From Skermanella mucosa (GTDB lineage: Bacteria; Pseudomonadota; Alphaproteobacteria; Azospirillales; Azospirillaceae), in assembly GCF_016765655.2 (NCBI RefSeq), contig NZ_CP086106.1:4453001-4517000 (forward strand): DNA of 64,000 nucleotides, in the 5' to 3' direction. The position numbers were made by a program, and so were the translations under genes. How positions within the stretch are numbered: the first letter of the stretch is position 1; every line of letters starts with the position of its first letter. This document shows, piece by piece, positions 1 to 64,000 of the stretch. The notes beneath the pieces are model-generated. The model saw nothing but the letters and a program-made list of their open reading frames with translations. It made no database searches and was not told the DNA's origin.

Positions 1-593
1 ACCTGCCCATGTTCGGGCTGCACAACGTGCAGAACAGCCTGGCCGCCATCGCGGTCGGCAACGAGATGGGCATCGACGGCGACAAGATCCGGTCCAGCTT
101 CGCCCGCTTCTCCGGCGTCAAGCGGCGCTTCACCAAGACCGGCGAGAGCAACGGCGTGACCGTGATCGACGATTACGGCCACCATCCGGTGGAGATCGCC
201 GCCGTGCTGAAGGCGGCCCGGACCGCCGGGACCGGCCGGACCATCGCCGTGGTCCAGCCGCACCGCTACAGCCGCCTGCACAGCCTGTTCGAGGATTTCT
301 GCGCCTGCTTCAACGATGCCGACACCGTCCTGGTCGCCGACGTCTATGCCGCCGGCGAGCAGCCGATCGAGGGTGCCGACCGCGACGGCCTGGTCGAGGG
401 GCTTCGCATGCGCGGCCACCGCCAGGTTCTGCCGCTGCCGTCGCCGGAAGCCCTGCCGTCCATGGTCCGCGACCTCGCACAGCCCGGCGACTTCGTCGTC
501 TGCCTGGGCGCCGGCAACATCACCGCCTGGGCCAACGCCCTGCCGGGCGAGCTGGACAAGCTCCACGGCACCGAGGGAGGCAAGAAACGATGA
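1..593 (+). CDS. murC: UDP-N-acetylmuramate--L-alanine ligase, C-terminal part
   Basis: The 3' part of MurC, which adds L-alanine to UDP-MurNAc in the cytoplasm, the first peptide step of peptidoglycan synthesis. The reading frame is already open at the left edge (Leu-Pro before the first Met at base 9), so the N-terminal and ATP-binding domains lie outside the window. What remains is the end of the central Mur ligase domain ([12 protein letters not shown]) and the C-terminal Rossmann-like domain, with the family motif DDYGHHPVE and the PHRYSR segment typical of MurC. The stop overlaps the murB start as ATGA, so the two are probably translationally coupled. The identification is firm because sequence, length of the remaining domain and neighbours agree. 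Confidence 0.95.
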
Positions 594-1549
594 CGGCGGC
601 CGCTCCCATGCACCACCATGAGCCCCACCTGATCGACCGCCTGCCGGCGGTGCGCGGACGGCTGACCGCGAACGCGCCGCTGGCGAACGTCACCTGGTTC
701 CGCGTCGGCGGCCCGGCGGAGGTGATGTTCAAGCCGGCCGATGCCGACGATCTGGCCGCGTTCCTGGCGGGTTGCCCGGCCGACGTGCCGGTGACCGTGA
801 TCGGCGTCGCGTCGAACCTGCTGGTGCGCGACGGCGGCGTGCCCGGCGTCGTGGTCCGGCTGGGCCGCGCCTTCGCCGACGTGGCGGCGGACGGCCTGGA
901 GATCCGCGCCGGCGCCGCGGCGCTGGACCTGAACGTGGCCGTGGCGGCGCGAGACGCCGGCATCGCCGGGCTGGAATTCCTGTCGGGCATCCCCGGCACG
1001 ATCGGCGGCGCGATCCGCATGAACGGAGGCGCCTATGGCCGCGAGTTGTCCGACGTGGCGGTCTCGGCCACCGCCCTGGATCGGCAAGGGCGGGCACATG
1101 TGCTGGACCGCGACGCGCTGGGACTGACTTACCGGCACTGCGCAGTTCCGGAGGACTGGATCTTCACCGGCGCCATCCTGCGCGGCCATCCCGGCGATCC
1201 TCACGAGATCGGCGGCCGCATGCACGAGATCGCTTCGGCGCGGGCGGACAGCCAGCCGGTGCGGGCGCGGACCGGCGGCTCGACCTTCGCCAACCCGCCG
1301 GGCGAGAAGGCCTGGGCGCTGATCGACCGCGCCGGCTGCCGGGGCCTGATGATCGGCGGCGCGCAGGTGTCGGAGAAGCACTGCAACTTCCTGCTCAACC
1401 TGGGCTCCGCCACGGCGGACGACCTGGAATCCCTGGGCGAGGAGGTCCGCCGCCGCGTCTACGAGACGTCGGGCATCGAGTTGCGCTGGGAAATCCGCCG
1501 CATCGGCGTTCCCGCGCCGGGCAAGACCATTCCGGGGAGCACGCCATGA
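590..1549 (+). CDS. murB: UDP-N-acetylenolpyruvoylglucosamine reductase
   Basis: MurB reduces UDP-GlcNAc-enolpyruvate to UDP-MurNAc with NADPH and bound FAD. The 319-residue protein has the FAD-binding fold near the N terminus ([14 protein letters not shown]), the signature [18 protein letters not shown] around residue 130-150, the conserved GGSTFANP segment near residue 230 that carries the catalytic serine, and a C-terminal WEIRRIG containing the conserved glutamate. The lack of an extra loop places it in the type II group common outside enterobacteria. The start at 590 overlaps the murC stop (ATGA) and the stop overlaps the ddl start, so it is the middle gene of a tightly coupled run. Confidence 0.96.
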
Positions 1550-2475
1550 CCGCGAAGCCGCAGCATGTCGCCGTCCTGCTGGGCGGCTGGTCGGCCGAGC
1601 GGGAGGTGTCCCTGGTCAGCGGCGCCGCCGCGGCCAGGGCGCTGCGGGAAAGCGGCTACCGGGTGACCGAGATCGACGTCTCCCGCGACCTGGGCGCGCT
1701 GATAGCGGCCCTGACCCCGCGCCCCGACGTGGTGTTCAACGCGCTGCACGGGCGCGGCGGCGAGGACGGGACGATCCAGGGCGTTCTCGACATACTGGGC
1801 CTGCGCTACACCCATTCCGGCATGGTGGCCTCCGCCATCGCCATGGACAAGACGCTGACCAAGCGGCTGCTGGAGAGCGTCGGCGTCCGCTCGCCCAAGG
1901 GAATGGTGGCGACGCGGGAGCAGGTGCTGGCCGGCGACATCATGCCCGCCCCCTATGTGCTGAAGCCCAACAACGAGGGGTCGAGCGTCGGCATCCGGAT
2001 CGTCCGTCCGGGCGACAACCGCGACCCGGTGGACGCCGAGAGCTGGAACCACGGCGAGACGGTCCTGATCGAGCAGTACATCCCCGGCCGGGACCTGACC
2101 GTCGCCGTGATGGGCGACCGCGCCCTGACAGTGACCGAGATCCGGCCCCATTCCGGCTTCTATGACTATTCGGCGAAGTACACCGACGGCCGGGCTACGC
2201 ACCTCGTCCCGGCCCCCGCCCCGCAGGCCGTTCTGGACGAGGCCATGCGGATGGCCCTGCTCGCGCACCGGACCTTGGGCTGTGCCGGAGTGAGCCGCAG
2301 CGACTTCCGTTGGGACGATGCAATTACGGATAGCGCGGGAGTTTATTTCCTAGAAATTAACACACAGCCCGGTATGACCCCCCTGTCTTTGGTTCCCGAA
2401 CAGGCGGCGTATCTGGGTATACCGTTTGCTGATCTGGTCGTCTGGATGGTGGAGAACGCCGCATGTCACGTGTGA
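1546..2475 (+). CDS. ddl: D-alanine--D-alanine ligase
   Basis: An ATP-grasp ligase of 309 residues that makes the D-Ala-D-Ala dipeptide for MurF. Visible features are the N-terminal [14 protein letters not shown] (glycine-rich, with the SxER pattern of Ddl), [12 protein letters not shown] near residue 65, the ATP-grasp lysine and glycine loop [15 protein letters not shown], and the metal-binding [15 protein letters not shown] at the C-terminal end. The start was placed at the ATG at 1546, which overlaps the murB stop (ATGA) and removes a long spurious N-terminal extension that reads antisense-like through murB. The 3' end overlaps ftsQ by 13 bases. It corresponds to the DdlB copy usually found in the division and cell-wall cluster. 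Confidence 0.95.
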
Positions 2476-3371
2476 ACAAGCCGACCCTCTGCGCGCCCCG
2501 CGACCTCCGCGCCCGCACGGCGGAGCGCGCGCGCAACGCGACACAGAAGGCCACGGAAAAGGCGAACCGCCGCCGTTCCTGGCCGCGCTGGACCGAGAAG
2601 GCGATGCGCCTGGGGCTGATCGCGTTCCCGATCCTGCTGGCCGGCGGCGCCGGGACCTGGGCGTACCAGACCGGATGGTTCGGGACCATGGCCGACCGGA
2701 CGACCGCCGCCTTGATCGACCTGACCGTGGACGCCGGGCTGGAGGTCCAGGAGGTGCTGGTCGAAGGCCGGGTCGAAACCGACCGCAACGCCGTGATGGC
2801 CGCGATCCAAGTCAAGCGCGGCGACCCGATCATGCGGTTCGACCCCGAGGCGGCGCGCGCCGGCCTGGAGCGGCTGCGCTGGGTAGCCACCGCCACGGTG
2901 GAACGTCGCCTGCCCAACACCGTGTTCGTCAAGCTGGACGAGCGCCGGCCGATGGCGCTGTGGCAGCGCGACGGCAAGCTAGCGCTGATCGACCGGGACG
3001 GCGAGGTCCTGACCGAGCGCGAACTGGGCCGCTACAACAACCTGCTCCAGATCATCGGCGCAGATGCGCCGAAGCACGCGCCGGAACTGCTGGGCCAGCT
3101 GGCGACCGTGCCGGCGCTGTTCGAACGGGTCAACGCCGCCAGCCGCGTCGGCGGCCGGCGCTGGGACCTGCATCTGGCCAACGGCGTCGTGGTGCGTCTG
3201 CCGGAAAGCGACATCGGCGGCGCCCTGAAGCATCTGGCCGAGCAGGAGCTGAAACAACCGGTGCTTGACCGCGACATCGTCGCCGTCGACCTCCGCCTGC
3301 CGGATCGTCTGGTCATCCAGACTTCGACGGCTGCGGCACAACGTCGCCGTGTGCCCGAGGAAAAGATCTGA
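2463..3371 (+). CDS. ftsQ: cell division protein FtsQ
   Basis: A bitopic inner-membrane divisome protein of 302 residues that links early and late division proteins. It has a basic cytoplasmic N terminus (about 45 residues, rich in Arg and Lys), one transmembrane segment near residues 47-68 (LIAFPILLAGGAGTWAY), then a periplasmic POTRA domain (VEGRVETDRNAVMAAIQVKRGDPIM) and the FtsQ/DivIB beta domain with the conserved ERRLPNTVFVKLDERRPMALWQ. The start lies inside the ddl coding end, so the genes overlap by 13 bases, as in many proteobacteria. The gene is followed by 135 bases containing a probable promoter for ftsA. Confidence 0.93.
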   Translation: MSRVNKPTLCAPRDLRARTAERARNATQKATEKANRRRSWPRWTEKAMRLGLIAFPILLAGGAGTWAYQTGWFGTMADRTTAALIDLTVDAGLEVQEVLVEGRVETDRNAVMAAIQVKRGDPIMRFDPEAARAGLERLRWVATATVERRLPNTVFVKLDERRPMALWQRDGKLALIDRDGEVLTERELGRYNNLLQIIGADAPKHAPELLGQLATVPALFERVNAASRVGGRRWDLHLANGVVVRLPESDIGGALKHLAEQELKQPVLDRDIVAVDLRLPDRLVIQTSTAAAQRRRVPEEKI

Positions 3372-3431
3372 TTGGGTAGCGGGCTAACCGAAATAGGTAA
3401 TACATACCAAATGCAGTAAGGCAATCGCCGT

Positions 3432-3459
3432 TTGAAATACTGTATCTTGGGATGATAAA
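3432..3459 (+). promoter_or_regulatory. candidate promoter upstream of ftsA
   Basis: The ftsQ-ftsA gap is much richer in A+T than the flanking genes. It holds TTGAAA at 3432-3437 and GATAAA at 3454-3459, separated by 16 bases, a good match to a housekeeping -35/-10 pair and about 48 bases before the ftsA start. A separate promoter here would let ftsA and ftsZ be expressed apart from the mur genes. It is read from sequence only. Confidence 0.4.
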
Positions 3460-3506
3460 GTGATTACTGCGTTAGGCCGAGGCCTGAAGGGACTGCGAGC
3501 GAAACG

Positions 3507-4775
3507 ATGGCCTTCAACGGGAGCAAGAGAGTGAAGCGACCGGTGCGCGGTGGGGTAATCGCCGCGCTGGACGTCGGCACAACCAAGGTCTGCTGCTTCA
3601 TCGCGCGGGTCGAGGATGGCGGCGCCTTGCGGATCGTCGGGATCGGCCATCAGGTTTCACGCGGCCTGAGGGCCGGCACCATCGTCGACATGGACGCGGC
3701 GGAACAGGCGATCGGCACGACCGTCCATGCCGCGGAGCAGATGGCGGGCGAGACGATCCGCGAGGTGCTGGTCAACATCTCCGGCGGCCAGCCGGTCTCG
3801 CACACCGCGAACGTCGAGATCCCGATCGGCGGGCACGAGGTCGGCGACGCCGACGTGCGCCGGGCGCTGGCCCAGGCGCGGCAGTTCCAGGGCAGCGCCG
3901 ACCAGGAGCTGATCCACTCCATCGCGGTCGGCTATTCGATGGACGGCAACCGCGGCATCCGAGACCCGCGCGGCATGTTCGGCGAGAAGCTGGGCGTCCA
4001 GCTCCACACCGTGACCGCCGGGTCGAACGCGGTGCGCAACCTCGCCACCTGCGTCGCCCGCTGCCACCTGGACATCGAGAGCTTCGTCGTCTCCCCCTTC
4101 GCCAGCGGGCTCGCGGCCCTGGTCGAGGACGAGATGGAGCTGGGCTGCACCCTGATCGACATGGGCGGCGGCACCACGACCATCTCGGTCTTCTTCGACG
4201 GCAAGTGCGTCTATACCGACTGCGTGCCGGTCGGCGGCAGCCACGTGACCAACGACATCGCGCGCGGCCTGACCACGCCCGTGGCCCATGCCGAGCGAAT
4301 GAAGACCCTGTACGGCAGCGCCATCGCCAACGTCGCCGACGAGCGCGAGATCATCGACGTGCCCCAGGTCGGCGAGGACGAGCCGGCCCAGGCCAACCAC
4401 GTGCCGAAATCGCTGCTGGTCGGCATCATCCAGCCCCGGCTGGAAGAGATCTTCGAGCTGGTCCGCGCTCGCCTGGAAGTCAGCGGCATGGGCAAGGTGG
4501 CCGGCCGCCGGGTCGTGCTGACGGGCGGCGCCAGCCAGCTGCCGGGCACGCGCGAGCTGGCCCAGCTCATCCTGGACAAGCAGGTCCGGCTCGGCCGGCC
4601 GATGCGGATCGACGGGCTGGCGGAAGCCACCGGCGGTCCCGCCTTCTCGACGGCGGCCGGGCTGCTGGCCTTCGCGGTGCAGAGCCACGCGGAGTTGCCG
4701 GGCTTCAGCGCCGAGGCGGAACCGCCGAAACATCTTTGGGGACGCGTGAGCCTCTGGCTGAAGGAGAACCTATGA
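3507..4775 (+). CDS. ftsA: cell division protein FtsA
   Basis: An actin-like ATPase of 422 residues that anchors FtsZ filaments to the inner membrane. It shows the phosphate-1 motif ALDVGTTKVCCFIAR near residue 18, the 1C domain (VSRGLRAGTIVDMDAAEQAI), phosphate-2 TLIDMGGGTTTISVF around residue 212, and the adenosine motif VVLTGGASQLPG near residue 330. The C-terminal stretch LWGRVSLWLKENL looks like the amphipathic membrane-targeting helix of FtsA. It is separated from ftsZ by 189 bases that contain no further gene. Confidence 0.96.
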   Translation: MAFNGSKRVKRPVRGGVIAALDVGTTKVCCFIARVEDGGALRIVGIGHQVSRGLRAGTIVDMDAAEQAIGTTVHAAEQMAGETIREVLVNISGGQPVSHTANVEIPIGGHEVGDADVRRALAQARQFQGSADQELIHSIAVGYSMDGNRGIRDPRGMFGEKLGVQLHTVTAGSNAVRNLATCVARCHLDIESFVVSPFASGLAALVEDEMELGCTLIDMGGGTTTISVFFDGKCVYTDCVPVGGSHVTNDIARGLTTPVAHAERMKTLYGSAIANVADEREIIDVPQVGEDEPAQANHVPKSLLVGIIQPRLEEIFELVRARLEVSGMGKVAGRRVVLTGGASQLPGTRELAQLILDKQVRLGRPMRIDGLAEATGGPAFSTAAGLLAFAVQSHAELPGFSAEAEPPKHLWGRVSLWLKENL

Positions 4776-4964
4776 GCCGGGGCCAGGAACAGTCGACAAA
4801 GCGGAACAGCGCGCCGCGCGGATGCCGGGATAGAGACGCCCGGATCCGTGAAAGCGATCGGACACGACGGGCGATATGCGGGCCGGCGATGACCGGCGGT
4901 GTGAAAACCAACATGAATTCATGGAATTGAATTCGGGCGAATTCGAAGGGAACTGGAGGCTGTC

Positions 4965-6788
4965 ATGATCAATCTCAGCATGCCGGAAATCGAAGTGGAT
5001 CTGCGGCCGCACATCACGGTGTTCGGCGTCGGCGGGGCTGGCGGCAACGCCGTCAACAACATGATCAAGTCCAACCTGGAAGGCGTCGAGTTCGTCGTCG
5101 CCAACACCGACGCCCAGGCGCTGAAGGGTGCCCTGGCGGAAAAGCGCCTCCAGCTCGGCACCACGATAACGCGCGGCCTGGGCGCGGGTTCCCGGCCTGA
5201 TGTCGGCCGCGCCGCGGCGGAAGAGCAGCTCGCCGAGATCATGGGGTACCTGGAAGGGGCCAACATGGTCTTCATCACCGCCGGCATGGGCGGCGGCACC
5301 GGCACCGGTGCCGCCCCCGTGATCGCGCGGGCGGCCCGGGAGCAGGGCATCCTGACCGTCGGCGTGGTGACCAAGCCGTTCCACTTCGAAGGCGCGCACC
5401 GCATGCGCCTGGCCGAGACGGGGATCAACGAGCTCCAGCAGTTCGTCGATACCCTGATCATCATCCCGAACCAGAACCTGTTCCGCATCGCCAACGAGAA
5501 GACCACGTTCGCCGACGCCTTCAAGATGGCCGACGACGTGCTCCATTCCGGCGTGCGCGGCGTGACCGACCTGATGGTGATGCCGGGCCTGATCAACCTC
5601 GACTTCGCCGACATCCGGTCGGTGATGACCGAGATGGGCAAGGCCATGATGGGCACCGGCGAGGCGTCGGGCGAGCGCCGGGCGATCGACGCGGCCGAGG
5701 CCGCGATCAGCAACCCGCTGCTGGACGACGTGTCCATGAAGGGCGCGCGCGGCGTGCTGATCAACATCACCGGCGGCATGGACATGACGCTGTTCGAGGT
5801 GGACGAGGCGGCCAACCGCATCCGCGACGAGGTCGATCCCGACGCCAACATCATCTTCGGCTCGACCTTCGATCAGGACCTCGACGGCCGCATGCGCGTT
5901 TCGGTGGTCGCCACCGGCATCGAGGCCGAGAAGATCGCCCATCCCCGCCCGGCCACGACCCCGGCCACCAACGGCCTGAGCGTGGTCAGCGGCGGCCGCA
6001 AGACCGTCTCGCCGGCTCCGGGACCCGCTGGCCTCGTCGCGCGCGCCGACCAGGCCCGCCAGCCGACCGACTACCACCACACGCTGGTGGCCGCCCCGCT
6101 GCATCCAGGTGCCGCCCAGGGCCACGCCGGCCAGGGGCACCCCGGCCAGGGCGGTTCCCAGGGTTACGCGCCCCAGCCGCACGCTCCGCAGGGCCACGCC
6201 GCGGTCGGCAACACCGTCCGGACGTTCATCCCTGAGACGCAGCAGTACCAGCATCCGGAAGCGGCGCCCTCCGCCTACGCGCCCGCAGCCGAACCCGCAG
6301 CATCCCCGGCCCCGCAGCAGATGGAGGCCCAGCCGGCCCACCATCACTCGGAGCTGACGGCCCAGCCGCGCGGCCGCGAGCCCGAGCGGGTCAGCGGCCC
6401 GCTGCGCGGCCAGAACCAGGACGGCGTCTTCATCGCCCCGCGCCCGGCCGATTCGGGTCAGCGTCCGCAGAGCCAGAACCTCAACACGGAACGCTACCTC
6501 GCCCCGACGGCGGCCCTGCCGGAGGCGGCCCCGAAGAAGCGCGGCAGCTCCCTGTTCGAGCGGGTCACCGGCCTGGGCCGGCGGATCATGGAAGGCTCGG
6601 AGCCCGAGCAGCAGGCCCGCCAGGCGCCGCAGCCGCCGACCCCGCCGGTCGGGATCAAGCAGGCTCCGGGCGGTGCCCCGCAGGCACCGCGCCCGGCGCC
6701 CGAGCCGATGGACCGTCCGACCAAGATGAGCCATGCGGAAGAGGAAATGCTGGATATCCCGGCCTTCCTGCGCCGCCAGGCCAACTGA
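4965..6788 (+). CDS. ftsZ: cell division GTPase FtsZ with a long C-terminal linker
   Basis: The tubulin-like GTPase that forms the division ring. The globular domain covers about residues 1-325, with [14 protein letters not shown] at the N terminus and the tubulin signature [10 protein letters not shown] near residues 109-118. At 607 residues it is far longer than E. coli FtsZ (383). The excess is a low-complexity linker of about 260 residues rich in Gly, Gln, His, Pro and Ala, including GH/GQ repeats around residues 385-410. The extreme C terminus [12 protein letters not shown] keeps the conserved peptide that binds FtsA and other partners. A strong GGAGG lies about 8 bases before the ATG, and a terminator follows the gene. 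Confidence 0.97.
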
Positions 6789-6847
6789 CCCGCGGGTCCT
6801 AACCGGCCGGCGGCGCCCCGCGCGCCGCCGGCCCACCTGCCGAAACG

Positions 6848-6880
6848 AGCTCCCGGCCCTTGCGGCCGGGAGCTTTTTTC
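6848..6880 (+). terminator. rho-independent terminator after ftsZ
   Basis: An 11-bp perfect stem (AGCTCCCGGCC with GGCCGGGAGCT) around a 5-base loop, followed directly by a T run. It closes the mur-fts cluster and separates it from lpxC. Confidence 0.9.
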
Positions 6881-7078
6881 TTGGTCCAATGCTTTGAATA
6901 CGAAGACGCAGGTGTGACGGTGATCACTCGATGACTATCCCGCATCTGCGTAACAATCCGTAACAAAGAGTGATTTGAGCTATGGCGTGGGACTTGTTAG
7001 GTATTAGCTGTGGGTAGCGCCCACGACAGCAAAGTGCCTATCGAAGTATTGCCCACACGACGCATAGCAGGTAATCAA

Positions 7079-8023
7079 GTGTCCGAGCAAAGCCAGAGTA
7101 ACGAGACGAAATTTCAGCAGACGCTGAAGAGCCCGATCAATTGCACCGGCATCGGTCTGCATTCCGGGTCCAAGGTCTCCATGCGCCTGATGCCGTCGGA
7201 TGCGAATACCGGCATCGTGTTCGTCCGGACCGACCAGCCGGCCGACCGCGCGACCGTTCGGGCAGACTGGGACCGGGTGACCGACACCAAGCTCTGCACC
7301 GTGATCTCCAACGACGCCGGGGTGTCGATCGGCACGATCGAGCACCTGATGGCGGCGCTGCGCGGCTGCGGCATCGACAACGCGGTGATAGAGCTGAACG
7401 GCCCGGAAGTGCCGATCATGGACGGCAGTTCCGCTCCCTTCGTGTTCCTGATCGAGTGCGCCGGCATCCGGCAGCAGGACAAGCCGCGCCGCCTGATCAA
7501 GATCCTCAAGCAGGTCACCGTCGGCGACCAGACCCGCTTCGCCAGCCTGACGCCCTCGCCGGTGACCGGTTTCAGCTTCGAGATCGACTTCGCCAGCGCC
7601 GCGGTGGCCCGCCAGGAGACCTACGTCAAGCTCGGCAGCGGCACCTTCAAGGGTGAACTCGCTCGCGCCCGCACCTTCGGCTTCCTGCACGAGGTCGACC
7701 AGATGCGCAAGCTGGGACTGGCCCGCGGCGGCTCGCTGGACAACGCCATCGTCATCAACGGCGACAAGGTGCTGAACGAGGGTGGCCTGCGCTACTCGGA
7801 CGAGTTCGTGCGCCACAAGATCCTGGACAGCATCGGCGACCTGTACTTGGCCGGCGCGCCGATCGTCGGCCATTTCCACGGCTGCCGCTCGGGCCATGCT
7901 CTGAACAACCAGCTGTTGCGCGCCCTGTTCGCCGACCAGAGCGCCTGGTGCTACGTCGATGCCGACGAGGCAGGCGCGACGCCGGCCGAATGGGCCCGGG
8001 AGAAGATCGCGGCCGTCGCGTGA
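7079..8023 (+). CDS. lpxC: UDP-3-O-acyl-N-acetylglucosamine deacetylase
   Basis: The zinc-dependent deacetylase that commits UDP-acyl-GlcNAc to lipid A synthesis. Motifs include the N-terminal [16 protein letters not shown], the zinc and catalytic region IEHLMAAL, the central [13 protein letters not shown], and the C-terminal [12 protein letters not shown] and [17 protein letters not shown] that carry the remaining zinc ligands and the catalytic His. The GTG at 7079 gives 314 residues, close to the family norm of about 305, and has AGCAGG 7 bases upstream. An in-frame GTG at 7010 would add 23 residues with no clear ribosome site. It lies just after ftsZ, as in many proteobacteria, but behind its own terminator-insulated leader. 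Confidence 0.95.
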
Positions 8024-8054
8024 GCGGCGACCGACAAGCGGACTGACCGCAGCG

Positions 8055-8090
8055 AAAGGCACCGGAGGGCTTCCCTTCCGGTGCCTTTTT
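8055..8090 (+). terminator. rho-independent terminator after lpxC
   Basis: A 12-base arm AAAGGCACCGGA pairs with TCCGGTGCCTTT around a short loop and runs into Ts. It lies 32 bases after the lpxC stop and just before the methyltransferase gene. Confidence 0.88.
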
Positions 8091-8125
8091 CGTTCTGATG
8101 GAGCCCTCAGTGGAGGGAGCGGGCC

Positions 8126-9637
8126 ATGTCCGAAGACCGCGCGTCGGGCTATGTGACCGGGATCGAGTATACCAGCGGTTATTATCTCGAGTTGGGTCCG
8201 GTGCGGCTCAGCTTCGCCGCGCAACTCGCCGGCCTCGGCGGTCCCGATCCCGGCCTGCCCTTCACCTACCTGGAACTGGGCGCCGGCCAGGGACGCTCGA
8301 CGGCGCTGCACGCCTCGGCCCTGCCCCATGGCCGGTTCTTCGCCGCCGACCTGAACCCCGCCCATGTCCGCAACGCCCGAGCTCTTTGCGAGTCGGCCGG
8401 CGTCGCCAACGTGACATGGCTGGAACGGAGCTTCGCGGAGCTGCTGGACGAGGATCTGCCCGACTTCGACTTCATCACGCTGCAGGGCGTCTATTCCTGG
8501 ATCAGCGCGGAGAATCGGCGGTGCGTGGTCGAGCTGATCCGGCGGCGGCTCAAGCCGGGCGGGCTGGTCTATCTCAGCTACAACGCGCTGCCCGGCTGGA
8601 CCGCGGCGGCCCCGCTCCGCCGGCTGATGACCGACCATGCCGCCCTGGGGACCGGGCCGCTGGAAGGCCGCATCCGGGATTCGGTCGGGTTCGCCCGGCG
8701 CCTGCGCGATGGCGGAGCCCGCTATTTCGAGCGCAACCCAGCGGCGGCGGCGCGTCTGGATCAGATCGCGGACAAGTCCGAGGCCTATCTCGCCCATGAA
8801 TATTTCAACCGGGACTGGACGCTGTTCTATTCCGCCGACGTCGCGGCGGAGATGGCGGAGGCCGGGCTGCGTTTCGCCGGATCGGCCCACCTTATGGACC
8901 AGACAGACGCCCTGACGATCCCGTCGAGGGTGCGGCCGGCCCTGGCCGGTATCGACGACCCGGTATTCCGCGAGACCGCGAAGGACTTCATCACCGGGCG
9001 CTCGTTCCGGCGCGATGTCTTCGGCCGGCCGGGAACCCGGCCGATGTCAGACCCGGTCCTGGCCCTGGTCACGCCGCGCGAGGCGTGCCCCGACGGAGTC
9101 ACGGTTCCGGCCGGCGACTTCCGGATGGACGGGGCGCTGCATGGACCCGTGCTGGACGCCCTTGCCGGCGAACCGCAGCCGCTTTCAAGCCTGCTCGCCT
9201 TGCCCGCCCTGGCCGCGCGGGGGTCCGCCGAGGCGCTGGACGCCGTCGTGACGCTGGCGGGGCTGGACCTGATCGGCCCCGCGCTGCCGCCCGCCGGTCT
9301 GCCCGGGCGGCTGGCATCCACGCGCCGTTTCAACGCGGCGATGCTGGACAGGCAGAAGGCCGGCCTGGAAAGCTCGGTTCATCTGGCGTCGCCGGTGCTG
9401 GGAAGCGGCGTCGAGGTCAATCTGCTGGAAGGCTTGGCCTTGGCTGCATGGCGGGAGGGCGCCGCCGATCCGGCGCGGTTCGTCTGGACCGTGCTGGCCG
9501 GACGGGGCCAGCGCCTCGTCAAGGACGGCAGGGCGCTGGAGAGCGAGGCCGACAATCTGGCGGAGATCGCGGAGCGTATCGACGTCTTCGCGGCAAGCCG
9601 CCTGCTGCTGCTGAGCCAGTTGGGTGTCGCGGAATGA
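8126..9637 (+). CDS. class I SAM methyltransferase with methyltransferase regulatory domain
   Basis: A 503-residue protein with a Rossmann-type methyltransferase core: motif I YLELGAGQGRSTAL near residue 48, an acidic post-I strand (FFAADLNPAHV), and FDFITLQGVYSWIS as motif IV. The middle section, from about residue 210 (ARLDQIADKSEAYLAHEYFNRDW), resembles the regulatory domain found next to bacterial methyltransferase domains (Pfam MethyTransf_Reg, recalled not searched). The C-terminal 150 residues are Ala/Leu-rich and unassigned. The substrate is unknown; relatives are annotated as small-molecule or protein methyltransferases. It stands alone between two terminator-like boundaries and converges with ribF. 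Confidence 0.8.
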   Translation: MSEDRASGYVTGIEYTSGYYLELGPVRLSFAAQLAGLGGPDPGLPFTYLELGAGQGRSTALHASALPHGRFFAADLNPAHVRNARALCESAGVANVTWLERSFAELLDEDLPDFDFITLQGVYSWISAENRRCVVELIRRRLKPGGLVYLSYNALPGWTAAAPLRRLMTDHAALGTGPLEGRIRDSVGFARRLRDGGARYFERNPAAAARLDQIADKSEAYLAHEYFNRDWTLFYSADVAAEMAEAGLRFAGSAHLMDQTDALTIPSRVRPALAGIDDPVFRETAKDFITGRSFRRDVFGRPGTRPMSDPVLALVTPREACPDGVTVPAGDFRMDGALHGPVLDALAGEPQPLSSLLALPALAARGSAEALDAVVTLAGLDLIGPALPPAGLPGRLASTRRFNAAMLDRQKAGLESSVHLASPVLGSGVEVNLLEGLALAAWREGAADPARFVWTVLAGRGQRLVKDGRALESEADNLAEIAERIDVFAASRLLLLSQLGVAE

Positions 9638-9649
9638 CCCGCGTTTCCG

Positions 9650-10594
9650 TCAGGGATTCGCGGCCAGAAGCCCGCGAGCGGTCCCGGCGTCGGTCAGGAT
9701 CTGCTGCTTCAGCGCGTCGAAGCTCTCGAACTTCCGCTCCGGCCGGATGAAGTCGATCATCTGCACCCGCAGATGCCTGCCGTAGAGATCGCCGGAAAAG
9801 TCGAACAGGTGGACCTCCAGCAGTTCCTTGAGCCCATCGACCGTCGGCCGCCGGCCCAAATTGGCGACGCCGTCCGTCCAGATCGTCTGGGCGCCCTGGT
9901 CTATGCCGGCGCGCACGGCATAGACGCCGTAACGGGGCCGCAGATATTCGCCCAACTCCAGGTTGGCGGTCGGGAAGCCGATGGTGCGGCCGCGCTGGTC
10001 GCCATGCTCGACCCGGCCTTCCAATTCCCACGGCCGCCCCAGCACGGATGCTGCTTCCCGGGGATTTCCGGCGGCCAGGAGGTCCCGCACGCGGGTGGAG
10101 GAGAAGACGCCGCCGGCGGCGTCGGCCGCGGGCTTCACCTCGGTCACGCCGAAACCGGCGGTGCGCGCCGCCTGATAGAGATAGCCGACGTCGCCGCCGC
10201 GCTTGTGGCCGAATACGAAATCGTAGCCGGCGACCACATGGCTGGCGCCCAATCCCGCCACCAGCACCTCGTCGACGAACTGCTGTGCCGTCTTGCGGGA
10301 GAAAGCCTGGTCGAAATGGATGACGAACAGCAGGTCGACCCCGACGTTCTCGATATGACGGGCCTTGGTGCGGAAGGGGGTGAGGCGGAACGGCTCGTCG
10401 GCCGGCCGGAACAGGCTGCGGGGGTGCGGTTCGAAGGTGAGCACGGCGAGCGGCTTGCCGGTGGCTCTGGCGATATCGGCTGCGGTGCCGATCACGATAC
10501 GGTGACCGCTATGGACGCCATCGAAATTGCCCAGCGCCACCACGGCGCCGCGCGCGTCTTCCGGCAGGTCTGTATAGTGTCTGAATAGTCTCAT
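9650..10594 (-). CDS. ribF: bifunctional riboflavin kinase / FAD synthetase
   Basis: Makes FMN from riboflavin and then FAD. The N-terminal nucleotidyltransferase domain has GNFDGVHSGH (the HxGH-like signature) near residue 25, VLTFEPHPR, and VVAGYDFVFGHKRGGD. The C-terminal flavokinase domain has GRTIGFPTANLE with the conserved PTAN, and YGVYAVR. The protein is about 314 residues, the usual RibF length. The start was placed at the second Met (10594, MRLFRHY) rather than 9 bases upstream, because RibF proteins usually begin a few residues before this segment. It converges with the methyltransferase gene and is separated from it by 12 bases. Confidence 0.94.
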   Translation of the reverse strand: MRLFRHYTDLPEDARGAVVALGNFDGVHSGHRIVIGTAADIARATGKPLAVLTFEPHPRSLFRPADEPFRLTPFRTKARHIENVGVDLLFVIHFDQAFSRKTAQQFVDEVLVAGLGASHVVAGYDFVFGHKRGGDVGYLYQAARTAGFGVTEVKPAADAAGGVFSSTRVRDLLAAGNPREAASVLGRPWELEGRVEHGDQRGRTIGFPTANLELGEYLRPRYGVYAVRAGIDQGAQTIWTDGVANLGRRPTVDGLKELLEVHLFDFSGDLYGRHLRVQMIDFIRPERKFESFDALKQQILTDAGTARGLLAANP

Positions 10595-10728
10595 ACCGGG
10601 CACCCCCTTGCCGCCCGGATCTCGATTAGCTCAAAAAAACAAGGATGTATATAGGCCGCGATCGGCGCGCGGTAAGCGTCCCGATCGCGGAGTCCCGCTG
10701 CGCCCGGGCAGACCGGGCGCTCCGCCCG

Positions 10729-11178
10729 TCACATCCGGGAGGGGACCATCAGGAGCGCGTCGCCGTCGATCACCACGTTGCCGGCCACGGTGCAGACCGT
10801 CTTGACCGCCACCCGGCGCTTCTCGGAGAAGATCTCGGTCACCGTGACCCGCGCCTGGACGGTGTCGCCCGGCTTCACCGGCGCCTTGAACTTCAGATTC
10901 TGGCTCAGATAGATGCAGCCCGGGCCGGGCAGCTTGGTGCCGAGCACGGTCGAGATCAGGCTGGCGGTCAGCATGCCGTGGGCGATGCGTCCCTGGAACA
11001 TGGTGGTGCTGGCGAATTCCTGATTGAGGTGCACCGGATTGGTGTCGCCCGACACGCCGGCATAGAGCACGATGTCGGCGTCAGTCACGGTCCGCGCATA
11101 CACGGCGGTCTGACCGACGGAGAGGTCCTCGAGAAAAAAACCGGTCAGGCCATCGTTGGCGCTGCGCACGTCATCCAT
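10729..11178 (-). CDS. MaoC-like (R)-specific enoyl-CoA hydratase
   Basis: A 149-residue single hotdog-fold protein with the MaoC/R-hydratase signature: DADIVLYAGVSGDTNPVHLN (catalytic Asp and His) around residues 35-55 and GRIAHGMLTASLIS. Relatives such as PhaJ hydrate trans-enoyl-CoA to (R)-3-hydroxyacyl-CoA and link beta-oxidation to polyhydroxyalkanoate synthesis, or act in acyl-CoA catabolism. The start at 11178 was chosen over an upstream in-frame ATG because the hotdog domain begins there and an AGAGG lies about 8 bases before it. The exact substrate cannot be read from the sequence. Confidence 0.85.
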   Translation of the reverse strand: MDDVRSANDGLTGFFLEDLSVGQTAVYARTVTDADIVLYAGVSGDTNPVHLNQEFASTTMFQGRIAHGMLTASLISTVLGTKLPGPGCIYLSQNLKFKAPVKPGDTVQARVTVTEIFSEKRRVAVKTVCTVAGNVVIDGDALLMVPSRM

Positions 11179-11430
11179 AATCCGACCTCTTCGTGTTCCA
11201 ATGCACACGGATTGTGCATCGGGCAGCCATTCTTTCGCAATGCGGCATAACCGCGCCCTTGCCGCGTTGATCCAGGCCACCATCCCATAAGACCTATGAA
11301 GGAGAGGTTAGTTCCGGACGCCTGTTGAATTGCCCTGAAGAGTTTGACTTTCCGGATACCCGAGCAACCGTCTATCGGACCCGCCGCAGTGGTCGGCACG
11401 GGTTTTCGGCATTTCAGGGGATAACACAGC

Positions 11431-12234
11431 ATGAGTCACGGCTTCGCCCTCATCACCGGCGGCACCACCGGCATCGGCGCCGCCTTCGCCAGGCTGCTTC
11501 CGGAAAGCACCGGCCTGCTGCTCGTCGCGCGCAACGAGGAGAAGCTCGCCGAACGTCGCGCCGAACTGGAACGGCCGGGACGGACGGTTGAAACGGTCGC
11601 CGCCGACCTGTCCACGCGGGAAGGCCGCGACAAGGTCCTGGACAAGGCGGCCGAGTGCGAGATCGACCTGCTGATCAACAATGCGGGGGCCGGCCGGTTC
11701 GCCCGCGTCCTGGACAACGATCCGGACGACGAACTGGCGACGGTGGAACTGAACGTCGTGGCCCCCACCGTGCTGACCCGCGCGCTGCTGCCCGGCATGA
11801 TCGAGCGCGCCCGGCGCGACCGCCGGCGGTGCGGGCTGATCCTGGTGTCGAGCACGACCGCCTTCCAGCCGATCCCGCTGCTGACGACCTATTCGGCGAC
11901 CAAGTCGTTCGTGCTGGCCTATGGCGAGGGCCTGCGGGAGGAGACCCGGCACGACCCGCTGGACCTGCTGGTGCTCTGCCCCGGCGCCACGCGGACCGAG
12001 TTCAGCGAGCGTTCCGGCTTCGACCTGGGCAGCATCCCCGGCGCCGACGATCCCATGAAGGTGGCGCGCGAGGGGCTGGAGAACCTGGGCCAGCGGACGG
12101 TCCATGTGGTCGGTGTCGGCACCCGGGCGGCGCTGACGCCGTTCCTGATCCCGCGCCGCATCGCCACGGGCGGAGCGGGCGCGATCATGTCGATCCTGGG
12201 CAAGGTCAACCGCATGAAGCCCCGCCAGATGTGA
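11431..12234 (+). CDS. short-chain dehydrogenase/reductase
   Basis: A 267-residue classical SDR. It has the NAD(P) loop TGGTTGIGAAFA near residue 8, the conserved NNAG at about residue 86, the catalytic Ser in ILVSSTTAF and the YSATK active-site motif near residue 154, followed by PGATRTEF. A basic Arg after the second strand (VARNEEK) suggests NADP preference. The substrate is unknown; relatives are often annotated as oxidoreductases of the DltE/YqjQ type. The gene diverges from the MaoC hydratase, with about 250 bases of shared upstream DNA. Confidence 0.85.
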   Translation: MSHGFALITGGTTGIGAAFARLLPESTGLLLVARNEEKLAERRAELERPGRTVETVAADLSTREGRDKVLDKAAECEIDLLINNAGAGRFARVLDNDPDDELATVELNVVAPTVLTRALLPGMIERARRDRRRCGLILVSSTTAFQPIPLLTTYSATKSFVLAYGEGLREETRHDPLDLLVLCPGATRTEFSERSGFDLGSIPGADDPMKVAREGLENLGQRTVHVVGVGTRAALTPFLIPRRIATGGAGAIMSILGKVNRMKPRQM

Positions 12235-12241
12235 GGCGGCA

Positions 12242-12865
12242 TCACCCGGCGCGCAGGGCGTGCCACAAGGTGCTGAACGCGAAGCCGATGAACATCACCC
12301 CGGTCGCGCGGATGATCCAGATCTCCCCCGACCGGTACAGGCGGCGCAGCGGCGGCGTTCCGACCAGCCAGATCAGGATAGCGTCCGCGACCAGGAATCC
12401 GGCGAACACCGCGCCCAGCAGGAGCGGCGCATTCGCGGCGGTCAGGGACTCCAGGTCCTGGGCCAGCAGGGCCGTGAAGACCGACAGGGTGACCGGGTAG
12501 CTCTTTGGGTTGGTGATCCCGAACATCAGGCCGCGGGCCAGGGGCCGCCGCACGGAGGTGGAGACCTGCCCCGAGGCGTCGCGCCGGACCAGGACGGCGC
12601 GGGCTCCGAGATAGAGCAGGTACGCCCCGCAGACCAGCGCCAGCGCCTGGAACACGACAGGCGCTATGACCTTGGCGCCGATCAGCGCGGTCAGCGCCAG
12701 CATGGCCCACAGGGTGTCGCCGACCAGATGCCCGACCAGGAACCCGGCCCCGGCCCGCCGCCCCTGAGACGCGCCAATCCCCAGCAAGGCCAGCACGGCG
12801 GGACCGGGTGTCAGGACGACGATGGCGCCCGCCGTCGCGGCTGCCAGCAGGATCGACGCTTCCAT
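12242..12865 (-). CDS. LysE/RhtB family amino-acid exporter
   Basis: A 207-residue inner-membrane protein with about six hydrophobic segments and the LysE-family N terminus (VVLTPGPAVLALLGIGASQGRRAG), where TPGP and the following Gly-rich loop are typical. The central FGITNPKSYPVT matches the conserved NPK motif of the family. Substrates of relatives include lysine, threonine, homoserine lactone and other small metabolites, and none can be assigned here. The 3' end faces the SDR gene with a gap of 7 bases. Confidence 0.88.
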   Translation of the reverse strand: MEASILLAAATAGAIVVLTPGPAVLALLGIGASQGRRAGAGFLVGHLVGDTLWAMLALTALIGAKVIAPVVFQALALVCGAYLLYLGARAVLVRRDASGQVSTSVRRPLARGLMFGITNPKSYPVTLSVFTALLAQDLESLTAANAPLLLGAVFAGFLVADAILIWLVGTPPLRRLYRSGEIWIIRATGVMFIGFAFSTLWHALRAG

Positions 12866-13035
12866 AGTGATTCGCTTGTCCGTTCAGTGCATCGGGCTTC
12901 AAGGGGTGGCGGCATCCTGGAGCGGCGGAGGTTCGCGGGCAAGGGTCCAGGGTGCCCGGCGCCGGCCTTTTTAGGCGATTGCCTGCGCCCGCCGATGATG
13001 GCATTCAAAATGCCTCGTCTTCAACGGAGCTCCCT

Positions 13036-14070
13036 GTGCCGGACCTTGCCACATCAGCCGCATCCCCAGCCGATCTGGCGGCGGCGGAGCCTGCCCGCCT
13101 TGAGCCGCCGCCGGCCGTCGGGTGGCTGACATTGCCCGACGGGGCGGTGATCCGCCACGCCTGCTGGGAACCGGACGCGGCGCCCCGGGCGACGCTGCTG
13201 ATGCTGAACGGCCGGTCGGAGTTCATCGAGAAATATGACGAGCTGGCACGGGACTGGAACGCGCGCGGGTTCCGCGTCCTCAGCCTGGACTGGCGCGGCC
13301 AGGGACTTTCCACCCGGCCGCTGCCGCCGCCGCGCCAGCAGCGCCATTACCTGACCGACTTCGCGATCCTGGAGGAAGACCTGCAGGTCTTCCTGGAACG
13401 GGTCGTCTTGCCGCGGCAGGCCGGGCCGCTGGTGCTCTATGCCCACTCCATGGGAGGGCATGTCGCGGCACGGTACCTTACGTCCGGCTGGCACCATTTC
13501 GCTGCCGCCGTGCTGTCGGCGCCCATGGCGGACATCAGCACGCAGGGGGTCCCCCGCCCGCTGGTCCGGGCGCTGGCGGCACTGATGAGCTTCGCCGGTT
13601 TCGGCACCGCCTATGCCTTCGGCCATGGCGACTATGATCCGGACCGGCAGGACTTCGCGACCAACCCGGTCTCCCACGACGCCAGGCGCTGGGCGATCCA
13701 TCACCAGTGGTTCCGCGCCCATCCGGAACTGCGGGTCGGCGGCGTCACCTGGGCCTGGCTGCGCGCGACCTTCCGTTCCGTGGACCTGCTGGCCCGGCCG
13801 GAGACGTCGGCGGCCGTCGACCTGCCCATGCTGGTGCTGAGCCCGGTGCAGGACCCGCTGATCCCGCCCGAGGCCCACCAGGAACTGTGCCGGCGCTATC
13901 GCAAGTGCCGGCTGGTGCGCTACCCCGAGGCCCGGCACGAGATCATGATGGAGACCGACGATCTCCGCGCGCGGGCCTGGGCCGATATCGACGGCTTCCT
14001 GGCCGGGGTGCTGCCGGAAGCGCCCGCCCTACGAGGAGGGGTACTCGGCGACGCCGCCATGGGCGCCTGA
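13036..14070 (+). CDS. alpha/beta hydrolase, lysophospholipase/monoacylglycerol lipase type
   Basis: About 344 residues with the serine hydrolase fold. The nucleophile elbow is [10 protein letters not shown] (GxSxG form, AHSMGG), the oxyanion region [20 protein letters not shown] resembles PldB, DWRGQGLS follows, and the acid and histidine are likely in [12 protein letters not shown] and [10 protein letters not shown]. The GTG at 13036 is preferred because GGAG lies 6 bases upstream; an in-frame ATG at 12952 would add 28 residues. The 3' end overlaps the convergent pyrE gene by 42 bases. A role in lysophospholipid or monoglyceride turnover is inferred from family similarity. Confidence 0.85.
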
Positions 14071-14742
14071 CCAGTCCACCGGGTTGTTCAGGAACTTCTC
14101 GACCTCGCCCAGGGTGTGCGTGTCGAAATAGTTGTTGTCCTTGGCGACCCGCAGCACGTCCCACCAGGTCGCCAGCGCGTGCAGCCGCACGCCCATGTTG
14201 GCCATGTTGGTGCGGCTCTGCGGGAAGATGCCGTAGTGGAAGACCACGAAGGTGTCGGATACCCGGGCGCCGGCGTCGCGCAGCGCCTGGACGAAGTTGA
14301 TCTTGCTCTTGCCGTCGGTGGTCAGGTCCTCGACCAGCAGGGTGCGGGCCCCTTCCACCACGTCGCCCTCGATCTGGGCATTGCGGCCGAAACCCTTGGG
14401 CTTCTTCCGGATATACTGCATCGGCAGGGCCAGACGGTCGGCGATCCAGGCGGCGAACGGAATGCCCGCGGTCTCGCCGCCGGCGACGATGTCGATCGAC
14501 TCGAACCCGATCTCCCGGGCCAGGGTCGCCGTCGCGAAATCGACCACCGCGTTGCGGGCGCGCGGATAGGAGATGATCTTGCGGCAGTCGATATAGACCG
14601 GGCTTGCCCAGCCGGACGTGAAGATGAACGGCTTGTCGCCGTTGAAATGCACCGCCTTGATCTCGATCAGCATCTTGGCGGTGAGCGTGGCGATGAAGTC
14701 CGGATCGTGGGTCGCGCTGAGCGAGGTCTGGGGCGAGGTCAT
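14029..14742 (-). CDS. pyrE: orotate phosphoribosyltransferase
   Basis: Converts orotate and PRPP to OMP in pyrimidine synthesis. The 237-residue protein has [14 protein letters not shown] near the N terminus, [13 protein letters not shown], and the PRPP-binding motif [14 protein letters not shown] near residue 135. It lies 36 bases downstream of pyrC on the same strand, so the two probably form a pyrCE operon. The length is slightly above the usual 210-220 because of a C-terminal extension that runs into the convergent hydrolase gene. Confidence 0.94.
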
Positions 14743-14778
14743 GGGCGGGGTCCGTGGCAGGAGTCAGAAGATCGGAAA

Positions 14779-15837
14779 TCAGGATTCGGGAACGAGGCGC
14801 CAGTCCAGGCGCTCGCCGCTCCGGAAGGGAAGCACGGCGTCGCCATCGGCGGACAGGACGATGTCCGGGACGGTCTGGCCGCTCCGTTCCAGCGTGACCG
14901 TGTCGGGATTGGGGTCCAGGCCGTAGAAGCGGGGACCGTTCAGGCTGGCGAATGCCTCGAACCGGTCGAGCGCCCCCTCCTCCGCGAAGACCTGGGCATA
15001 GACCTCCACCGCGGTCGGCGCCGTGAAGACGCCGGCGCAGCCGCAGGCGCTTTCCTTGGCGGTCACGGAATGGGGGGCGCTGTCGGTGCCCAGGAAGAAC
15101 GGTGCCGCTCCCGACGTTGCGGCGCGGCGCAGCGCCAGCCGGTGGCGCTCGCGCTTGGCGATCGGCAGGCAATAGAGATGCGGCCGGATGCCGCCGGCGA
15201 AGATGTGGCTGCGGTTGATCACCAGATGATGGGCGGTGATGGTGGCGCCCAGCCGGCCGCTGGCGTCGGCGGACACGAAGTCCGCCGCCTCCTCCGTGGT
15301 GATGTGCTCGAACACCACCTTGAGCTCCGGATAGCGCTTCAGCAGCGGCGCCAGCACGCGGTCGATGAACACTGCCTCGCGGTCGAAGATGTCCACGTCC
15401 TGGTCGGTCACCTCGCCATGGACCAGCAGCGGCATGCCGATGCGCTGCATCCGCTCCAGCACGGCGGAGACCTTGTCGAGGTCGGTCACGCCGTGGGCCG
15501 AGTTGGTGGTGGCGTGCGCCGGGTAGAGCTTGACCGCGGTGAAGACGCCTTCCTCATGGCCTCGCGCGATCTCGTCCGGATCGGCGCCGTCGGTCAGGTA
15601 GCAGGTCATCAGCGGCTGGAAGGCCGAGCCTTCCGGCAGGGCGTCGCGGATCGCCTCCGCGTAGCGCTTCGCCTGATCCACCGTGGTGACCGGCGGCTTC
15701 AGGTTGGGCATGATGATGGCGCGGCCGAACTGCCGCGCGGTGAAGGGCAGCACCGCCTTCAGCATGGCGCCGTCGCGGAGATGCAGGTGCCAGTCGTCGG
15801 GACGGCGTATGGTGAGGCTGTTCGGCGTGTCTGACAT
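14779..15837 (-). CDS. pyrC: dihydroorotase
   Basis: A zinc amidohydrolase of 352 residues that closes carbamoyl-aspartate to dihydroorotate. It belongs to the short PyrC class (E. coli type, 348 residues). The metal-binding HLHLRDG ([10 protein letters not shown]) lies near residue 15, and the conserved [12 protein letters not shown] supplies the carboxylated lysine. [14 protein letters not shown] and the Asp-bearing LGTDSAPH complete the active site. It starts 180 bases from the divergent hisS gene and precedes pyrE. Confidence 0.95.
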
Positions 15838-16016
15838 CGCATGCGGTCCGCTGACGGGGGGATCTTCCGGCGTTCGCCTCAGCGGGTTTTAGAGACTTTG
15901 CCGTCCCGGCTCAACCGGCATGGGCGGTGGTCTGGTTTGCGCGAGCGCACGGAAGCCGCTAGATTGCCGGCCCTGTTGAAGCTCCCCGAAAAATCCGGCC
16001 CCCGAAGAAAACCGAC

Positions 16017-17366
16017 ATGAGCCTGATCCAAGCCAAGACCCCGCCGGGCGTGATGGAACTGCTGCCCAAGGACCAGATCGCTTTCCAGCGATTCCTGGAC
16101 ACCATCCGGCGCGGATACGAGCGCTTCGGCTTCCTGCCGGTGGAAACCCCGGTGTTCGAGACCGTGGACGTGCTGCTGACCAAGACCGGCGGCGAGACCG
16201 AGAAGCAGGTCTATTTCGTCCAGTCCACCGGTGCTCGCCAGCAAGGCAAGGACGCCGAGCTGGCGCTGCGCTTCGACCTGACCGTGCCGCTGGCCCGCTA
16301 TGTGGCCGAGCACGAGCATGACCTGGCCTTCCCGTTCCGCCGGTACCAGATGCAGCGGGTGTATCGCGGCGAGCGGGCGCAGAAGGGGCGGTTCCGCGAG
16401 TTCTACCAGTGCGACATCGACGTGATCGGCAAGGACAGCTTGCCCGTCGCCTACGACGCCGAGATGCCGGCGGTGATCTACCACGTCTTCCGCGAGCTGA
16501 ACGTCGGCGGCTTCACCATCAACTTCAACAATCGCAAGATGCTGGCCGGGCTGTTCGAGACCTTCTCGATCGAGGACGGCGAGCGGCGCAAGCTGGCGCT
16601 CCGCGAGATCGACAAGCTGGACAAGATCGGCCGGGACAAGGTGATCGAGAGCCTGTCCGGCGAGGGGATCGGGCTGGACCGCGAGCTTGCGACGCGGCTG
16701 CTGGACGCGATCGGCCTGACCGGCACCAATGCCGAGATCATGGCGGCCCTGGGCGCCATGGCGGGCAGGAGCGAGCTGTTCGCCCAGGGGCTGGCGGAGC
16801 TGGAAGCCGTGCTGGCCGGCCTGAAGGCGCTGAAGGTGCCGGAGGAGTTCTACCGGATCAACCCGGCCATCGCGCGCGGGCTGGACTATTACACCGGCAC
16901 GGTCTACGAGACCTTCCTGAACGACTTCCCCGGGATCGGCAGCGTCTGCTCGGGCGGGCGCTACGACAATCTGGCGAGCCACTACACCAAGTCGAGGCTG
17001 CCGGGCGTCGGCATCTCGATCGGCGCCACCCGGCTGTTCTACCAGCTGAAGGAGGCCGGCGTCATCAAGGGCGACGGCAGCACCAGCGCCGTGCTGGTGA
17101 CCCAGCTGGACCCGGCGCTGTCCGCCGACTATCTCGCGATCGCCGCCGAGCTGCGTGGCGCCGGGATCAACACGGAAGTGCAGTTCGAGGCGTCCAAGAT
17201 CGCCAAGCAGCTCAAATACGCCGACCGCGCCGGCATCCGCTTCGCCGTCCTTATGGGCACGGACGAGCAGGCGCGCGGCACGGTGACGCTGAAGGACCTG
17301 GGCAAGGGCGAGCAGCACGACGTGCCGCGGGCGGAACTGGCGGAGCGGGTGCGCGGACTGATCTAG
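16017..17366 (+). CDS. hisS: histidyl-tRNA synthetase
   Basis: A class II aminoacyl-tRNA synthetase of 449 residues. Motif 1 region: [14 protein letters not shown]. Motif 2: [27 protein letters not shown]. The histidine-specific stretch is [11 protein letters not shown] near residue 285, and motif 3 is [12 protein letters not shown]. The C-terminal anticodon-binding domain spans about residues 350-440 ([20 protein letters not shown]). It is somewhat longer than E. coli HisS (424), with an insert after motif 2 that includes [14 protein letters not shown], as in many alphaproteobacteria. Confidence 0.96.
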
Positions 17367-17714
17367 GGCCACGGATCACGGCGATGGCCGGAGATGATCC
17401 CGGCGGGATCTCCGACCATCGGCGCTGTCCGTGGCAGTCCTCGGCACGAATTGACCTTGTCGGCTCCGTGCCGCGGACGGCGCATGCTGGCTGCGCGAAG
17501 AGGTCCGACCCGGCTCAAGGCGGGGTCAGCTTTCGATCACTTGGTCGCGCAAACCCGGAAATAACCGGTGTTCCAATGGGTCCAAACGCCGTCCGGTTCC
17601 ATTGCCTTCCAGGCGCCGAACAAGGGAACTCCTCGCACGAGGTTGAGGGTGATCTCCTATATAGGAGGGAGTGACAACCCTCCCCTGTACCGGGCCGAAC
17701 CGGCGAGCAGCCAC
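17367..17714. other. gap between hisS and the next gene
   Basis: About 350 bases with no convincing gene if the following protein starts at 17715. Bases about 17389-17425 form an inverted repeat (GGAGAT with ATCTCC around a GC-rich core) that could end hisS transcripts, but it lacks a T run. Nothing else recognisable was seen; no tRNA-like cloverleaf was found here. Confidence 0.4.
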
Positions 17715-18152
17715 TTGATCTCTTCTCCCGCGCCGTCCCTCTCCGTTCCCCCGGCCGTCCTCGTCCACGGCATCGACGGCCTGCGCGCCGCCCTGGCCGC
17801 CGCGGCGAGCCTCGGGCGCCCGCTCACGGTGGTGAGCTTGCCCGGAGCGGCCGGGTCCGCCGGGGCGTCCTGGTTCCATGCCCTGGTCCAGGCGGGATCG
17901 GCGGAGCATCCGGACGTGCCGCTGACCGCGGTGCTGGATTGCGGCGACCAGCCCGGCCATGCGCTGGCGGCGCTGCGCGTCGGAGTCCGCCATTTGCTGC
18001 TGGCCGACTCGGTGCCGGCCTGGCCGCGCGTCCGGGCGATCGCGGAGGCCGCCGGCGCCACGCTGTACGGCTTGGCCGGCCCGGTCTTCGATCCGCGCTT
18101 CTTCCGCGACCCCGTCCGGGGATGCCGCGAATGGCTCGCGGTAAACCCATAG
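17715..18152 (+). CDS. conserved hypothetical protein upstream of aldolase
   Basis: A 145-residue Ala-rich protein when started at the TTG at 17715 (Leu-Ile-Ser-Ser); an in-frame ATG at 17568 would add 49 residues of unlike composition. It contains alternating hydrophobic strands and helices (LTVVSLPGAAGSAGASWFHALV, LTAVLDCGDQPGHALAAL, VRHLLLADSVPAWPRV) that suggest a small Rossmann- or TIM-like alpha/beta domain. No catalytic motif is recognised. It ends 86 bases before the aldolase gene on the same strand and may be co-transcribed. GC bias at third positions supports coding. The function is unknown. Confidence 0.6.
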   Translation: MISSPAPSLSVPPAVLVHGIDGLRAALAAAASLGRPLTVVSLPGAAGSAGASWFHALVQAGSAEHPDVPLTAVLDCGDQPGHALAALRVGVRHLLLADSVPAWPRVRAIAEAAGATLYGLAGPVFDPRFFRDPVRGCREWLAVNP

Positions 18153-18238
18153 GGCGAACCGACGCAGCGTTGCAAACGGTGCCTCGAACGGCTATGCAAA
18201 GCCGTATTTCCGACAGAAAACAAATCGGGACCTGGACC

Positions 18239-19168
18239 ATGAAGATCACGCGCCGCGTCAAAGAGATCCTCGCCAATTACGAGAGCGACAATCCGGGAAC
18301 CAAGGGCAACCTCGCCCGCATCCTGATGGAAGGCCGTCTCGGCGGTACCGGCAAGCTGATCATCCTGCCGGTGGACCAGGGCTTCGAGCATGGCCCGGCG
18401 CGGAGCTTCGCGCCCAATCCCGCCGGCTACGACCCGCACTACCACTACCAGATGGCGATCGACGCCGGCCTGAGCGCCTATGCGGCTCCGCTGGGTCCGC
18501 TCGAAGCCGGTGCCGACACCTTCGCCGGCGCCATCCCGACCATCCTGAAGATGAACAGCGCCAACAGCCTGTCGCGCCAGAAGGAAGCCGCCGACCAGGC
18601 GGTGACCGCCAGCGTCAAGGACGCGCTGCGGCTGGGCTGCACGGCCATCGGCTTCACCATTTATCCCGGCTCGGACGCCATGTACCAGCAGTACGAGGAG
18701 ATCCGGGAGCTGAGCGCCGAGGCCAAGAGCTACGGCATCCCGACGGTACTGTGGTCCTATCCCCGCGGCGGTCCCGTCACCAAGGACGGCGAGCTGGCGG
18801 TCGACGTGATCGCCTATGCCGCCCACATGGCGGCCCTGCTCGGCGCCCACATCATCAAGGTCAAGCTGCCGACCGAATATCTTGAGAACGCCGACGCCAA
18901 GAAGGTCTACCAGCAGCGCGAGATCCCGATCGGCACCTTGCCGGAGCGGGTGCGCCACGTGATGCAGTCCTGCTTCAACGGCCGGCGCATCGTGGTGTTC
19001 TCGGGCGGCGCCCACAAGGACGAGAATGCCATCTTCGACGACGCGCGGGCGATCCGCGACGGCGGCGGCAACGGCTCGATCATCGGCCGCAACAGCTTCC
19101 AGCGGTCCCGCGAGGACGCGCTGGCGCTGCTCGACCGGCTGATGAAGATCTATCTCGGGAAGGAATAA
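18239..19168 (+). CDS. fbaB: class I fructose-bisphosphate aldolase (DhnA/FbaB type)
   Basis: A Schiff-base aldolase of 309 residues that interconverts fructose-1,6-bisphosphate and triose phosphates. It has the DhnA-family signature [15 protein letters not shown] near residue 40 and the phosphate-binding segments [10 protein letters not shown] and [14 protein letters not shown] near the C terminus. The lysine in [11 protein letters not shown] is the likely Schiff-base residue of this archaeal/bacterial type, inferred from the family. The ATG at 18239 fits the family N terminus; a longer upstream frame is spurious. A terminator follows. Confidence 0.9.
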
Positions 19169-19183
19169 CTCCCGGGCTTTCCG

Positions 19184-19229
19184 CTCCTCCGGGCCGGGCA
19201 CCCGTGGCCCGGTCCGGGGGAGCGTTTTC
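19184..19229 (+). terminator. rho-independent terminator after the aldolase gene
   Basis: A 16-bp stem with two wobble pairs (arms 19184-19199 and 19209-19224, loop of 9) is followed by GTTTTC. It lies between the aldolase stop and the thiE ribosome site, so thiE may depend on read-through or on its own promoter. Confidence 0.8.
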
Positions 19230-19251
19230 ATTTCTGGCGGAGTTATCTTCC

Positions 19252-19890
19252 ATGGCGGACTGCCGCCTCTATCTCTGCACGCCGCCGGCGCTCGACCCGG
19301 TCGTGTTCGCCGACCAGCTGGCGCAAGCCCTGGACGGCGGGGACGTCGCCTGCGTCCAGCTCCGGCTGAAGGACGTGGACGACGACACCGTGCGCCGCGC
19401 CGTCGATGCGCTGCGGCCGGTCTCGCAGTCGCGCGGCGTCGCCTTCATCCTGAACGACCGGCCGGACCTGGCGGCGGAGATGGGATGCGACGGCGTTCAT
19501 GTCGGCCAGAGCGATTGGCCCTATGCGAAGGCGCGGAAGGCCGTGGGAGCCGACGCCATCGTGGGCGTGACCTGCCATGACAGCCGCCACTTGGCGATGG
19601 AAGCGGCGGAGGCCGGCGCCGACTATGTCGCGTTCGGCGCGTTCTATCCGACCACGACCAAGCCGTCCCACTACCGGCCGGGGCCCGACCTGCTGCAATG
19701 GTGGTCGGAGATGATGGAAGTCCCCTGCGTCGCCATCGGCGGCATCACGCCGGAGAACTGCACGCCGCTGGTCAAGGCCGGCGCCGATTTCATCTGCGTC
19801 GTCACGGCCGTGTGGAACCACCCGGAGGGTCCGGGCGCCGGGGTCAAGGCGTTCAACGCGGCGATCGAGGCGGTGTCGGGAGCCGCCTGA
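19252..19890 (+). CDS. thiE: thiamine phosphate synthase
   Basis: A TIM-barrel enzyme of 212 residues that joins the thiazole and pyrimidine moieties of thiamine. It has the ThiE hallmarks: [11 protein letters not shown] near residue 38, [25 protein letters not shown] with the pyrophosphate-binding Asn-Asp, [34 protein letters not shown], and [11 protein letters not shown]. The ATG at 19252 has GGCGGAG about 9 bases upstream. No other thiamine gene is nearby. It converges with the small membrane-protein gene; a 14-base palindrome (19890-19903) lies between them. Confidence 0.92.
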
Positions 19891-19910
19891 CCGCCGCGGC
19901 GGTACCGGTC

Positions 19911-20363
19911 TTAACGCGGCACGACAGTGCTTGCGGTGGCCAGAACCGCCGGCTCCGGCCATCGCGATCCGCGCGTTTCCAGGCTTTCGCGGGCCGCCCG
20001 GGCATCGCCGGCGACCACCGACAGGAACAGCGCCATGGACAGGATGGCCAGGAACGAACCGGCCAGCGTGACCACGAAGGCGACTGGGTTGCCGGTGCTG
20101 AGCAGAACCGCCAGCCCGCCGGCCATCCCGACGAAACCGGCGATCCCGGTACCGACCTGAACCTTCGCCAACCGCGTGACGGGACGGGCGCGTCCCCGGT
20201 GATAAAGGCCGTAGAGGCACATCGTCACCCAGCCCAGCAGGTTGAGGTGAGCATGCGCCGGGGCGAGCGTGAAGTCGTGCATCACGCCCATGTAGATGCC
20301 GAAGGACATTCCGGTCAGGGCCGCGGCGGCGGCCGCGACGAAACAGACATATTCCAGTTTCAT
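19911..20363 (-). CDS. small four-helix membrane protein resembling heme-copper oxidase subunit I fragments
   Basis: A 150-residue protein with about four hydrophobic segments: residues 5-25, 40-57, 70-88 and 95-118. The motif DFTLAPAHAHLNLLGWVTMCLYGLYHR contains closely spaced histidines in a membrane context. Similar short proteins are often labelled cytochrome-c oxidase or NnrS-like in alphaproteobacteria, a label recalled and not tested here. It could bind heme or copper through the HAH pair. Its 70-base leader follows a highly structured RNA element on the same strand (20435-20570), which is unusual for such a gene. Confidence 0.65.
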   Translation of the reverse strand: MKLEYVCFVAAAAAALTGMSFGIYMGVMHDFTLAPAHAHLNLLGWVTMCLYGLYHRGRARPVTRLAKVQVGTGIAGFVGMAGGLAVLLSTGNPVAFVVTLAGSFLAILSMALFLSVVAGDARAARESLETRGSRWPEPAVLATASTVVPR

Positions 20364-20434
20364 GATCTTCCTCGTTGCCTCTCCCGCGCTGATCGGGAGC
20401 GAGCTTTTGAACTCGATGCGTGCCGCGGCGGGGC

Positions 20435-20570
20435 GGCGCGAACCGGGTCAAACTGGCAGGAGATGACGGCGAGGACTGTTGCCTGGTTCACACCGGGGCG
20501 CTCTCTTCCGGTCGGTATCCGACCGGAGAGGCACCGGGGTTCCACCCTGGCGGCGGAACCCTTTCGCGCC
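20435..20570 (-). promoter_or_regulatory. structured leader element, candidate riboswitch or attenuator
   Basis: Bases 20435-20442 (GGCGCGAA) are complementary to 20563-20570 (TTCGCGCC), closing a domain of about 136 bases. Inside are a 7-bp hairpin (20537-20543 with 20555-20561, GGGTTCC/GGAACCC) and a 9-bp hairpin with a 3-base loop (20507-20515 with 20519-20527). A weaker CCGG-bounded outer stem encloses the second hairpin. An alternative pairing AACCGGG (20441-20447) with CCCGGTT (20569-20575) competes with the closing stem. On the minus strand it begins directly after the aspartate aminotransferase stop and ends about 70 bases before the small membrane-protein gene. Pieces such as GGTG and GGAA near each other recall cobalamin riboswitches, but no B12 box was found. 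Confidence 0.4.
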
Positions 20571-20573
20571 CGG

Positions 20574-21839
<1,266 letters not shown>

Positions 21840-21999
21840 CTACGCCCGCCGCCTCCCCCGTGCAAGCGGCACGGCCGATGGATACGGGGCGTCCGGGCAC
21901 CCTCCCCGCGCGCAGGATCCGCATGAGAGTCGACTGTCGCGTGCCCCCTATGCTAAAGTCGTTATCCTTCTCCACTTTAGTAGATGGAACCGTACGGCG

Positions 22000-22719
22000 G
22001 TGCACGCCCCAGGCCTCACCCAACTGCTGGTCTACAGCGCGTTCATCGTGCTGGGCATGGCCGTGCTGTACGCGTTCAGGCCACCGCCTCCCCCGAAGGT
22101 CAAGGGCCAGAGGCTCACGCTCCGCAGGACGATCGACAACCTCAACCACCCTTCCCTGCACGATGTCCGAATCATCGACAAGCAGGGCCGCATCGTCTGC
22201 ATCGAGCACATCATCCGCCTGCCGTCCAGCATCGTGCTGATCGGGACGGTGGCCGCCTCCGCCAAGGGAGAGGTGATCGGCAGCGAGTTCTCCCGGACCT
22301 GGAAGATCTCCAACCGGGGCGGCACGACGACCTGCGTCAACCCGCTCCTGGAACTGCAACCCCTGAACCTCGCCTTCAAGCGCCGCTTCCCCCTGCTGCG
22401 GATACGCGGTCTCGTGGTGTTTCCCGACACCATCACTTTCCCGAACGGTGCGCCCAAGGGGGCGGTCTGCGCCTCCGACTTCGAGAAGTGGATCGAGGAA
22501 GTTCTGAAAATGGACGGCACCGTCAGCTCCGCGACCGAACAGGCGTGGCCCGCGATCACCGCCATGGTGGCGTCGGCCCAGGCCCGCATCGAGCAGGCGC
22601 GGGCCAAGGGCCTGCTGGGCGGGCAGGACGCGGGCACGGGCGGCGGCAAGGCGAAGCCCGCCAAGAAGTCCCTCGGCCCGGTGCCCGTGCGCGCGGCGGC
22701 GGCTTCCCGCGGACGCTGA
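22000..22719 (+). CDS. membrane-anchored NERD (nuclease-related) domain protein
   Basis: A 239-residue protein starting at a GTG just after a spurious antisense stretch. An N-terminal membrane anchor (LLVYSAFIVLGMAVLYAF, residues 7-24) is followed by a NERD-like core: LNHPSLHDVRIIDKQGRIVCIEHIIRLPSSIVLIGTVAASAKGEVIGSEFSRTW. The conserved core resembles the nuclease fold (Pfam NERD, by memory). NPLLELQPLNLAF and LRIRGLVVFP fit the family pattern. The C-terminal tail is Lys/Ala-rich. Such proteins are thought to act on DNA or in stress, with no proven role here. It diverges from aspC and precedes uvrB by about 80 bases. Confidence 0.72.
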   Translation: MHAPGLTQLLVYSAFIVLGMAVLYAFRPPPPPKVKGQRLTLRRTIDNLNHPSLHDVRIIDKQGRIVCIEHIIRLPSSIVLIGTVAASAKGEVIGSEFSRTWKISNRGGTTTCVNPLLELQPLNLAFKRRFPLLRIRGLVVFPDTITFPNGAPKGAVCASDFEKWIEEVLKMDGTVSSATEQAWPAITAMVASAQARIEQARAKGLLGGQDAGTGGGKAKPAKKSLGPVPVRAAAASRGR

Positions 22720-22799
22720 TGCAGGACGCGATCTTTTGGTGAACGGATTCGCTCCGGGGGGACTGGCAGCGGGTGTCCGCGTTGAATATCTTACCAGCC

Positions 22800-24977
22800 A
22801 TGACAATGCCCATGCTGATGCCGAAAGCCGCCGCCCTGCCGAAGCTGGAGGGGGGCAAGCGGCTTGAGATCGTGTCCGATTACAAGCCGGCCGGCGACCA
22901 GCCGCGCGCGATCGAGGAACTGCTGAACGGTATCCAGCAGGGCGAGCGCGAGCAGGTGCTGCTGGGCGTCACGGGGTCGGGCAAGACCTTCACCATGGCC
23001 CACGTGATCCAGGAGATCCAGCGCCCCGCCCTGGTGCTGGCGCCCAACAAGACCCTGGCCGCCCAGCTCTACGGCGAGATGAAGAGCTTCTTCCCGAACA
23101 ACGCGGTGGAGTATTTCGTCTCCTACTACGACTACTACACGCCGGAAGCCTACGTCCCGCGCACCGACACCTATATCGAGAAGGAAAGCTCAATCAACGA
23201 GCAGATCGAGCGGATGCGCCACTCGGCCACCCGGTCCCTGCTGGAACGCGACGACGTGATCATCGTGGCGTCGGTGTCGTGCATCTATGGTATCGGCTCG
23301 GTCGAGACCTATTCCGAGATGACGCTGGGCCTCCAGACCGGGATGATGGTCAACCGGTCGGAGCTGCTGTCCCGCCTGATCGACCTGCAATATAAGCGCA
23401 ACGACCTTGGTTTCGGCCGCGGAACGTTCCGGGTGCGGGGCGACACCGTCGAGCTGTTCCCCGCCCACATGGAGGACCGCGCCTGGCGGTTCTCGCTGTT
23501 CGGCGACGAGCTGGAGGGGATCTTCGAGATCGACCCGCTGACCGGCGAGAAGCTGATGGCGCTCCAGGCGGTCAAGATCTACCCCAACAGCCACTATGTG
23601 ACGCCCAAGCCGACGCTGCACCAGGCGATCAAGCAGATCCAGCACGACCTGAAAGTGCGGCTGGCCGAGTTCGAGGCGGAGGGCAAGCTGCTGGAGGCCC
23701 AGCGGCTGGAGCAGCGGACCCAGTTCGACATCGAGATGATGCTGGCGACCGGAAGCTGCGCCGGCATCGAGAACTATTCCCGCTACCTCTCAGGCCGCCA
23801 GCCGGGCGAGCCGCCGCCGACGCTGTTCGAGTACCTGCCGAAGAACGCGCTGCTGATCGTGGACGAGAGCCACGTGATGGTGCCGCAGGTCGGCGGCATG
23901 TACCGCGGCGACTTCATGCGGAAATCGACGCTGTCCGACTTCGGCTTCCGCCTGCCGTCCTGCAAGGACAACCGGCCGCTGAAGTTCGAGGAATGGGACG
24001 AGATGCGGCCGCAGAGCGTGTTCGTCTCGGCCACGCCCGGCCCGTGGGAGATGGAGCGGACCGGCGGCGTCTTCGTCGAGCAGGTCGTCCGCCCGACCGG
24101 CCTGACCGACCCGCCGGTGATCATCCGCCCGACCGAGACCCAGGTGGACGACCTGATCGCCGAGTGCAAGGACTGCGCGGCCAAGGGCCAGCGCGTGCTG
24201 GTCACCACCCTGACCAAGAAGATGGCCGAGGCGCTGACCGAATACATGCACGAGGCCGGCATCAAGGTCCGCTACATCCATTCCGACGTGGAGACGCTGG
24301 AGCGGATCGAGATCATCCGCGACCTGCGGCTGGGCGCCTACGACGTGCTGATCGGCATCAACCTGCTGCGCGAGGGCCTGGACATCCCGGAATGCGGGCT
24401 GGTGGCGATCCTGGACGCGGACAAGGAAGGCTATCTGCGGTCCCGCACCTCGCTGATCCAGACCATCGGCCGGGCGGCGCGGAACGTGGACGGACGGGCG
24501 ATCCTGTACGCCGACCGGATGACCAACAGCCTCCAGGCCGCGATCGAGGAGACCAACCGGCGCCGGGAGAAGCAGAAGGCCTACAACGAGGCCAACGGCA
24601 TCACGCCGGAGTCGGTGCGCAAGCAGATCTCCGACATCATGGAGAGCGTCTACGAGCGCGGCGACCGGGTGACGGTGAAGACCGGCGACGCCGACCGCAA
24701 CAACATGATCGGCCACAACCTAAAGTCCTACATGGCCGACCTGGAACGCCGCATGAAGACCGCCGCCGCCGACCTGGAGTTCGAGGAGGCCGCCCGCCTG
24801 CGCGACGAGCTCCGCCGGCTCGAGGCCATGGACCTGGGGATCGACGGCGGCGACGCTCCCGCGATCGGCCTGGGCACCAACCGCGCCGTTCCCGACGGGA
24901 GCGGCCGGGCGTCACCCGCGCGCGGCGCCGCCGACGGACGGGGCAAGCCGAGGGGGCGGCGGCGCAAGGGGCCGTGA
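22800..24977 (+). CDS. uvrB: UvrABC excision repair subunit B
   Basis: The DNA damage verification helicase of nucleotide excision repair, about 725 residues. Walker A is GVTGSGKT near residue 65. The beta-hairpin region [21 protein letters not shown] follows, and the DESH box lies at [13 protein letters not shown]. Helicase motifs V and VI are in [12 protein letters not shown] and QTIGRAARN. The C-terminal UVR motif [17 protein letters not shown] would bind UvrC. The start is either the ATG at 22800 (used here) or a GTG at 22773; neither has a clear ribosome site. The last 50 residues are basic and Gly-rich, longer than in E. coli. Confidence 0.96.
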
Positions 24978-25092
24978 TAGGCCGAACCGCCAACCGGTGC
25001 CGGTTGAACCTGCCGGCAAATCCGGCTATGCAAGTCATGCGAACGAAATTCGCCGTGCGCCTCTGCGCGGTGTGAGGTCCGAGGAGAATTTG

Positions 25093-25695
25093 ATGTTTTG
25101 GGTCATGGACGAAGAGCCGAAGGAAGAGACGCCCAAGCCGACCCCGGCACCGTTCAGCACGGTTCTTCAAAACCTGTTCAAGTCGCGCACGGTCATGATC
25201 TTCGGCGAGATCAACCAGAAGGTCGCCGAAAGCACCTGCGCCCAGCTTCTGGCCCTGGCGGTCGAGAATGACGATCCGATCCGGATCATCATCAACTCGC
25301 CGGGCGGCCACGTGGAGTCGGGCGACAGCATCCACGACATGATCCGGTTCATCACCCCGCAGGTGAAGATGATCGGCACCGGCTGGGTAGCCAGCGCCGG
25401 CGCGCACATCTATCTGGCCGCGAAGAAGGAAAACCGGCTCTGCCTGCCGAACACCCGCTTCCTGATCCACCAGCCGCTGGGCGGTGCGGGCGGACGGGCG
25501 ACGGACATCGCGATCGAGGCGAAGGAGATCATCAAGATGCGCCGCCGCATCAACGAGATCATCGCCCGCGAAACCGGCCAGCCGCTGGAGCGGGTCGAGA
25601 AGGACACCGACCGGAACTACTGGATGTCCGCCGAAGAGGCGAAGGACTACGGCATCGTCAGCCGGATCGTCCAGGGTGCCCAGGAAGTCGAGTGA
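25093..25695 (+). CDS. clpP: ClpP-type serine protease subunit
   Basis: A 200-residue ClpP homologue with the catalytic triad apparently intact: Ser in [14 protein letters not shown] (the ASMGA position), His in [13 protein letters not shown], and Asp in [18 protein letters not shown]. The N terminus ([16 protein letters not shown]) is acidic and lacks the usual PMVIE start, resembling the second ClpP copies of alphaproteobacteria. It would form a tetradecameric barrel, alone or with another ClpP, and work with ClpX or ClpA. The ATG at 25093 has an excellent GAGGAG 6 bases upstream. It is not next to clpX here, which also points to a paralogue. Confidence 0.85.
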
Positions 25696-25734
25696 GGGGC
25701 GGGGCTGGCGCTTCGGACAAGATGGTGAGGTGAG

Positions 25735-25760
25735 AATGCGGGCTTCGGCCCGCATTTTTT
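25735..25760 (+). terminator. rho-independent terminator after the clpP-like gene
   Basis: A 9-bp stem AATGCGGGC / GCCCGCATT with a stable TTCG loop is followed by a T run. It marks the left limit of normal high-GC backbone before the accessory island. Confidence 0.92.
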
Positions 25761-26082
25761 ATGCCAATTGAGTCTTCACTTTGATCAAGGTGGGATCGAC
25801 CGCGCCGGTATCAACTGCGAGGTGCGGATGTCCACCTTTCGCCAGGAGCGGACATAAGGCAGCCGACTCCGGCACTGCGGCGGTCATTGAATGCGATAAC
25901 AACGAGACATGAACAATCTACTTATACCCTGGTCGCATAGATAGCACTAACAGGTGAGGGTTACGGTTGGTGTGGCCTGGGAGATTCATCTGATAGCTCG
26001 ATAATCTTCAGAAAGATAATTATTAACGGTTGTTTATTATTTATGCGGTACATCTTCGGAGATTTCCGGAGCGCGAAAAGCA
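25761..26082. other. A+T-rich gap at the left edge of the accessory island
   Basis: About 320 bases without a convincing gene. Base composition drops clearly from 25900 on (long AT tracts near 26010-26045), marking entry to the island. The tract around 26030-26045 could hold a promoter for the nuclease gene, but no -35/-10 pair is convincing. No tRNA, integrase or attachment repeat was seen. Confidence 0.5.
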
Positions 26083-26719
26083 ATGCATACCTGTCCACCG
26101 CCTAAGGAAGCGATTGAGGGATGGCTCAAACCTTACGATACCGTGCATGGACGGTACGGGCACTTACTGCTCGAACAGCAGGCCGACACAGACGATGATT
26201 TGATTGCCGCAATGCGGCCGTATTTTGAATCCGCTCATTTGGATGCGCGGGAGTATTTTCATGCGCAGATCGGTATCAGTTTGCACCCTGATGCCGACGC
26301 CGCAGGCCATCATGCTTGCTATCCCAATTGCCTACCTCCTAATGCACGCCGCGGCCTGTTTGGCGAGGTAATGGCTGGGATGATTTCAGAGGCGTTTCAA
26401 GACGTCTTTGTTGGCGGACATACATGGCAGGTGCCAATCTTCCTGTTCCGCAAGCATGCCGACGTCGAAGCCTATCTCTATGCTCTCGCGCGAGATGACC
26501 GGCGTCGACGTGAGGTCTTCGGTCGTTTCGGCAGCGACTTTATTGGGATTGCGCTCGGCGATACTGGGGAAATTGTACGTTTTATTGCCGGCGAGGCGAA
26601 GTGGCGGAGGAGGCTGACAGAGGCTGCCGTAGATGAGTTGATGCTGGGTGAGCTGATTGATGACCCATCCACACATAAGCGTGTACGATCGGGAAAGGGG
26701 ATCTGGTTCGAGATTAATC
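26083..26719 (+). pseudogene. hamA: HamA-like PD-(D/E)xK nuclease of a Hachiman-type defence system, 5' part, interrupted
   Basis: The first 212 codons of a 319-residue protein split by an IS66-family element. The nuclease-like core is complete in this half: GLFGEVMAG with Glu95, a Lys in LFRKHAD (124), FGSDFIGIAL with Asp152, and FIAGEAKW giving Glu171-x-Lys173. This order (GE, then GsD, then xEAK) is the DUF1837/HamA pattern as I remember it. In HamA/HamB systems the nuclease is held and activated by the helicase on invading DNA. As it stands, the frame continues 31 codons into the transposon end and stops at 26814. Codon use and GC are unlike the host. The Hachiman assignment is inference from motifs plus the helicase partner; related AbpA is an alternative name. 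Confidence 0.6.
26712..26719. repeat. 8-bp target duplication, left copy, of the IS66-family element
   Basis: GATTAATC, identical to 31990-31997. It is itself a perfect palindrome. An 8-bp duplication is the known behaviour of the IS66 family. Confidence 0.93.
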
Positions 26720-26801
26720 GTAAGCGTCATCTGCTGACCACGTTGCGGAGCGGATCATCACGCGCGACAATGGCGGGGTGGTCTGCTGAGCGGGAGTTGG
26801 A

Positions 26802-28460
26802 TCAGGCGGTCTGAACGCTCTGGCTACCGGATTGCTGAGTCCTCCAGGTCCACGGTAGCAGACAATCGAGTTGGTGAGCTTTGACGTCGCCGGACACGAT
26901 GCGCTCGAGCACATCCTTCAGGTATTCGAACGGATTGAGGCCGTTCATCCTGGCGCTCTGGATCAGCGAGGTAAAGATCGCCCAGGATCGGGCGCCGGAG
27001 TCCGCCCCGGCGAACAGAGCGTTCTTCCTGGTGGTCGCCACGATCCGATGCAGGCGCTCGATGCTGTTGGTGTCCAGCTCGACCCGGCCGTCGTTCAGGA
27101 AGACGCACAGGCCGGCCCAGTGCCTCAGCATGTAGCGGATCGCCTTGGCCACCGGCATCTTTCCGGAGACGCGTGCCAATTGCTCCTCCAGGTAGACCTT
27201 GAGCGCCTCGACCTTCGGCCTGCTTCTGTCCTGACGAACCGTCCGCCGGACATCAGGCGGCTGCCCCCGGATCTCATCCTCGATGCGGTACAACTCAGCT
27301 ATCCGCCGGAGCACCTCGCCGGCGATTGGCGACTGGCTTGACTGGTGAATCTCGAAGAACTGCCGACGACCATGCGACCAGCAGAACGCGAGGGTGACGG
27401 CGCCCGCGTCGTTTGGGACGGCATCCTGTTTGCCGGCCAGCCGTTCGAAGCCGCCCCATCCATCGACCTGCAGCACGCCAGCGTAGTCGGCCAGCACCTC
27501 GCGGGCGCGGTCCCAGACCCGGTCCTCGGTATAGACATAGGCCACCGCAGGCGGATGGTCGCCTTGCCAGGGGGTATCGTCCCGGGCAAGGCCCCAGAGA
27601 TACCCGGTCCGGGTTCTGCCTTTGCCGGGCGCCAGCACTGGCAGCCGCGTGTCGTCACAGAACAGCTTGGGCGAACTCAGCACGCTGGTGAGCAGGAGTT
27701 CCCACAGCGGCTTGAGCCACCACGCCGTCCGGCCCATCCAGTCCGACAAGGTCGCGCGATCGAGACGGATGCCGTCACGCTCCAGGATCTGGACCTGACG
27801 GTATAGCGGCAGCCCGTCGCAATACTTCGACACCGCCAGATGGGCGAGCAGAGCCTCGGTCGGCAGGCCACCGGGAACGGCGCTGTCCGGTGCCGTAGCC
27901 TGCACGACCGCCTCGCCGCAACTCCGGCAGCCGTAGATCGGGCGCCGGATGACCCTGACGCGCAGGCGCAGAGGCACGGCATCCAGGCGCTCGGTTTCCT
28001 CGACGTCGATCTGGTGCATCGCCCCGCCGCAGCACGGGCAACTTCGGCTCTCCGGCTCGATCACCACCTCATAGCGGTCGAGATGGGCCGGCAGGTGACC
28101 GAGGTTGCGCCGTGCCGGGGTTCGCCGGGAACGCCGGCTTGCGTCACTGTCCCCGGCATCCTGCCGGGTGGCCTTGATCGCCGCGATCTCCTGCTCGACG
28201 TTTTCCAGGGTCAGCTGGAACTGGTCGGGATCCAGGCGCTCGGACTTGCGACCGAACTGCGCCCGGACCAGCTGCCTGACCATAAGCTCCAGCCGCTGGC
28301 GCTCGGCATCGGCCTCCTCGAAGGCGCCCTTGAAGTGATCGCGCTCGATCTCCAGAGCATTGAGCGCTTCTCGCTGCCGCTCAACAAGGGCTGCCATCTC
28401 GATCAGCTTGGCCTTCAGCTGATCTGGATTGGACATGTCTTCGAAGCCGATGGTTGACAT
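26802..28460 (-). CDS. tnpC: IS66 family transposase TnpC
   Basis: The DDE transposase of the IS66 element, about 552 residues from the Met at 28460 (an upstream in-frame Met at 28499 is less likely). An N-terminal coiled coil (LVERQREALNALEIERDHFKGAFEEADAE) is followed by a zinc-finger region with CPCCGG and GCRSCGE. The DDE core has KLFCDDTRLPVL (first Asp), QVDGWGGF (second Asp), and ELDTNSIERLHR (Glu). The C-terminal IS66 tail (NGLNPFEYLKDVLERI) is present. The 3' end lies 82 bases inside the left inverted repeat. Confidence 0.95.
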   Translation of the reverse strand: MSTIGFEDMSNPDQLKAKLIEMAALVERQREALNALEIERDHFKGAFEEADAERQRLELMVRQLVRAQFGRKSERLDPDQFQLTLENVEQEIAAIKATRQDAGDSDASRRSRRTPARRNLGHLPAHLDRYEVVIEPESRSCPCCGGAMHQIDVEETERLDAVPLRLRVRVIRRPIYGCRSCGEAVVQATAPDSAVPGGLPTEALLAHLAVSKYCDGLPLYRQVQILERDGIRLDRATLSDWMGRTAWWLKPLWELLLTSVLSSPKLFCDDTRLPVLAPGKGRTRTGYLWGLARDDTPWQGDHPPAVAYVYTEDRVWDRAREVLADYAGVLQVDGWGGFERLAGKQDAVPNDAGAVTLAFCWSHGRRQFFEIHQSSQSPIAGEVLRRIAELYRIEDEIRGQPPDVRRTVRQDRSRPKVEALKVYLEEQLARVSGKMPVAKAIRYMLRHWAGLCVFLNDGRVELDTNSIERLHRIVATTRKNALFAGADSGARSWAIFTSLIQSARMNGLNPFEYLKDVLERIVSGDVKAHQLDCLLPWTWRTQQSGSQSVQTA

Positions 28461-28580
28461 GGCGCAATTATACTTGAACCATTCGATGTAGCGCGACAAT
28501 CTGGATGGAGAGAGCGGCGATCAGGATAAGAATGCCTAAGGTCGCGGCGTCAGGATGATTGACGCTGATCGGGCTGGATT

Positions 28581-30925
<2,345 letters not shown>

Positions 30926-31004
30926 TCATTGGCGTGAAGATCCTCGATCCTGGCCGCATTCACCGCTTCCGTCAGCGACGTCCTTTTCCAGGAAAGGATG
31001 TCGG

Positions 31005-31059
31005 TGTCGCGGTCGTGACTACGGTCAGGCTACGCCCGCCCTCCGTCACGACCGCGACA
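31005..31059. repeat. 14-bp inverted repeat upstream of istA
   Basis: TGTCGCGGTCGTGA (31005-31018) pairs perfectly with TCACGACCGCGACA (31046-31059) around a 27-base loop. It lies inside the IS21 copy about 90-145 bases before istA, where regulators or IstA itself could bind. Confidence 0.8.
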
Positions 31060-31135
31060 TTCCATTCCGACCCTGATTGACGCTCTTCCTATCCTGATTG
31101 TCGGGCCATAATTCGAGATGATCTACGCCTTTGTC

Positions 31136-31489
31136 TCAGCACGCGGCCAACGGGCGGGTAACCGGCGGCACCTGCAAGCGTTCCCAGGGCAAGCCGGACA
31201 ACAGGGCGGACATCTGCAACGCCGACAGCCGGACCACGCCGTCAGTCACGGGCGGCCACTTGAATCGGCCGGCTTCCAGTCTCTTCGTTATCAGAACCAG
31301 ACCGGTGCCGTCATAGAGGATCAGCTTCACCCGGTCCGGACGCCGCGAGCGGAACACGAAGACATCGCCGGCGAAGGGATCAAGACGCAGGGTGACCTGC
31401 ACCAGGGCCGCCAGGCTGTCCATACCGCGGCGGAAATCGACCGGCACCGGCCAGACCAGCACTCGGATACCGGGCGGCAACGTGATCAT
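31136..31489 (-). CDS. tnpB: IS66 accessory protein TnpB
   Basis: A 117-residue IS66 Orf2-like protein with the hallmark PVDFRRGMDSLAALVQ near residue 17, DVFVFRSRRPDRVKLILYDGTGLVLITKRLE, and a C-terminal WPP segment. Needed with TnpA for efficient IS66 transposition in studied members; its biochemical role is unclear. The start overlaps the tnpA stop as ATGA. It was separated from tnpC by the later arrival of IS21. Confidence 0.94.
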   Translation of the reverse strand: MITLPPGIRVLVWPVPVDFRRGMDSLAALVQVTLRLDPFAGDVFVFRSRRPDRVKLILYDGTGLVLITKRLEAGRFKWPPVTDGVVRLSALQMSALLSGLPWERLQVPPVTRPLAAC

Positions 31490-31908
31490 GCCAGGCTCCG
31501 GACCACCTCGAGAACTTGGCGCAGGGCCGCGGCATCGACGGCGCCGGTGAGCCGGACCGAAACGGACCCGATGACGATCTCGATAAGTCCGTTGGCAACG
31601 GACGCTTCGGGCGCCTCTGACACGACCGTGACCGGAACGAAGCCCAGCGCCTCGCCTGCTTGCCCGGCCTTCGCCGGTCGAACTCCGAAGGCGGTTCGCC
31701 AGCCGTAGAGTTGATTGCGGTGAATGCCATGTCGCCGGGCGACTTCCGCCACGATCACGCCGGGTTCCAGGCTCTCCGCGACAATCCTGGCCTTGTCCTC
31801 CTCCGACCAGCGGCGTCGGCGCTCAAGCCCCGTGATCACCTCAATGCGCCGGAGCGGTTCGTCCCTGATGGCGTCTGTATGGGGCAAATTATGCTGCAAA
31901 CGATCCAT
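31486..31908 (-). CDS. tnpA: IS66 accessory protein TnpA
   Basis: A 140-residue IS66 Orf1-like protein with a helix-turn-helix typical of IS3/IS66 OrfA: RRRRWSEEDKARIVAESLEPG followed by VAEVARRHGIHRNQLYGWR. The C terminus carries the IS66 OrfA strand IEIVIGSVSVRL. It is the first gene of the IS66 operon and lies 80 bases from the right inverted repeat. Confidence 0.94.
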   Translation of the reverse strand: MDRLQHNLPHTDAIRDEPLRRIEVITGLERRRRWSEEDKARIVAESLEPGVIVAEVARRHGIHRNQLYGWRTAFGVRPAKAGQAGEALGFVPVTVVSEAPEASVANGLIEIVIGSVSVRLTGAVDAAALRQVLEVVRSLA

Positions 31909-31989
31909 GCCGGAAGTCCCCTGAAAATGGAACTTCCAATCCTGGAACGATTGTCAGATCACGCAAGGTGCCCGCCAGACGACGCTTAC

Positions 31990-31997
31990 GATTAATC
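31990..31997. repeat. 8-bp target duplication, right copy, of the IS66-family element
   Basis: GATTAATC, matching 26712-26719. Deleting 26720-31997 restores the nuclease reading frame (Phe-Glu-Ile-Asn-Arg-Asp). Confidence 0.93.
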
Positions 31998-32320
31998 GAG
32001 ACACACTCGTTCCGCATGGATTGCGTCAACTCCAGCGTCTGCTGGAAGACCGTGATCCCGAAGGGCATGCGGCTGCGATTCTATCGCTCGACCGCGCTCT
32101 GACCGTTGATCATCCACGACCGCTGCCCCGGACCAATCTCATCCTCATTGCTGGCAATGGTGCCAGACGCCGAGAAGATGGGGAAGCGTTGATCGGATGG
32201 CAAAAGATGCCCGAGGAATACAAGGCCAGCCATGATCTGCAGGTCGTTGAACTGATCCTGACCGATGGCGAGGTTCTGATTGACGGCATCTATTCGACTC
32301 TTTGGCAGGAGGAAGCTTAG
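31998..32320 (+). pseudogene. hamA: HamA-like nuclease, 3' part, separated by the IS66 element
   Basis: The last 107 codons of the interrupted nuclease gene. Joined to 26083-26719 they give a continuous 319-residue protein: the split codon CGA is completed by 31998-31999, and the frame then stays open to TAG at 32318. The segment reads as an alpha/beta tail (RTNLILIAGNGARR, DLQVVELILTDGEVLIDGIYSTLW). No separate start signal of quality is visible, so it is probably not translated alone. The stop overlaps the helicase start as TAGTG, and AGGAGG at 32307 serves that start. Its function as a HamB-contact region is inference. Confidence 0.6.
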
Positions 32321-33033
32321 TGCCTGTGCTCGATGCAGAACGGTTAGAGATCGCCGAAGAGTTGTGGCGCGCACTGGCTATCGAAAACACACTGTCACGG
32401 TCTCAGGCCCGAGCCTATGTGCGCTGCTTGCAGGCGACTTGGCAGATGCCGACAATTCAATGGAGTAAAAAAGAATCCGCACGTCAACTCGCCGATGCTC
32501 GGAGGTTGCTCCATGCTGCCCACATCTTCCGCAAGATCGAGGGACCAACCTCGACGCGTGCAGTAAGCTGCTACCGGCGCACTGGAGAGATCCTCGAATG
32601 GCTGTCCAGAGCCAGAGACGACATTCGCGCGGTCGCGCCAATAGAGTTGCTCGCAGGGGCGGCTTATCAGCTTGGCGGGTTACCGGCGATGGCGGCCGGC
32701 CTTCTTGACCAAGTTGACATTGAGTATGACGGCGTCTCCCTATATGCCGCGTTTCTGCGCGCAGACTTCGACGAAGTGTTGCGGCGATCTGTAGAGTTCT
32801 GGACCGCCCATCCCAATCTGACCAAGGCAGACACCTCGTCACGCCTCACTGACGGTTCAGTAGACGAGGAGCGGGAAGGTGATCACCTAATCGCGTGGTA
32901 CTTCACTGTAGAGCTGGTGCGTAGCTTGGGAGTGATCGCTGACAGCCTACGGCGCGGCGATAATGATCGTCTTGCCTCAGCAATGGCCAAGCTACACGCG
33001 CTCGATAGCATGGCGGTGCGAACCTTCAGTGAT
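32320..33033 (+). pseudogene. hamB: HamB-like SF2 helicase, N-terminal 238 codons, interrupted
   Basis: The start of the helicase gene. The GTG at 32320 overlaps the nuclease stop, with a perfect AGGAGG seven bases upstream. These 238 residues precede the motor domains and are helical (LLHAAHIFRKIEGPTSTRAVSCYRRTGEILEWLS; IELLAGAAYQLGGLPAMAAGLL). The frame runs into the inserted element and stops at 33219, so the present product would be a truncated N-terminal domain with 62 foreign residues. In Hachiman and AbpB helicases a large N-terminal region also precedes the motor. Lower GC and mixed codon use indicate foreign origin. Confidence 0.62.
33016..33033. repeat. 18-bp direct repeat, left copy, flanking the rve-transposase element
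   Basis: GTGCGAACCTTCAGTGAT, repeated exactly at 34570-34587. The two copies encode the same Val-Arg-Thr-Phe-Ser-Asp in the same frame of the helicase gene, so the repeat is a target duplication. 18 bp is unusually long for the IS3 or IS481 families. Confidence 0.9.
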
Positions 33034-33068
33034 CTGCCGTCGATGAAGTTGGACACCGGATTGTCCAT

Positions 33069-33452
33069 ATGGAAGAAGCGATGGAAGATCCGAAGAACAC
33101 ACCCAAGCTGCCGACGGACTCTGGTGAGAAAGCCGGGCCGAAGGTCATTCAGCGCTGGAGCGCCGCCCGCAAACGCGAGGTGGTCCTCCGTCTGCTGCGC
33201 GGTGAATCGCTCGACCTGATTTCCCGGGAGATCGGCATCGAGACTTATCGGCTGGAGCGTTGGCGCGACAAGGCGCTGACGGCGATGGATGCCGGCCTGA
33301 AGGAGCGCGCCGACGACGATCCCGTCCAGGCTGGTCTCGACGCCGCCCACAAGCGGGTCGGCGAGCTGAGCATGGAAGTCGAGTTGCTGCGCGCCAAGAT
33401 CGGGCGCCTGGAGGCTGGAACCCCTTTTCCCCGGGCGAGGTCGCGAAGATGA
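33069..33452 (+). CDS. transposase OrfA, helix-turn-helix protein
   Basis: A 127-residue protein with a helix-turn-helix near residues 30-65 (RWSAARKREVVLRLLRGESLDLISREIGIETYRLERWRD) followed by a leucine-rich coiled coil (ELSMEVELLRAKIGRLE), the standard OrfA layout for end recognition and multimerisation. Its stop overlaps the orfB ATG as ATGA. The orfB frame is also open upstream across the end of orfA, in the -1 register, and the run CCCCTTTTCCCC at 33421-33432 could promote slippage to an OrfAB fusion. Confidence 0.88.
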   Translation: MEEAMEDPKNTPKLPTDSGEKAGPKVIQRWSAARKREVVLRLLRGESLDLISREIGIETYRLERWRDKALTAMDAGLKERADDDPVQAGLDAAHKRVGELSMEVELLRAKIGRLEAGTPFPRARSRR

Positions 33453-34342
33453 GCGCGGCGATCTCGCCTTCAACCCAGCGGCCCTACGGCGTGCAGCGGG
33501 TCTGCCGCATCTGGGCCCTGCCGCGCTCGACCTTCTACCAGGCGCGTCGCCCGGCCAACGCCGCTCCTGCCAGGCCACGCGGCCCCAGGCCGCCGGTCGA
33601 TGACGCCAGCCTGCTCGCCGCCATCCGGGCCGACCTCGCCGCCTCGCCGTTCTCCGGCGAGGGCCACCGCAAGGTCTGGGCGCGCCTGCACTACGGCCTG
33701 GGCCTGCCGGTCGGTCGCAACCGCGTGCTGCGCCTGATGCGCGACAATCAGCTGCTCTCGCCGTTCCGGCGGCCGCCGCGCCCGGCCAACGACCATGACG
33801 GCACCATCCTGACCGAGGCCCCGGACGTCCTGTGGGGCACCGACGCTACCCTGGTGCAGACATCCCAAGAGGGCCGGGTCTGGGTATTCGCCGCCATCGA
33901 CCACTTCAACTCCGAGGTCGTCGGGCATCATGTCTCGACCGATGGCTCGCGCTTCGCGGCACTCGAGCCAATCAGCCAGGCGGTGACATCCCGGTTCGGC
34001 GGGATCGCGGCCGATGCCGCCCGCGGCGTGGCGCTGCGCTTGGACAACGGGCCGCAGTACACGTCCCACCACTTCTCCCAGCAGATCGGCCACTGGGGCA
34101 TGGCGCTGAGCTACGCCTTTGCGCACCAGCCGCAAGGCAACGGCGTCATCGAGCGGTTCTTCCGGACCCTCAAGGAACAGGCGATCTGGGGCCGGAGCTT
34201 CCGCACCGCCGCCGAAGTCAGGGCGGCGGTCAGCGATTTCGTGGCCCGCTACAACGCCGCTTGGCGACTGGAGCGGCTGGGCTACCTCAGCCCGCGCGAC
34301 TACCGGAACCGCCACCGCCAGCCGGAAAGCCTTGCCGCATGA
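33449..34342 (+). CDS. transposase OrfB with integrase (rve) core
   Basis: A 297-residue DDE transposase. The N-terminal part has the HTH_21-like stretch SPFSGEGHRKVWARLHYGLGL. The catalytic core has WGTDATLVQTSQEG (first Asp), LRLDNGPQYTSHHF (second Asp) and GNGVIERFFRTLKEQ (Glu), ending with SDFVARYNAAWRLERLGYLSPRDYRN. All three catalytic residues are present, so the element may be active. It is translationally coupled to orfA. The remaining 227 bases to the element end hold no gene. Confidence 0.92.
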   Translation: MSAAISPSTQRPYGVQRVCRIWALPRSTFYQARRPANAAPARPRGPRPPVDDASLLAAIRADLAASPFSGEGHRKVWARLHYGLGLPVGRNRVLRLMRDNQLLSPFRRPPRPANDHDGTILTEAPDVLWGTDATLVQTSQEGRVWVFAAIDHFNSEVVGHHVSTDGSRFAALEPISQAVTSRFGGIAADAARGVALRLDNGPQYTSHHFSQQIGHWGMALSYAFAHQPQGNGVIERFFRTLKEQAIWGRSFRTAAEVRAAVSDFVARYNAAWRLERLGYLSPRDYRNRHRQPESLAA

Positions 34343-34569
34343 TCCATCCCGATGTTCGATCGAGGGCTGACCATCCCGCCGTCCCGACCTGCCACCCGGC
34401 AGGCCGCCGCGCGCAGGCCCGGTCAAGCAGGGCCATCGGCCCCCGCCACAGCGGCTTGTGCTTGACCGGGCCGAGCACGGTGGCATCCTTCCTTCAGGTC
34501 GGAAGCCCACAACCCCGACCAACCACCCCGTAACCCTTCGCCGGTGTCCAATCTATTGGTGGCGGTACA

Positions 34570-34587
34570 GTGCGAACCTTCAGTGAT
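34570..34587. repeat. 18-bp direct repeat, right copy, flanking the rve-transposase element
   Basis: Identical to 33016-33033. It also supplies a GTG that could restart translation of the helicase, with GGTGGCGG at the element end a few bases upstream. Confidence 0.9.
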
Positions 34588-37518
34588 GACGCATCGCTGA
34601 TCGTCACCCTACTCCGGCAAGTTGCCGATAGCTACAATGAGGCGAGCATTTACCGCCCGCTTCTGGCGCTCTCGGAATTGAATCCAGACAGACGCGGCAA
34701 GCTTATTGCCTATGCCCGGGACCAGTTTAGCCGAGGGCGCGGCATTCTCTGGACCTCGCAGCTCCATGGTCTCAACCGTCTCCTGCGTGACTCCTCGTTC
34801 GCGCTCTGCACGCCAACGGGTTCCGGTAAAACGCTTATTGCCAATATGGCGTTGATCAAGGAGCTTCTTTTGCATGTCCATGATGGACCTGCTCCGCTCG
34901 CCATGTATCTTGTTCCATCGCGGGCACTTGCTGGCGAGGTGGAAGCGAAACTCCACAATGAGCTGGGCAGCGAGATCGCTGTTACTGGCCTCTATGGAGG
35001 TGCTGATTGGGGCATTACCGACTATTGGCTGAGCGGTGAAGAACCGACTGTCCTGATCGTTACAGTCGAAAAGGCAGATGCTCTAACACGTTACCTTGGA
35101 CCATTGCTCACCGAGCGATTACGCCTTCTGATCATTGACGAGGCGCACCAAGTTGTTCCTGAGGACGGTGAGAATACGCGCATTAGCTTCTCGGATCACA
35201 ACAATCGATCTATTCGAATGGAGAGTTTTGTCTCTCGGATACTTGTACAACGACCGGACATTGTGCGAATCGCACTGACAGCGGTCGCGGGCGGTGCATC
35301 GCGGCCTGTCGCCCGGTGGATCGAGGGGCGGGCGGAAGCCAAGGCGGTCGGTGTCCACTATCGCAGCACACGGCAGGTAATCGGCATTCTAGAGACGGCA
35401 CCGAATCTGCCAAGCCGTATCCTGCTTGACATGATGAATGGAAGGCCCCTTTACATCCGCGGTCAAGAGGAGCCAGTCTTCCTTGATTTGCGGGTTCAAT
35501 CGATGCCGCGATTGCCGTCAGCGATGCGCAACAGCCTCAACCGCTTCAACAGCTTGGCCGTGCTGTGGACTGCGCTGCACTTGGCAGAGGAGAACCAGCG
35601 CATTCTGATCTCAGTCGCGCAGGAGCCGGAGCAAACGATGCGCTGGTTCAAGGAGGCGCTGGAATTGCCGAGTTGGGCCGGCGCACCGGCCTTTGCTCTT
35701 CCCGAAGGAGAACTTCGCGAACGTTTCGATGAAGCTCGCGCGGCTTGCGTGGATTATTGCGGTGAGGATTGCTTCGAGTTGGCGTTGCTTGATCGCGGGA
35801 TCGCCACAAGTCATGGACAGATGCCGCAGCGACTCCGGCGTCTGATGACGGAGATGATCGACCGTCGCATCTGTCCCATCGCCGTGGCGACAGCAACCCT
35901 AACAGAGGGGGTCAATCTTCCGTTCGACCTGATTTTCCTGACCTCGCTGAAGCGCCGCGCTTGGAACGCCGAGTTAGAACAACCGGTAATCTCCCCGCTC
36001 TCCACCGCGGAGTTCCGCAACCTCGCTGGTCGGGCTGGTCGTCCGGGTGCAGCGCGCGGAATCGAGGGGATGACACTGGTAGCAATTCCTGCCAGAATTT
36101 CGACCACCGCTAATAGTTTTTCTGCCACCCAACGTAACCAGCTTGAAGAGCTGTCCAATGACTATTACGGCCTTCGTGAAAAGTTGCTGATAGAGGAGGT
36201 GGATGCTGACAAGGTAGAAAGTCCGCTTGCCCTGTTAATTGCTGCCATTCGCGAGAAGGCAATCCAACTCCTCGGCGTTCCCCCTGATCAATTTCTAACT
36301 TGGCTTGAACAGGTGACGCCCATTGATATCAGCGACGAAGCAGGCAAAGGCGCCACGAGTCCGCACGCCCGTTTCGCTGACAGCCTCGATGAGTTGGACG
36401 GCATCCTGCTGACCGCGTGTGAAGAGATAGCGCGGATGGACGAATTGGAAATGACTGGTCCCGCCGCTGAAGAGCAGTTGGCTGCGCTTTGGCAGACGAC
36501 ATTCACCGCCGTCGCTGCGGTACAGGAAGATTGGATGGAGCGGGCATTCGTCAGGCGTGGTCGCGCCATAGTGGAGACGGTTTATCCTGACGCCGAGGAA
36601 AGACGCCGACTTTATGAGTATGGCTTCTCGCCATTTGTTGGCCGCCGCTTCGAGATAGTTGCACTTCGGGTGCGTGCGCTTGTTGCCGCCGCGCAGACTT
36701 ATGGTACAGACGATCCTGAGACACGACTGGACGTCTTCGAACAGATTGGCGATCTGCTCTCGGCAGACCGAGGTTTCGGATTTCGGGTACGGTCGACAAT
36801 ATCGGATCAAAGATTGCTTGGTCGTTGGAAAGAAGTGCTAGCGTGGTGGATGCAGGAGCCTGATGCCTCCGCCCCTGACGCTGACGAACTGCGAGGGTGG
36901 CAACGCTTTGTCGCAGATAATCTTGAATTCCGGCTGGGTGTTGCGATCGGAGCTGTGGTTGCCCAAGCTTGGTCGGCAGGGGCAGCGGATACCCGTGCCG
37001 TGCCATCGCTTGCGGAATGGAAGAAGACGACGGGACTTCCATGGTTTGGTTTTTGGGCTCGCGAGCTGCTGCGCTGGGGGACGCACGATCCCTTCGTCGC
37101 GTTCGCACTCTCCCGAGGGCTGGCCAAAACCCGAGAGGCGGCTGCGGAACGACGCGGTGAGTTTGAGGCTTGGCTGGATGAAGAATATGATGATCTCGAA
37201 GCTGAGAACCTTATCGATCCACAACTTTTCATCCAGTGGCAAAGCAGTTTTCTTCAGCCCGAGCGTGCGGCTACCGCATCACCTTCTGAGTCCGTCGACT
37301 TGACCGGCACTGATGGTCGTCGGAAGAGATACAATGTAATCCCAGCGACCGATGGCGTACTCGTTCGCTGGTTAGATCCGGCTGGGTTCGAATTGGCACG
37401 ATCAGAAGATATTCCGGAGGAGTTTAGAGACAAATCGATCCGGAATGACTATGAATTGAGGAAAAATCGCCACAGATCATCGGTCTATCGGACATTTAGT
37501 GCGCCGATTAGGCGTTGA
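34570..37518 (+). pseudogene. hamB: HamB-like SF2 helicase, motor and C-terminal part
   Basis: The main part of a DEAD/DEAH-type superfamily 2 helicase; from 34588 it supplies residues 239-1214 of the restored protein. Motif I is LCTPTGSGKT (Lys319 of the restored protein), motif Ia YLVPSRALAGE, motif II LLIIDEAH (422-425), motif III IALTAV, motif IV/V ATATLTEGVNLPFD, and motif VI NLAGRAGRPG (719-725), the Ski2-like form. The C-terminal 480 residues are helical and unassigned. In Hachiman systems such a helicase scans DNA and controls the nuclease subunit. This part is open from a GTG inside the direct repeat, so a protein lacking the N-terminal 238 residues could still be made. GC is clearly below that of host genes. 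Confidence 0.68.
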
Positions 37519-37997
37519 GCTCTGTCGAGACGTTAGGCGGCTCAATCACCAGAGGGACCTTTAGACGATAGCGGATTTAAAGCAACACAATTCAAGCTGT
37601 TCAGCCCTTGCCAGTCAAAGGGATAGTATTATTAGATGATTTAAGCTAAACGCCACTGCTGCTCAGGAAGCAGGAACGCTCACAGGAATAGCCAGACCAG
37701 CCATACTTGCCCAAGAGCCTGCCCGAAGAAAATAGAGGCGTGGCACATTACGCACAGCTTAGGCGGGCAGCAATTCCCTGGCTTGCGCAGCTTCGATTTT
37801 CCTCAATTGATTTACCAACAGTATCCGGAGGTTTGCCGGACACACCGTTAGCCCGTGCCGAATGTCCGCTTCGGGTCAAGAACAGACGTAAGTGAATTCT
37901 GATTCCTGGCGGCAAAACCCTGTCGAGAAGAGCTTCTGCAATTTGCAAGATAACGGCATCCGGCTTCGGCAAGCACGCTTGATGATCGAGCGGACCT
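37519..37997. other. A+T-rich gap at the right edge of the accessory island
   Basis: About 480 bases. A 62-codon open frame at 37707-37895 has no ribosome site or recognisable domain and is not accepted. The stretch near 37855-37890 (AATGTCCGCTTCGGGTC) resembles degenerate intergenic sequence often seen in alphaproteobacteria; a similar TGTCC/GGAC stretch lies near 25830-25860 at the left edge. No integrase, tRNA or attachment site was seen. Confidence 0.45.
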
Positions 37998-38609
37998 CTA
38001 CCGATCGGCAAACGCCAGCTTAGCCCCCAAAGCCGCGAAGGCGCCAGCGAAGGTCCGCCGCATCCAGACCAGTACCCGCGGCCGAGAGATCACGTGGCTC
38101 CGGATCGAAGCGGCAAACACCCCATAGCCGACGAAGACGGCGAAGGTCAGCAGCATGAAGGCGGCGCTGAGTTCCAGCATGCGCGGGAGCGGATTCGGTT
38201 CGTTGGCGCTGACGAACTGCGGCAGGAACGCCAGGAAGAAGATCGACAGTTTCGGGTTGAGGATATTGACCAGGACGGCGGAGACGATCACCTGAACCGC
38301 CGACCGGGGCGTGACGTCCTTGTCGACACTGAGCGCGCCCTGTTGCCTCAGCGTGTTCCAGGCCATGTAGAGCAGGTAGGCCACGCCCAGGTACTTGAGG
38401 ACCTGGAACGCCAGCGCGCTGGCATGGAGCAGCGCCGCCAAGCCCAGGATCGCGGCGGCCATGTGCGGGATGATGCCCAGGGTGCAGCCGAAGGCCGCGA
38501 TCAGGCTCGCCCGAAATCCGCGCGAAAGACCCGCCGCCAGGGTGAACAGGACTCCGGTACCGGGTGACGCGACGACGATCAGCGACGTTACCAGGAAGTC
38601 GATGTCCAT
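37998..38609 (-). CDS. LysE/RhtB family translocator
   Basis: A 203-residue inner-membrane exporter from the Met at 38609 (MDIDFLVTSL); an ATG 12 bases upstream is also in frame. Family features: VASPGTGVLFTLAAGLSRGFRASLIAAFGCTLGI at the N terminus, YLGVAYLLYMAWNTLR, and NILNPKLSIFFLAFLPQFV with the conserved NPK. About six hydrophobic segments are visible. Exported substrate unknown (amino acids or related small molecules). GC returns to host level here, so it marks the resumption of backbone after the island. Confidence 0.88.
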   Translation of the reverse strand: MDIDFLVTSLIVVASPGTGVLFTLAAGLSRGFRASLIAAFGCTLGIIPHMAAAILGLAALLHASALAFQVLKYLGVAYLLYMAWNTLRQQGALSVDKDVTPRSAVQVIVSAVLVNILNPKLSIFFLAFLPQFVSANEPNPLPRMLELSAAFMLLTFAVFVGYGVFAASIRSHVISRPRVLVWMRRTFAGAFAALGAKLAFADR

Positions 38610-38645
38610 GGCGGTCTCCAAAGGGCGGTCTCCAGAGGATGAAGC

Positions 38646-38942
38646 CTACGCTCGGATGTCCACCAAGCTGCCCCGCCCCTTCGGCGCCCCGCCCCCGGAG
38701 GTTCGCGACGAGATGGCCTGGGCTGTCGTATCGACGGACTGGCCGGTCTCGGTCGAACTCATCGCGCGCCGGGGCGCCTCGGCCTTGTAGACCGGAGCGG
38801 GTGCCTGGACCGTCTGGGTTCGCGTGACGGTCGCGGTCTGCATGGCCGCCGCCATGGCCGGGTTGACCGTATAGGCCGCCGAAGCCGCATTGTACGGCTT
38901 GGAGACGATCGGTGGCTGTACCGGCGGTATGTTGACGTTCAT
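38646..38942 (-). CDS. small hypothetical protein, Ala/Pro/Thr-rich
   Basis: About 98 residues, starting at the Met at 38942 with AAGG upstream (another Met lies 9 bases earlier). The sequence is low in complexity: MNVNIPPVQPPIVSKPYN, then AMAAAMQTATVTRTQTVQAPAPVYKAEAP, then Ser/Gly-rich. There is no signal peptide, membrane segment or known motif. Composition resembles small secreted or flagellum-associated hypothetical proteins, without real evidence. It lies upstream of the LysE gene on the same strand. Confidence 0.5.
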   Translation of the reverse strand: MNVNIPPVQPPIVSKPYNAASAAYTVNPAMAAAMQTATVTRTQTVQAPAPVYKAEAPRRAMSSTETGQSVDTTAQAISSRTSGGGAPKGRGSLVDIRA

Positions 38943-39041
38943 GACCCGCACCTTGAGGCTGGTTGAGGGGTGTCGAGCGGTCGCGTTACCCTATGATGGC
39001 ACAACTTTCCGGCGGAGTCACGAAGCTTCCCATAATCCCGC

Positions 39042-40055
39042 TCAGCCGGCAGGCTGCTGCTGGGTGATGCAGTGGATGCCGCCTCCGCCCTTGACGATAT
39101 CCAAGGCCAGCACCTGGAGCACCTCCCGGTCCGGGAACACCTTGCGCAGCGTGCGGAAAGCCTCGTCGTCGGCGGCGTCCTCGTAGGCCGGCATCACGAT
39201 GCCGCCGTTGGCGATGTAGAAGTTGGTGTAGGACAGGGTCAGGCGGACGCCGTTGTGGTCGCGGCGGTGCGGCTGGCGCAGCGGCACCACTTCCAGTTCG
39301 CGGCCGTGGGCGTCGCGGGCGGCCTTCAGGCGGTCCAGGTTGTCCTGGAAGATCCTGAAGTTGGGGTCGCCGGTGTCGTCGGTGGTCAGCGCCAGGACCA
39401 CGCCGGGCCGGGCGAAGCAGGCGATCTCGTCGATGTGGCCGTCGGTCTCGTCCTGCTCGTAGCCGCGGCCGAGCCAGATCACCTGGCGGACACCGAGATA
39501 GTCCTTCAGGTGCTGCTCGATCTCCGCCTTGCCCAGGTTGGGATTGCGGTTGGGGTTGAGCAGGCATTCCTCGGTCGTGATCAGGGTGCCCTCCCCGTCC
39601 ACATGGAACGAGCCGCCCTCCAGGATCAGCGGCGCCTGGTAGCGCGGCAGCCCCAGATGCTCCAGCATGTGCCCGGCCAGTTCGGCATCGACCTGATGGT
39701 CCGGATAGTTGTTGCCCCAGGCGTTGAAGCCCCAGTCGACGCCGGCGACCTGGCCGGCACCGTTGACGACGAAGGAAGGCCCGGTGTCCCGGATCCAGCT
39801 GTCGCTGATCGGCATGGGCAGCACCTCGATTCCCGGGCCGCAGGCCAGGGACACCTCCGCGACGTCGGCCTGGTTGCACACCATGGCGACGGGCTCGAAC
39901 TGGGCGATGCTCTGGGCGACTTCGGCATAGGCGGCGCAGGCGGCGTCGATGCCGCCGGCGAAGGTTTCGGGGCGGCAGGGCCACGCCATCCAGCAGCGGC
40001 TGTGGCGCTCCCATTCCGCCGGCATGCGGAAACCGTCTGCGGCTGGAGTGGACAT
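39042..40055 (-). CDS. aguA: agmatine deiminase
   Basis: Hydrolyses agmatine to N-carbamoylputrescine and ammonia, feeding putrescine synthesis from arginine. A 337-residue member of the peptidyl-arginine deiminase fold. Conserved segments: PAEWERHSRCWMAWP at the N terminus, SDSWIRDTGPSFVVN, WGFNAWG, LEGGSFHVDGEGTLITTEECLLNPNRNPN, DETDGHIDEIACFARPG (catalytic His and acids), and GGGGIHCITQQQP with the nucleophilic Cys. The start at 40055 matches the family; a frame extending to 40397 is spurious. It is near polyamine transport and breakdown genes, which fits its role. An exact 10-bp hairpin lies just upstream. Confidence 0.94.
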   Translation of the reverse strand: MSTPAADGFRMPAEWERHSRCWMAWPCRPETFAGGIDAACAAYAEVAQSIAQFEPVAMVCNQADVAEVSLACGPGIEVLPMPISDSWIRDTGPSFVVNGAGQVAGVDWGFNAWGNNYPDHQVDAELAGHMLEHLGLPRYQAPLILEGGSFHVDGEGTLITTEECLLNPNRNPNLGKAEIEQHLKDYLGVRQVIWLGRGYEQDETDGHIDEIACFARPGVVLALTTDDTGDPNFRIFQDNLDRLKAARDAHGRELEVVPLRQPHRRDHNGVRLTLSYTNFYIANGGIVMPAYEDAADDEAFRTLRKVFPDREVLQVLALDIVKGGGGIHCITQQQPAG

Positions 40056-40488
40056 GGTCTGGTACCCCTTCAATGAATACGCCCCGGTGACACTAACCAC
40101 CGGGGCGCGATCTTGGCAACCTCCCGGAACGGGAGCAAACCCGGCCGGGATAATCGAAAATTTTTCTTTGAATAACGAAAGAAGGCCGAAGCGCTCTAAT
40201 CGCGGCGCCTGGTCGGGGGGTGCAGGGCCGGGAACCACTCGGACTCGGTTGCCGGACGTTGAAAGCGGGTCTGGGCGGCGGGGCCGAGACGGAGCAGGCC
40301 AAGGAACACGAGGAAATTCACGATACGCCTCTTCAGCAGTTTCACCTGACGGAGAAGATATTCCCCGGCCTGGAGAAAGACAACCCCCTGCCCCCATGCG
40401 CCGCAGCCGCCATGCGCGGCACGCATGGGATGAATGCAGCGCCGCGCATGAAGGTTAATTCTGGACAGCGGAAGAAGATCGGAAAAAC
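40056..40488. other. gap between aguA and the polyamine importer genes
   Basis: About 430 bases without an accepted gene. Nearest aguA is a perfect 10-bp hairpin, CGCCCCGGTG (40080-40089) with CACCGGGGCG (40098-40107), 25 bases before the start, which could act in the leader. The tract near 40150-40190 is A+T-rich and could hold the aguA promoter on the minus strand. Repeated CATGCG motifs lie near 40395-40430. No RNA gene was seen. Confidence 0.4.
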
Positions 40489-41328
40489 TCAGGCGCTTGA
40501 CGAGGCCGCCATCTGTTCGTCCTGCTTCCGGATTCTTTCCTGGCGGGCCATGAAAACTCCGGCGACGATGATTCCGGTCGTCACCAGGGCCACGATGATC
40601 GTCGCCAGGGCGTTGATCTCCGGCGTCACGCCGAGCCGCACGCTGGAGAAGATCACCATGGGCAGCGTGGTCGAGGCCGGGCCGGACACGAAGCTGGCGA
40701 TCACGAGGTCGTCCAGCGACAGGGTGAAGGCCAGCAGCCAGCCCGACACGATGGCCGGCGAGATGATCGGCAGGGTGATCACGAAGAAGATCTTGGCCGG
40801 CCGGGCGCCCAGGTCCATCGCGGCCTCCTCGATCGATTCATCCAGGCTGACCAGCCTGGACTGCACAATCACCGCGACGAAGGCCATGGTGAAGGTGATG
40901 TGGGCAATAGTGATGGTGGTCATGCCGCGCCCCGCCGGCCAGCCGATGAACTGCTCCAGGGAGACGAACAGCAGCAGCAGCGACAGGCCGGTGATCACCT
41001 CCGGCATGACCAGGGGCGCGGTGATCATGCCGCCGAACAGGGTACGGCCGCGGAACCGGCCGAACCGCGCCATCGCCATGCCGGCCAGCGTGCCGAGCAC
41101 GACCGAGAAGGTGGCGCTGACCGCCGCGATGCGCAGCGACAGCCAGGCGGCGGACAGCATCTGCTGATTGTTCAGCAGTTCCGCATACCACTTGGTGGAC
41201 CAGCCGCCCCAGACCGTGACAAGGCGGCTCTCGTTGAAGGAATAGATGATCAGCAGGATGATCGGCACGTACAGGAACGCGTAGCCGAACGCCATCATGG
41301 TGAGCACGAAGCTGGAACGCCGCATCAT
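40489..41328 (-). CDS. potI: polyamine ABC transporter permease PotI
   Basis: The second inner-membrane permease of a putrescine/spermidine importer, 279 residues with about six transmembrane segments (first at residues 9-31, AFGYAFLYVPIILLIIYSF). The ABC coupling loop is EEAAMDLGARPAKIFFVITLPIISPAI near residue 180-200. The start at 41328 overlaps the potH stop (ATGA). A much longer frame joining upstream sequence is spurious. The C-terminal tail is basic and cytoplasmic. It ends the operon potF-potG-potH-potI. Confidence 0.93.
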   Translation of the reverse strand: MMRRSSFVLTMMAFGYAFLYVPIILLIIYSFNESRLVTVWGGWSTKWYAELLNNQQMLSAAWLSLRIAAVSATFSVVLGTLAGMAMARFGRFRGRTLFGGMITAPLVMPEVITGLSLLLLFVSLEQFIGWPAGRGMTTITIAHITFTMAFVAVIVQSRLVSLDESIEEAAMDLGARPAKIFFVITLPIISPAIVSGWLLAFTLSLDDLVIASFVSGPASTTLPMVIFSSVRLGVTPEINALATIIVALVTTGIIVAGVFMARQERIRKQDEQMAASSSA

Positions 41329-42332
41329 TGCTTTGCCGCCTCCTGCTGCTTGCCCTGGTAATACTGGAACAGCATGATCGGGACCACGAGGAACAGGAGC
41401 AGCGCTATCGCCACCGCCGAGGCGACCGGCCAGTCGCGGTTGGCGAAGAACTCGTTCCACAGAACGGCGCCGATCATCAGCGTGTTCGGTCCGCCCAGCA
41501 GCGACGGGATCACGAACTCGCCGACCGCCGGGATGAAGACCAGCAGCGAGCCGGCGACGATGCCGGGCACCGAGAGCGGAAGGGTGACGCTGAGGAACGC
41601 CTTGAAGGGTCTGGCGCCCAGGTCGGCCGCCGCCTCCAGCAGGGTGTCGTCCAGCTTCTCCAGGGTCGCGTAGAGCGGCAGGATCATGAACGGCAGGTAG
41701 GAATAGACGATGCCGATATAGATCGACGTGTCGGTGTAGAGGATCGCGAGCGGCGCGTCGATCACGCCCAGCCAGAGCAGGAAATTGTTGAGCAGGCCCT
41801 CCTGCTTCAGGATGCCGATCCAGGCATAGACCCGGATCAGGAACGAGGTCCAGAACGGCAGGATGATCAGCATCAGCAACGGCCCGCGCCAGGCCTGCGG
41901 CGCCTTGGCGATGCCGTAGGCCATGGGATAGCCCAGCAGCAGGCACAGCACGGTCGAGACGAAGGCGATCTTCAGCGAATTCAGATAGGCCACCGCGTAC
42001 AGGCTGTCGGTCAGCAGGAACAGGTAGCTGCCGAAGTTCAGCCGGATGGCCAGGGATGTCTCCTCCGCCCATTCGACGAGGGCGGTATAGGGCGGGATCG
42101 CGATCGCGGCTTCGGAGAAGCTGATCTTCAGCACGATCGCGAAGGGGATCAGGAAGAACAGCAGCAGCCAGACATACGGGACCATGATGACCAGCCCACG
42201 CCCCATCAGGCCCAGCCGGCGCAGCAGGTCCAGCACCAGGCGGACGGGAAGGAACTGGCCGAGGTCGAAGCCCGGCGACGGCGCGTCCTTGCTCATGCGG
42301 TCCCCCAGCGGAACGAAACCCTGCCTGCTCAT
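41325..42332 (-). CDS. potH: polyamine ABC transporter permease PotH
   Basis: The first permease of the importer, 335 residues. An N-terminal cytoplasmic stretch of about 45 residues precedes the first membrane segment (VIMVPYVWLLLFFLIPFAIVL). Six membrane segments are visible, with the coupling loop LEAAADLGARPFKAFLSVTLPLSVPGI near residue 225-250 that contacts the ATPase. It lies 10 bases downstream of potG and overlaps potI. The sequence matches PotH/YdcU-type polyamine permeases. Confidence 0.93.
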   Translation of the reverse strand: MSRQGFVPLGDRMSKDAPSPGFDLGQFLPVRLVLDLLRRLGLMGRGLVIMVPYVWLLLFFLIPFAIVLKISFSEAAIAIPPYTALVEWAEETSLAIRLNFGSYLFLLTDSLYAVAYLNSLKIAFVSTVLCLLLGYPMAYGIAKAPQAWRGPLLMLIILPFWTSFLIRVYAWIGILKQEGLLNNFLLWLGVIDAPLAILYTDTSIYIGIVYSYLPFMILPLYATLEKLDDTLLEAAADLGARPFKAFLSVTLPLSVPGIVAGSLLVFIPAVGEFVIPSLLGGPNTLMIGAVLWNEFFANRDWPVASAVAIALLLFLVVPIMLFQYYQGKQQEAAKQ

Positions 42333-42342
42333 CGAAGCCCCC

Positions 42343-43488
42343 TCATTGGGTCAGCACGACACCCGCGAAGGGCTGCCAGGTGACGTACACGCGGTCCTCC
42401 CAGGTGATCGGCATCTCGGTCAGCCGGCTGAAGTTCGGCTGGGTGACCCGGACCATCTTACCGGACTCCAGTTCGATCAGATAGATCGACAGGTTGCCCA
42501 GGTAGGCTATCTCCCGCACCGTCCCGCGGGCCACGTTGCGGGCGCTGCCCGCCGCCGGCGGCTCCTTGGACAGCGCCATCTTTTCCGGCCGGACGGCGAC
42601 CGAGACCGGCGTGCCCAGCGGAACCGGAACACCGTGGTTGATATAAAGGTCGCAGCCGGCCTCCTCCGACTGGATCAGCACATGGTCGGGCTCGTCCTCC
42701 AGGATGCGGCCGGCGAACATGTTGACCGAGCCGACGAACTCGGCCACGTATTTCGAATTGGGATACTCGTAGACTTCGGCAGGGGTGCCGATCTGGGCGA
42801 TCCAGCCGCTGTTCATCACCGCGATCCGTGACGACATGGTCATGGCTTCCTCCTGGTCGTGGGTCACGATCACGAAGGTGATGCCGACCTGCTCCTGGAT
42901 GTTGACCAGCTCGAACTGGGTCTGTTCGCGCAGGCGCCGGTCAAGCGCCCCCAGGGGCTCGTCAAGCAGCAGCAGCTTGGGCCGCTTGACAAGGCTTCGG
43001 GCCAGCGCCACGCGCTGCCGCTGCCCGCCGGAAAGCTGGTGCGGCCTGCGCTTGGCGAACCGGCCGAGCTGGACGAGGTCCAGCACCTCGGCGACGCGCT
43101 GGCGGATCTGGTCGCGCGGCACGCGGTCCTGCTTCAGGCCGAAAGCGATGTTCTGCTCGACCGTCATGTGGGGGAACAGGGCATAGCTCTGGAACATCAT
43201 GTTGACCGGGCGGTCGTACGGCGGGATGTTCGACATGTCGACGCCGTCGATGAAGATCTTGCCCGAGGTCGGCATCTCGAAGCCGGCCAGCATGCGCAGG
43301 AGCGTTGTCTTGCCGCTGCCCGACCCGCCCAGCAGCGAGAACAGCTCCCCCCGGTAGATCGACAGGGACACGTCGTCCACGGCCGTGAAGTCGCCGAATT
43401 TCTTCGTGACCTTCTCGATCCTCACATAGGGCTGTTCCTTGGGATCCTGCCAGGGTTCCAGCTTTATCTTGCGGTTGGGCTGAGCCAT
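42343..43488 (-). CDS. potG: polyamine ABC transporter ATP-binding protein PotG
   Basis: The ATPase of the importer, 381 residues. Walker A is LLGGSGSGKTTLLRML near residue 54, the Q-loop is MMFQSYALFPHM, the signature is LSGGQRQRVALARSL around residue 157, Walker B is KLLLLDEPLGALD, and the switch His lies in VIVTHDQEEAM. The C-terminal TOBE-like domain (residues about 260-380) includes VSVAVRPEKMAL, as in other CUT1/polyamine ATPases. A hairpin lies between potF and this gene and could lower its expression relative to the binding protein. Confidence 0.95.
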   Translation of the reverse strand: MAQPNRKIKLEPWQDPKEQPYVRIEKVTKKFGDFTAVDDVSLSIYRGELFSLLGGSGSGKTTLLRMLAGFEMPTSGKIFIDGVDMSNIPPYDRPVNMMFQSYALFPHMTVEQNIAFGLKQDRVPRDQIRQRVAEVLDLVQLGRFAKRRPHQLSGGQRQRVALARSLVKRPKLLLLDEPLGALDRRLREQTQFELVNIQEQVGITFVIVTHDQEEAMTMSSRIAVMNSGWIAQIGTPAEVYEYPNSKYVAEFVGSVNMFAGRILEDEPDHVLIQSEEAGCDLYINHGVPVPLGTPVSVAVRPEKMALSKEPPAAGSARNVARGTVREIAYLGNLSIYLIELESGKMVRVTQPNFSRLTEMPITWEDRVYVTWQPFAGVVLTQ

Positions 43489-43527
43489 TTCCGGGTTCTC
43501 CCTGCGATCACGGCATCCGGCAAACAG

Positions 43528-43558
43528 AAGCCCCGGCCGTCGCGACCGGCCGGGGCTT
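43528..43558 (-). terminator. intercistronic hairpin between potF and potG
   Basis: A perfect 12-bp stem, AAGCCCCGGCCG (43528-43539) with CGGCCGGGGCTT (43547-43558), around a 7-base loop. It lies 26 bases after the potF stop on the minus strand. The stem is followed by CTGTTTGC, a poor T run, so it may be a partial terminator or an RNA-stabilising hairpin. Confidence 0.65.
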
Positions 43559-43584
43559 GGGTTACTTTGGACGGCGATACCCGC

Positions 43585-44685
43585 TTACTGGCCGGTCTTG
43601 ACCCGGGTCCAGGAACGGGTGCGCAGCCGTTCGGCCGCCGGCGACACGGCCGAGACGGTGAACATGTTCTGCTTCGCCTCCTCCGACGGGAAGACCGCCG
43701 GGTTGGTCTTGACCGCCTCGTCCACCTGCTCCAGCGACGCCGGGACGGCGTTGGCGTAGTTGGTGTAGTTGGTGATGCCGGCCATGACCTCGGGCTTCAG
43801 CACGAAGTTGATGAACTGGTGGGCCGCGTCGGTGTTGGGCGAATCGGCCGTCACCGTCATCATGTCGAACCAGAGCTGCACGCCCTCCTTGGGCACGACG
43901 TAGTCGACGGTCACGCCGGCGTTGGCCTCGGCGGCGCGGGCCTGCGCCTGGATCACGTCGCCCGAATAGGCCAGCGCCACGCAGGCGTCGCCGGCCGCGA
44001 GATTATTGATGTTCTGCCCCGTGACGAAGTTCTTCACGTAGGGGCGGATCTTCATCAGCGTCTCCTCGGCCTTCTTCAGGTCCTCCGCCTTGTCCGAATT
44101 GGGGTCGAGGCCGAGATAGTGAAGCACGGTCGGGAAGGTGTCGGTCGCCGAATCGAGGATGGTGATGCCGCACGGCGCGATCTTCTTCGCGACTTCCGGA
44201 TCGAAGATCAGGTCGAAGCTGTCGAGCGGCGCGTCGGGCATCAGGGCCTTGATCTTCTCGGCGTTGATGCCGATCCCGATGGTGCCCCACTGGTAGATGA
44301 CGCCGTATTCGTTGCCGGGGTCGGACCGTTCGACCTGCTTCATCAGCACGGGGTCGAGGTTCTTCAGGTTGGGAATCTTCGACTTGTCGAGCTTCTGGAG
44401 CGCCCCGGCCTTGATCAGCCGGCTCATGGTCGGCTCGGCGGTGGGCACCACGAGATCGTAGCCGGACCGGCCGACCAGAAGCTTCTGCTCCAGGATCTCC
44501 AGGTTGTCGTAGATGTCGTAATTGTACGAGATACCGGTTTCCGCCTTGAAGTCCTCAAGGGTCGTCTCGCCGATATAATCGTTCCAGTTGTAGATGTTGA
44601 CCGTCTGTGCCGACGCCAGACCCGGCGCCGCAATGGCGACGGCGGCAACGGCGCCGATCAGGCTGCTTACGATCCTCTGCTTCAT
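43585..44685 (-). CDS. potF: polyamine-binding periplasmic protein PotF
   Basis: The substrate-binding protein of the importer, 366 residues. A Sec signal peptide (MKQRIVSSLIGAVAAVAIAAPGLASA, cleavage likely after ASA) precedes the mature start QTVNIYNWNDYIGE, the standard PotF/PotD pattern. Other binding-protein features are SGYDLVVPTAEPTMSRLI, YQWGTIGIGIN and ACVALAYSGDVIQA. The start at 44685 is fixed by the signal peptide; an upstream extension is spurious. Being the first gene, it likely sets the operon's promoter. Putrescine versus spermidine preference cannot be read. Confidence 0.94.
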   Translation of the reverse strand: MKQRIVSSLIGAVAAVAIAAPGLASAQTVNIYNWNDYIGETTLEDFKAETGISYNYDIYDNLEILEQKLLVGRSGYDLVVPTAEPTMSRLIKAGALQKLDKSKIPNLKNLDPVLMKQVERSDPGNEYGVIYQWGTIGIGINAEKIKALMPDAPLDSFDLIFDPEVAKKIAPCGITILDSATDTFPTVLHYLGLDPNSDKAEDLKKAEETLMKIRPYVKNFVTGQNINNLAAGDACVALAYSGDVIQAQARAAEANAGVTVDYVVPKEGVQLWFDMMTVTADSPNTDAAHQFINFVLKPEVMAGITNYTNYANAVPASLEQVDEAVKTNPAVFPSEEAKQNMFTVSAVSPAAERLRTRSWTRVKTGQ

Positions 44686-44959
44686 CCCGCTGAACCCCGA
44701 CCTTCTAGGAAATTTCATCACTCCGGCCAAGCGGACGCGTCCCCATTTACGCCGACCGGTTTGGGCATCGCCGCGTCGGCGGTTATTGCACTCATGGGCA
44801 GGGGGGTTGTCAACGCCGCAACGCGACATTCGCATCGAAGTTTTGGCGGGTCGGTCGGAGACGACAAGGATGGGGCGGAGCGGCGAAGAGTCCGCTATGA
44901 TGCCGGCGGCAGGATCATGCACCTCGAATGCGGCGGCACGGACTGAACAGCGGGATCGT

Positions 44960-46228
44960 ATGACCGGACCGGTTGACCTTGAAAGCCTCTCCAGGCGCGA
45001 AAGCGAGCAGGTCGAGTGGAAGGAAAACGTGGCCGACATCGATGATGTCGTACGGACCCTGTCCGCCTTCGCCAACGACCTCAGCAACCTGGGCGGTGGC
45101 TACGTAGTCTGCGGTGCCAAGGAGGACAGGGATGCCCATGGTTTTCCCCGGCTGGTGCGGACCGGCCTCACCTCGGCGCGCCTCCAGGAACTCAAGGGCA
45201 AGGTCCTGGCCCGGTGCAGGGACCGCGTGTTTCCGGCGCTGATGCCGCTGGTCGGCGAAGCGCCGGCCGACAGCGACGACCGCCGCATCCTTGTCTTCAC
45301 CCAGCCTGCGACACGGCAGGCGCACACCTTCCGGCAGGACAGCGGAGCGTCGGCCCATTTCATCCGTGACAGCCGGTCCACCATAGAAGCGAGAAACGGC
45401 CTTTTGCGTGAACTCCTCGTCCGCAAGCACGCCTTGGAGCCGTGGGACCGCCGGCCCTGCGACGGGGCCACGTTGGACGACCTCGATCTCCTGGTGCTGC
45501 GCGACACGCTCCATCGGATGAGGGTATTCTCGGCCGACCTCGGACTCGATCCCTACCTGACGGGGGGCGAGACGCTCAGCCCGTTCGTCCCCACGCTCTG
45601 CGTGCGGGAGCCATTGACCGGAACGGTCAGGCCCCGGAACTTCGCGGTACTGCTGTTCGGACGGGAACCGCATCGTTTCGTGCCCGGCGCCGTAGGCCTC
45701 TTTTCGGTCTATCCCGGCACGGACCGGTCCGACGCCCACGCCCATAGGCACGAGATCGCCGGCGACCTCCTGTCCCAGGTCCGCCGGTTCCAGGAGCTGT
45801 CGAGCAACCAGACCTATACGATCTTCGACAAGACCGACCCTGTCTCCCCGAACGTGATGAAGTACCCGCTTCGCGCGCTTTATGAAGCGGTGGGTAATGC
45901 GGTGGCCCACCGGGACTACGAGGTGCCGGACCCGACCCGGATCACGGCTTTCGCCGATCGCATGGAGTTCGTGTCGCCCGGACCGCTGCCGCTCGGCACC
46001 GATCCGGAGGCGTTCCGCCAGGGTCGCGCCGGCCCTCGTTGGCGGAACCAGACACTTGCCTGGTTCTTTAACCGCTTGCAGATCGCCCAGGCGGAAGGGC
46101 AAGGCATCCCGACGATCCTGCGGACGATGCGGGAAGAAGGCTGTCCGCCCCCGATTCTGGAAGCGGACGCGAACCGTGTCGTCTGCATCCTGCCGGCGCA
46201 TCCCCGGGCGGCAGCGGCGATTCGCTAG
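44960..46228 (+). CDS. AlbA_2 (Schlafen-like) domain protein
   Basis: A 422-residue protein whose N-terminal region (ESLSRRESEQVEWKENVADIDDVVRTLSAFANDLSNLGGGYVVCGAKED) matches the AlbA_2/divergent AAA_4 domain of putative transcriptional regulators. The second half has the ATP-binding-like segment YPLRALYEAVGNAVAHRDYE and the ITAFADRMEFVSPGPLP motif seen in the same family. These proteins are widespread, often in stress or defence contexts, with unknown targets. The ATG at 44960 is used because the frame upstream of it lacks conservation. It diverges from potF and converges with the glutamine synthetase-like gene, so it could control either, which is inference. Confidence 0.78.
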   Translation: MTGPVDLESLSRRESEQVEWKENVADIDDVVRTLSAFANDLSNLGGGYVVCGAKEDRDAHGFPRLVRTGLTSARLQELKGKVLARCRDRVFPALMPLVGEAPADSDDRRILVFTQPATRQAHTFRQDSGASAHFIRDSRSTIEARNGLLRELLVRKHALEPWDRRPCDGATLDDLDLLVLRDTLHRMRVFSADLGLDPYLTGGETLSPFVPTLCVREPLTGTVRPRNFAVLLFGREPHRFVPGAVGLFSVYPGTDRSDAHAHRHEIAGDLLSQVRRFQELSSNQTYTIFDKTDPVSPNVMKYPLRALYEAVGNAVAHRDYEVPDPTRITAFADRMEFVSPGPLPLGTDPEAFRQGRAGPRWRNQTLAWFFNRLQIAQAEGQGIPTILRTMREEGCPPPILEADANRVVCILPAHPRAAAAIR

Positions 46229-46237
46229 GGACAGCCC

Positions 46238-47581
46238 TCACACGTTCAGCAGCAGGTTCTCCCGCTCCCACGAGCTGATCACCCGCTGATAGGCGTCGTA
46301 CTCCGCCTGCTTGACATGGGTGACGGCGGCGACGAAGCGCTCGCCGAAGATCTCTCGGAGCGGCTTGCAGGCGTTGAACTTGGTGATCGCGTCGGACTGG
46401 TGGCGCGGCAACGTGTAGGCCAGGCGGTGGGCGCTGCCCTTGACCGGGTCGGTCGGCTCCAGCGAGTGGATCATGCCGATGTAGCCGCAGGCGAGAGACG
46501 CGGCGAGCGCCAGGTAAGGGTTGGCGTCGGCTCCGGCGACGCGGTTCTCGACCCGCCGCGACTCCGGCTGGGAGACCGGGACGCGGAAGCCGGTGGTGCG
46601 GTTGTCGCGGCCCCAATGGACGTTGATCGGGGCATCCGACCCGGCGATCAGGCGGCGGTACGAGTTGACGTTGGGGGCGAGCAGCGGCATCGCAGACGGC
46701 AGGTACTTCTGGAGGCCCGCGATGTGGCTGAGGAACAGCGGGGTGTCCTCCCCGTCGGCGTTGGAGAAGAGATTCTCCCCCGTGTTCTTGTCGACCACGC
46801 TCTGGTGGACATGCATGGCGCTGCCAGGCTCGCCCTGCATCGGCTTCGCCATGAACGTGGCATAGACGTTGTGCCGGATCGCCGTTTCCCGGACCGTCCG
46901 CTTGAACAGGAAGACCTGGTCGGCCAGTTCCAGCGCGTCGCCGTGGTTGAAGTTGATCTCGATCTGCGCGGCGCCGGCCTCGTGGGTCAGGGTGTCGATA
47001 TCGATCCGCTGCGCCTCGCAGTAGTCGTAGACGTCCTCGAAGATCGGGTCGAACTCGTTTACCGCGTCGATGCCGTAGGCCTGCCGGCCGCTCTCGGTCC
47101 GGCCGGAGCGGCCGACCGGCGGCACCAGCGGGTAGTCCGGGTCCTTGTTGATCTGGACCAGGAAGAATTCCAGCTCGGGAGCCACGATCGGCTGCCAGCC
47201 GCGCTCGTCGTACAGTTCCAGGACACGCTTCAGCACCCAGCGCGGCGAGATGTCCACCGGGCTGCCGTCGGCATAGTCGCAGTCGCTGATCACCTGCGCG
47301 GTCGCCTCGGCGTACCAGGGCACCATGCGAATCGTGTTCTCGTCGGGGCGCATGTAGATGTCGGAATTGGCCGGGCTGGTGACATCCTCGTCATCCGGGT
47401 ACTCGCCGGTCACCGTCTGGATGAAGATCGCCTCCGGCATGCGCAAGCCGCGCTCGCGCAGGATGCGGAGGAACTTCTCGGCCGGCAGGATCTTGCCGCG
47501 CGCGATCCCGGACATGTCCGGTACGAGACACTCGACCTCGGTAATCTGGCGGCCCTGGATGAAATCGCTGAGGAGGTTCAT
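46238..47581 (-). CDS. puuA: glutamine synthetase family protein, likely gamma-glutamylputrescine synthetase
   Basis: A 447-residue type I glutamine-synthetase fold protein. Catalytic features: IVAPELEFFLVQ (metal-binding Glu), HEAGAAQIEINFNHGDALELADQ, the ATP/metal segment GSAMHVHQSVVD, and the NVNSYRRLIAGSDAP and NRTTGFRVPV regions. These fit PuuA, which joins glutamate to putrescine, better than GlnA, as does the context with pot, PuuB-like and PuuR-like genes. The start at 47581 gives the family N terminus MNLLSDFIQGRQITEVECLVPDMSG. It converges with the AlbA_2 gene with a 9-base gap. Confidence 0.85.
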   Translation of the reverse strand: MNLLSDFIQGRQITEVECLVPDMSGIARGKILPAEKFLRILRERGLRMPEAIFIQTVTGEYPDDEDVTSPANSDIYMRPDENTIRMVPWYAEATAQVISDCDYADGSPVDISPRWVLKRVLELYDERGWQPIVAPELEFFLVQINKDPDYPLVPPVGRSGRTESGRQAYGIDAVNEFDPIFEDVYDYCEAQRIDIDTLTHEAGAAQIEINFNHGDALELADQVFLFKRTVRETAIRHNVYATFMAKPMQGEPGSAMHVHQSVVDKNTGENLFSNADGEDTPLFLSHIAGLQKYLPSAMPLLAPNVNSYRRLIAGSDAPINVHWGRDNRTTGFRVPVSQPESRRVENRVAGADANPYLALAASLACGYIGMIHSLEPTDPVKGSAHRLAYTLPRHQSDAITKFNACKPLREIFGERFVAAVTHVKQAEYDAYQRVISSWERENLLLNV

Positions 47582-47780
47582 ACATCTGACGGCCCGGGCG
47601 CATCCCCGGCCGGCTCCGCGTTGTTGCGCTTGACACGGGACATTATGGGTCGATGGCGCGGCACGCGCCAGGGGGGCCGTTGCGGGTTGGGCAAAATTCG
47701 CTTGGCCAAACCCGATTTGGTGCTTGCACCGGGAGCGCCGTGGCCTTAGCGCATCGGGAGTACGAAGCGAAGGATCCTCC

Positions 47781-48092
47781 ATGCGCATTGCTTTCCTGGC
47801 CTTGCCGCTGCTGCTGTCCGGCTGCGGTGTCATCGAAATGGTCGCCGGCGGCGTCGCCGACGGCACCAAGTTCGTCATCAACCGGGTCGAGAACGATCCG
47901 CAGGTACAGGAGACCCGACGCCAGCAAGGCTATGCCCCGGCGCGGGGCCGGGACCTGACGGTGCCGGAAGCGGCACCGGCCCAACCCTATCCCGACCAGA
48001 CCCGGCCGTCGTACCAGTCCGGCGGGGCGACGGCGGCACCGGCTCCGTTGGCCGCTCCGGTCACCCCGGTGACGCGCGGCGAACCGCTCTGA
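47781..48092 (+). CDS. small predicted lipoprotein
   Basis: A 103-residue protein with a lipobox: MRIAFLALPLLLSGCG, where Cys15 would be lipidated after signal peptidase II. The mature part begins with a short Val/Gly-rich stretch, then KFVINRVENDPQVQETRRQQGYAPARGRD and a Pro/Ala-rich tail. Asp is absent at position +2, so it is probably sorted to the outer membrane. GGATCCTCC precedes the ATG at 47781. The function is unknown. It diverges from puuA. Confidence 0.75.
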   Translation: MRIAFLALPLLLSGCGVIEMVAGGVADGTKFVINRVENDPQVQETRRQQGYAPARGRDLTVPEAAPAQPYPDQTRPSYQSGGATAAPAPLAAPVTPVTRGEPL

Positions 48093-48227
48093 CCTGACGA
48101 GGCCCTTTGGCCGGGATATCGCCCGGGTTTCGCAGCCCGCGGGGGTATCTCCGTTGTGCGGAAGGATCGAAGGAGGCACTATGCCGCCCCCAAGGGTGCC
48201 GAACAGGCTTCCACCAAGAGAGGCGAC

Positions 48228-49325
48228 ATGAAAAGACGTCAATTCCTCACCACGGGCGCGGCCGGCGGCGCCGCAGCACTGGGTGCGGCCGCAAGCTTTC
48301 CGGCTCCCGCCATTTCCCAGGGCCGCCAGCAGTGGACGATGGTCACGTCCTGGCCCAAGAACGCGCCCGGCGTCGGCGTCAACGCCCAGCGGGCCGCCGA
48401 CATGATCGGGTCCCTGAGCGGCGGCCGGCTCACGGTCAAGCTCTATGCCGCCGGCGAGCTGGTCCCGCCGTTCGAGGCGTTCGATGCCGTCGCCAGCGGC
48501 ACCGCCGACATGCTGCACGCGACGCCCTACTACTGGCAGGGCAAGAACCCGGTGTTCCACTGGTTCACCGGCGTTCCCTTCGGCCTGACGGCCGCCGAGT
48601 TCAGCGGCTGGATCTACTACGGCGGCGGCCAGCAGCTTTGGGACGAAGCCTACGCGCCGTTCGGCGTCAAGCCGTTCTACGCAGGCAACAGCGGCGTGCA
48701 GGCGGGCGGCTGGTTCGTGCGCGAGGTCACGGGCTTGGCCGACCTGCGCGGCCGGAAGTTCCGGATCGCCGGCCTGGGCGGCGCCGTCATGCAGAAGATG
48801 GGCGTCAACGTCGTGCTGACGCCGCCCGGCGAGATCTTCGCGGCCCTGCAGTCGGGCGCGGTCGATGCGGCGGAGTGGGTCGGCCCCTGGAACGACCTGG
48901 CGTTCGGCCTGTACCAGATCGCCAAGTTCTACTACCTGCCCGCCTTCCACGAGGCCGGGCCGGCGCTGGAGATCAGCGTCAACAAGCAGAAGTACGACGC
49001 CCTGCCCAAGGACCTCCAGCAGATCGTCGCGGCCGCCGCCCAGGCGACGGCGACCACCACGCTGGCCGACTTCACCTATCACAACGCCCAGTCGCTGGAG
49101 CCTTTGGTCCGCGACCACGGCGTTCAGCTCCGCGAATGGCCGGAGGAGGTGGCGGTCGAGATGGGCCGGGCGACCCGCGAGGTCATGGCCGAGATCTCCG
49201 GCACCAACGACATGACCCGGAAGGTCCACGCCTCCTTCTCCGCCGCCCTGGAGAAGTCCCGCGCCTGGAGCCGGTGGAGCGACCTCGCCTACCTGAATTT
49301 GCGCGAGAAGGCGCTCGGCGGCTGA
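48228..49325 (+). CDS. TRAP transporter substrate-binding protein, DctP family, Tat-exported
   Basis: A 365-residue periplasmic binding protein with a Tat signal: MKRRQFLTTGAAGG with the twin Arg at positions 3-4, and Ala-rich h-region to about residue 27. The mature part shows DctP traits: MVTSWPKNAPGVGVNAQRAADMI, GELVPPFEAFDAVASGTADMLHATPYYW, RKFRIAGLGGAVMQKMGVNVVLTPPGEIFAALQSGAVDAAEWVGPWND. This resembles the alpha-keto acid (TakP) subgroup. No dctQ/dctM genes are adjacent, so the membrane partners must be elsewhere. The start at 48228 was chosen for the signal peptide and AGAGG upstream. Confidence 0.88.
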   Translation: MKRRQFLTTGAAGGAAALGAAASFPAPAISQGRQQWTMVTSWPKNAPGVGVNAQRAADMIGSLSGGRLTVKLYAAGELVPPFEAFDAVASGTADMLHATPYYWQGKNPVFHWFTGVPFGLTAAEFSGWIYYGGGQQLWDEAYAPFGVKPFYAGNSGVQAGGWFVREVTGLADLRGRKFRIAGLGGAVMQKMGVNVVLTPPGEIFAALQSGAVDAAEWVGPWNDLAFGLYQIAKFYYLPAFHEAGPALEISVNKQKYDALPKDLQQIVAAAAQATATTTLADFTYHNAQSLEPLVRDHGVQLREWPEEVAVEMGRATREVMAEISGTNDMTRKVHASFSAALEKSRAWSRWSDLAYLNLREKALGG

Positions 49326-49338
49326 GCCGTCCCGGGCC

Positions 49339-49367
49339 GGGGGCCGCGCTGTTAGGGCGCGGCCCCC
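49339..49367 (+). terminator. hairpin after the DctP gene
   Basis: A perfect 11-bp stem GGGGGCCGCGC / GCGCGGCCCCC with a 7-base loop, 13 bases after the stop. No T run follows, so termination strength is uncertain. Confidence 0.6.
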
Positions 49368-49452
49368 GACTCGGCGCCCGGGGTAGACACGCGGCGGCCT
49401 GCCGCCCATAAAGTCTCCCCGCCGGCCCCATGGCTCACTGCGGAACGCGACG

Positions 49453-50265
49453 ATGGACCTCGACGAAACGATCCGGATCGACGGCGACCCGACCGTGCTC
49501 CGGTCCCGCCGGACACGCTGGATCACCCGGATGGGTCTTGCCACCCTGATCCTGCTGGTGCTGGTGCCGGCCATCGATCTCGGCATCTCCAGGCTGTTCT
49601 ACGATCAGGCCGGCGGCTTCGTCTGGCGGAACCAGCCGGTACCGGAGGCGATCCACTCCGCGATCCAGGTCGCGGCGCGGATCATCGGCGCCGCGACCCT
49701 CCTGGCATTCCTGTATACCGCCGGCCGCTCGCTGTGGAACCTGCTTCGGACCTGCGAGGGCGCATCGGCGACGCTGATCGGGCTGGGACCTCGAAGCTGG
49801 GCCTTCCTGTTCCTGGGTCTGGTGCTCGGACCCGGGCTGGTCGCCAACGTCGTGCTGAAGGACATGTGGAGCCGCGCCCGGCCGGTGCAGGTGGAAGAAT
49901 TCGGCGGCGACCAGTATTTCAGTCCGCCGATGGTGATCAGCAACCAGTGCCACAAGAACTGCTCCTTCGTCGCCGGCGACGCGGCCATGGGTTTCTACCT
50001 GCAGATCTTCGCCTATGTGGCGGCGCGGCGCTTCGCCGGACCGCTGCTCGCCGCGGGCATGGCAGCCGGACTCGCGGCGGGGCTCCTCAGGATCGGCATG
50101 GGAGCCCATTTCTTCAGTGACGTGATCTATGCCGGAGTATTCATGACCTTGACCATCGCCGGGCTGCATGCCGCCATGTTCTCGCCCAGGCAGACCCTGG
50201 ACCGGTGGCGCCGCTGGACACCCTGGTGCGACAGCCGGTGGCCCTCCCGAGAAGGGCGGGCCTGA
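49453..50265 (+). CDS. PAP2-family phosphatase, LpxE-like
   Basis: A 270-residue inner-membrane phosphatase with about six hydrophobic segments. The PAP2 signature is present: KDMWSRARP (KxxxxxxRP form), NCSFVAGDAAMGF (the PSGH-equivalent with Ser and an unusual Asp instead of His), and LRIGMGAHFFSDV (SRxxxxxHxxxD type). This arrangement resembles LpxE-type lipid A phosphatases and other PAP2 proteins. A role in lipid A or lipid phosphate removal is likely but not certain. The stop overlaps the next start (TGATG). Confidence 0.82.
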   Translation: MDLDETIRIDGDPTVLRSRRTRWITRMGLATLILLVLVPAIDLGISRLFYDQAGGFVWRNQPVPEAIHSAIQVAARIIGAATLLAFLYTAGRSLWNLLRTCEGASATLIGLGPRSWAFLFLGLVLGPGLVANVVLKDMWSRARPVQVEEFGGDQYFSPPMVISNQCHKNCSFVAGDAAMGFYLQIFAYVAARRFAGPLLAAGMAAGLAAGLLRIGMGAHFFSDVIYAGVFMTLTIAGLHAAMFSPRQTLDRWRRWTPWCDSRWPSREGRA

Positions 50266-51542
50266 TGGCCGGCCGCGGCCATCCCCGTTCCTGGTATGCC
50301 GAGACCGCCCTGCCCCAACCCGATCATCCGCCGCTGGCGGGCGACCTGCGGTGCGACGTCTGCGTCGTGGGCGGAGGCTATACCGGGCTTTCCGCAGCCC
50401 TGCACCTCGCGGAGCGCGGCTATGACGTCGTGCTCCTGGAAGCGGAGCGGATCGGCTGGGGCGCCTCGGGACGGAACGGCGGCCAGATCGTCACGGCATA
50501 CAATCCCTCCATGGGGACCATGGCCGGATGGGTCGGCAAGGACGACGCGCGCCTGCTGTGGGACCTGGGCGAGGAGTCGAAGCGGATCCTGACGGACCGG
50601 GTGGAGCGCCACGGCATCCAGTGCGACCTGCGCTGGGGCTATGTCCTGGCGGCGCTGAAGCAGCGGCAGCTCGCCGGGCTGCGCGAGCTGGGGTCGGAGT
50701 GGAGCGACGATTACGGCTACCATGAAGCGCGCCTGCTGGACCGGGACGAGATCCGCTCCATGGTCGCCTCCGATGCCTATGTCGGCGGGCTGTTCGACGG
50801 CGGCAGCGGGCAGCTCCATCCGCTGAACTACGCGATCGGGCTGGGCCGTGCGGCCGCCGAGGCAGGCGTCCGGATCTTCGAGGGCTCCCGGGTCGAACGG
50901 CTCGACACCGGCGCCGCTCCGGCCGCCCACACCGCCGCAGGCACGGTCCGGGCGGACTACCTGATCCTGGCGGGCAACGCCTATCTGGGCGGGCTGGTGC
51001 CGGAGCTGGCGGCGAAGATCATGCCGGTCGCGACATACATGATCGCGACGGAGCCGTTGGGCGAGGAACGGGCGGCATCCCTGATCCCCTGCGGACACGC
51101 GGTCGCCGACGTCAATTTCGTGCTGAACTATTACCGGCGCTCGCCCGACCACCGGCTGCTGTTCGGCGGCGGCGTCAGCTATTCGGGGCTCGACCGGCCG
51201 GACCTGAAGCGTATCCTGCGCCGCACGATGCTGCGCTACTTCCCTCAGCTGGCCGACGCCGGGATCGACCATTGCTGGGGCGGCCATGTGGCGATCACGC
51301 TGAACCGCACGCCCCATTTCGGGCGGATCGGCTCCAACACCTATTTCGCCCAGGGCTACTCGGGCCATGGCGTGGCGCTGACCGGCCTGGCCGGGAAGCT
51401 GATCGCGGAAGCGGTCGGCGGGACCGCCGAGCGGTTCGACGTGCTTGCCCGGCTGCCCCATCGGCGTTTCCCCGGCGGCCCCGCCCGGATGCCGCTGCTG
51501 GTGCTCGCCATGGCCTGGTTCCGGCTGCGCGACCTATTGTGA
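50265..51542 (+). CDS. puuB: FAD-dependent oxidoreductase, likely gamma-glutamylputrescine oxidase
   Basis: A 425-residue DAO-family flavoprotein, close to E. coli PuuB (426). The FAD dinucleotide loop is CDVCVVGGGYTGLSAALHLAERG near residue 30, then ASGRNGGQI, and the C-terminal FAD segment is NTYFAQGYSGHGVALTGLAGKLIAEAV. The start at 50265 overlaps the PAP2 stop and has AAGGGCGG upstream; a GTG at 50205 is an alternative. PuuB oxidises gamma-glutamylputrescine to an aldehyde, and the neighbouring puuA-like and puuR-like genes support this over other amine oxidases. Confidence 0.85.
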   Translation: MAGRGHPRSWYAETALPQPDHPPLAGDLRCDVCVVGGGYTGLSAALHLAERGYDVVLLEAERIGWGASGRNGGQIVTAYNPSMGTMAGWVGKDDARLLWDLGEESKRILTDRVERHGIQCDLRWGYVLAALKQRQLAGLRELGSEWSDDYGYHEARLLDRDEIRSMVASDAYVGGLFDGGSGQLHPLNYAIGLGRAAAEAGVRIFEGSRVERLDTGAAPAAHTAAGTVRADYLILAGNAYLGGLVPELAAKIMPVATYMIATEPLGEERAASLIPCGHAVADVNFVLNYYRRSPDHRLLFGGGVSYSGLDRPDLKRILRRTMLRYFPQLADAGIDHCWGGHVAITLNRTPHFGRIGSNTYFAQGYSGHGVALTGLAGKLIAEAVGGTAERFDVLARLPHRRFPGGPARMPLLVLAMAWFRLRDLL

Positions 51543-51609
51543 AAGGAGTAGGGCCGGCACGCGGACAGTGCTCGGATCGATTGCAAAAAAGTCGTAATCT
51601 TAGGGACGA

Positions 51610-52389
51610 ATGGTCTTCCCGTTCCGGAATTCCGTGCCAACAGCCAAGCGTCGATCCGTGCCCCCCAGAATCCTGATCCTGATGCTCGCCCTGCCCTTGT
51701 TCTGTGCCGTGGGGCCGGTCCAAGCCGCGGCGCAATCCTGCTCCACCCGGCCCCCTCCTCCGACGGTGACGGTCAGGACCGCCGGGACCGACGTGCTCGC
51801 CAGCGAGGATCTCAGTTTCAGCGAACTGACGCGCCTGTTCCGAAAACCCGGCGCCCATCCGGCCGGGCTCTACACCGGCGCTATAGCGGTCGGTCAATCG
51901 GCCCGGTACCGCTGGGTCAACGACGGCAGGGAGATCTGCGTGTCCATGGACACGATCGAGGTGACGCTGACCCTGACCGAGCCGAAGATCTATATCGGGC
52001 GCGAACTGGCGGACGACGCGTGCGCCCGCGAGTCGGTCTGGCGCCACGAGATCGTCCATTACCGGATCGACCAGGACGTGCTGCAGCGTTTCGCCCCGAT
52101 CATGCAGCGCGCCGTCGAGTTCGCGGCGAAGCAGACCGGCGGGCAGGTCGCCCGGCGGGAAGCCGACGTCACCCGCATCGGCGAGCGGATGGCGCGGGCG
52201 GTGCGCCAGCACGTGGACCGGGTCTCGCGCGACATGCAGAGCGACCGCGACAGCCTCCACGACCGCCTCGATTCGCGCGAAGAATACGCCCGCACCTCGG
52301 CCGTGTGTTCCCGCGGCGACCTCGGCAACTCCCGGCCCGTGCTGTGCGCGTCCGAACCGCACCTCTGCACGAACCTGGAGAAGCCCTGA
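51610..52389 (+). CDS. secreted protein with a zinc-metallopeptidase HExxH motif
   Basis: A 259-residue protein with a signal peptide (hydrophobic ILILMLALPLFCAVGPVQA, cleavage after AAA near residue 40). The mature part has a beta-rich segment (RYRWVNDGREICVSMDTIEVTLTLTEPKIYI) and WRHEIVHYRIDQD, an HExxH zinc-binding motif near residue 145. The arrangement, C-rich and with HE in an Arg/Ile helix, recalls DUF922-type secreted proteases, but I am not sure. Its role is unknown. It lies between the PuuB-like oxidase and the convergent aminotransferase gene. Confidence 0.65.
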   Translation: MVFPFRNSVPTAKRRSVPPRILILMLALPLFCAVGPVQAAAQSCSTRPPPPTVTVRTAGTDVLASEDLSFSELTRLFRKPGAHPAGLYTGAIAVGQSARYRWVNDGREICVSMDTIEVTLTLTEPKIYIGRELADDACARESVWRHEIVHYRIDQDVLQRFAPIMQRAVEFAAKQTGGQVARREADVTRIGERMARAVRQHVDRVSRDMQSDRDSLHDRLDSREEYARTSAVCSRGDLGNSRPVLCASEPHLCTNLEKP

Positions 52390-52418
52390 GGAGAAGCGGT
52401 AAGCGCCGAGGAGGCGTG

Positions 52419-53750
52419 CTACTCGATGGTTTCGAGCACCTCGCGGACGGTGGTGAACAGCCGGTCTATCTCGGCTTTCTCGATGATCAGCGGCGGGGAC
52501 ATGGCGATGATGTCGCCGGTGGTCCGGATCATCACGCCGCGCTCGTAGCACTTCAGGAAGGCTTCAAAGGCCCGCTTGGTCGGCTGGCCGGGCAGCGGCT
52601 CCAGCTCGATTCCGGCGATCAGGCCCAGGTTGCGCAGGTCGATGACGTGGCGAGCCCCCTTCAGGCTGTGGACCGCCTCCTCCCAATAGGGCGCCAGGTC
52701 GGCCGCGCGCTGGAACAGCCCGTCCTCCTGGTAAGTGTCCAGGGTCGCGAGCCCTGCGGCGCAGGCGACGGGATGACCCGAATAGGTATAGCCGTGGAAC
52801 AGCTCGATGGCGCCTTCCGGACCGGTCATGAAGGCGTCGTAGATGTGCTTGCGCACGAACACGGCCCCCATGGGGATGGTGCCGTTGGTAATGCCCTTCG
52901 CGGTGCAGACGATGTCGGGCATGACGCCGAAATACTCGGTGGCGAAACCGGCCCCCAGGCGGCCGAACCCGGTGATCACCTCGTCGAAGATCAGCAGGAT
53001 GCCGTGCTTGTCGCAGATCTCGCGCAGCCGCTGGAGATAGCCCTGCGGCGGGATCAGCACGCCGGTCGAGCCGGCGACCGGCTCCACGATGACGGCGGCG
53101 ATGTTCGACGCATCGTGCAGGGTGACGATGCGCTCCAGTTCGTCGGCCAGATGGCCACCCCATTCCGGCTGCCCGCGGCTGAACGCCTGGTGCGCCTTGT
53201 CGTGGGTGTGCGGCATGTGGTCGACGCCGTTCAGCAGGCTGCCGAAGAACTTGCGGTTGGAGACGATGCCGCCGACGGAGATCCCGCCGAAGCCCACGCC
53301 ATGGTAGCCGCGCTCGCGCCCGATCAGCCGCTGACGGGTACCCTCGCCCCGCGCCCGTTGATAGGCCAGCGCGATCTTCAGCGCGGTATCGACCGATTCG
53401 GAGCCGGAATTGGTGAAGAAGACGTGGTCAAGGTCGCCCGGCATGATCGTGGTCAGCCGCGACGCCAGCTCGAACGCCAGCGGATGCCCCATCTGGAACG
53501 CCGGCGCGTAGTCCAGTTCCGAGATCTGGCGCTGGACCGCCTCGACGATCTTCGGGCGACGGTGCCCCGCGTTGACGCACCAAAGGCCGGCGGCGCCGTC
53601 GAGGATCTGGCGGCCGTCCTGGGACGTGTAATACATGCCCTCCGCCGACACGAGCATGCGCGGCGCCTTCTTGAATTGCCGGTTCATGGTGAACGGCATC
53701 CAGAAAGCTTCGAGATTGTTCGGCTGGCTGGGCGTCGTACTGCCGTCCAT
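52419..53750 (-). CDS. class III omega-amino-acid--pyruvate aminotransferase
   Basis: A PLP enzyme of 443 residues. It shows LEAFWMPFTMNRQFKKAPRML typical of omega-amino acid:pyruvate aminotransferases, FFTNSGSESVDTALKIALAY near residue 105, YHGVGFGGISVGGI, the Asp of the cofactor site in LLIFDEVITGFGRLG, and the Schiff-base Lys in CTAKGITNGTIPMGAV near residue 285. Beta-alanine, putrescine or GABA are plausible amino donors, and the polyamine neighbourhood favours putrescine (SpuC-like) or GABA. The start at 53750 has AAGGAG 8 bases upstream. It diverges from the puuR-like gene. Confidence 0.88.
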   Translation of the reverse strand: MDGSTTPSQPNNLEAFWMPFTMNRQFKKAPRMLVSAEGMYYTSQDGRQILDGAAGLWCVNAGHRRPKIVEAVQRQISELDYAPAFQMGHPLAFELASRLTTIMPGDLDHVFFTNSGSESVDTALKIALAYQRARGEGTRQRLIGRERGYHGVGFGGISVGGIVSNRKFFGSLLNGVDHMPHTHDKAHQAFSRGQPEWGGHLADELERIVTLHDASNIAAVIVEPVAGSTGVLIPPQGYLQRLREICDKHGILLIFDEVITGFGRLGAGFATEYFGVMPDIVCTAKGITNGTIPMGAVFVRKHIYDAFMTGPEGAIELFHGYTYSGHPVACAAGLATLDTYQEDGLFQRAADLAPYWEEAVHSLKGARHVIDLRNLGLIAGIELEPLPGQPTKRAFEAFLKCYERGVMIRTTGDIIAMSPPLIIEKAEIDRLFTTVREVLETIE

Positions 53751-53919
53751 GACGGGTTCTCCTTGAAGAATGGCAGGGAAGAATGGCTGAACTGCGATGG
53801 CCTGGACAAAACGGTCCATCTGTACTGATGTTCAGCGTAAGCCACGCTCAAGAAAATCGACAAGCGCTTTCCGGCCCGAAGTCGAGGCAATATGGGCCCT
53901 TGCGCGTCGGCAATGCTCT

Positions 53920-53937
53920 TGTTCAATATATTCAACA
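53920..53937 (+). promoter_or_regulatory. palindromic operator candidate upstream of the puuR-like gene
   Basis: TGTTCAATATATTCAACA is palindromic with one mismatched pair (TGTTnAATATATTnAACA). It lies 22 bases before the puuR-like start, in the region shared with the aminotransferase gene, a natural place for autoregulation by the XRE-cupin protein. E. coli PuuR also binds AT-rich sites; similarity is only in that sense. Confidence 0.5.
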
Positions 53938-53958
53938 GGTTTAACAGGAGCGGCGGCG

Positions 53959-54507
53959 ATGGACTTCGATGTGGGCGCCAGGCTGCGGGCGATCCGCGAA
54001 ATGCACGGCCTGTCCCAGCGGGAACTGGCGAAGCGCGCCGGGGTCAGCAACGCGTCGGTCTCGCTGATCGAGCAGAACCGGTCGAGCCCGTCGGTCGGAT
54101 CGCTGAAGAAGGTGCTCGACGGCATCCCGATGAGCCTGGCGGACTTCTTCTCGATGGAACAGGCCCCGCGTGAGCAGGTATTCTTCCGGGCCGAGGAACT
54201 GGTGGTGATCAGCGACGGCCCGATCCGCTATGCCCAGGTCGGGCGCGACCTGGCTTCGAGGGCGCTGCAGATCATCCACGAGCGTTACGAACCGGGTGCC
54301 GACACCGGGCAAAGCATGCTGCGCCACGCCTCCGAAGAGGGCGGCGTCGTACTGCGCGGCAAGCTGGAGGTCACCATCGGCGACCAGCGTCGGGTGCTCG
54401 GGCCCGGGGACGCCTATTACTTCAACAGCAGGCTGCCTCACCGATTCCGGACGGTCGGGGATGAGGTCTGCGAGGTCGTCAGCGCCTGCACGCCGCCAAG
54501 TTTCTAG
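53959..54507 (+). CDS. XRE-family regulator with C-terminal cupin, PuuR-like
   Basis: A 182-residue regulator. The N-terminal helix-turn-helix is LRAIREMHGLSQRELAKRAGVSNASVSLIEQNRSSPSVGSL (residues 8-48), and the C-terminal cupin_2 part runs from about residue 110 to 175 (GGVVLRGKLEVTIGDQRRVLGPGDAYYFNSRLPHRF). This layout is PuuR-like, the repressor of putrescine genes. AGGAGCGG lies before the ATG at 53959. It diverges from the aminotransferase and has a palindrome in its leader. Ligand is inferred to be putrescine or a related amine. Confidence 0.85.
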   Translation: MDFDVGARLRAIREMHGLSQRELAKRAGVSNASVSLIEQNRSSPSVGSLKKVLDGIPMSLADFFSMEQAPREQVFFRAEELVVISDGPIRYAQVGRDLASRALQIIHERYEPGADTGQSMLRHASEEGGVVLRGKLEVTIGDQRRVLGPGDAYYFNSRLPHRFRTVGDEVCEVVSACTPPSF

Positions 54508-55616
54508 ACCGCCGGTTCGACCAGATCGCCCAACTTGTTGAGCAAATAATCGAGATCGTCCGACGCAAGATCCTCGTACTGGGTCAGGATGCGCTCGATC
54601 ATGCGGCGGCGGTGGCGATCCAGGTCACCCGGTTCGCCGTCGAAAAGCGTCTCGTGCGAGACATCGACCGCGATCCTGAAGGCGGGCAGCAAGCGGGCCG
54701 GCAATCCCGCCCGCTCGTAGAGCGATTTCAGGCCGAGCCGCCCGGCATCGTGGATCAGCAGGCGGGCATTGGTCAGCGGAACCTTGCCGAGCAGGGAAAG
54801 GCTCGCCTCCAGGAAGGCCACGTCGCCCATGCAAAGCGCGCGAAGCATGAGGGACGGCGTCAGGCGCCCGTTCAGGCGGAGCTGCTCGACCAACCGCTCC
54901 ACGTCGGCATCGTCCTTGCCGTCGGTGAACAGCGAAACCGTCGCACGTTCCCGGCTCTGCAGGACGAGGTCGCTCGCTATTCCGGCGGGGAGTTCGTGAT
55001 GGGTGACCAGGTAGTCGCGCAGCGTGTCGGAAACCAGGGCGACCAGCCGTTCGGCGACGGTCACCGGCAACTGGTCGCGGTGGACCAGCGGCTCCTGGAC
55101 GGCGGGGCTGTCGCCGAAGCGGTCCAGCACCCGGCCCAGGCTCTCCTCCGGGATCCGGGCGCCCGGGTTGGCGACGAGACGGGCGACGGCCTGCTCGGGC
55201 GCCGATTCGACCAGGACGTCGGCGACCTCGGCGCTTACCTCCGGCCGGCCGGCGATCGCGGTCTGCTTGGCCACCGTGCCCGTGCGGACCAGCTCGATCA
55301 GGTCGTCGTCGGTCAGGACGGACGAGGCGCCGAGGACCGGCAAAGCCACCGCCTCCACGTCGCGCGCCAGCGTCAGGGCCACGTCCCGAGGCAGGCTCTG
55401 CGACGACTTGAGGTTCTCCGCGAGCGCCTGGCGCACGCGTTCGGCCGCGTCGCGCGCCATCACCCGGACGATGCCTTCCGCCAGCTTGCGCTCGCCGTCG
55501 GTCAGTCTCACGCTTTCGAGGCTGGCCGCCACCTTGGCGGCCATTTCGGCCCTGGTCTGCGGCGAGGGATCCGCCAGCAGCCGTTCGACATCCCGTTGGG
55601 TCAGGTGTTCGGTCAT
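54504..55616 (-). CDS. DUF2336 family protein
   Basis: A 370-residue protein mostly of helical repeats (HEAT-like): LLADPSPQTRAEMAAKVAASLES near the N terminus, repeated modules such as VRQALAENLKSS, VARLVANPGARIPEESL and RLTPSLMLRALCMGDVAFLEASLSLL. The pattern matches the alphaproteobacterial DUF2336 family of unknown function. No catalytic motif. The start at 55616 (MTEHLTQRDVERLL) is used; an upstream Met is in frame but unlike the family. Its stop overlaps the puuR-like stop by four bases. Confidence 0.82.
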   Translation of the reverse strand: MTEHLTQRDVERLLADPSPQTRAEMAAKVAASLESVRLTDGERKLAEGIVRVMARDAAERVRQALAENLKSSQSLPRDVALTLARDVEAVALPVLGASSVLTDDDLIELVRTGTVAKQTAIAGRPEVSAEVADVLVESAPEQAVARLVANPGARIPEESLGRVLDRFGDSPAVQEPLVHRDQLPVTVAERLVALVSDTLRDYLVTHHELPAGIASDLVLQSRERATVSLFTDGKDDADVERLVEQLRLNGRLTPSLMLRALCMGDVAFLEASLSLLGKVPLTNARLLIHDAGRLGLKSLYERAGLPARLLPAFRIAVDVSHETLFDGEPGDLDRHRRRMIERILTQYEDLASDDLDYLLNKLGDLVEPAV

Positions 55617-55796
55617 GTTTCCAGTCGCGTTCAGGCGCCGCGGGACAGGGCGGCGCGAAGCCGGTTCCACCTTTTCGTAGCAAAACCATGATCCGGAAAA
55701 ATGCTTAACGGACAGTGAAAGCCATTCAATACAGATCGAAACCTTCGGACGGGTCGCAGGATCTGCGACGGTGGCGGTCCTGAGCCGGGAGTGTTC

Positions 55797-56546
55797 TCAA
55801 ACGGACTGCCGCGCCTCGGCGTTCTCGCGGCGGCGCGCCTTCGCGAGGGCCAGTTCGATCCGGGCGATCTGGTCCTCGATGGAGACCCAATGCTCCGACA
55901 CCACCTCCAGCTCGCGGTCCTCGTAGACGTCGGTCCCGGGCCGTTTCTCCCTCCAGCGGGCGATCTCGGCGTCACGGCTTTCCAGCAACTTCACGATCTG
56001 GGGCCTGAACAGGCGAAGCAACGCGGTGATCCAGCGGTTCACGGCCCACGACGGCCGGGCATGGTCGATCACGAAGCATTCCAGCATCCGCACCACGTCG
56101 GGGGCCGAGTACCAGGTTTCGCCGGTGACCCACCGGTTGGTGGTGAACAGGCGGATCGGCAGGCCGGCGCGGTCCATGGAAATGCCGACGATGTGGCACA
56201 GCGCATCGTTATCGCCGCCCTGCTCCCTCGAGTCGGGAACCGCAGCCGCGGCGATGCCGGACGGCATTCCCAGCGGCCGCAGAAAGGTATGGAAATGCCC
56301 GTGCTCTCCGGAGACCCGTTCGTCCTCCGGATGGGCATGGTAATAGTATTGGGCGTGGAATTCGGCATCATAGACGTCACCGGGGGGATAGTGCCGCCAT
56401 TCGTAGAAGGTGCCGGCGCCGCGCAGGACCTCCCCGACGATGTTGTCGCCGGTCTTGGCCAGGACGCGCTGGCAGTTCATCACTTCGCGCGCAGCTTCCG
56501 CCATCGCCTGCAACTCGCCGCGCGACAGCGAACCGAAATCGGTCAT
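55797..56546 (-). CDS. conserved hypothetical protein (uncharacterised family)
   Basis: A 249-residue soluble protein from the Met at 56546 (MTDFGSLSRGEL). Distinct features are the aromatic and His-rich TFYEWRHYPPGDVYDAEFHAQYYYHAHPED and GEHGHFHTFLRP, which could bind a metal, then RLFTTNRWVTGETWYSAPDVVRMLECFVIDHARPSWAVNRWITALLRLF. The tail is a charged helix. I do not recognise a named function; some families of this kind carry DUF labels. Third-position GC supports coding. It diverges from the DUF2927 gene. Confidence 0.65.
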   Translation of the reverse strand: MTDFGSLSRGELQAMAEAAREVMNCQRVLAKTGDNIVGEVLRGAGTFYEWRHYPPGDVYDAEFHAQYYYHAHPEDERVSGEHGHFHTFLRPLGMPSGIAAAAVPDSREQGGDNDALCHIVGISMDRAGLPIRLFTTNRWVTGETWYSAPDVVRMLECFVIDHARPSWAVNRWITALLRLFRPQIVKLLESRDAEIARWREKRPGTDVYEDRELEVVSEHWVSIEDQIARIELALAKARRRENAEARQSV

Positions 56547-56801
56547 CGCCGAAACATCCCGTCTTCGAAGCCCGGCCTCCCGCCGGGTCATTGCAGCCCC
56601 GACCGCCGGAAGCCGACTTGCCATTTCCGGCGTCCCGCCCGATCACATCATCAGCTTAGCCCACAAACTTTAAATGGGCATTCGGGTTTTTCGACCTATC
56701 CCCGCATGGCGCAGACGAGCGCATCATCGGCCTGGAACAGTGCGGCCGTAGAATCGGTTACCCTCAGCGTTGCCGCCAGGGCCGCCGACGGAGTTGGGAA
56801 C

Positions 56802-57584
56802 ATGGTTGGGCGCTGCTTCGCGACATGCTGTGCCGTTCTTCTGACGGCCTGGGGCCACGGTGTCGCGGCGCCGGGCGGGGCGTCTGCGGGCGAGGCCCGT
56901 GCAATGCCATCGGGCCTGCCGGCCCTGGTCATGGCGGCTCCGCCCGATCCGGCGGGAGCGCGCCCGCAATGGCTGGCCCGGGCCGTCGGGCTGTTCGACC
57001 GGGGAGCGCTCGCCACCGAGTCGAACGTCAGGCGTCCCCTGACCAAGTGGACCGGGTCGATCGACATCGCGGTGCGCGGCGACGCGGGCGGCGACTGGCT
57101 GCCGCGGGTCGAGGAGATCGCCACCGAACTGGCGGAGCTGACCGGCGCGGGGATCGCCGTCCATGACAACCCGCTCTGGGCCGGCGACATCGACGTCTAT
57201 CTGACCAACCGCGTCGGTTACTGGCCGTTCTTCGTCGATCCGGCCGACGGCAGGCGCGACCAGCCCTTCACCTGCATCGCCCTGCCCTCCGCAGTCGGCG
57301 GCGAGATGCGCAGTTCCAAGATCCACATCAACGCCGGAGCACTGCCGCCCCAGGCGGTCGGCGCCTGCCTGATCGAGGAGATCTTCCAGAGCATGGGCTT
57401 CTTCGGCGAGGCGCCGGACGACCCGACCTCGCTGCTCGACGACGGGGTCGGCTACCAGGAACTGGGCTCCATGGACCGGCTGCTCCTGCGAACCCTCTAC
57501 GACCCGCGGCTGGCGGCCGGGATGGAAAGGACCGAGGCGCTGGCCCTCGCGCGGGAGATCCTGGAGGAGCATCTGTCCCGGTAA
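56802..57584 (+). CDS. DUF2927 family secreted protein
   Basis: About 260 residues from the ATG at 56802. A signal peptide is visible (MVGRCFATCCAVLLTAWGHGVA). The mature part has the DUF2927 pattern KWTGSIDIAVRGDAGGDWLPRVEEIATELAELTGAGI, then DIDVYLTNRVGYWPFF, PFTCIALPSAVGGEMRSSKIHINAG, CLIEEIFQSMGFFGEAPDDPTSLLDDGVGYQELGSMDRLLLRTLYDPRL. The conserved CLxEExxQxxG segment resembles metallopeptidase-like helices, but no HExxH is present. Function unknown. A GGAG lies upstream of the start; an ATG at 56706 is an alternative. Confidence 0.78.
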   Translation: MVGRCFATCCAVLLTAWGHGVAAPGGASAGEARAMPSGLPALVMAAPPDPAGARPQWLARAVGLFDRGALATESNVRRPLTKWTGSIDIAVRGDAGGDWLPRVEEIATELAELTGAGIAVHDNPLWAGDIDVYLTNRVGYWPFFVDPADGRRDQPFTCIALPSAVGGEMRSSKIHINAGALPPQAVGACLIEEIFQSMGFFGEAPDDPTSLLDDGVGYQELGSMDRLLLRTLYDPRLAAGMERTEALALAREILEEHLSR

Positions 57585-57608
57585 GGGAAGAGGGGAAGCC
57601 GCTGCCTG

Positions 57609-58580
57609 CTATCTTACGCCTGCCTCCTCGAAGTAGCGCGCCGCCCCGTCGTGCAGCGGGACCGCCAGCCCCTCCGTCGCGACGGAGGCTTTCTCCAGGG
57701 CCTGGAGCGCCGGGTGCAGGCGCCTGAAGGCCTCGAAATCGTCGAACACCGTCTTGACGACTTCATAGACCACGCCGGCATCGGCTTCGGCGGAGCTGGC
57801 CAGGACGGCCCTGACGCCGAAGGTCTCGACATCGTCCGGATTGCCGGCGTACATGCCGCCGGGAATGACGACACGCGCATAATAGGGGCCGTCATCGAGC
57901 AGCTTCCGGACCGGCCGGCCGTCGATGCCGATCAGCTTGACCGAACAGGTGGACGCGGCCTGCTGGATCAGCCCGTTGGGATGCCCCCCCGCATAGGCCA
58001 CGGCATCCACCCGGTTGTCGCACAGGGCCAAAGCCTGCTCCGACGCCGGCAGTTCGGAGGCAAGGCTAAAATCGCGCGCCGTCCAGCCCCAGGCCTTCAT
58101 CACCGTGTCCATCATCGCCCGGTTGCCCGACCCGGGTTCGCCGACATTGACCCGCTTGCCTTTCAGGTCCTCGAAGGCGTCGATGCCGGCCCCGACGCGC
58201 GCGACGACCGTGAAGGGCTCGCCGTGAAGCGCGAAGACAGAGCGCAGCTCCTTGTGGGGACCCTGGTCGCGGAACCGCCCGCTGCCCTTGTAGGCGTGGA
58301 ACAGCCAGTCCGACTGGGTCACGGCCATGTCCAGCTCGCCGGTCCGCAAGGCGCCGAGATTGGAGAACGACCCCTCCGTGGCTTCCACCGCGCATCGGAT
58401 GCCGTGCTGGGTGCGCGCCCGGTTGACCATCCGGCAGACGGCGCCCCCGGCGGGATAGTAGAGGCCGGTGACGGCCCCGGTGCCGATCGTGAGGTAGCGG
58501 GGCTCCTGGGCATGGCCCGGGACGGAGAGGGCCGGCAGGGAAACGGCGGCCACGAAGAGGGCCAGGATGGTTCTGAACAT
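57609..58580 (-). CDS. TAXI-family TRAP transporter substrate-binding protein
   Basis: A 323-residue periplasmic protein with a Sec signal (MFRTILALFVAAVSLPALSVPGHA). The mature start RYLTIGTGAVTGLYYPAGGAVCRMVNRAR is the typical TAXI motif (IGTGxxTGxYYPxG), then MAVTQSDWLFHAYKG and GKRVNVGEPGSGNRAMMDTVMKAWGW. TAXI proteins bind glutamate, glutamine or related anions. No TRAP membrane subunit is adjacent. It is 6 bases after the Mla-type lipoprotein gene, an odd partner for a lipid operon. Confidence 0.9.
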   Translation of the reverse strand: MFRTILALFVAAVSLPALSVPGHAQEPRYLTIGTGAVTGLYYPAGGAVCRMVNRARTQHGIRCAVEATEGSFSNLGALRTGELDMAVTQSDWLFHAYKGSGRFRDQGPHKELRSVFALHGEPFTVVARVGAGIDAFEDLKGKRVNVGEPGSGNRAMMDTVMKAWGWTARDFSLASELPASEQALALCDNRVDAVAYAGGHPNGLIQQAASTCSVKLIGIDGRPVRKLLDDGPYYARVVIPGGMYAGNPDDVETFGVRAVLASSAEADAGVVYEVVKTVFDDFEAFRRLHPALQALEKASVATEGLAVPLHDGAARYFEEAGVR

Positions 58581-58586
58581 TGCTCC

Positions 58587-59255
58587 TCAGGAATTCCGGC
58601 GCGGGCTTTCGCGGTCGAGCCTCGCCGTCTCGGCCAGCGACCACTCGACGAGGCGCCGCAGCACCTTCCCCAGCGCCTCGTCATAGGCGGCGATGATGTC
58701 CTCGAAACCCAAGCCGCGGGCGGGTTCGAACGACTCGAAGGTCTTGCTGGCCTCGATGCTCCGACGCGGCATCGCGACCAGCTTGGCATTGATGCGCACA
58801 TGGATGCGCGGAGGCGCGTTTTCCACCGCAGGGTCGTATTCGGCCTGGAACTCGCGCAGCTCGCTCTTGAGGATGATGTCGGAGCGCAGGCCGATGGTGT
58901 CGCGCCCGACGGAGATCACCTTGCCGGAATTCTCGAAGCTTTCGACCATCAGGGTCTGCACCATGGCAGGCGCCCGGTCGGTCCAGCTGACGTCCGCGTA
59001 ATAGTCGAGGCTGGTGGGGGCACGGCTCAGCGCGATCCGCCCCGTGTCGATCCCGGCCGCGGCGACCGGCGGCTCGATCAGGATCTGGGAACGGACCACC
59101 GGCAACCCTTCGCTGAAGGTGTTCTTGGGCGTCAGGGTATAGAGCTTGGGCGGCGGCGCGAATCCCGGCAGCGAGCAGCCGGCGAGCAGCCCGAGGGCAA
59201 TGCAGCAGGCAGGCAGGAGCCGCGCGAAGAGCGGAATGGGGCCGGACTGTCTCAT
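58587..59255 (-). CDS. ABC-type transport auxiliary lipoprotein
   Basis: A 222-residue lipoprotein with lipobox CIALGLLAGCSLPG, Cys26. Family traits: LYTLTPKNTFSEGLPVVRSQILIEPPVAAAGIDTGRIAL and LDYYADVSWTDRAPAMVQTLMVESFENSGKVISVGRD. These match the auxiliary lipoproteins (PqiC/YmbA type) that go with MCE transporters. It follows mlaD by 4 bases, so it is the fourth gene of the operon mlaE-mlaF-mlaD-lipoprotein and probably links the MCE complex to the outer membrane. Confidence 0.88.
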   Translation of the reverse strand: MRQSGPIPLFARLLPACCIALGLLAGCSLPGFAPPPKLYTLTPKNTFSEGLPVVRSQILIEPPVAAAGIDTGRIALSRAPTSLDYYADVSWTDRAPAMVQTLMVESFENSGKVISVGRDTIGLRSDIILKSELREFQAEYDPAVENAPPRIHVRINAKLVAMPRRSIEASKTFESFEPARGLGFEDIIAAYDEALGKVLRRLVEWSLAETARLDRESPRRNS

Positions 59256-59259
59256 GGGC

Positions 59260-60267
59260 TCACTCCACGCTCACGCCCTGGCGGGTTCCGCCGAACAGGA
59301 AATCCCCGGGGTCGCGCTCCAGCCGGGTCGTCACCCGGCCCAGATTGTTGACCAGACCCCGCAGTTCGGCGATCAGCAGGGTGAATTCGTACAGGCCGGT
59401 GCCGGTGAAGTCGGCGATCGGCTCGCGGTTCTCCTTGACCAGCGCCTCGGCTTCCAGGGTTGCCCGGTTGAGAGACGCCGCCAGCGTCCGCAGCTCGCCG
59501 GCCACCCGCGAGACATCAGCCGTCACCCGACTGGCATCCTTGCCGACTCCCCCCAGCGTGGCGCGCGCCTCGCCAAGCGTCGCGTCGGCGCCGTCCGTCA
59601 GGCGCCCGGCATGGTCGCGCAGGTCCAGGACCAGGCCGTTCACCATGCCGAGGGTAGTGCCCAGCTCCGCCACCGTCCCCTCCGCCCCGGCGGCGGCCCT
59701 GGCCAGATGGTCGGTCATGGTCCGGACATTGACCAGGATCCGGGAGACCTCGGCCTGGTTCTCCGCCGACAGGAAGCCGGTGAGTTGCCCGGACAGGCCG
59801 ACCAGCCGGTTCAGCAGCTCGGGGGTCGTCTCGACCAGTGCCGCGAGCGACGACGGGCGGCTCTGGATGATCGGCAGATCGCCGTCTTCCGCCTTCAGGA
59901 GCGGGCTCTCCTGGGTGCCGCCGGATATCTCCACGTAGACGGCGCCGGACAGCCCTTCCAAAGCCAGGTAGGCGACCGCATCCTCCTTGATGGGTGTGTT
60001 CGCCGCGACCTCGATGGTGACGCGGACCCGGCCGATGTTCTTAGGGTCCAGCCGGATGTCCCGCACGGTGCCCAGCGCGATGCCGCGGTAGCGGACCGGA
60101 CTGCCCTCCTGCAATCCAGCGACCGAGCCGGTGAACAGGATCTGGTAGAGCGACGAGCCCGCCTCCTCGAAGCCGGACTTGGCCAGCCAGACGGTCAAGG
60201 CGAACAGGCAGCCCATCAGGAACAGCGTGAACACCCCGACCAGAAGATAGCTCGCCCGCGTCTCCAT
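59260..60267 (-). CDS. mlaD: MlaD/MCE-family lipid-binding protein
   Basis: A 335-residue protein with one N-terminal membrane helix (YLLVGVFTLFLMGCLFALTVWLA, residues 7-29), an MCE domain (YQILFTGSVAGLQEGSPVRYRGIALGTVRDIRLDP) and a long helical tail of about 200 residues with hydrophobic heptads (LAALVETTPELLNRLVGLSGQLTGFL). It would form the periplasmic ring that carries phospholipids between membranes. It lies 3 bases after mlaF. Confidence 0.92.
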   Translation of the reverse strand: METRASYLLVGVFTLFLMGCLFALTVWLAKSGFEEAGSSLYQILFTGSVAGLQEGSPVRYRGIALGTVRDIRLDPKNIGRVRVTIEVAANTPIKEDAVAYLALEGLSGAVYVEISGGTQESPLLKAEDGDLPIIQSRPSSLAALVETTPELLNRLVGLSGQLTGFLSAENQAEVSRILVNVRTMTDHLARAAAGAEGTVAELGTTLGMVNGLVLDLRDHAGRLTDGADATLGEARATLGGVGKDASRVTADVSRVAGELRTLAASLNRATLEAEALVKENREPIADFTGTGLYEFTLLIAELRGLVNNLGRVTTRLERDPGDFLFGGTRQGVSVE

Positions 60268-60270
60268 GCT

Positions 60271-61152
60271 TCAGGCCTCTTTCGAGGGCGTTCCCGCCCC
60301 GGCATCCAGCGCCGCACGGCCCCGGGGACCGTTGAAGTAGTCGCGGATCCAGGGGTGATCCAGGAGCCGCAGCGCATCCAGCGTATCGACGACGATCCGC
60401 CGGTCGATCAGGACGGCGATACGGTCGCAGATGGCCCGCAGGCTGTCCAGGTCGTGGGTCACCATGAAGACGGTCAGACCGAGGCTGCGCTGGAGGTTGC
60501 CGATCAGTTCGTCGAACGCGGCGGCGCCGATCGGGTCGAGGCCGGCGGTCGGCTCGTCCAGGAACAGGATCTCGGGGTCGAGCGCCAGCGCCCGCGCCAG
60601 GCCGGCGCGCTTCCGCATGCCGCCCGACAGTTCCGACGGGTACTTGGCCCCGGCCGACGGCGGCAGGCCGGTCATGGCGATCTTGATGCGGGCGACCTCC
60701 GCGATGGTGAGCGGGTCGAGGCCGGTATGCTCCTTCAGCGGCACCATGATGTTCTGGGCGACGGTCATGGAGCTGAACAGCGCGCCGTCCTGGAAAAGCA
60801 CGCCCCAGCGCGCCTGGAGCCGGATTCGGCCGGCGTCGTCCAGTTCCGCGGTGTCGTCGCCCAGCACCTCGATCCGGCCGGCGGCCGGGCGGTTCAGCCC
60901 GATGATCGTCTTCAGCAGCACCGACTTGCCGGTCCCGGACCCGCCGACCACGCCCAGCACCTCCCCCCGGCGCACGTCGAGGTCCAGGCCGTCATGGACG
61001 GTCTGGTTGCCGAACCGGGTGACGAGGCCGCGCACCCTGATCACCGGCTCGGACGCCGGGATCACCGGCTCGGACGCCGGGATCACCGGCTCGGACGCCG
61101 GGATCACCGGCTCAGACGCCGATATAGGAGAAGAGGATTGAAAAGAGCGCAT
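60271..61152 (-). CDS. mlaF: MlaF-type ABC transporter ATP-binding protein
   Basis: A 293-residue ATPase of the MCE transporter. Walker A is VVGGSGTGKSVLLKTI near residue 75, the Q-loop VLFQDGALFSSM, signature LSGGMRKRAGLARAL, Walker B EILFLDEPTAGLD and the His switch MVTHDLD. The N terminus is unusual: it carries four tandem copies of the heptad PASEPVI (the 21-base repeats at 61040-61123) before RVRGLVTRFG. It overlaps the upstream mlaE by 41 bases in another frame. A later start after the repeats is possible. Confidence 0.92.
   Translation of the reverse strand: MRSFQSSSPISASEPVIPASEPVIPASEPVIPASEPVIRVRGLVTRFGNQTVHDGLDLDVRRGEVLGVVGGSGTGKSVLLKTIIGLNRPAAGRIEVLGDDTAELDDAGRIRLQARWGVLFQDGALFSSMTVAQNIMVPLKEHTGLDPLTIAEVARIKIAMTGLPPSAGAKYPSELSGGMRKRAGLARALALDPEILFLDEPTAGLDPIGAAAFDELIGNLQRSLGLTVFMVTHDLDSLRAICDRIAVLIDRRIVVDTLDALRLLDHPWIRDYFNGPRGRAALDAGAGTPSKEA
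61040..61123 (-). repeat. four tandem 21-base repeats in the mlaF 5' end
   Basis: Units begin at 61040, 61061, 61082 and 61103; the first three are identical and the fourth differs at its end. Each encodes the heptad PASEPVI in the mlaF frame, and the last one lies across the mlaE stop. Copy number may vary by slippage. Confidence 0.92.
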
Positions 61153-62254
61153 CGAGCACGATCACCAGGAAGATTCCCACCACCACCGACCGGGTCGTCA
61201 GACGGCCGACGCTCTCGGCGCTGCCGCTCACCTTCAGCCCTTCGTAGCAGCCGACCAGCGCGATCACGAAGGCGAACACCGGCGCCTTGGACAGGCCCAC
61301 CATCAGGGTGGACACGGTGATCGCGCCGTGGAGCTGCTGTACGAACTGTCCGAAACTGATATCCAACACGAAATAGCACATAACCGCGCCCCCCACGAGA
61401 CCGACGACGTCGGCGTAGAAGGCGAGCAGCGGAAGGGTGACCATCAGCGCCAGGGCGCGCGGCAGGACCAGCAGCTCCATCGGGTCGAGCCCCAGCGTGC
61501 GCAGGGCGTCGACTTCCAGGTTGACCTTCATCGTGCCGATCTGGGCGGTGAAGGCCGACCCGGAACGGCCGGCGATGATGATCGAGGTCATCAGGATGCC
61601 GATCTCGCGCAGGATCGAAATGCCCAGCAGGTTGACCACGAACAGCTCGGCGCCGAACTGGCGGAGCTGGTCCGCCCCCTGGTAGGCCAGCACGACTCCG
61701 ATCAGGAACGACAGCAGCCCGACGATCGGCAGGGCGTTCAGCCCGGTCTGCTCCATGTGGTGGACGAGCGCGGTGATCCGCAGCCGGCGCGGGTCGATCG
61801 CGGTCCGGCCCAGCGCCGCCACCATCATGCCGAGGAAGCTCAGCAGGCTCGCCAGTTCCCGCGCCGCCTGCACCGTGGCGCGGCCGGTCCGCTCGACCAT
61901 CGCCACGATCGGGTGGGCCCGCGTCAGCCGCGACGGCTCGCAGCTCCGGTCGGCCCGGTGGACGGCCTCGATCAGGGCGGCATGCTCGGGCCGGGCGCCG
62001 GTAACCCCGACCTCGATCCCGTCGCCCTCCAGGCGGTCCACCAGCCGCAGCAACAGGAGCGCCCCCACGGTATCCACGGCGGCAAGGCCGGAGAGATCCA
62101 GGCCGAGGCGCGCGCCCGGCCGCGGACGCACCGCAGCGATATCCCGGGCAAGGCCGCCGGCGGTCGCGATCACCCAGGGTCCGGTCGCGGCAAGCACGCC
62201 GCCCGCACCCTCACCATCCCCGGCCCACGCCAGCCCGGCCCGATGATCCGTCAA
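61112..62254 (-). CDS. mlaE: MlaE permease with an N-terminal STAS (MlaB-like) domain
   Basis: A 380-residue fusion. Residues about 15-115 form a STAS-like domain ([17 protein letters not shown] and [26 protein letters not shown]), equivalent to MlaB. The rest is the MlaE permease ([84 protein letters not shown]) with about five membrane segments. With mlaF, mlaD and the lipoprotein it forms a complete inner-membrane MCE lipid transporter. Fusion of STAS to MlaE is common outside enterobacteria. Confidence 0.93.
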
Positions 62255-62361
62255 GAAGGGTCTCCCGTTTGCAAGTGGGGCGCGGGGCGACTAGGATGCC
62301 GGCTCTTCAGCCTTCGACGGCGTCAGGCCCAAGGCAAGTCACGGGAACGCGCAGGACAGCG

Positions 62362-62877
62362 ATGAACATCAAGGACCATATCCGAAGCATCCCGGATTTT
62401 CCCAAGCCGGGCATCCTGTTCTACGATATTTCGACCCTGCTCGCCCACGCCGATGCCTGGCAGGAAACCGTCCGCCAGCTTTCCGACGCGGTGAGGCCGC
62501 ACAAGCCCGACTTGCTGGTCGGCATCGAATCCCGGGGATTCCTGGTCGCCGCCCCGCTGGCCCTCTCGCTCGGGCTGGGGTTCGTGATGATCCGGAAGCG
62601 CGGCAAGCTGCCGGGCGACATCATCACCCACAGCTACGACCTGGAATACGGGACCGACACCATCGAGATCCAGGCCGACTCCATCAAGCCCGGCTCCCGC
62701 GTGGTCGTCCTCGACGACCTGCTGGCGACCGGCGGGACCATGGCGGCCGCGGTCAGCCTGCTGCGCCGGATGGGCGCCGAAGTGGCCGCCGCGCAATTCA
62801 TCATCGAACTCGGCTTTCTGAACGGCGCCGCCAAGCTCGACGTGCCGGCCCAGGCGCTGGTGACCTACGAGTCCTGA
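62362..62877 (+). CDS. apt: adenine phosphoribosyltransferase
   Basis: A 171-residue purine salvage enzyme, adenine plus PRPP to AMP. Family traits: [22 protein letters not shown] at the N terminus, [23 protein letters not shown], and the PRPP motif [17 protein letters not shown] near residue 120. GCAGGA precedes the ATG at 62362. It diverges from mlaE by about 107 bases and converges with the Rpn-like gene, overlapping it by 13 bases. Confidence 0.95.
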
Positions 62878-63869
62878 CGCCGTTCCTCGTCCGCGAAAAC
62901 GTCGTCGGGCGACGCCGCGGTCAGCGAACGCCTCAGAAGCGTGTCGAGCCGATCGGGCGAGGCCTGGAGCAGGCGGGCCTCAACCTCGGGCGGCACCAAG
63001 CCGAACCGAGTCTCCAGGGCCAGCCGGATGCTCTCCAGCTTTCCTTCCGCCCTGCCCTCCGCCTTGCCTTCCGCCCGGCCTTCGGCCTTGCCCTCGATCA
63101 CACCCCTGGCATGACCCTCGTTCAGCCACTGCTGCGCAGCGAGCGATACCATGTCCTGCTCCCGGTTCGGCCTGACCCTGCCGTTCACCATCCTCATCAT
63201 GTCGACGGAGATCCGCGGGTACATCTCCAGCATATAGTACAGCACTTTCTCCGCCAGGGGCGAGCCCTCGCGCAGGCCGGACAGCACCGCCTCCAGCAGC
63301 ATCTCCGGGTCGGGCTGGCGGTAGACGTATTTCAGCGGCAGCAGCGCCGCCCGGACTTCCGGATCGGAGGACAGCTGGTCGTCGGGGATGGGCACGATGT
63401 TGCAGACGAGGTAGCGGAAGTCGCGCAGCAGGTCCCGCAGGCCCTCGTCGGCACCGATGACGTCGATGACGGAGGTCGGCACCGTCCAGGCGCTGCGCCC
63501 GTGATAGAACACCAGCGGGATGACCGGGGGCAGCCGGCGCATCCTGGAAGCGTCGTCGCCGACGAAGCTCTCCCAGATGTCGACCAGGTAGCCCAGCACC
63601 TGGAGCGGCGTCCGGGGATCGGGGTGGCTCTTGTGCTCCAGCAGCACATAGATCAGCAGGGTGCCGCCGTCGCGCAGGCGGACCGAGAACAGCCGGTCGA
63701 CCCAGCTCGGCGTCAGCGTCCGGTCGACGAAGCTGCCGTCCAGCGGCACCGGCGGCTCGTCGCCCAGGCGGGCCGCGATATCGGCCGGCAGGTAATCGCG
63801 GATCAGGATGCCGGCCCGGACCGGATCGTCCAGCAAGGCGCGGAACAGAAGGTCGTGCTGCTGGCCCAT
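62865..63869 (-). CDS. Rpn-family PD-(D/E)XK nuclease
   Basis: A 334-residue protein. The N-terminal domain is the transposase_31/RpnA type: [24 protein letters not shown], then [37 protein letters not shown] with Asp, Glu and Lys (EHK) in the PD-(D/E)XK arrangement, and IPLVFYHG. The middle is helical, and residues about 258-278 form the charged tandem [18 protein letters not shown]. Rpn proteins cut DNA and promote RecA-independent recombination in E. coli; here the role is inferred. It overlaps apt at the 3' end. Confidence 0.86.
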
Positions 63870-64000
63870 CGGAAGGCGACCGTCCGCATGCGGTGGAATG
63901 AGGACGGCACAAGACAGCCGTCGGGTCCGATCGGCAATGCGGCATCTCGCCCCGACGCCCGTCCCGGGATCGAATCCTACAGCGCCGCCGCGGCCCGCTT
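63870..64000. other. right edge of the window
   Basis: 131 bases upstream of the Rpn-like gene. No promoter, RNA gene or other open frame could be supported here. Confidence 0.4.

What the first reader, a model, noticed from the sequence alone, without database searches (positions are those of the whole stretch)
26083..37518. Hachiman-like anti-phage operon broken twice by transposons, exactly reconstructable
The sequence shows a two-gene operon split into four pieces. Removing 26720-31997 gives a 319-residue PD-(D/E)xK-type protein; removing 33034-34587 gives a 1214-residue SF2 helicase. The genes overlap as TAGTG, and AGGAGG is perfectly placed for the second. The nuclease keeps GE, GSD and GEAK motifs, and the helicase keeps TGSGKT, DEAH and GRAGRPG. 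Established knowledge: a DUF1837/HamA-like nuclease followed by a helicase is the layout of Hachiman (HamAB/AbpAB). Inference: this is a divergent member, hit by insertions in each gene, perhaps because it was costly or because it was silenced.
Basis: partly seen in the sequence, partly recalled or inferred. Interest (0 to 1): 0.88.

Follow-up and report, generated by a model that had tools for sequence, protein, structure and literature searches.

The report
Hachiman defence genes broken by transposons
A bacterium carries a divergent copy of a known two-gene anti-virus system (Hachiman) that seems to have been switched off recently when jumping genes landed in both of its genes; intact copies live on in many other bacteria.

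Summary
Observation confirmed and refined. A nuclease gene (26083-26719, 31990-32320) and a helicase gene (32320-33033, 34570-37518) are each cut once. The hamA insert is an IS66-type element (26720-31989, 8-bp duplication) carrying a nested IS21-type element (28487-31110). The hamB insert is a 1,540-bp IS3-like element (33030-34569, 14-bp duplication).

I spliced nothing. Relatives show the pieces collinear in uninterrupted frames (32 of 45 genome loci scored both genes intact); an Ancylobacter plasmid has the same layout (319 and 1,216 aa).

Hachiman is supported. The helicase profile's best solved structure is HamB (E 9e-29; fold E 1.4e-35). The predicted nuclease fold matches HamA (E 4e-8) and nothing outside Hachiman below E 0.5; the D-GEXK residues are invariant. 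By sequence the nuclease is nearly invisible: no relevant Pfam hit, a weak partial PADLOC hit, named 'aminotransferase' or hypothetical in listed plasmid annotations.

The operon sits in a slot that is empty in one congener and holds a toxin-antitoxin-like pair in another. It keeps 62 of 62 and 258 of 260 invariant residues, so the break looks recent. Verdict: a divergent, recently inactivated member of a known system.

The parts
25761..37999 (.). Stretch absent from same-genus genome G080 (45 bp there) and replaced by 860 bp with a PIN/Phd-YefM-type pair in G079; breakpoints 25760 and 38000 in both
26083..26719 (+). hamA-like nuclease gene, first piece (codons 1-212; holds the G-S-D ... G-E-A-K active-site motif)
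   Evidence: PADLOC HamA E 0.0011
26720..31989 (.). IS66-type element inside hamA (tnpC 26802-28499 -, tnpB 31136-31489 -, tnpA 31486-31908 -); ends GTAAGCG...CGCTTAC
   Evidence: Pfam DDE_Tnp_IS66 7.5e-91, TnpB_IS66 3e-33; ends
26712..26719 (.). 8-bp target duplication GATTAATC, left copy
31990..31997 (.). 8-bp target duplication GATTAATC, right copy
28487..31110 (.). IS21-type element nested inside the IS66-type element (istB 28581-29414 -, istA 29411-30913 -); 6-bp duplication ATTCGA; four identical copies in the genome, this one included
31990..32320 (+). hamA-like gene, second piece, ends at TAG 32318-32320
32307..32312 (+). AGGAGG, probable ribosome-binding site of hamB
   Evidence: sequence
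32320..33033 (+). hamB-like helicase gene, first piece (N-terminal helical domain), GTG start overlapping the hamA stop; its last 4 bases coincide with the first 4 of the IS3-like element
   Evidence: only HamB models match it in PADLOC (E 7.1e-5; that query began 6 codons upstream, at 32302)
33030..34569 (+). 1,540-bp IS3-like element (orfA 33069-33452, orfB with rve domain ending at 34342) inside hamB; three identical copies, this one included, and one 91% full-length copy in the genome
33016..33029 (.). 14-bp target duplication GTGCGAACCTTCAG, left copy
34570..34583 (.). 14-bp target duplication, right copy
34570..37518 (+). hamB-like helicase gene, second piece (TGSGKT, DEAH, GRAGRPG; winged-helix, C-terminal helical and OB-like regions by homology)

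Best explanation
This is a horizontally acquired, divergent Hachiman (hamA-hamB) operon that was recently inactivated by transposition. Shown: an IS66-type element with an IS21-type element inside it cuts hamA after codon 212, and an IS3-like element cuts hamB before the helicase core. Shown on relatives, by sequence and predicted fold: intact copies encode a HamA-fold nuclease with the D-GEXK site and a full-length HamB-type Ski2-like helicase. Inferred from the characterised system (Tuck et al. 2024): the intact complex patrols DNA, HamB senses damaged or free-ended DNA, and it then activates HamA's DNase, which destroys phage and host DNA. In this genome the system should be non-functional (inference). 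The hamA fragment keeps its catalytic residues but lacks the last third, and the helicase core of hamB is cut from the N-terminal domain that binds HamA. Why it was lost (autoimmune cost, lack of phage pressure, or chance in a genome with active insertion sequences) is not established.
For: Collinearity of the pieces with uninterrupted relatives. PADLOC HamB in 18 of 18 relatives at E 0.001 or better, best 8.3e-54, and in both window pieces. Profile against solved structures: HamB 8vx9_B E 9e-29, top of 31. Fold search: HamB 8vx9_B E 1.4e-35, TM 0.74/0.76, best non-Hachiman 1.7e-15 with TM 0.43/0.63; HamA 8vxy_A E 4.4e-8, best non-Hachiman E 0.58. Active-site alignment with HamA E138/K140. Target duplications at all three elements. 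Identical element copies, this one included: 3 of the IS3-like, 4 of the IS21-type. Window pieces keep 62 of 62 HamA and 258 of 260 HamB residues invariant in relatives. Empty slot in G080. Lower GC: 0.549 at 36001-38000, against 0.635-0.717 in the 2-kb steps outside 26001-38000.
Against: HamA assignment by sequence is weak: PADLOC matches about 35 residues. Pfam gives three unrelated single-row hits in 22 rows (E 0.0082 or worse). The solved-HamA match is E 0.064. The HamA fold match has rmsd 7.5 and TM 0.53/0.66, so it is remote. 13 of 45 relatives scored one or both genes not intact. Antiphage activity cannot be tested here, and I found no phage experiment on this lineage in the papers I saw.
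Confidence: 0.93

Rival explanations
1. A non-Hachiman nuclease-helicase defence pair whose helicase resembles HamB only because both are Ski2-like SF2 helicases.
For: HamA is barely recognisable by sequence; Hel308, Brr2 and pol theta helicases also match the helicase by profile or fold.
Against: The match to HamB runs far beyond the helicase core (71-1036 of 1,211 positions). The motif-free N-terminal piece matches only HamB models in PADLOC. The nuclease fold search gives only Hachiman entries below E 0.5.
Confidence: 0.05
2. The insertions reflect selection against a costly, autoimmune system rather than chance.
For: Independent insertions elsewhere in the lineage: an IS66-type transposase in hamB of L017, an IS6/IS240-type transposase right behind truncated hamB in L044, ISRm2011-2 inside hamB on a Sinorhizobium meliloti plasmid. 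Ectopic Hachiman expression is reported as mildly toxic. Two separate hits in one operon.
Against: 32 of 45 relatives scored both genes intact and only 2 of 45 show a transposase at the break (not every broken locus was examined for one); no control rate for genes of similar length was measured. A second hit after inactivation needs no selection. The genome carries several other copies of these elements.
Confidence: 0.3
3. The broken operon is a functional reservoir or switch: the fragments or IS excision give regulated defence.
For: Reading frames are undecayed; the second hamB piece has an in-frame GTG at 34570.
Against: Both genes are cut, the hamA insert is itself a nested composite, and precise excision of such elements is rare (recalled). 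Full conservation is explained equally by recency.
Confidence: 0.03

Closest known systems
Hachiman HamAB (E. coli ECOR31; PDB 8vx9, 8vxa, 8vxc, 8vxy; PMC12278908)
   Same: Gene order, D-GEXK nuclease site, Ski2-like helicase with DExH box, N-terminal helical bundle, C-terminal barrel, full-length fold match
   Different: HamA about 317-319 aa here against 259, 15-16% identity in the fold alignment; HamB 20% identity; HamA not recognised by Pfam and only partly by PADLOC; here both genes are interrupted
AbpAB (E. coli), described as a Hachiman variant (PMC12278908 discussion)
   Same: Nuclease plus Ski2-like helicase
   Different: AbpA has an added Cap4-like nuclease domain and a dead HamA site; this HamA is short and keeps the site
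Protease-HamA / HamMAB variants (PMC12799240, passages)
   Same: HamA-HamB core
   Different: Those have a protease fused to HamA and nearly always lack D-GEXK; this HamA has no room for a protease domain (306-322 aa in relatives) and keeps D-GEXK
PADLOC candidate PDC-M23B
   Same: Its model matches the larger helicase piece at E 2.2e-24
   Different: Scores far below the best HamB model (6.9e-37)

Membership tests
Hachiman | Two adjacent genes, HamA-type nuclease followed by HamB helicase | tested here: met
   32 of 45 loci scored both frames intact and adjacent; a 33rd, L046, looks mis-scored. In the window the order is kept but both genes are interrupted
Hachiman | HamA recognised by family profile (DUF1837) | tested here: inconclusive
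   PADLOC HamA model PDLC00159 matched 21 of 22 rows at E up to 1 (best 6.2e-6), over about 35 of 257 positions in the rows tabulated; no relevant Pfam hit
Hachiman | HamA fold | tested here: met
   AlphaFold2 model of the intact HamA of L037 (pLDDT 87.5); Foldseek top three are Hachiman, E 4.4e-8, 2.4e-7, 5.4e-3; remote (TM 0.53/0.66, rmsd 7.5)
Hachiman | D-GEXK active site (motif from PMC12799240 and PMC12278908) | tested here: met
   D152, G170, E171, K173 invariant in 38 of 38 relatives and present in the window piece; align with HamA E138/K140
Hachiman | HamB Ski2-like SF2 helicase with DExH | tested here: met
   TPTGSGKT and DEAH invariant in 33 of 33; top solved match HamB E 9e-29
Hachiman | N-terminal helical bundle that binds HamA, absent from other Ski2 helicases | tested here: met
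   N-terminal piece matches only HamB models in PADLOC; predicted helical region in the L010 model, residues 2-253; full-length fold match. Binding itself was not tested
Hachiman | HamA-HamB complex formation | not testable with these tools
   No complex prediction was available or run
Hachiman | Protection against phage | not testable with these tools
   Needs a phage assay
Hachiman | Company of other defence genes | tested here: inconclusive
   Among 123 neighbour frames of 33 loci (found by a crude longest-frame rule): type I restriction enzyme (3), type IIG enzyme, RmrA, LmuB, AbiEi, DrmMII, PifA models at E 1e-20 or better (first 25 of 106 families shown); 4 phage integrases (first 25 of 85 families shown). 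No background rate measured; in the window the neighbours are a Clp protease and a LysE transporter
AbpAB | Extra nuclease domain fused before an inactive HamA | tested here: not met
   Relatives' HamA frames are 306-322 aa with the HamA site kept
IS3 family (the element in hamB) | orfA plus orfB with rve domain, ends TG...CA | tested here: met
   HTH_Tnp_1 0.0033 (below its cut-off), rve 4.4e-12, HTH_21 2.4e-8; ends TGAT...TACA; some of the plasmid relatives listed are annotated IS3 family
IS3 family (the element in hamB) | Short target duplication (3-5 bp, recalled) | tested here: not met
   14 bp in 8 of 9 copies with both ends; none seen in L052

The most novel reading that the evidence does not exclude
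The operon represents a widespread Hachiman lineage hidden from current sequence models because its HamA has drifted beyond recognition (records call it 'aminotransferase'), and this lineage is repeatedly switched off by insertion sequences because the active system harms its own host when DNA is under stress.
Probability: 0.25. Interest if true: 0.55.

Novelty: new member of a known kind. Interest (0 to 1): 0.4.

Why it matters
It extends Hachiman to a broad lineage (Alpha-, Beta- and Gammaproteobacteria, a Heliobacterium, a Puia MAG; 14 of 24 matching plasmid records are predicted conjugative) whose nuclease is missed or misnamed by annotation, so Hachiman may be under-counted. Finding the pair freshly broken, and broken independently by other elements in a few relatives, makes the cost of this defence testable: compare disruption rates, and test intact copies for toxicity under DNA damage.

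Tried and rejected
Rejected: a single transposon in hamA (it is IS21-type inside IS66-type). Rejected: an 18-bp duplication at hamB (14 bp once the element ends are set from other copies). Rejected: AbpAB membership (no extra domain, HamA site kept). Rejected: a generic Ski2 helicase.

Led nowhere: Pfam and NCBIfam on the nuclease pieces gave nothing relevant (one weak RovC_DNA-bd match, E 0.0082, below its cut-off). Paper searches for an IS3-family element with 14-bp duplications found none: one search listed no paper with two of its terms; one search listed two, of which I read passages of PMC11708052 (1-14 bp as the general range, 3 bp in an IS150 example); one search listed two, no use. 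A search for Hachiman with pseudogenes or insertion sequences found 72 papers; I saw 15 in the listing and read none. Searches for Hachiman, HamA and HamB listed 25 of 2,642 papers and 9 of 9; no listed title names this lineage.

Results against my reading: weak HamA sequence matches; 13 of 45 loci scored not fully intact. Of these, L006 is cut by a contig end, L046 looks mis-scored (its P0002 match begins before the hamA stop codon), and several are deletions or frameshifts that may be assembly or sequencing faults. Four of the 45 (L020, L029, L045, L049) have no hamA match at all.

Papers seen: PMC12278908 outline, sections 8, 9 and 17, and passages; PMC12799240 passages; PMC11708052 passages; all others search listing only.
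Full report
WHAT IS THERE. The window belongs to a 7.84-Mb genome. Four coding pieces lie on the + strand: 26083-26719, 31990-32320, 32320-33033 and 34570-37518. The two genes overlap as TAGTG at 32318-32322, with AGGAGG at 32307-32312. None of the pieces has an internal stop.

THE INSERTS. Between the hamA pieces lies an IS66-type element, 26720-31989, with tnpC, tnpB and tnpA on the - strand and a GATTAATC duplication. Inside it sits an IS21-type element, 28487-31110, duplication ATTCGA; four identical copies exist in the genome, this one included, with 6-7-bp duplications. A partial second copy of the IS66-type element elsewhere in the genome (96-98% identical) has the uninterrupted IS21 target (L076). 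Between the hamB pieces lies an IS3-like element, 33030-34569. It has three identical copies, this one included, and one 91% copy in the genome. Its duplication is 14 bp in 3 of 4 full-length copies here (none seen in L052), and in 8 of 9 when five copies from G078 and G011 are added. I read the 14 bp off the printed flanks, with the element bounded by TGAT and TACA; the script's own repeat lengths (14-17) include chance matches at the edges.

PROOF FROM RELATIVES. A scan of one genome per species with the larger helicase piece gave 45 relatives. In relatives such as L005 the pieces fall in single open frames. They overlap by 2 codons at the hamA break and 5 at the hamB break, which are the duplicated target sites. 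Of 45 loci, 39 scored an intact hamA and 34 an intact hamB; both were intact in 32; four had no hamA match. An annotated plasmid of Ancylobacter polymorphus has the same layout, 319 and 1,216 aa, overlapping by one base (lengths).

IDENTITY OF THE HELICASE. PADLOC's best models are HamB for both pieces. HamB models match 18 of 18 relatives at E 0.001 or better, and are best for the one tabulated in full. The relatives' profile finds E. coli HamB (8vx9_B) first among solved structures, E 9e-29, collinear from 71 to 1036 of 1,211 positions. An AlphaFold2 model of L010 (from codon 10; pLDDT 85.0) shows an N-terminal helical region, the helicase core, further helical regions and a C-terminal beta-rich domain. 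This fits the domain order described for HamB (section 8 of PMC12278908). Its Foldseek match to HamB is E 1.4e-35, TM 0.74/0.76; the best non-Hachiman hit is pol theta helicase, E 1.7e-15, TM 0.43/0.63.

IDENTITY OF THE NUCLEASE. By sequence the link is thin. PADLOC HamA gives E 0.0011 over 36 residues, and 21 of 22 rows match one HamA model at E up to 1, best 6.2e-6. Pfam gives no relevant family: three unrelated single-row hits, E 0.0082 or worse. Solved HamA gives E 0.064. By fold the link is clear though remote. A model of the intact HamA of L037 (pLDDT 87.5) finds 8vxy_A (E 4.4e-8, TM 0.53/0.66, rmsd 7.5), 8vx9_A (2.4e-7) and 8zue_A (5.4e-3), all Hachiman; the next hit is E 0.58. In the alignment the conserved E and K fall on HamA E138 and K140, whose joint mutation ablates defence. 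D152, G170, E171 and K173 are invariant in 38 of 38 relatives.

WHEN AND WHERE. The window pieces keep 62 of 62 residues invariant in 38 HamA relatives and 258 of 260 in 33 HamB relatives, within the spread seen when each relative is left out in turn (0-4 and 0-12 departures). With identical element copies elsewhere, this points to a recent break (inference). The slot lies between a Clp protease gene and a LysE-type gene. Same-genus genome G080 has 45 bp there; G079 has 860 bp with a PIN-domain and a Phd/YefM-type gene; both share the breakpoints 25760 and 38000. In G081 and G078 the region matches differently. None of the 4 other same-genus genomes has the helicase at E 1e-30; in the family 3 of 82 genomes match, including this one, the other two at 34% and 36% identity. 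Horizontal gain is the simplest reading.

DISTRIBUTION AND CONTEXT. Relatives occur in Alpha-, Beta- and Gammaproteobacteria, a Heliobacterium and a Puia MAG (record titles). Among plasmids, 24 of 72,556 records match the nuclease, 14 of them predicted conjugative. Of the 20 rows listed, those with an annotation call it 'aminotransferase' or hypothetical protein. Among 123 neighbour frames of 33 loci, picked by a crude longest-frame rule, several restriction and other defence models and four integrases appear; no background rate was measured.

OTHER BROKEN COPIES. An IS66-type transposase lies in hamB of L017, an IS6/IS240-type transposase follows a truncated hamB in L044, and ISRm2011-2 splits hamB on a Sinorhizobium meliloti plasmid. 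This shows recurrence, not selection; a control rate is missing.

HOW IT WORKS. By homology with the characterised complex (PMC12278908, sections 8, 9 and 17 read), HamB should hold and gate HamA while scanning DNA and activate its DNase on meeting free-ended DNA. All of that is inferred for this lineage. In this genome both genes are cut, so the system is most likely dead.

VERDICT. Observation confirmed and refined; interpretation supported. A known kind of system, in a divergent lineage that sequence models see poorly.

Noticed in passing
33030-34569, with 33016-33029 and 34570-34583: An IS3-like element makes 14-bp target duplications in 8 of 9 copies with both ends seen; 3-5 bp (recalled) is usual for IS3. 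It may be a distinct group; the distantly related IS481 family is recalled to have a wider range.
   Followed up: partly
28487-31110; G000:C1:5993442-5996066 (L071): The IS21-type element has four identical copies; the one here sits in an IS66-type element, and a second has IS66-type matches on both sides (L079, L083).
   Followed up: partly
25760 / 38000; L105, L106: An intergenic slot behind a Clp protease gene is empty in G080, holds a PIN/Phd-YefM-type pair in G079 and this operon here: a possible small hotspot for accessory defence-type genes.
   Followed up: partly
L119:6337-7296 and plasmid hits H31-H49: Public records name this HamA-like nuclease 'aminotransferase' or hypothetical protein; the name aminotransferase looks wrong.
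   Followed up: partly
L003, L004: Two other genomes of the family (G060, G006) hold more distant HamB-like helicases (36% and 34% identity); a weak HamA-like match lies upstream of the one in L004.
   Followed up: no
L118:5227-9974: hamB of this lineage on a Sinorhizobium meliloti plasmid is split by ISRm2011-2.
   Followed up: partly
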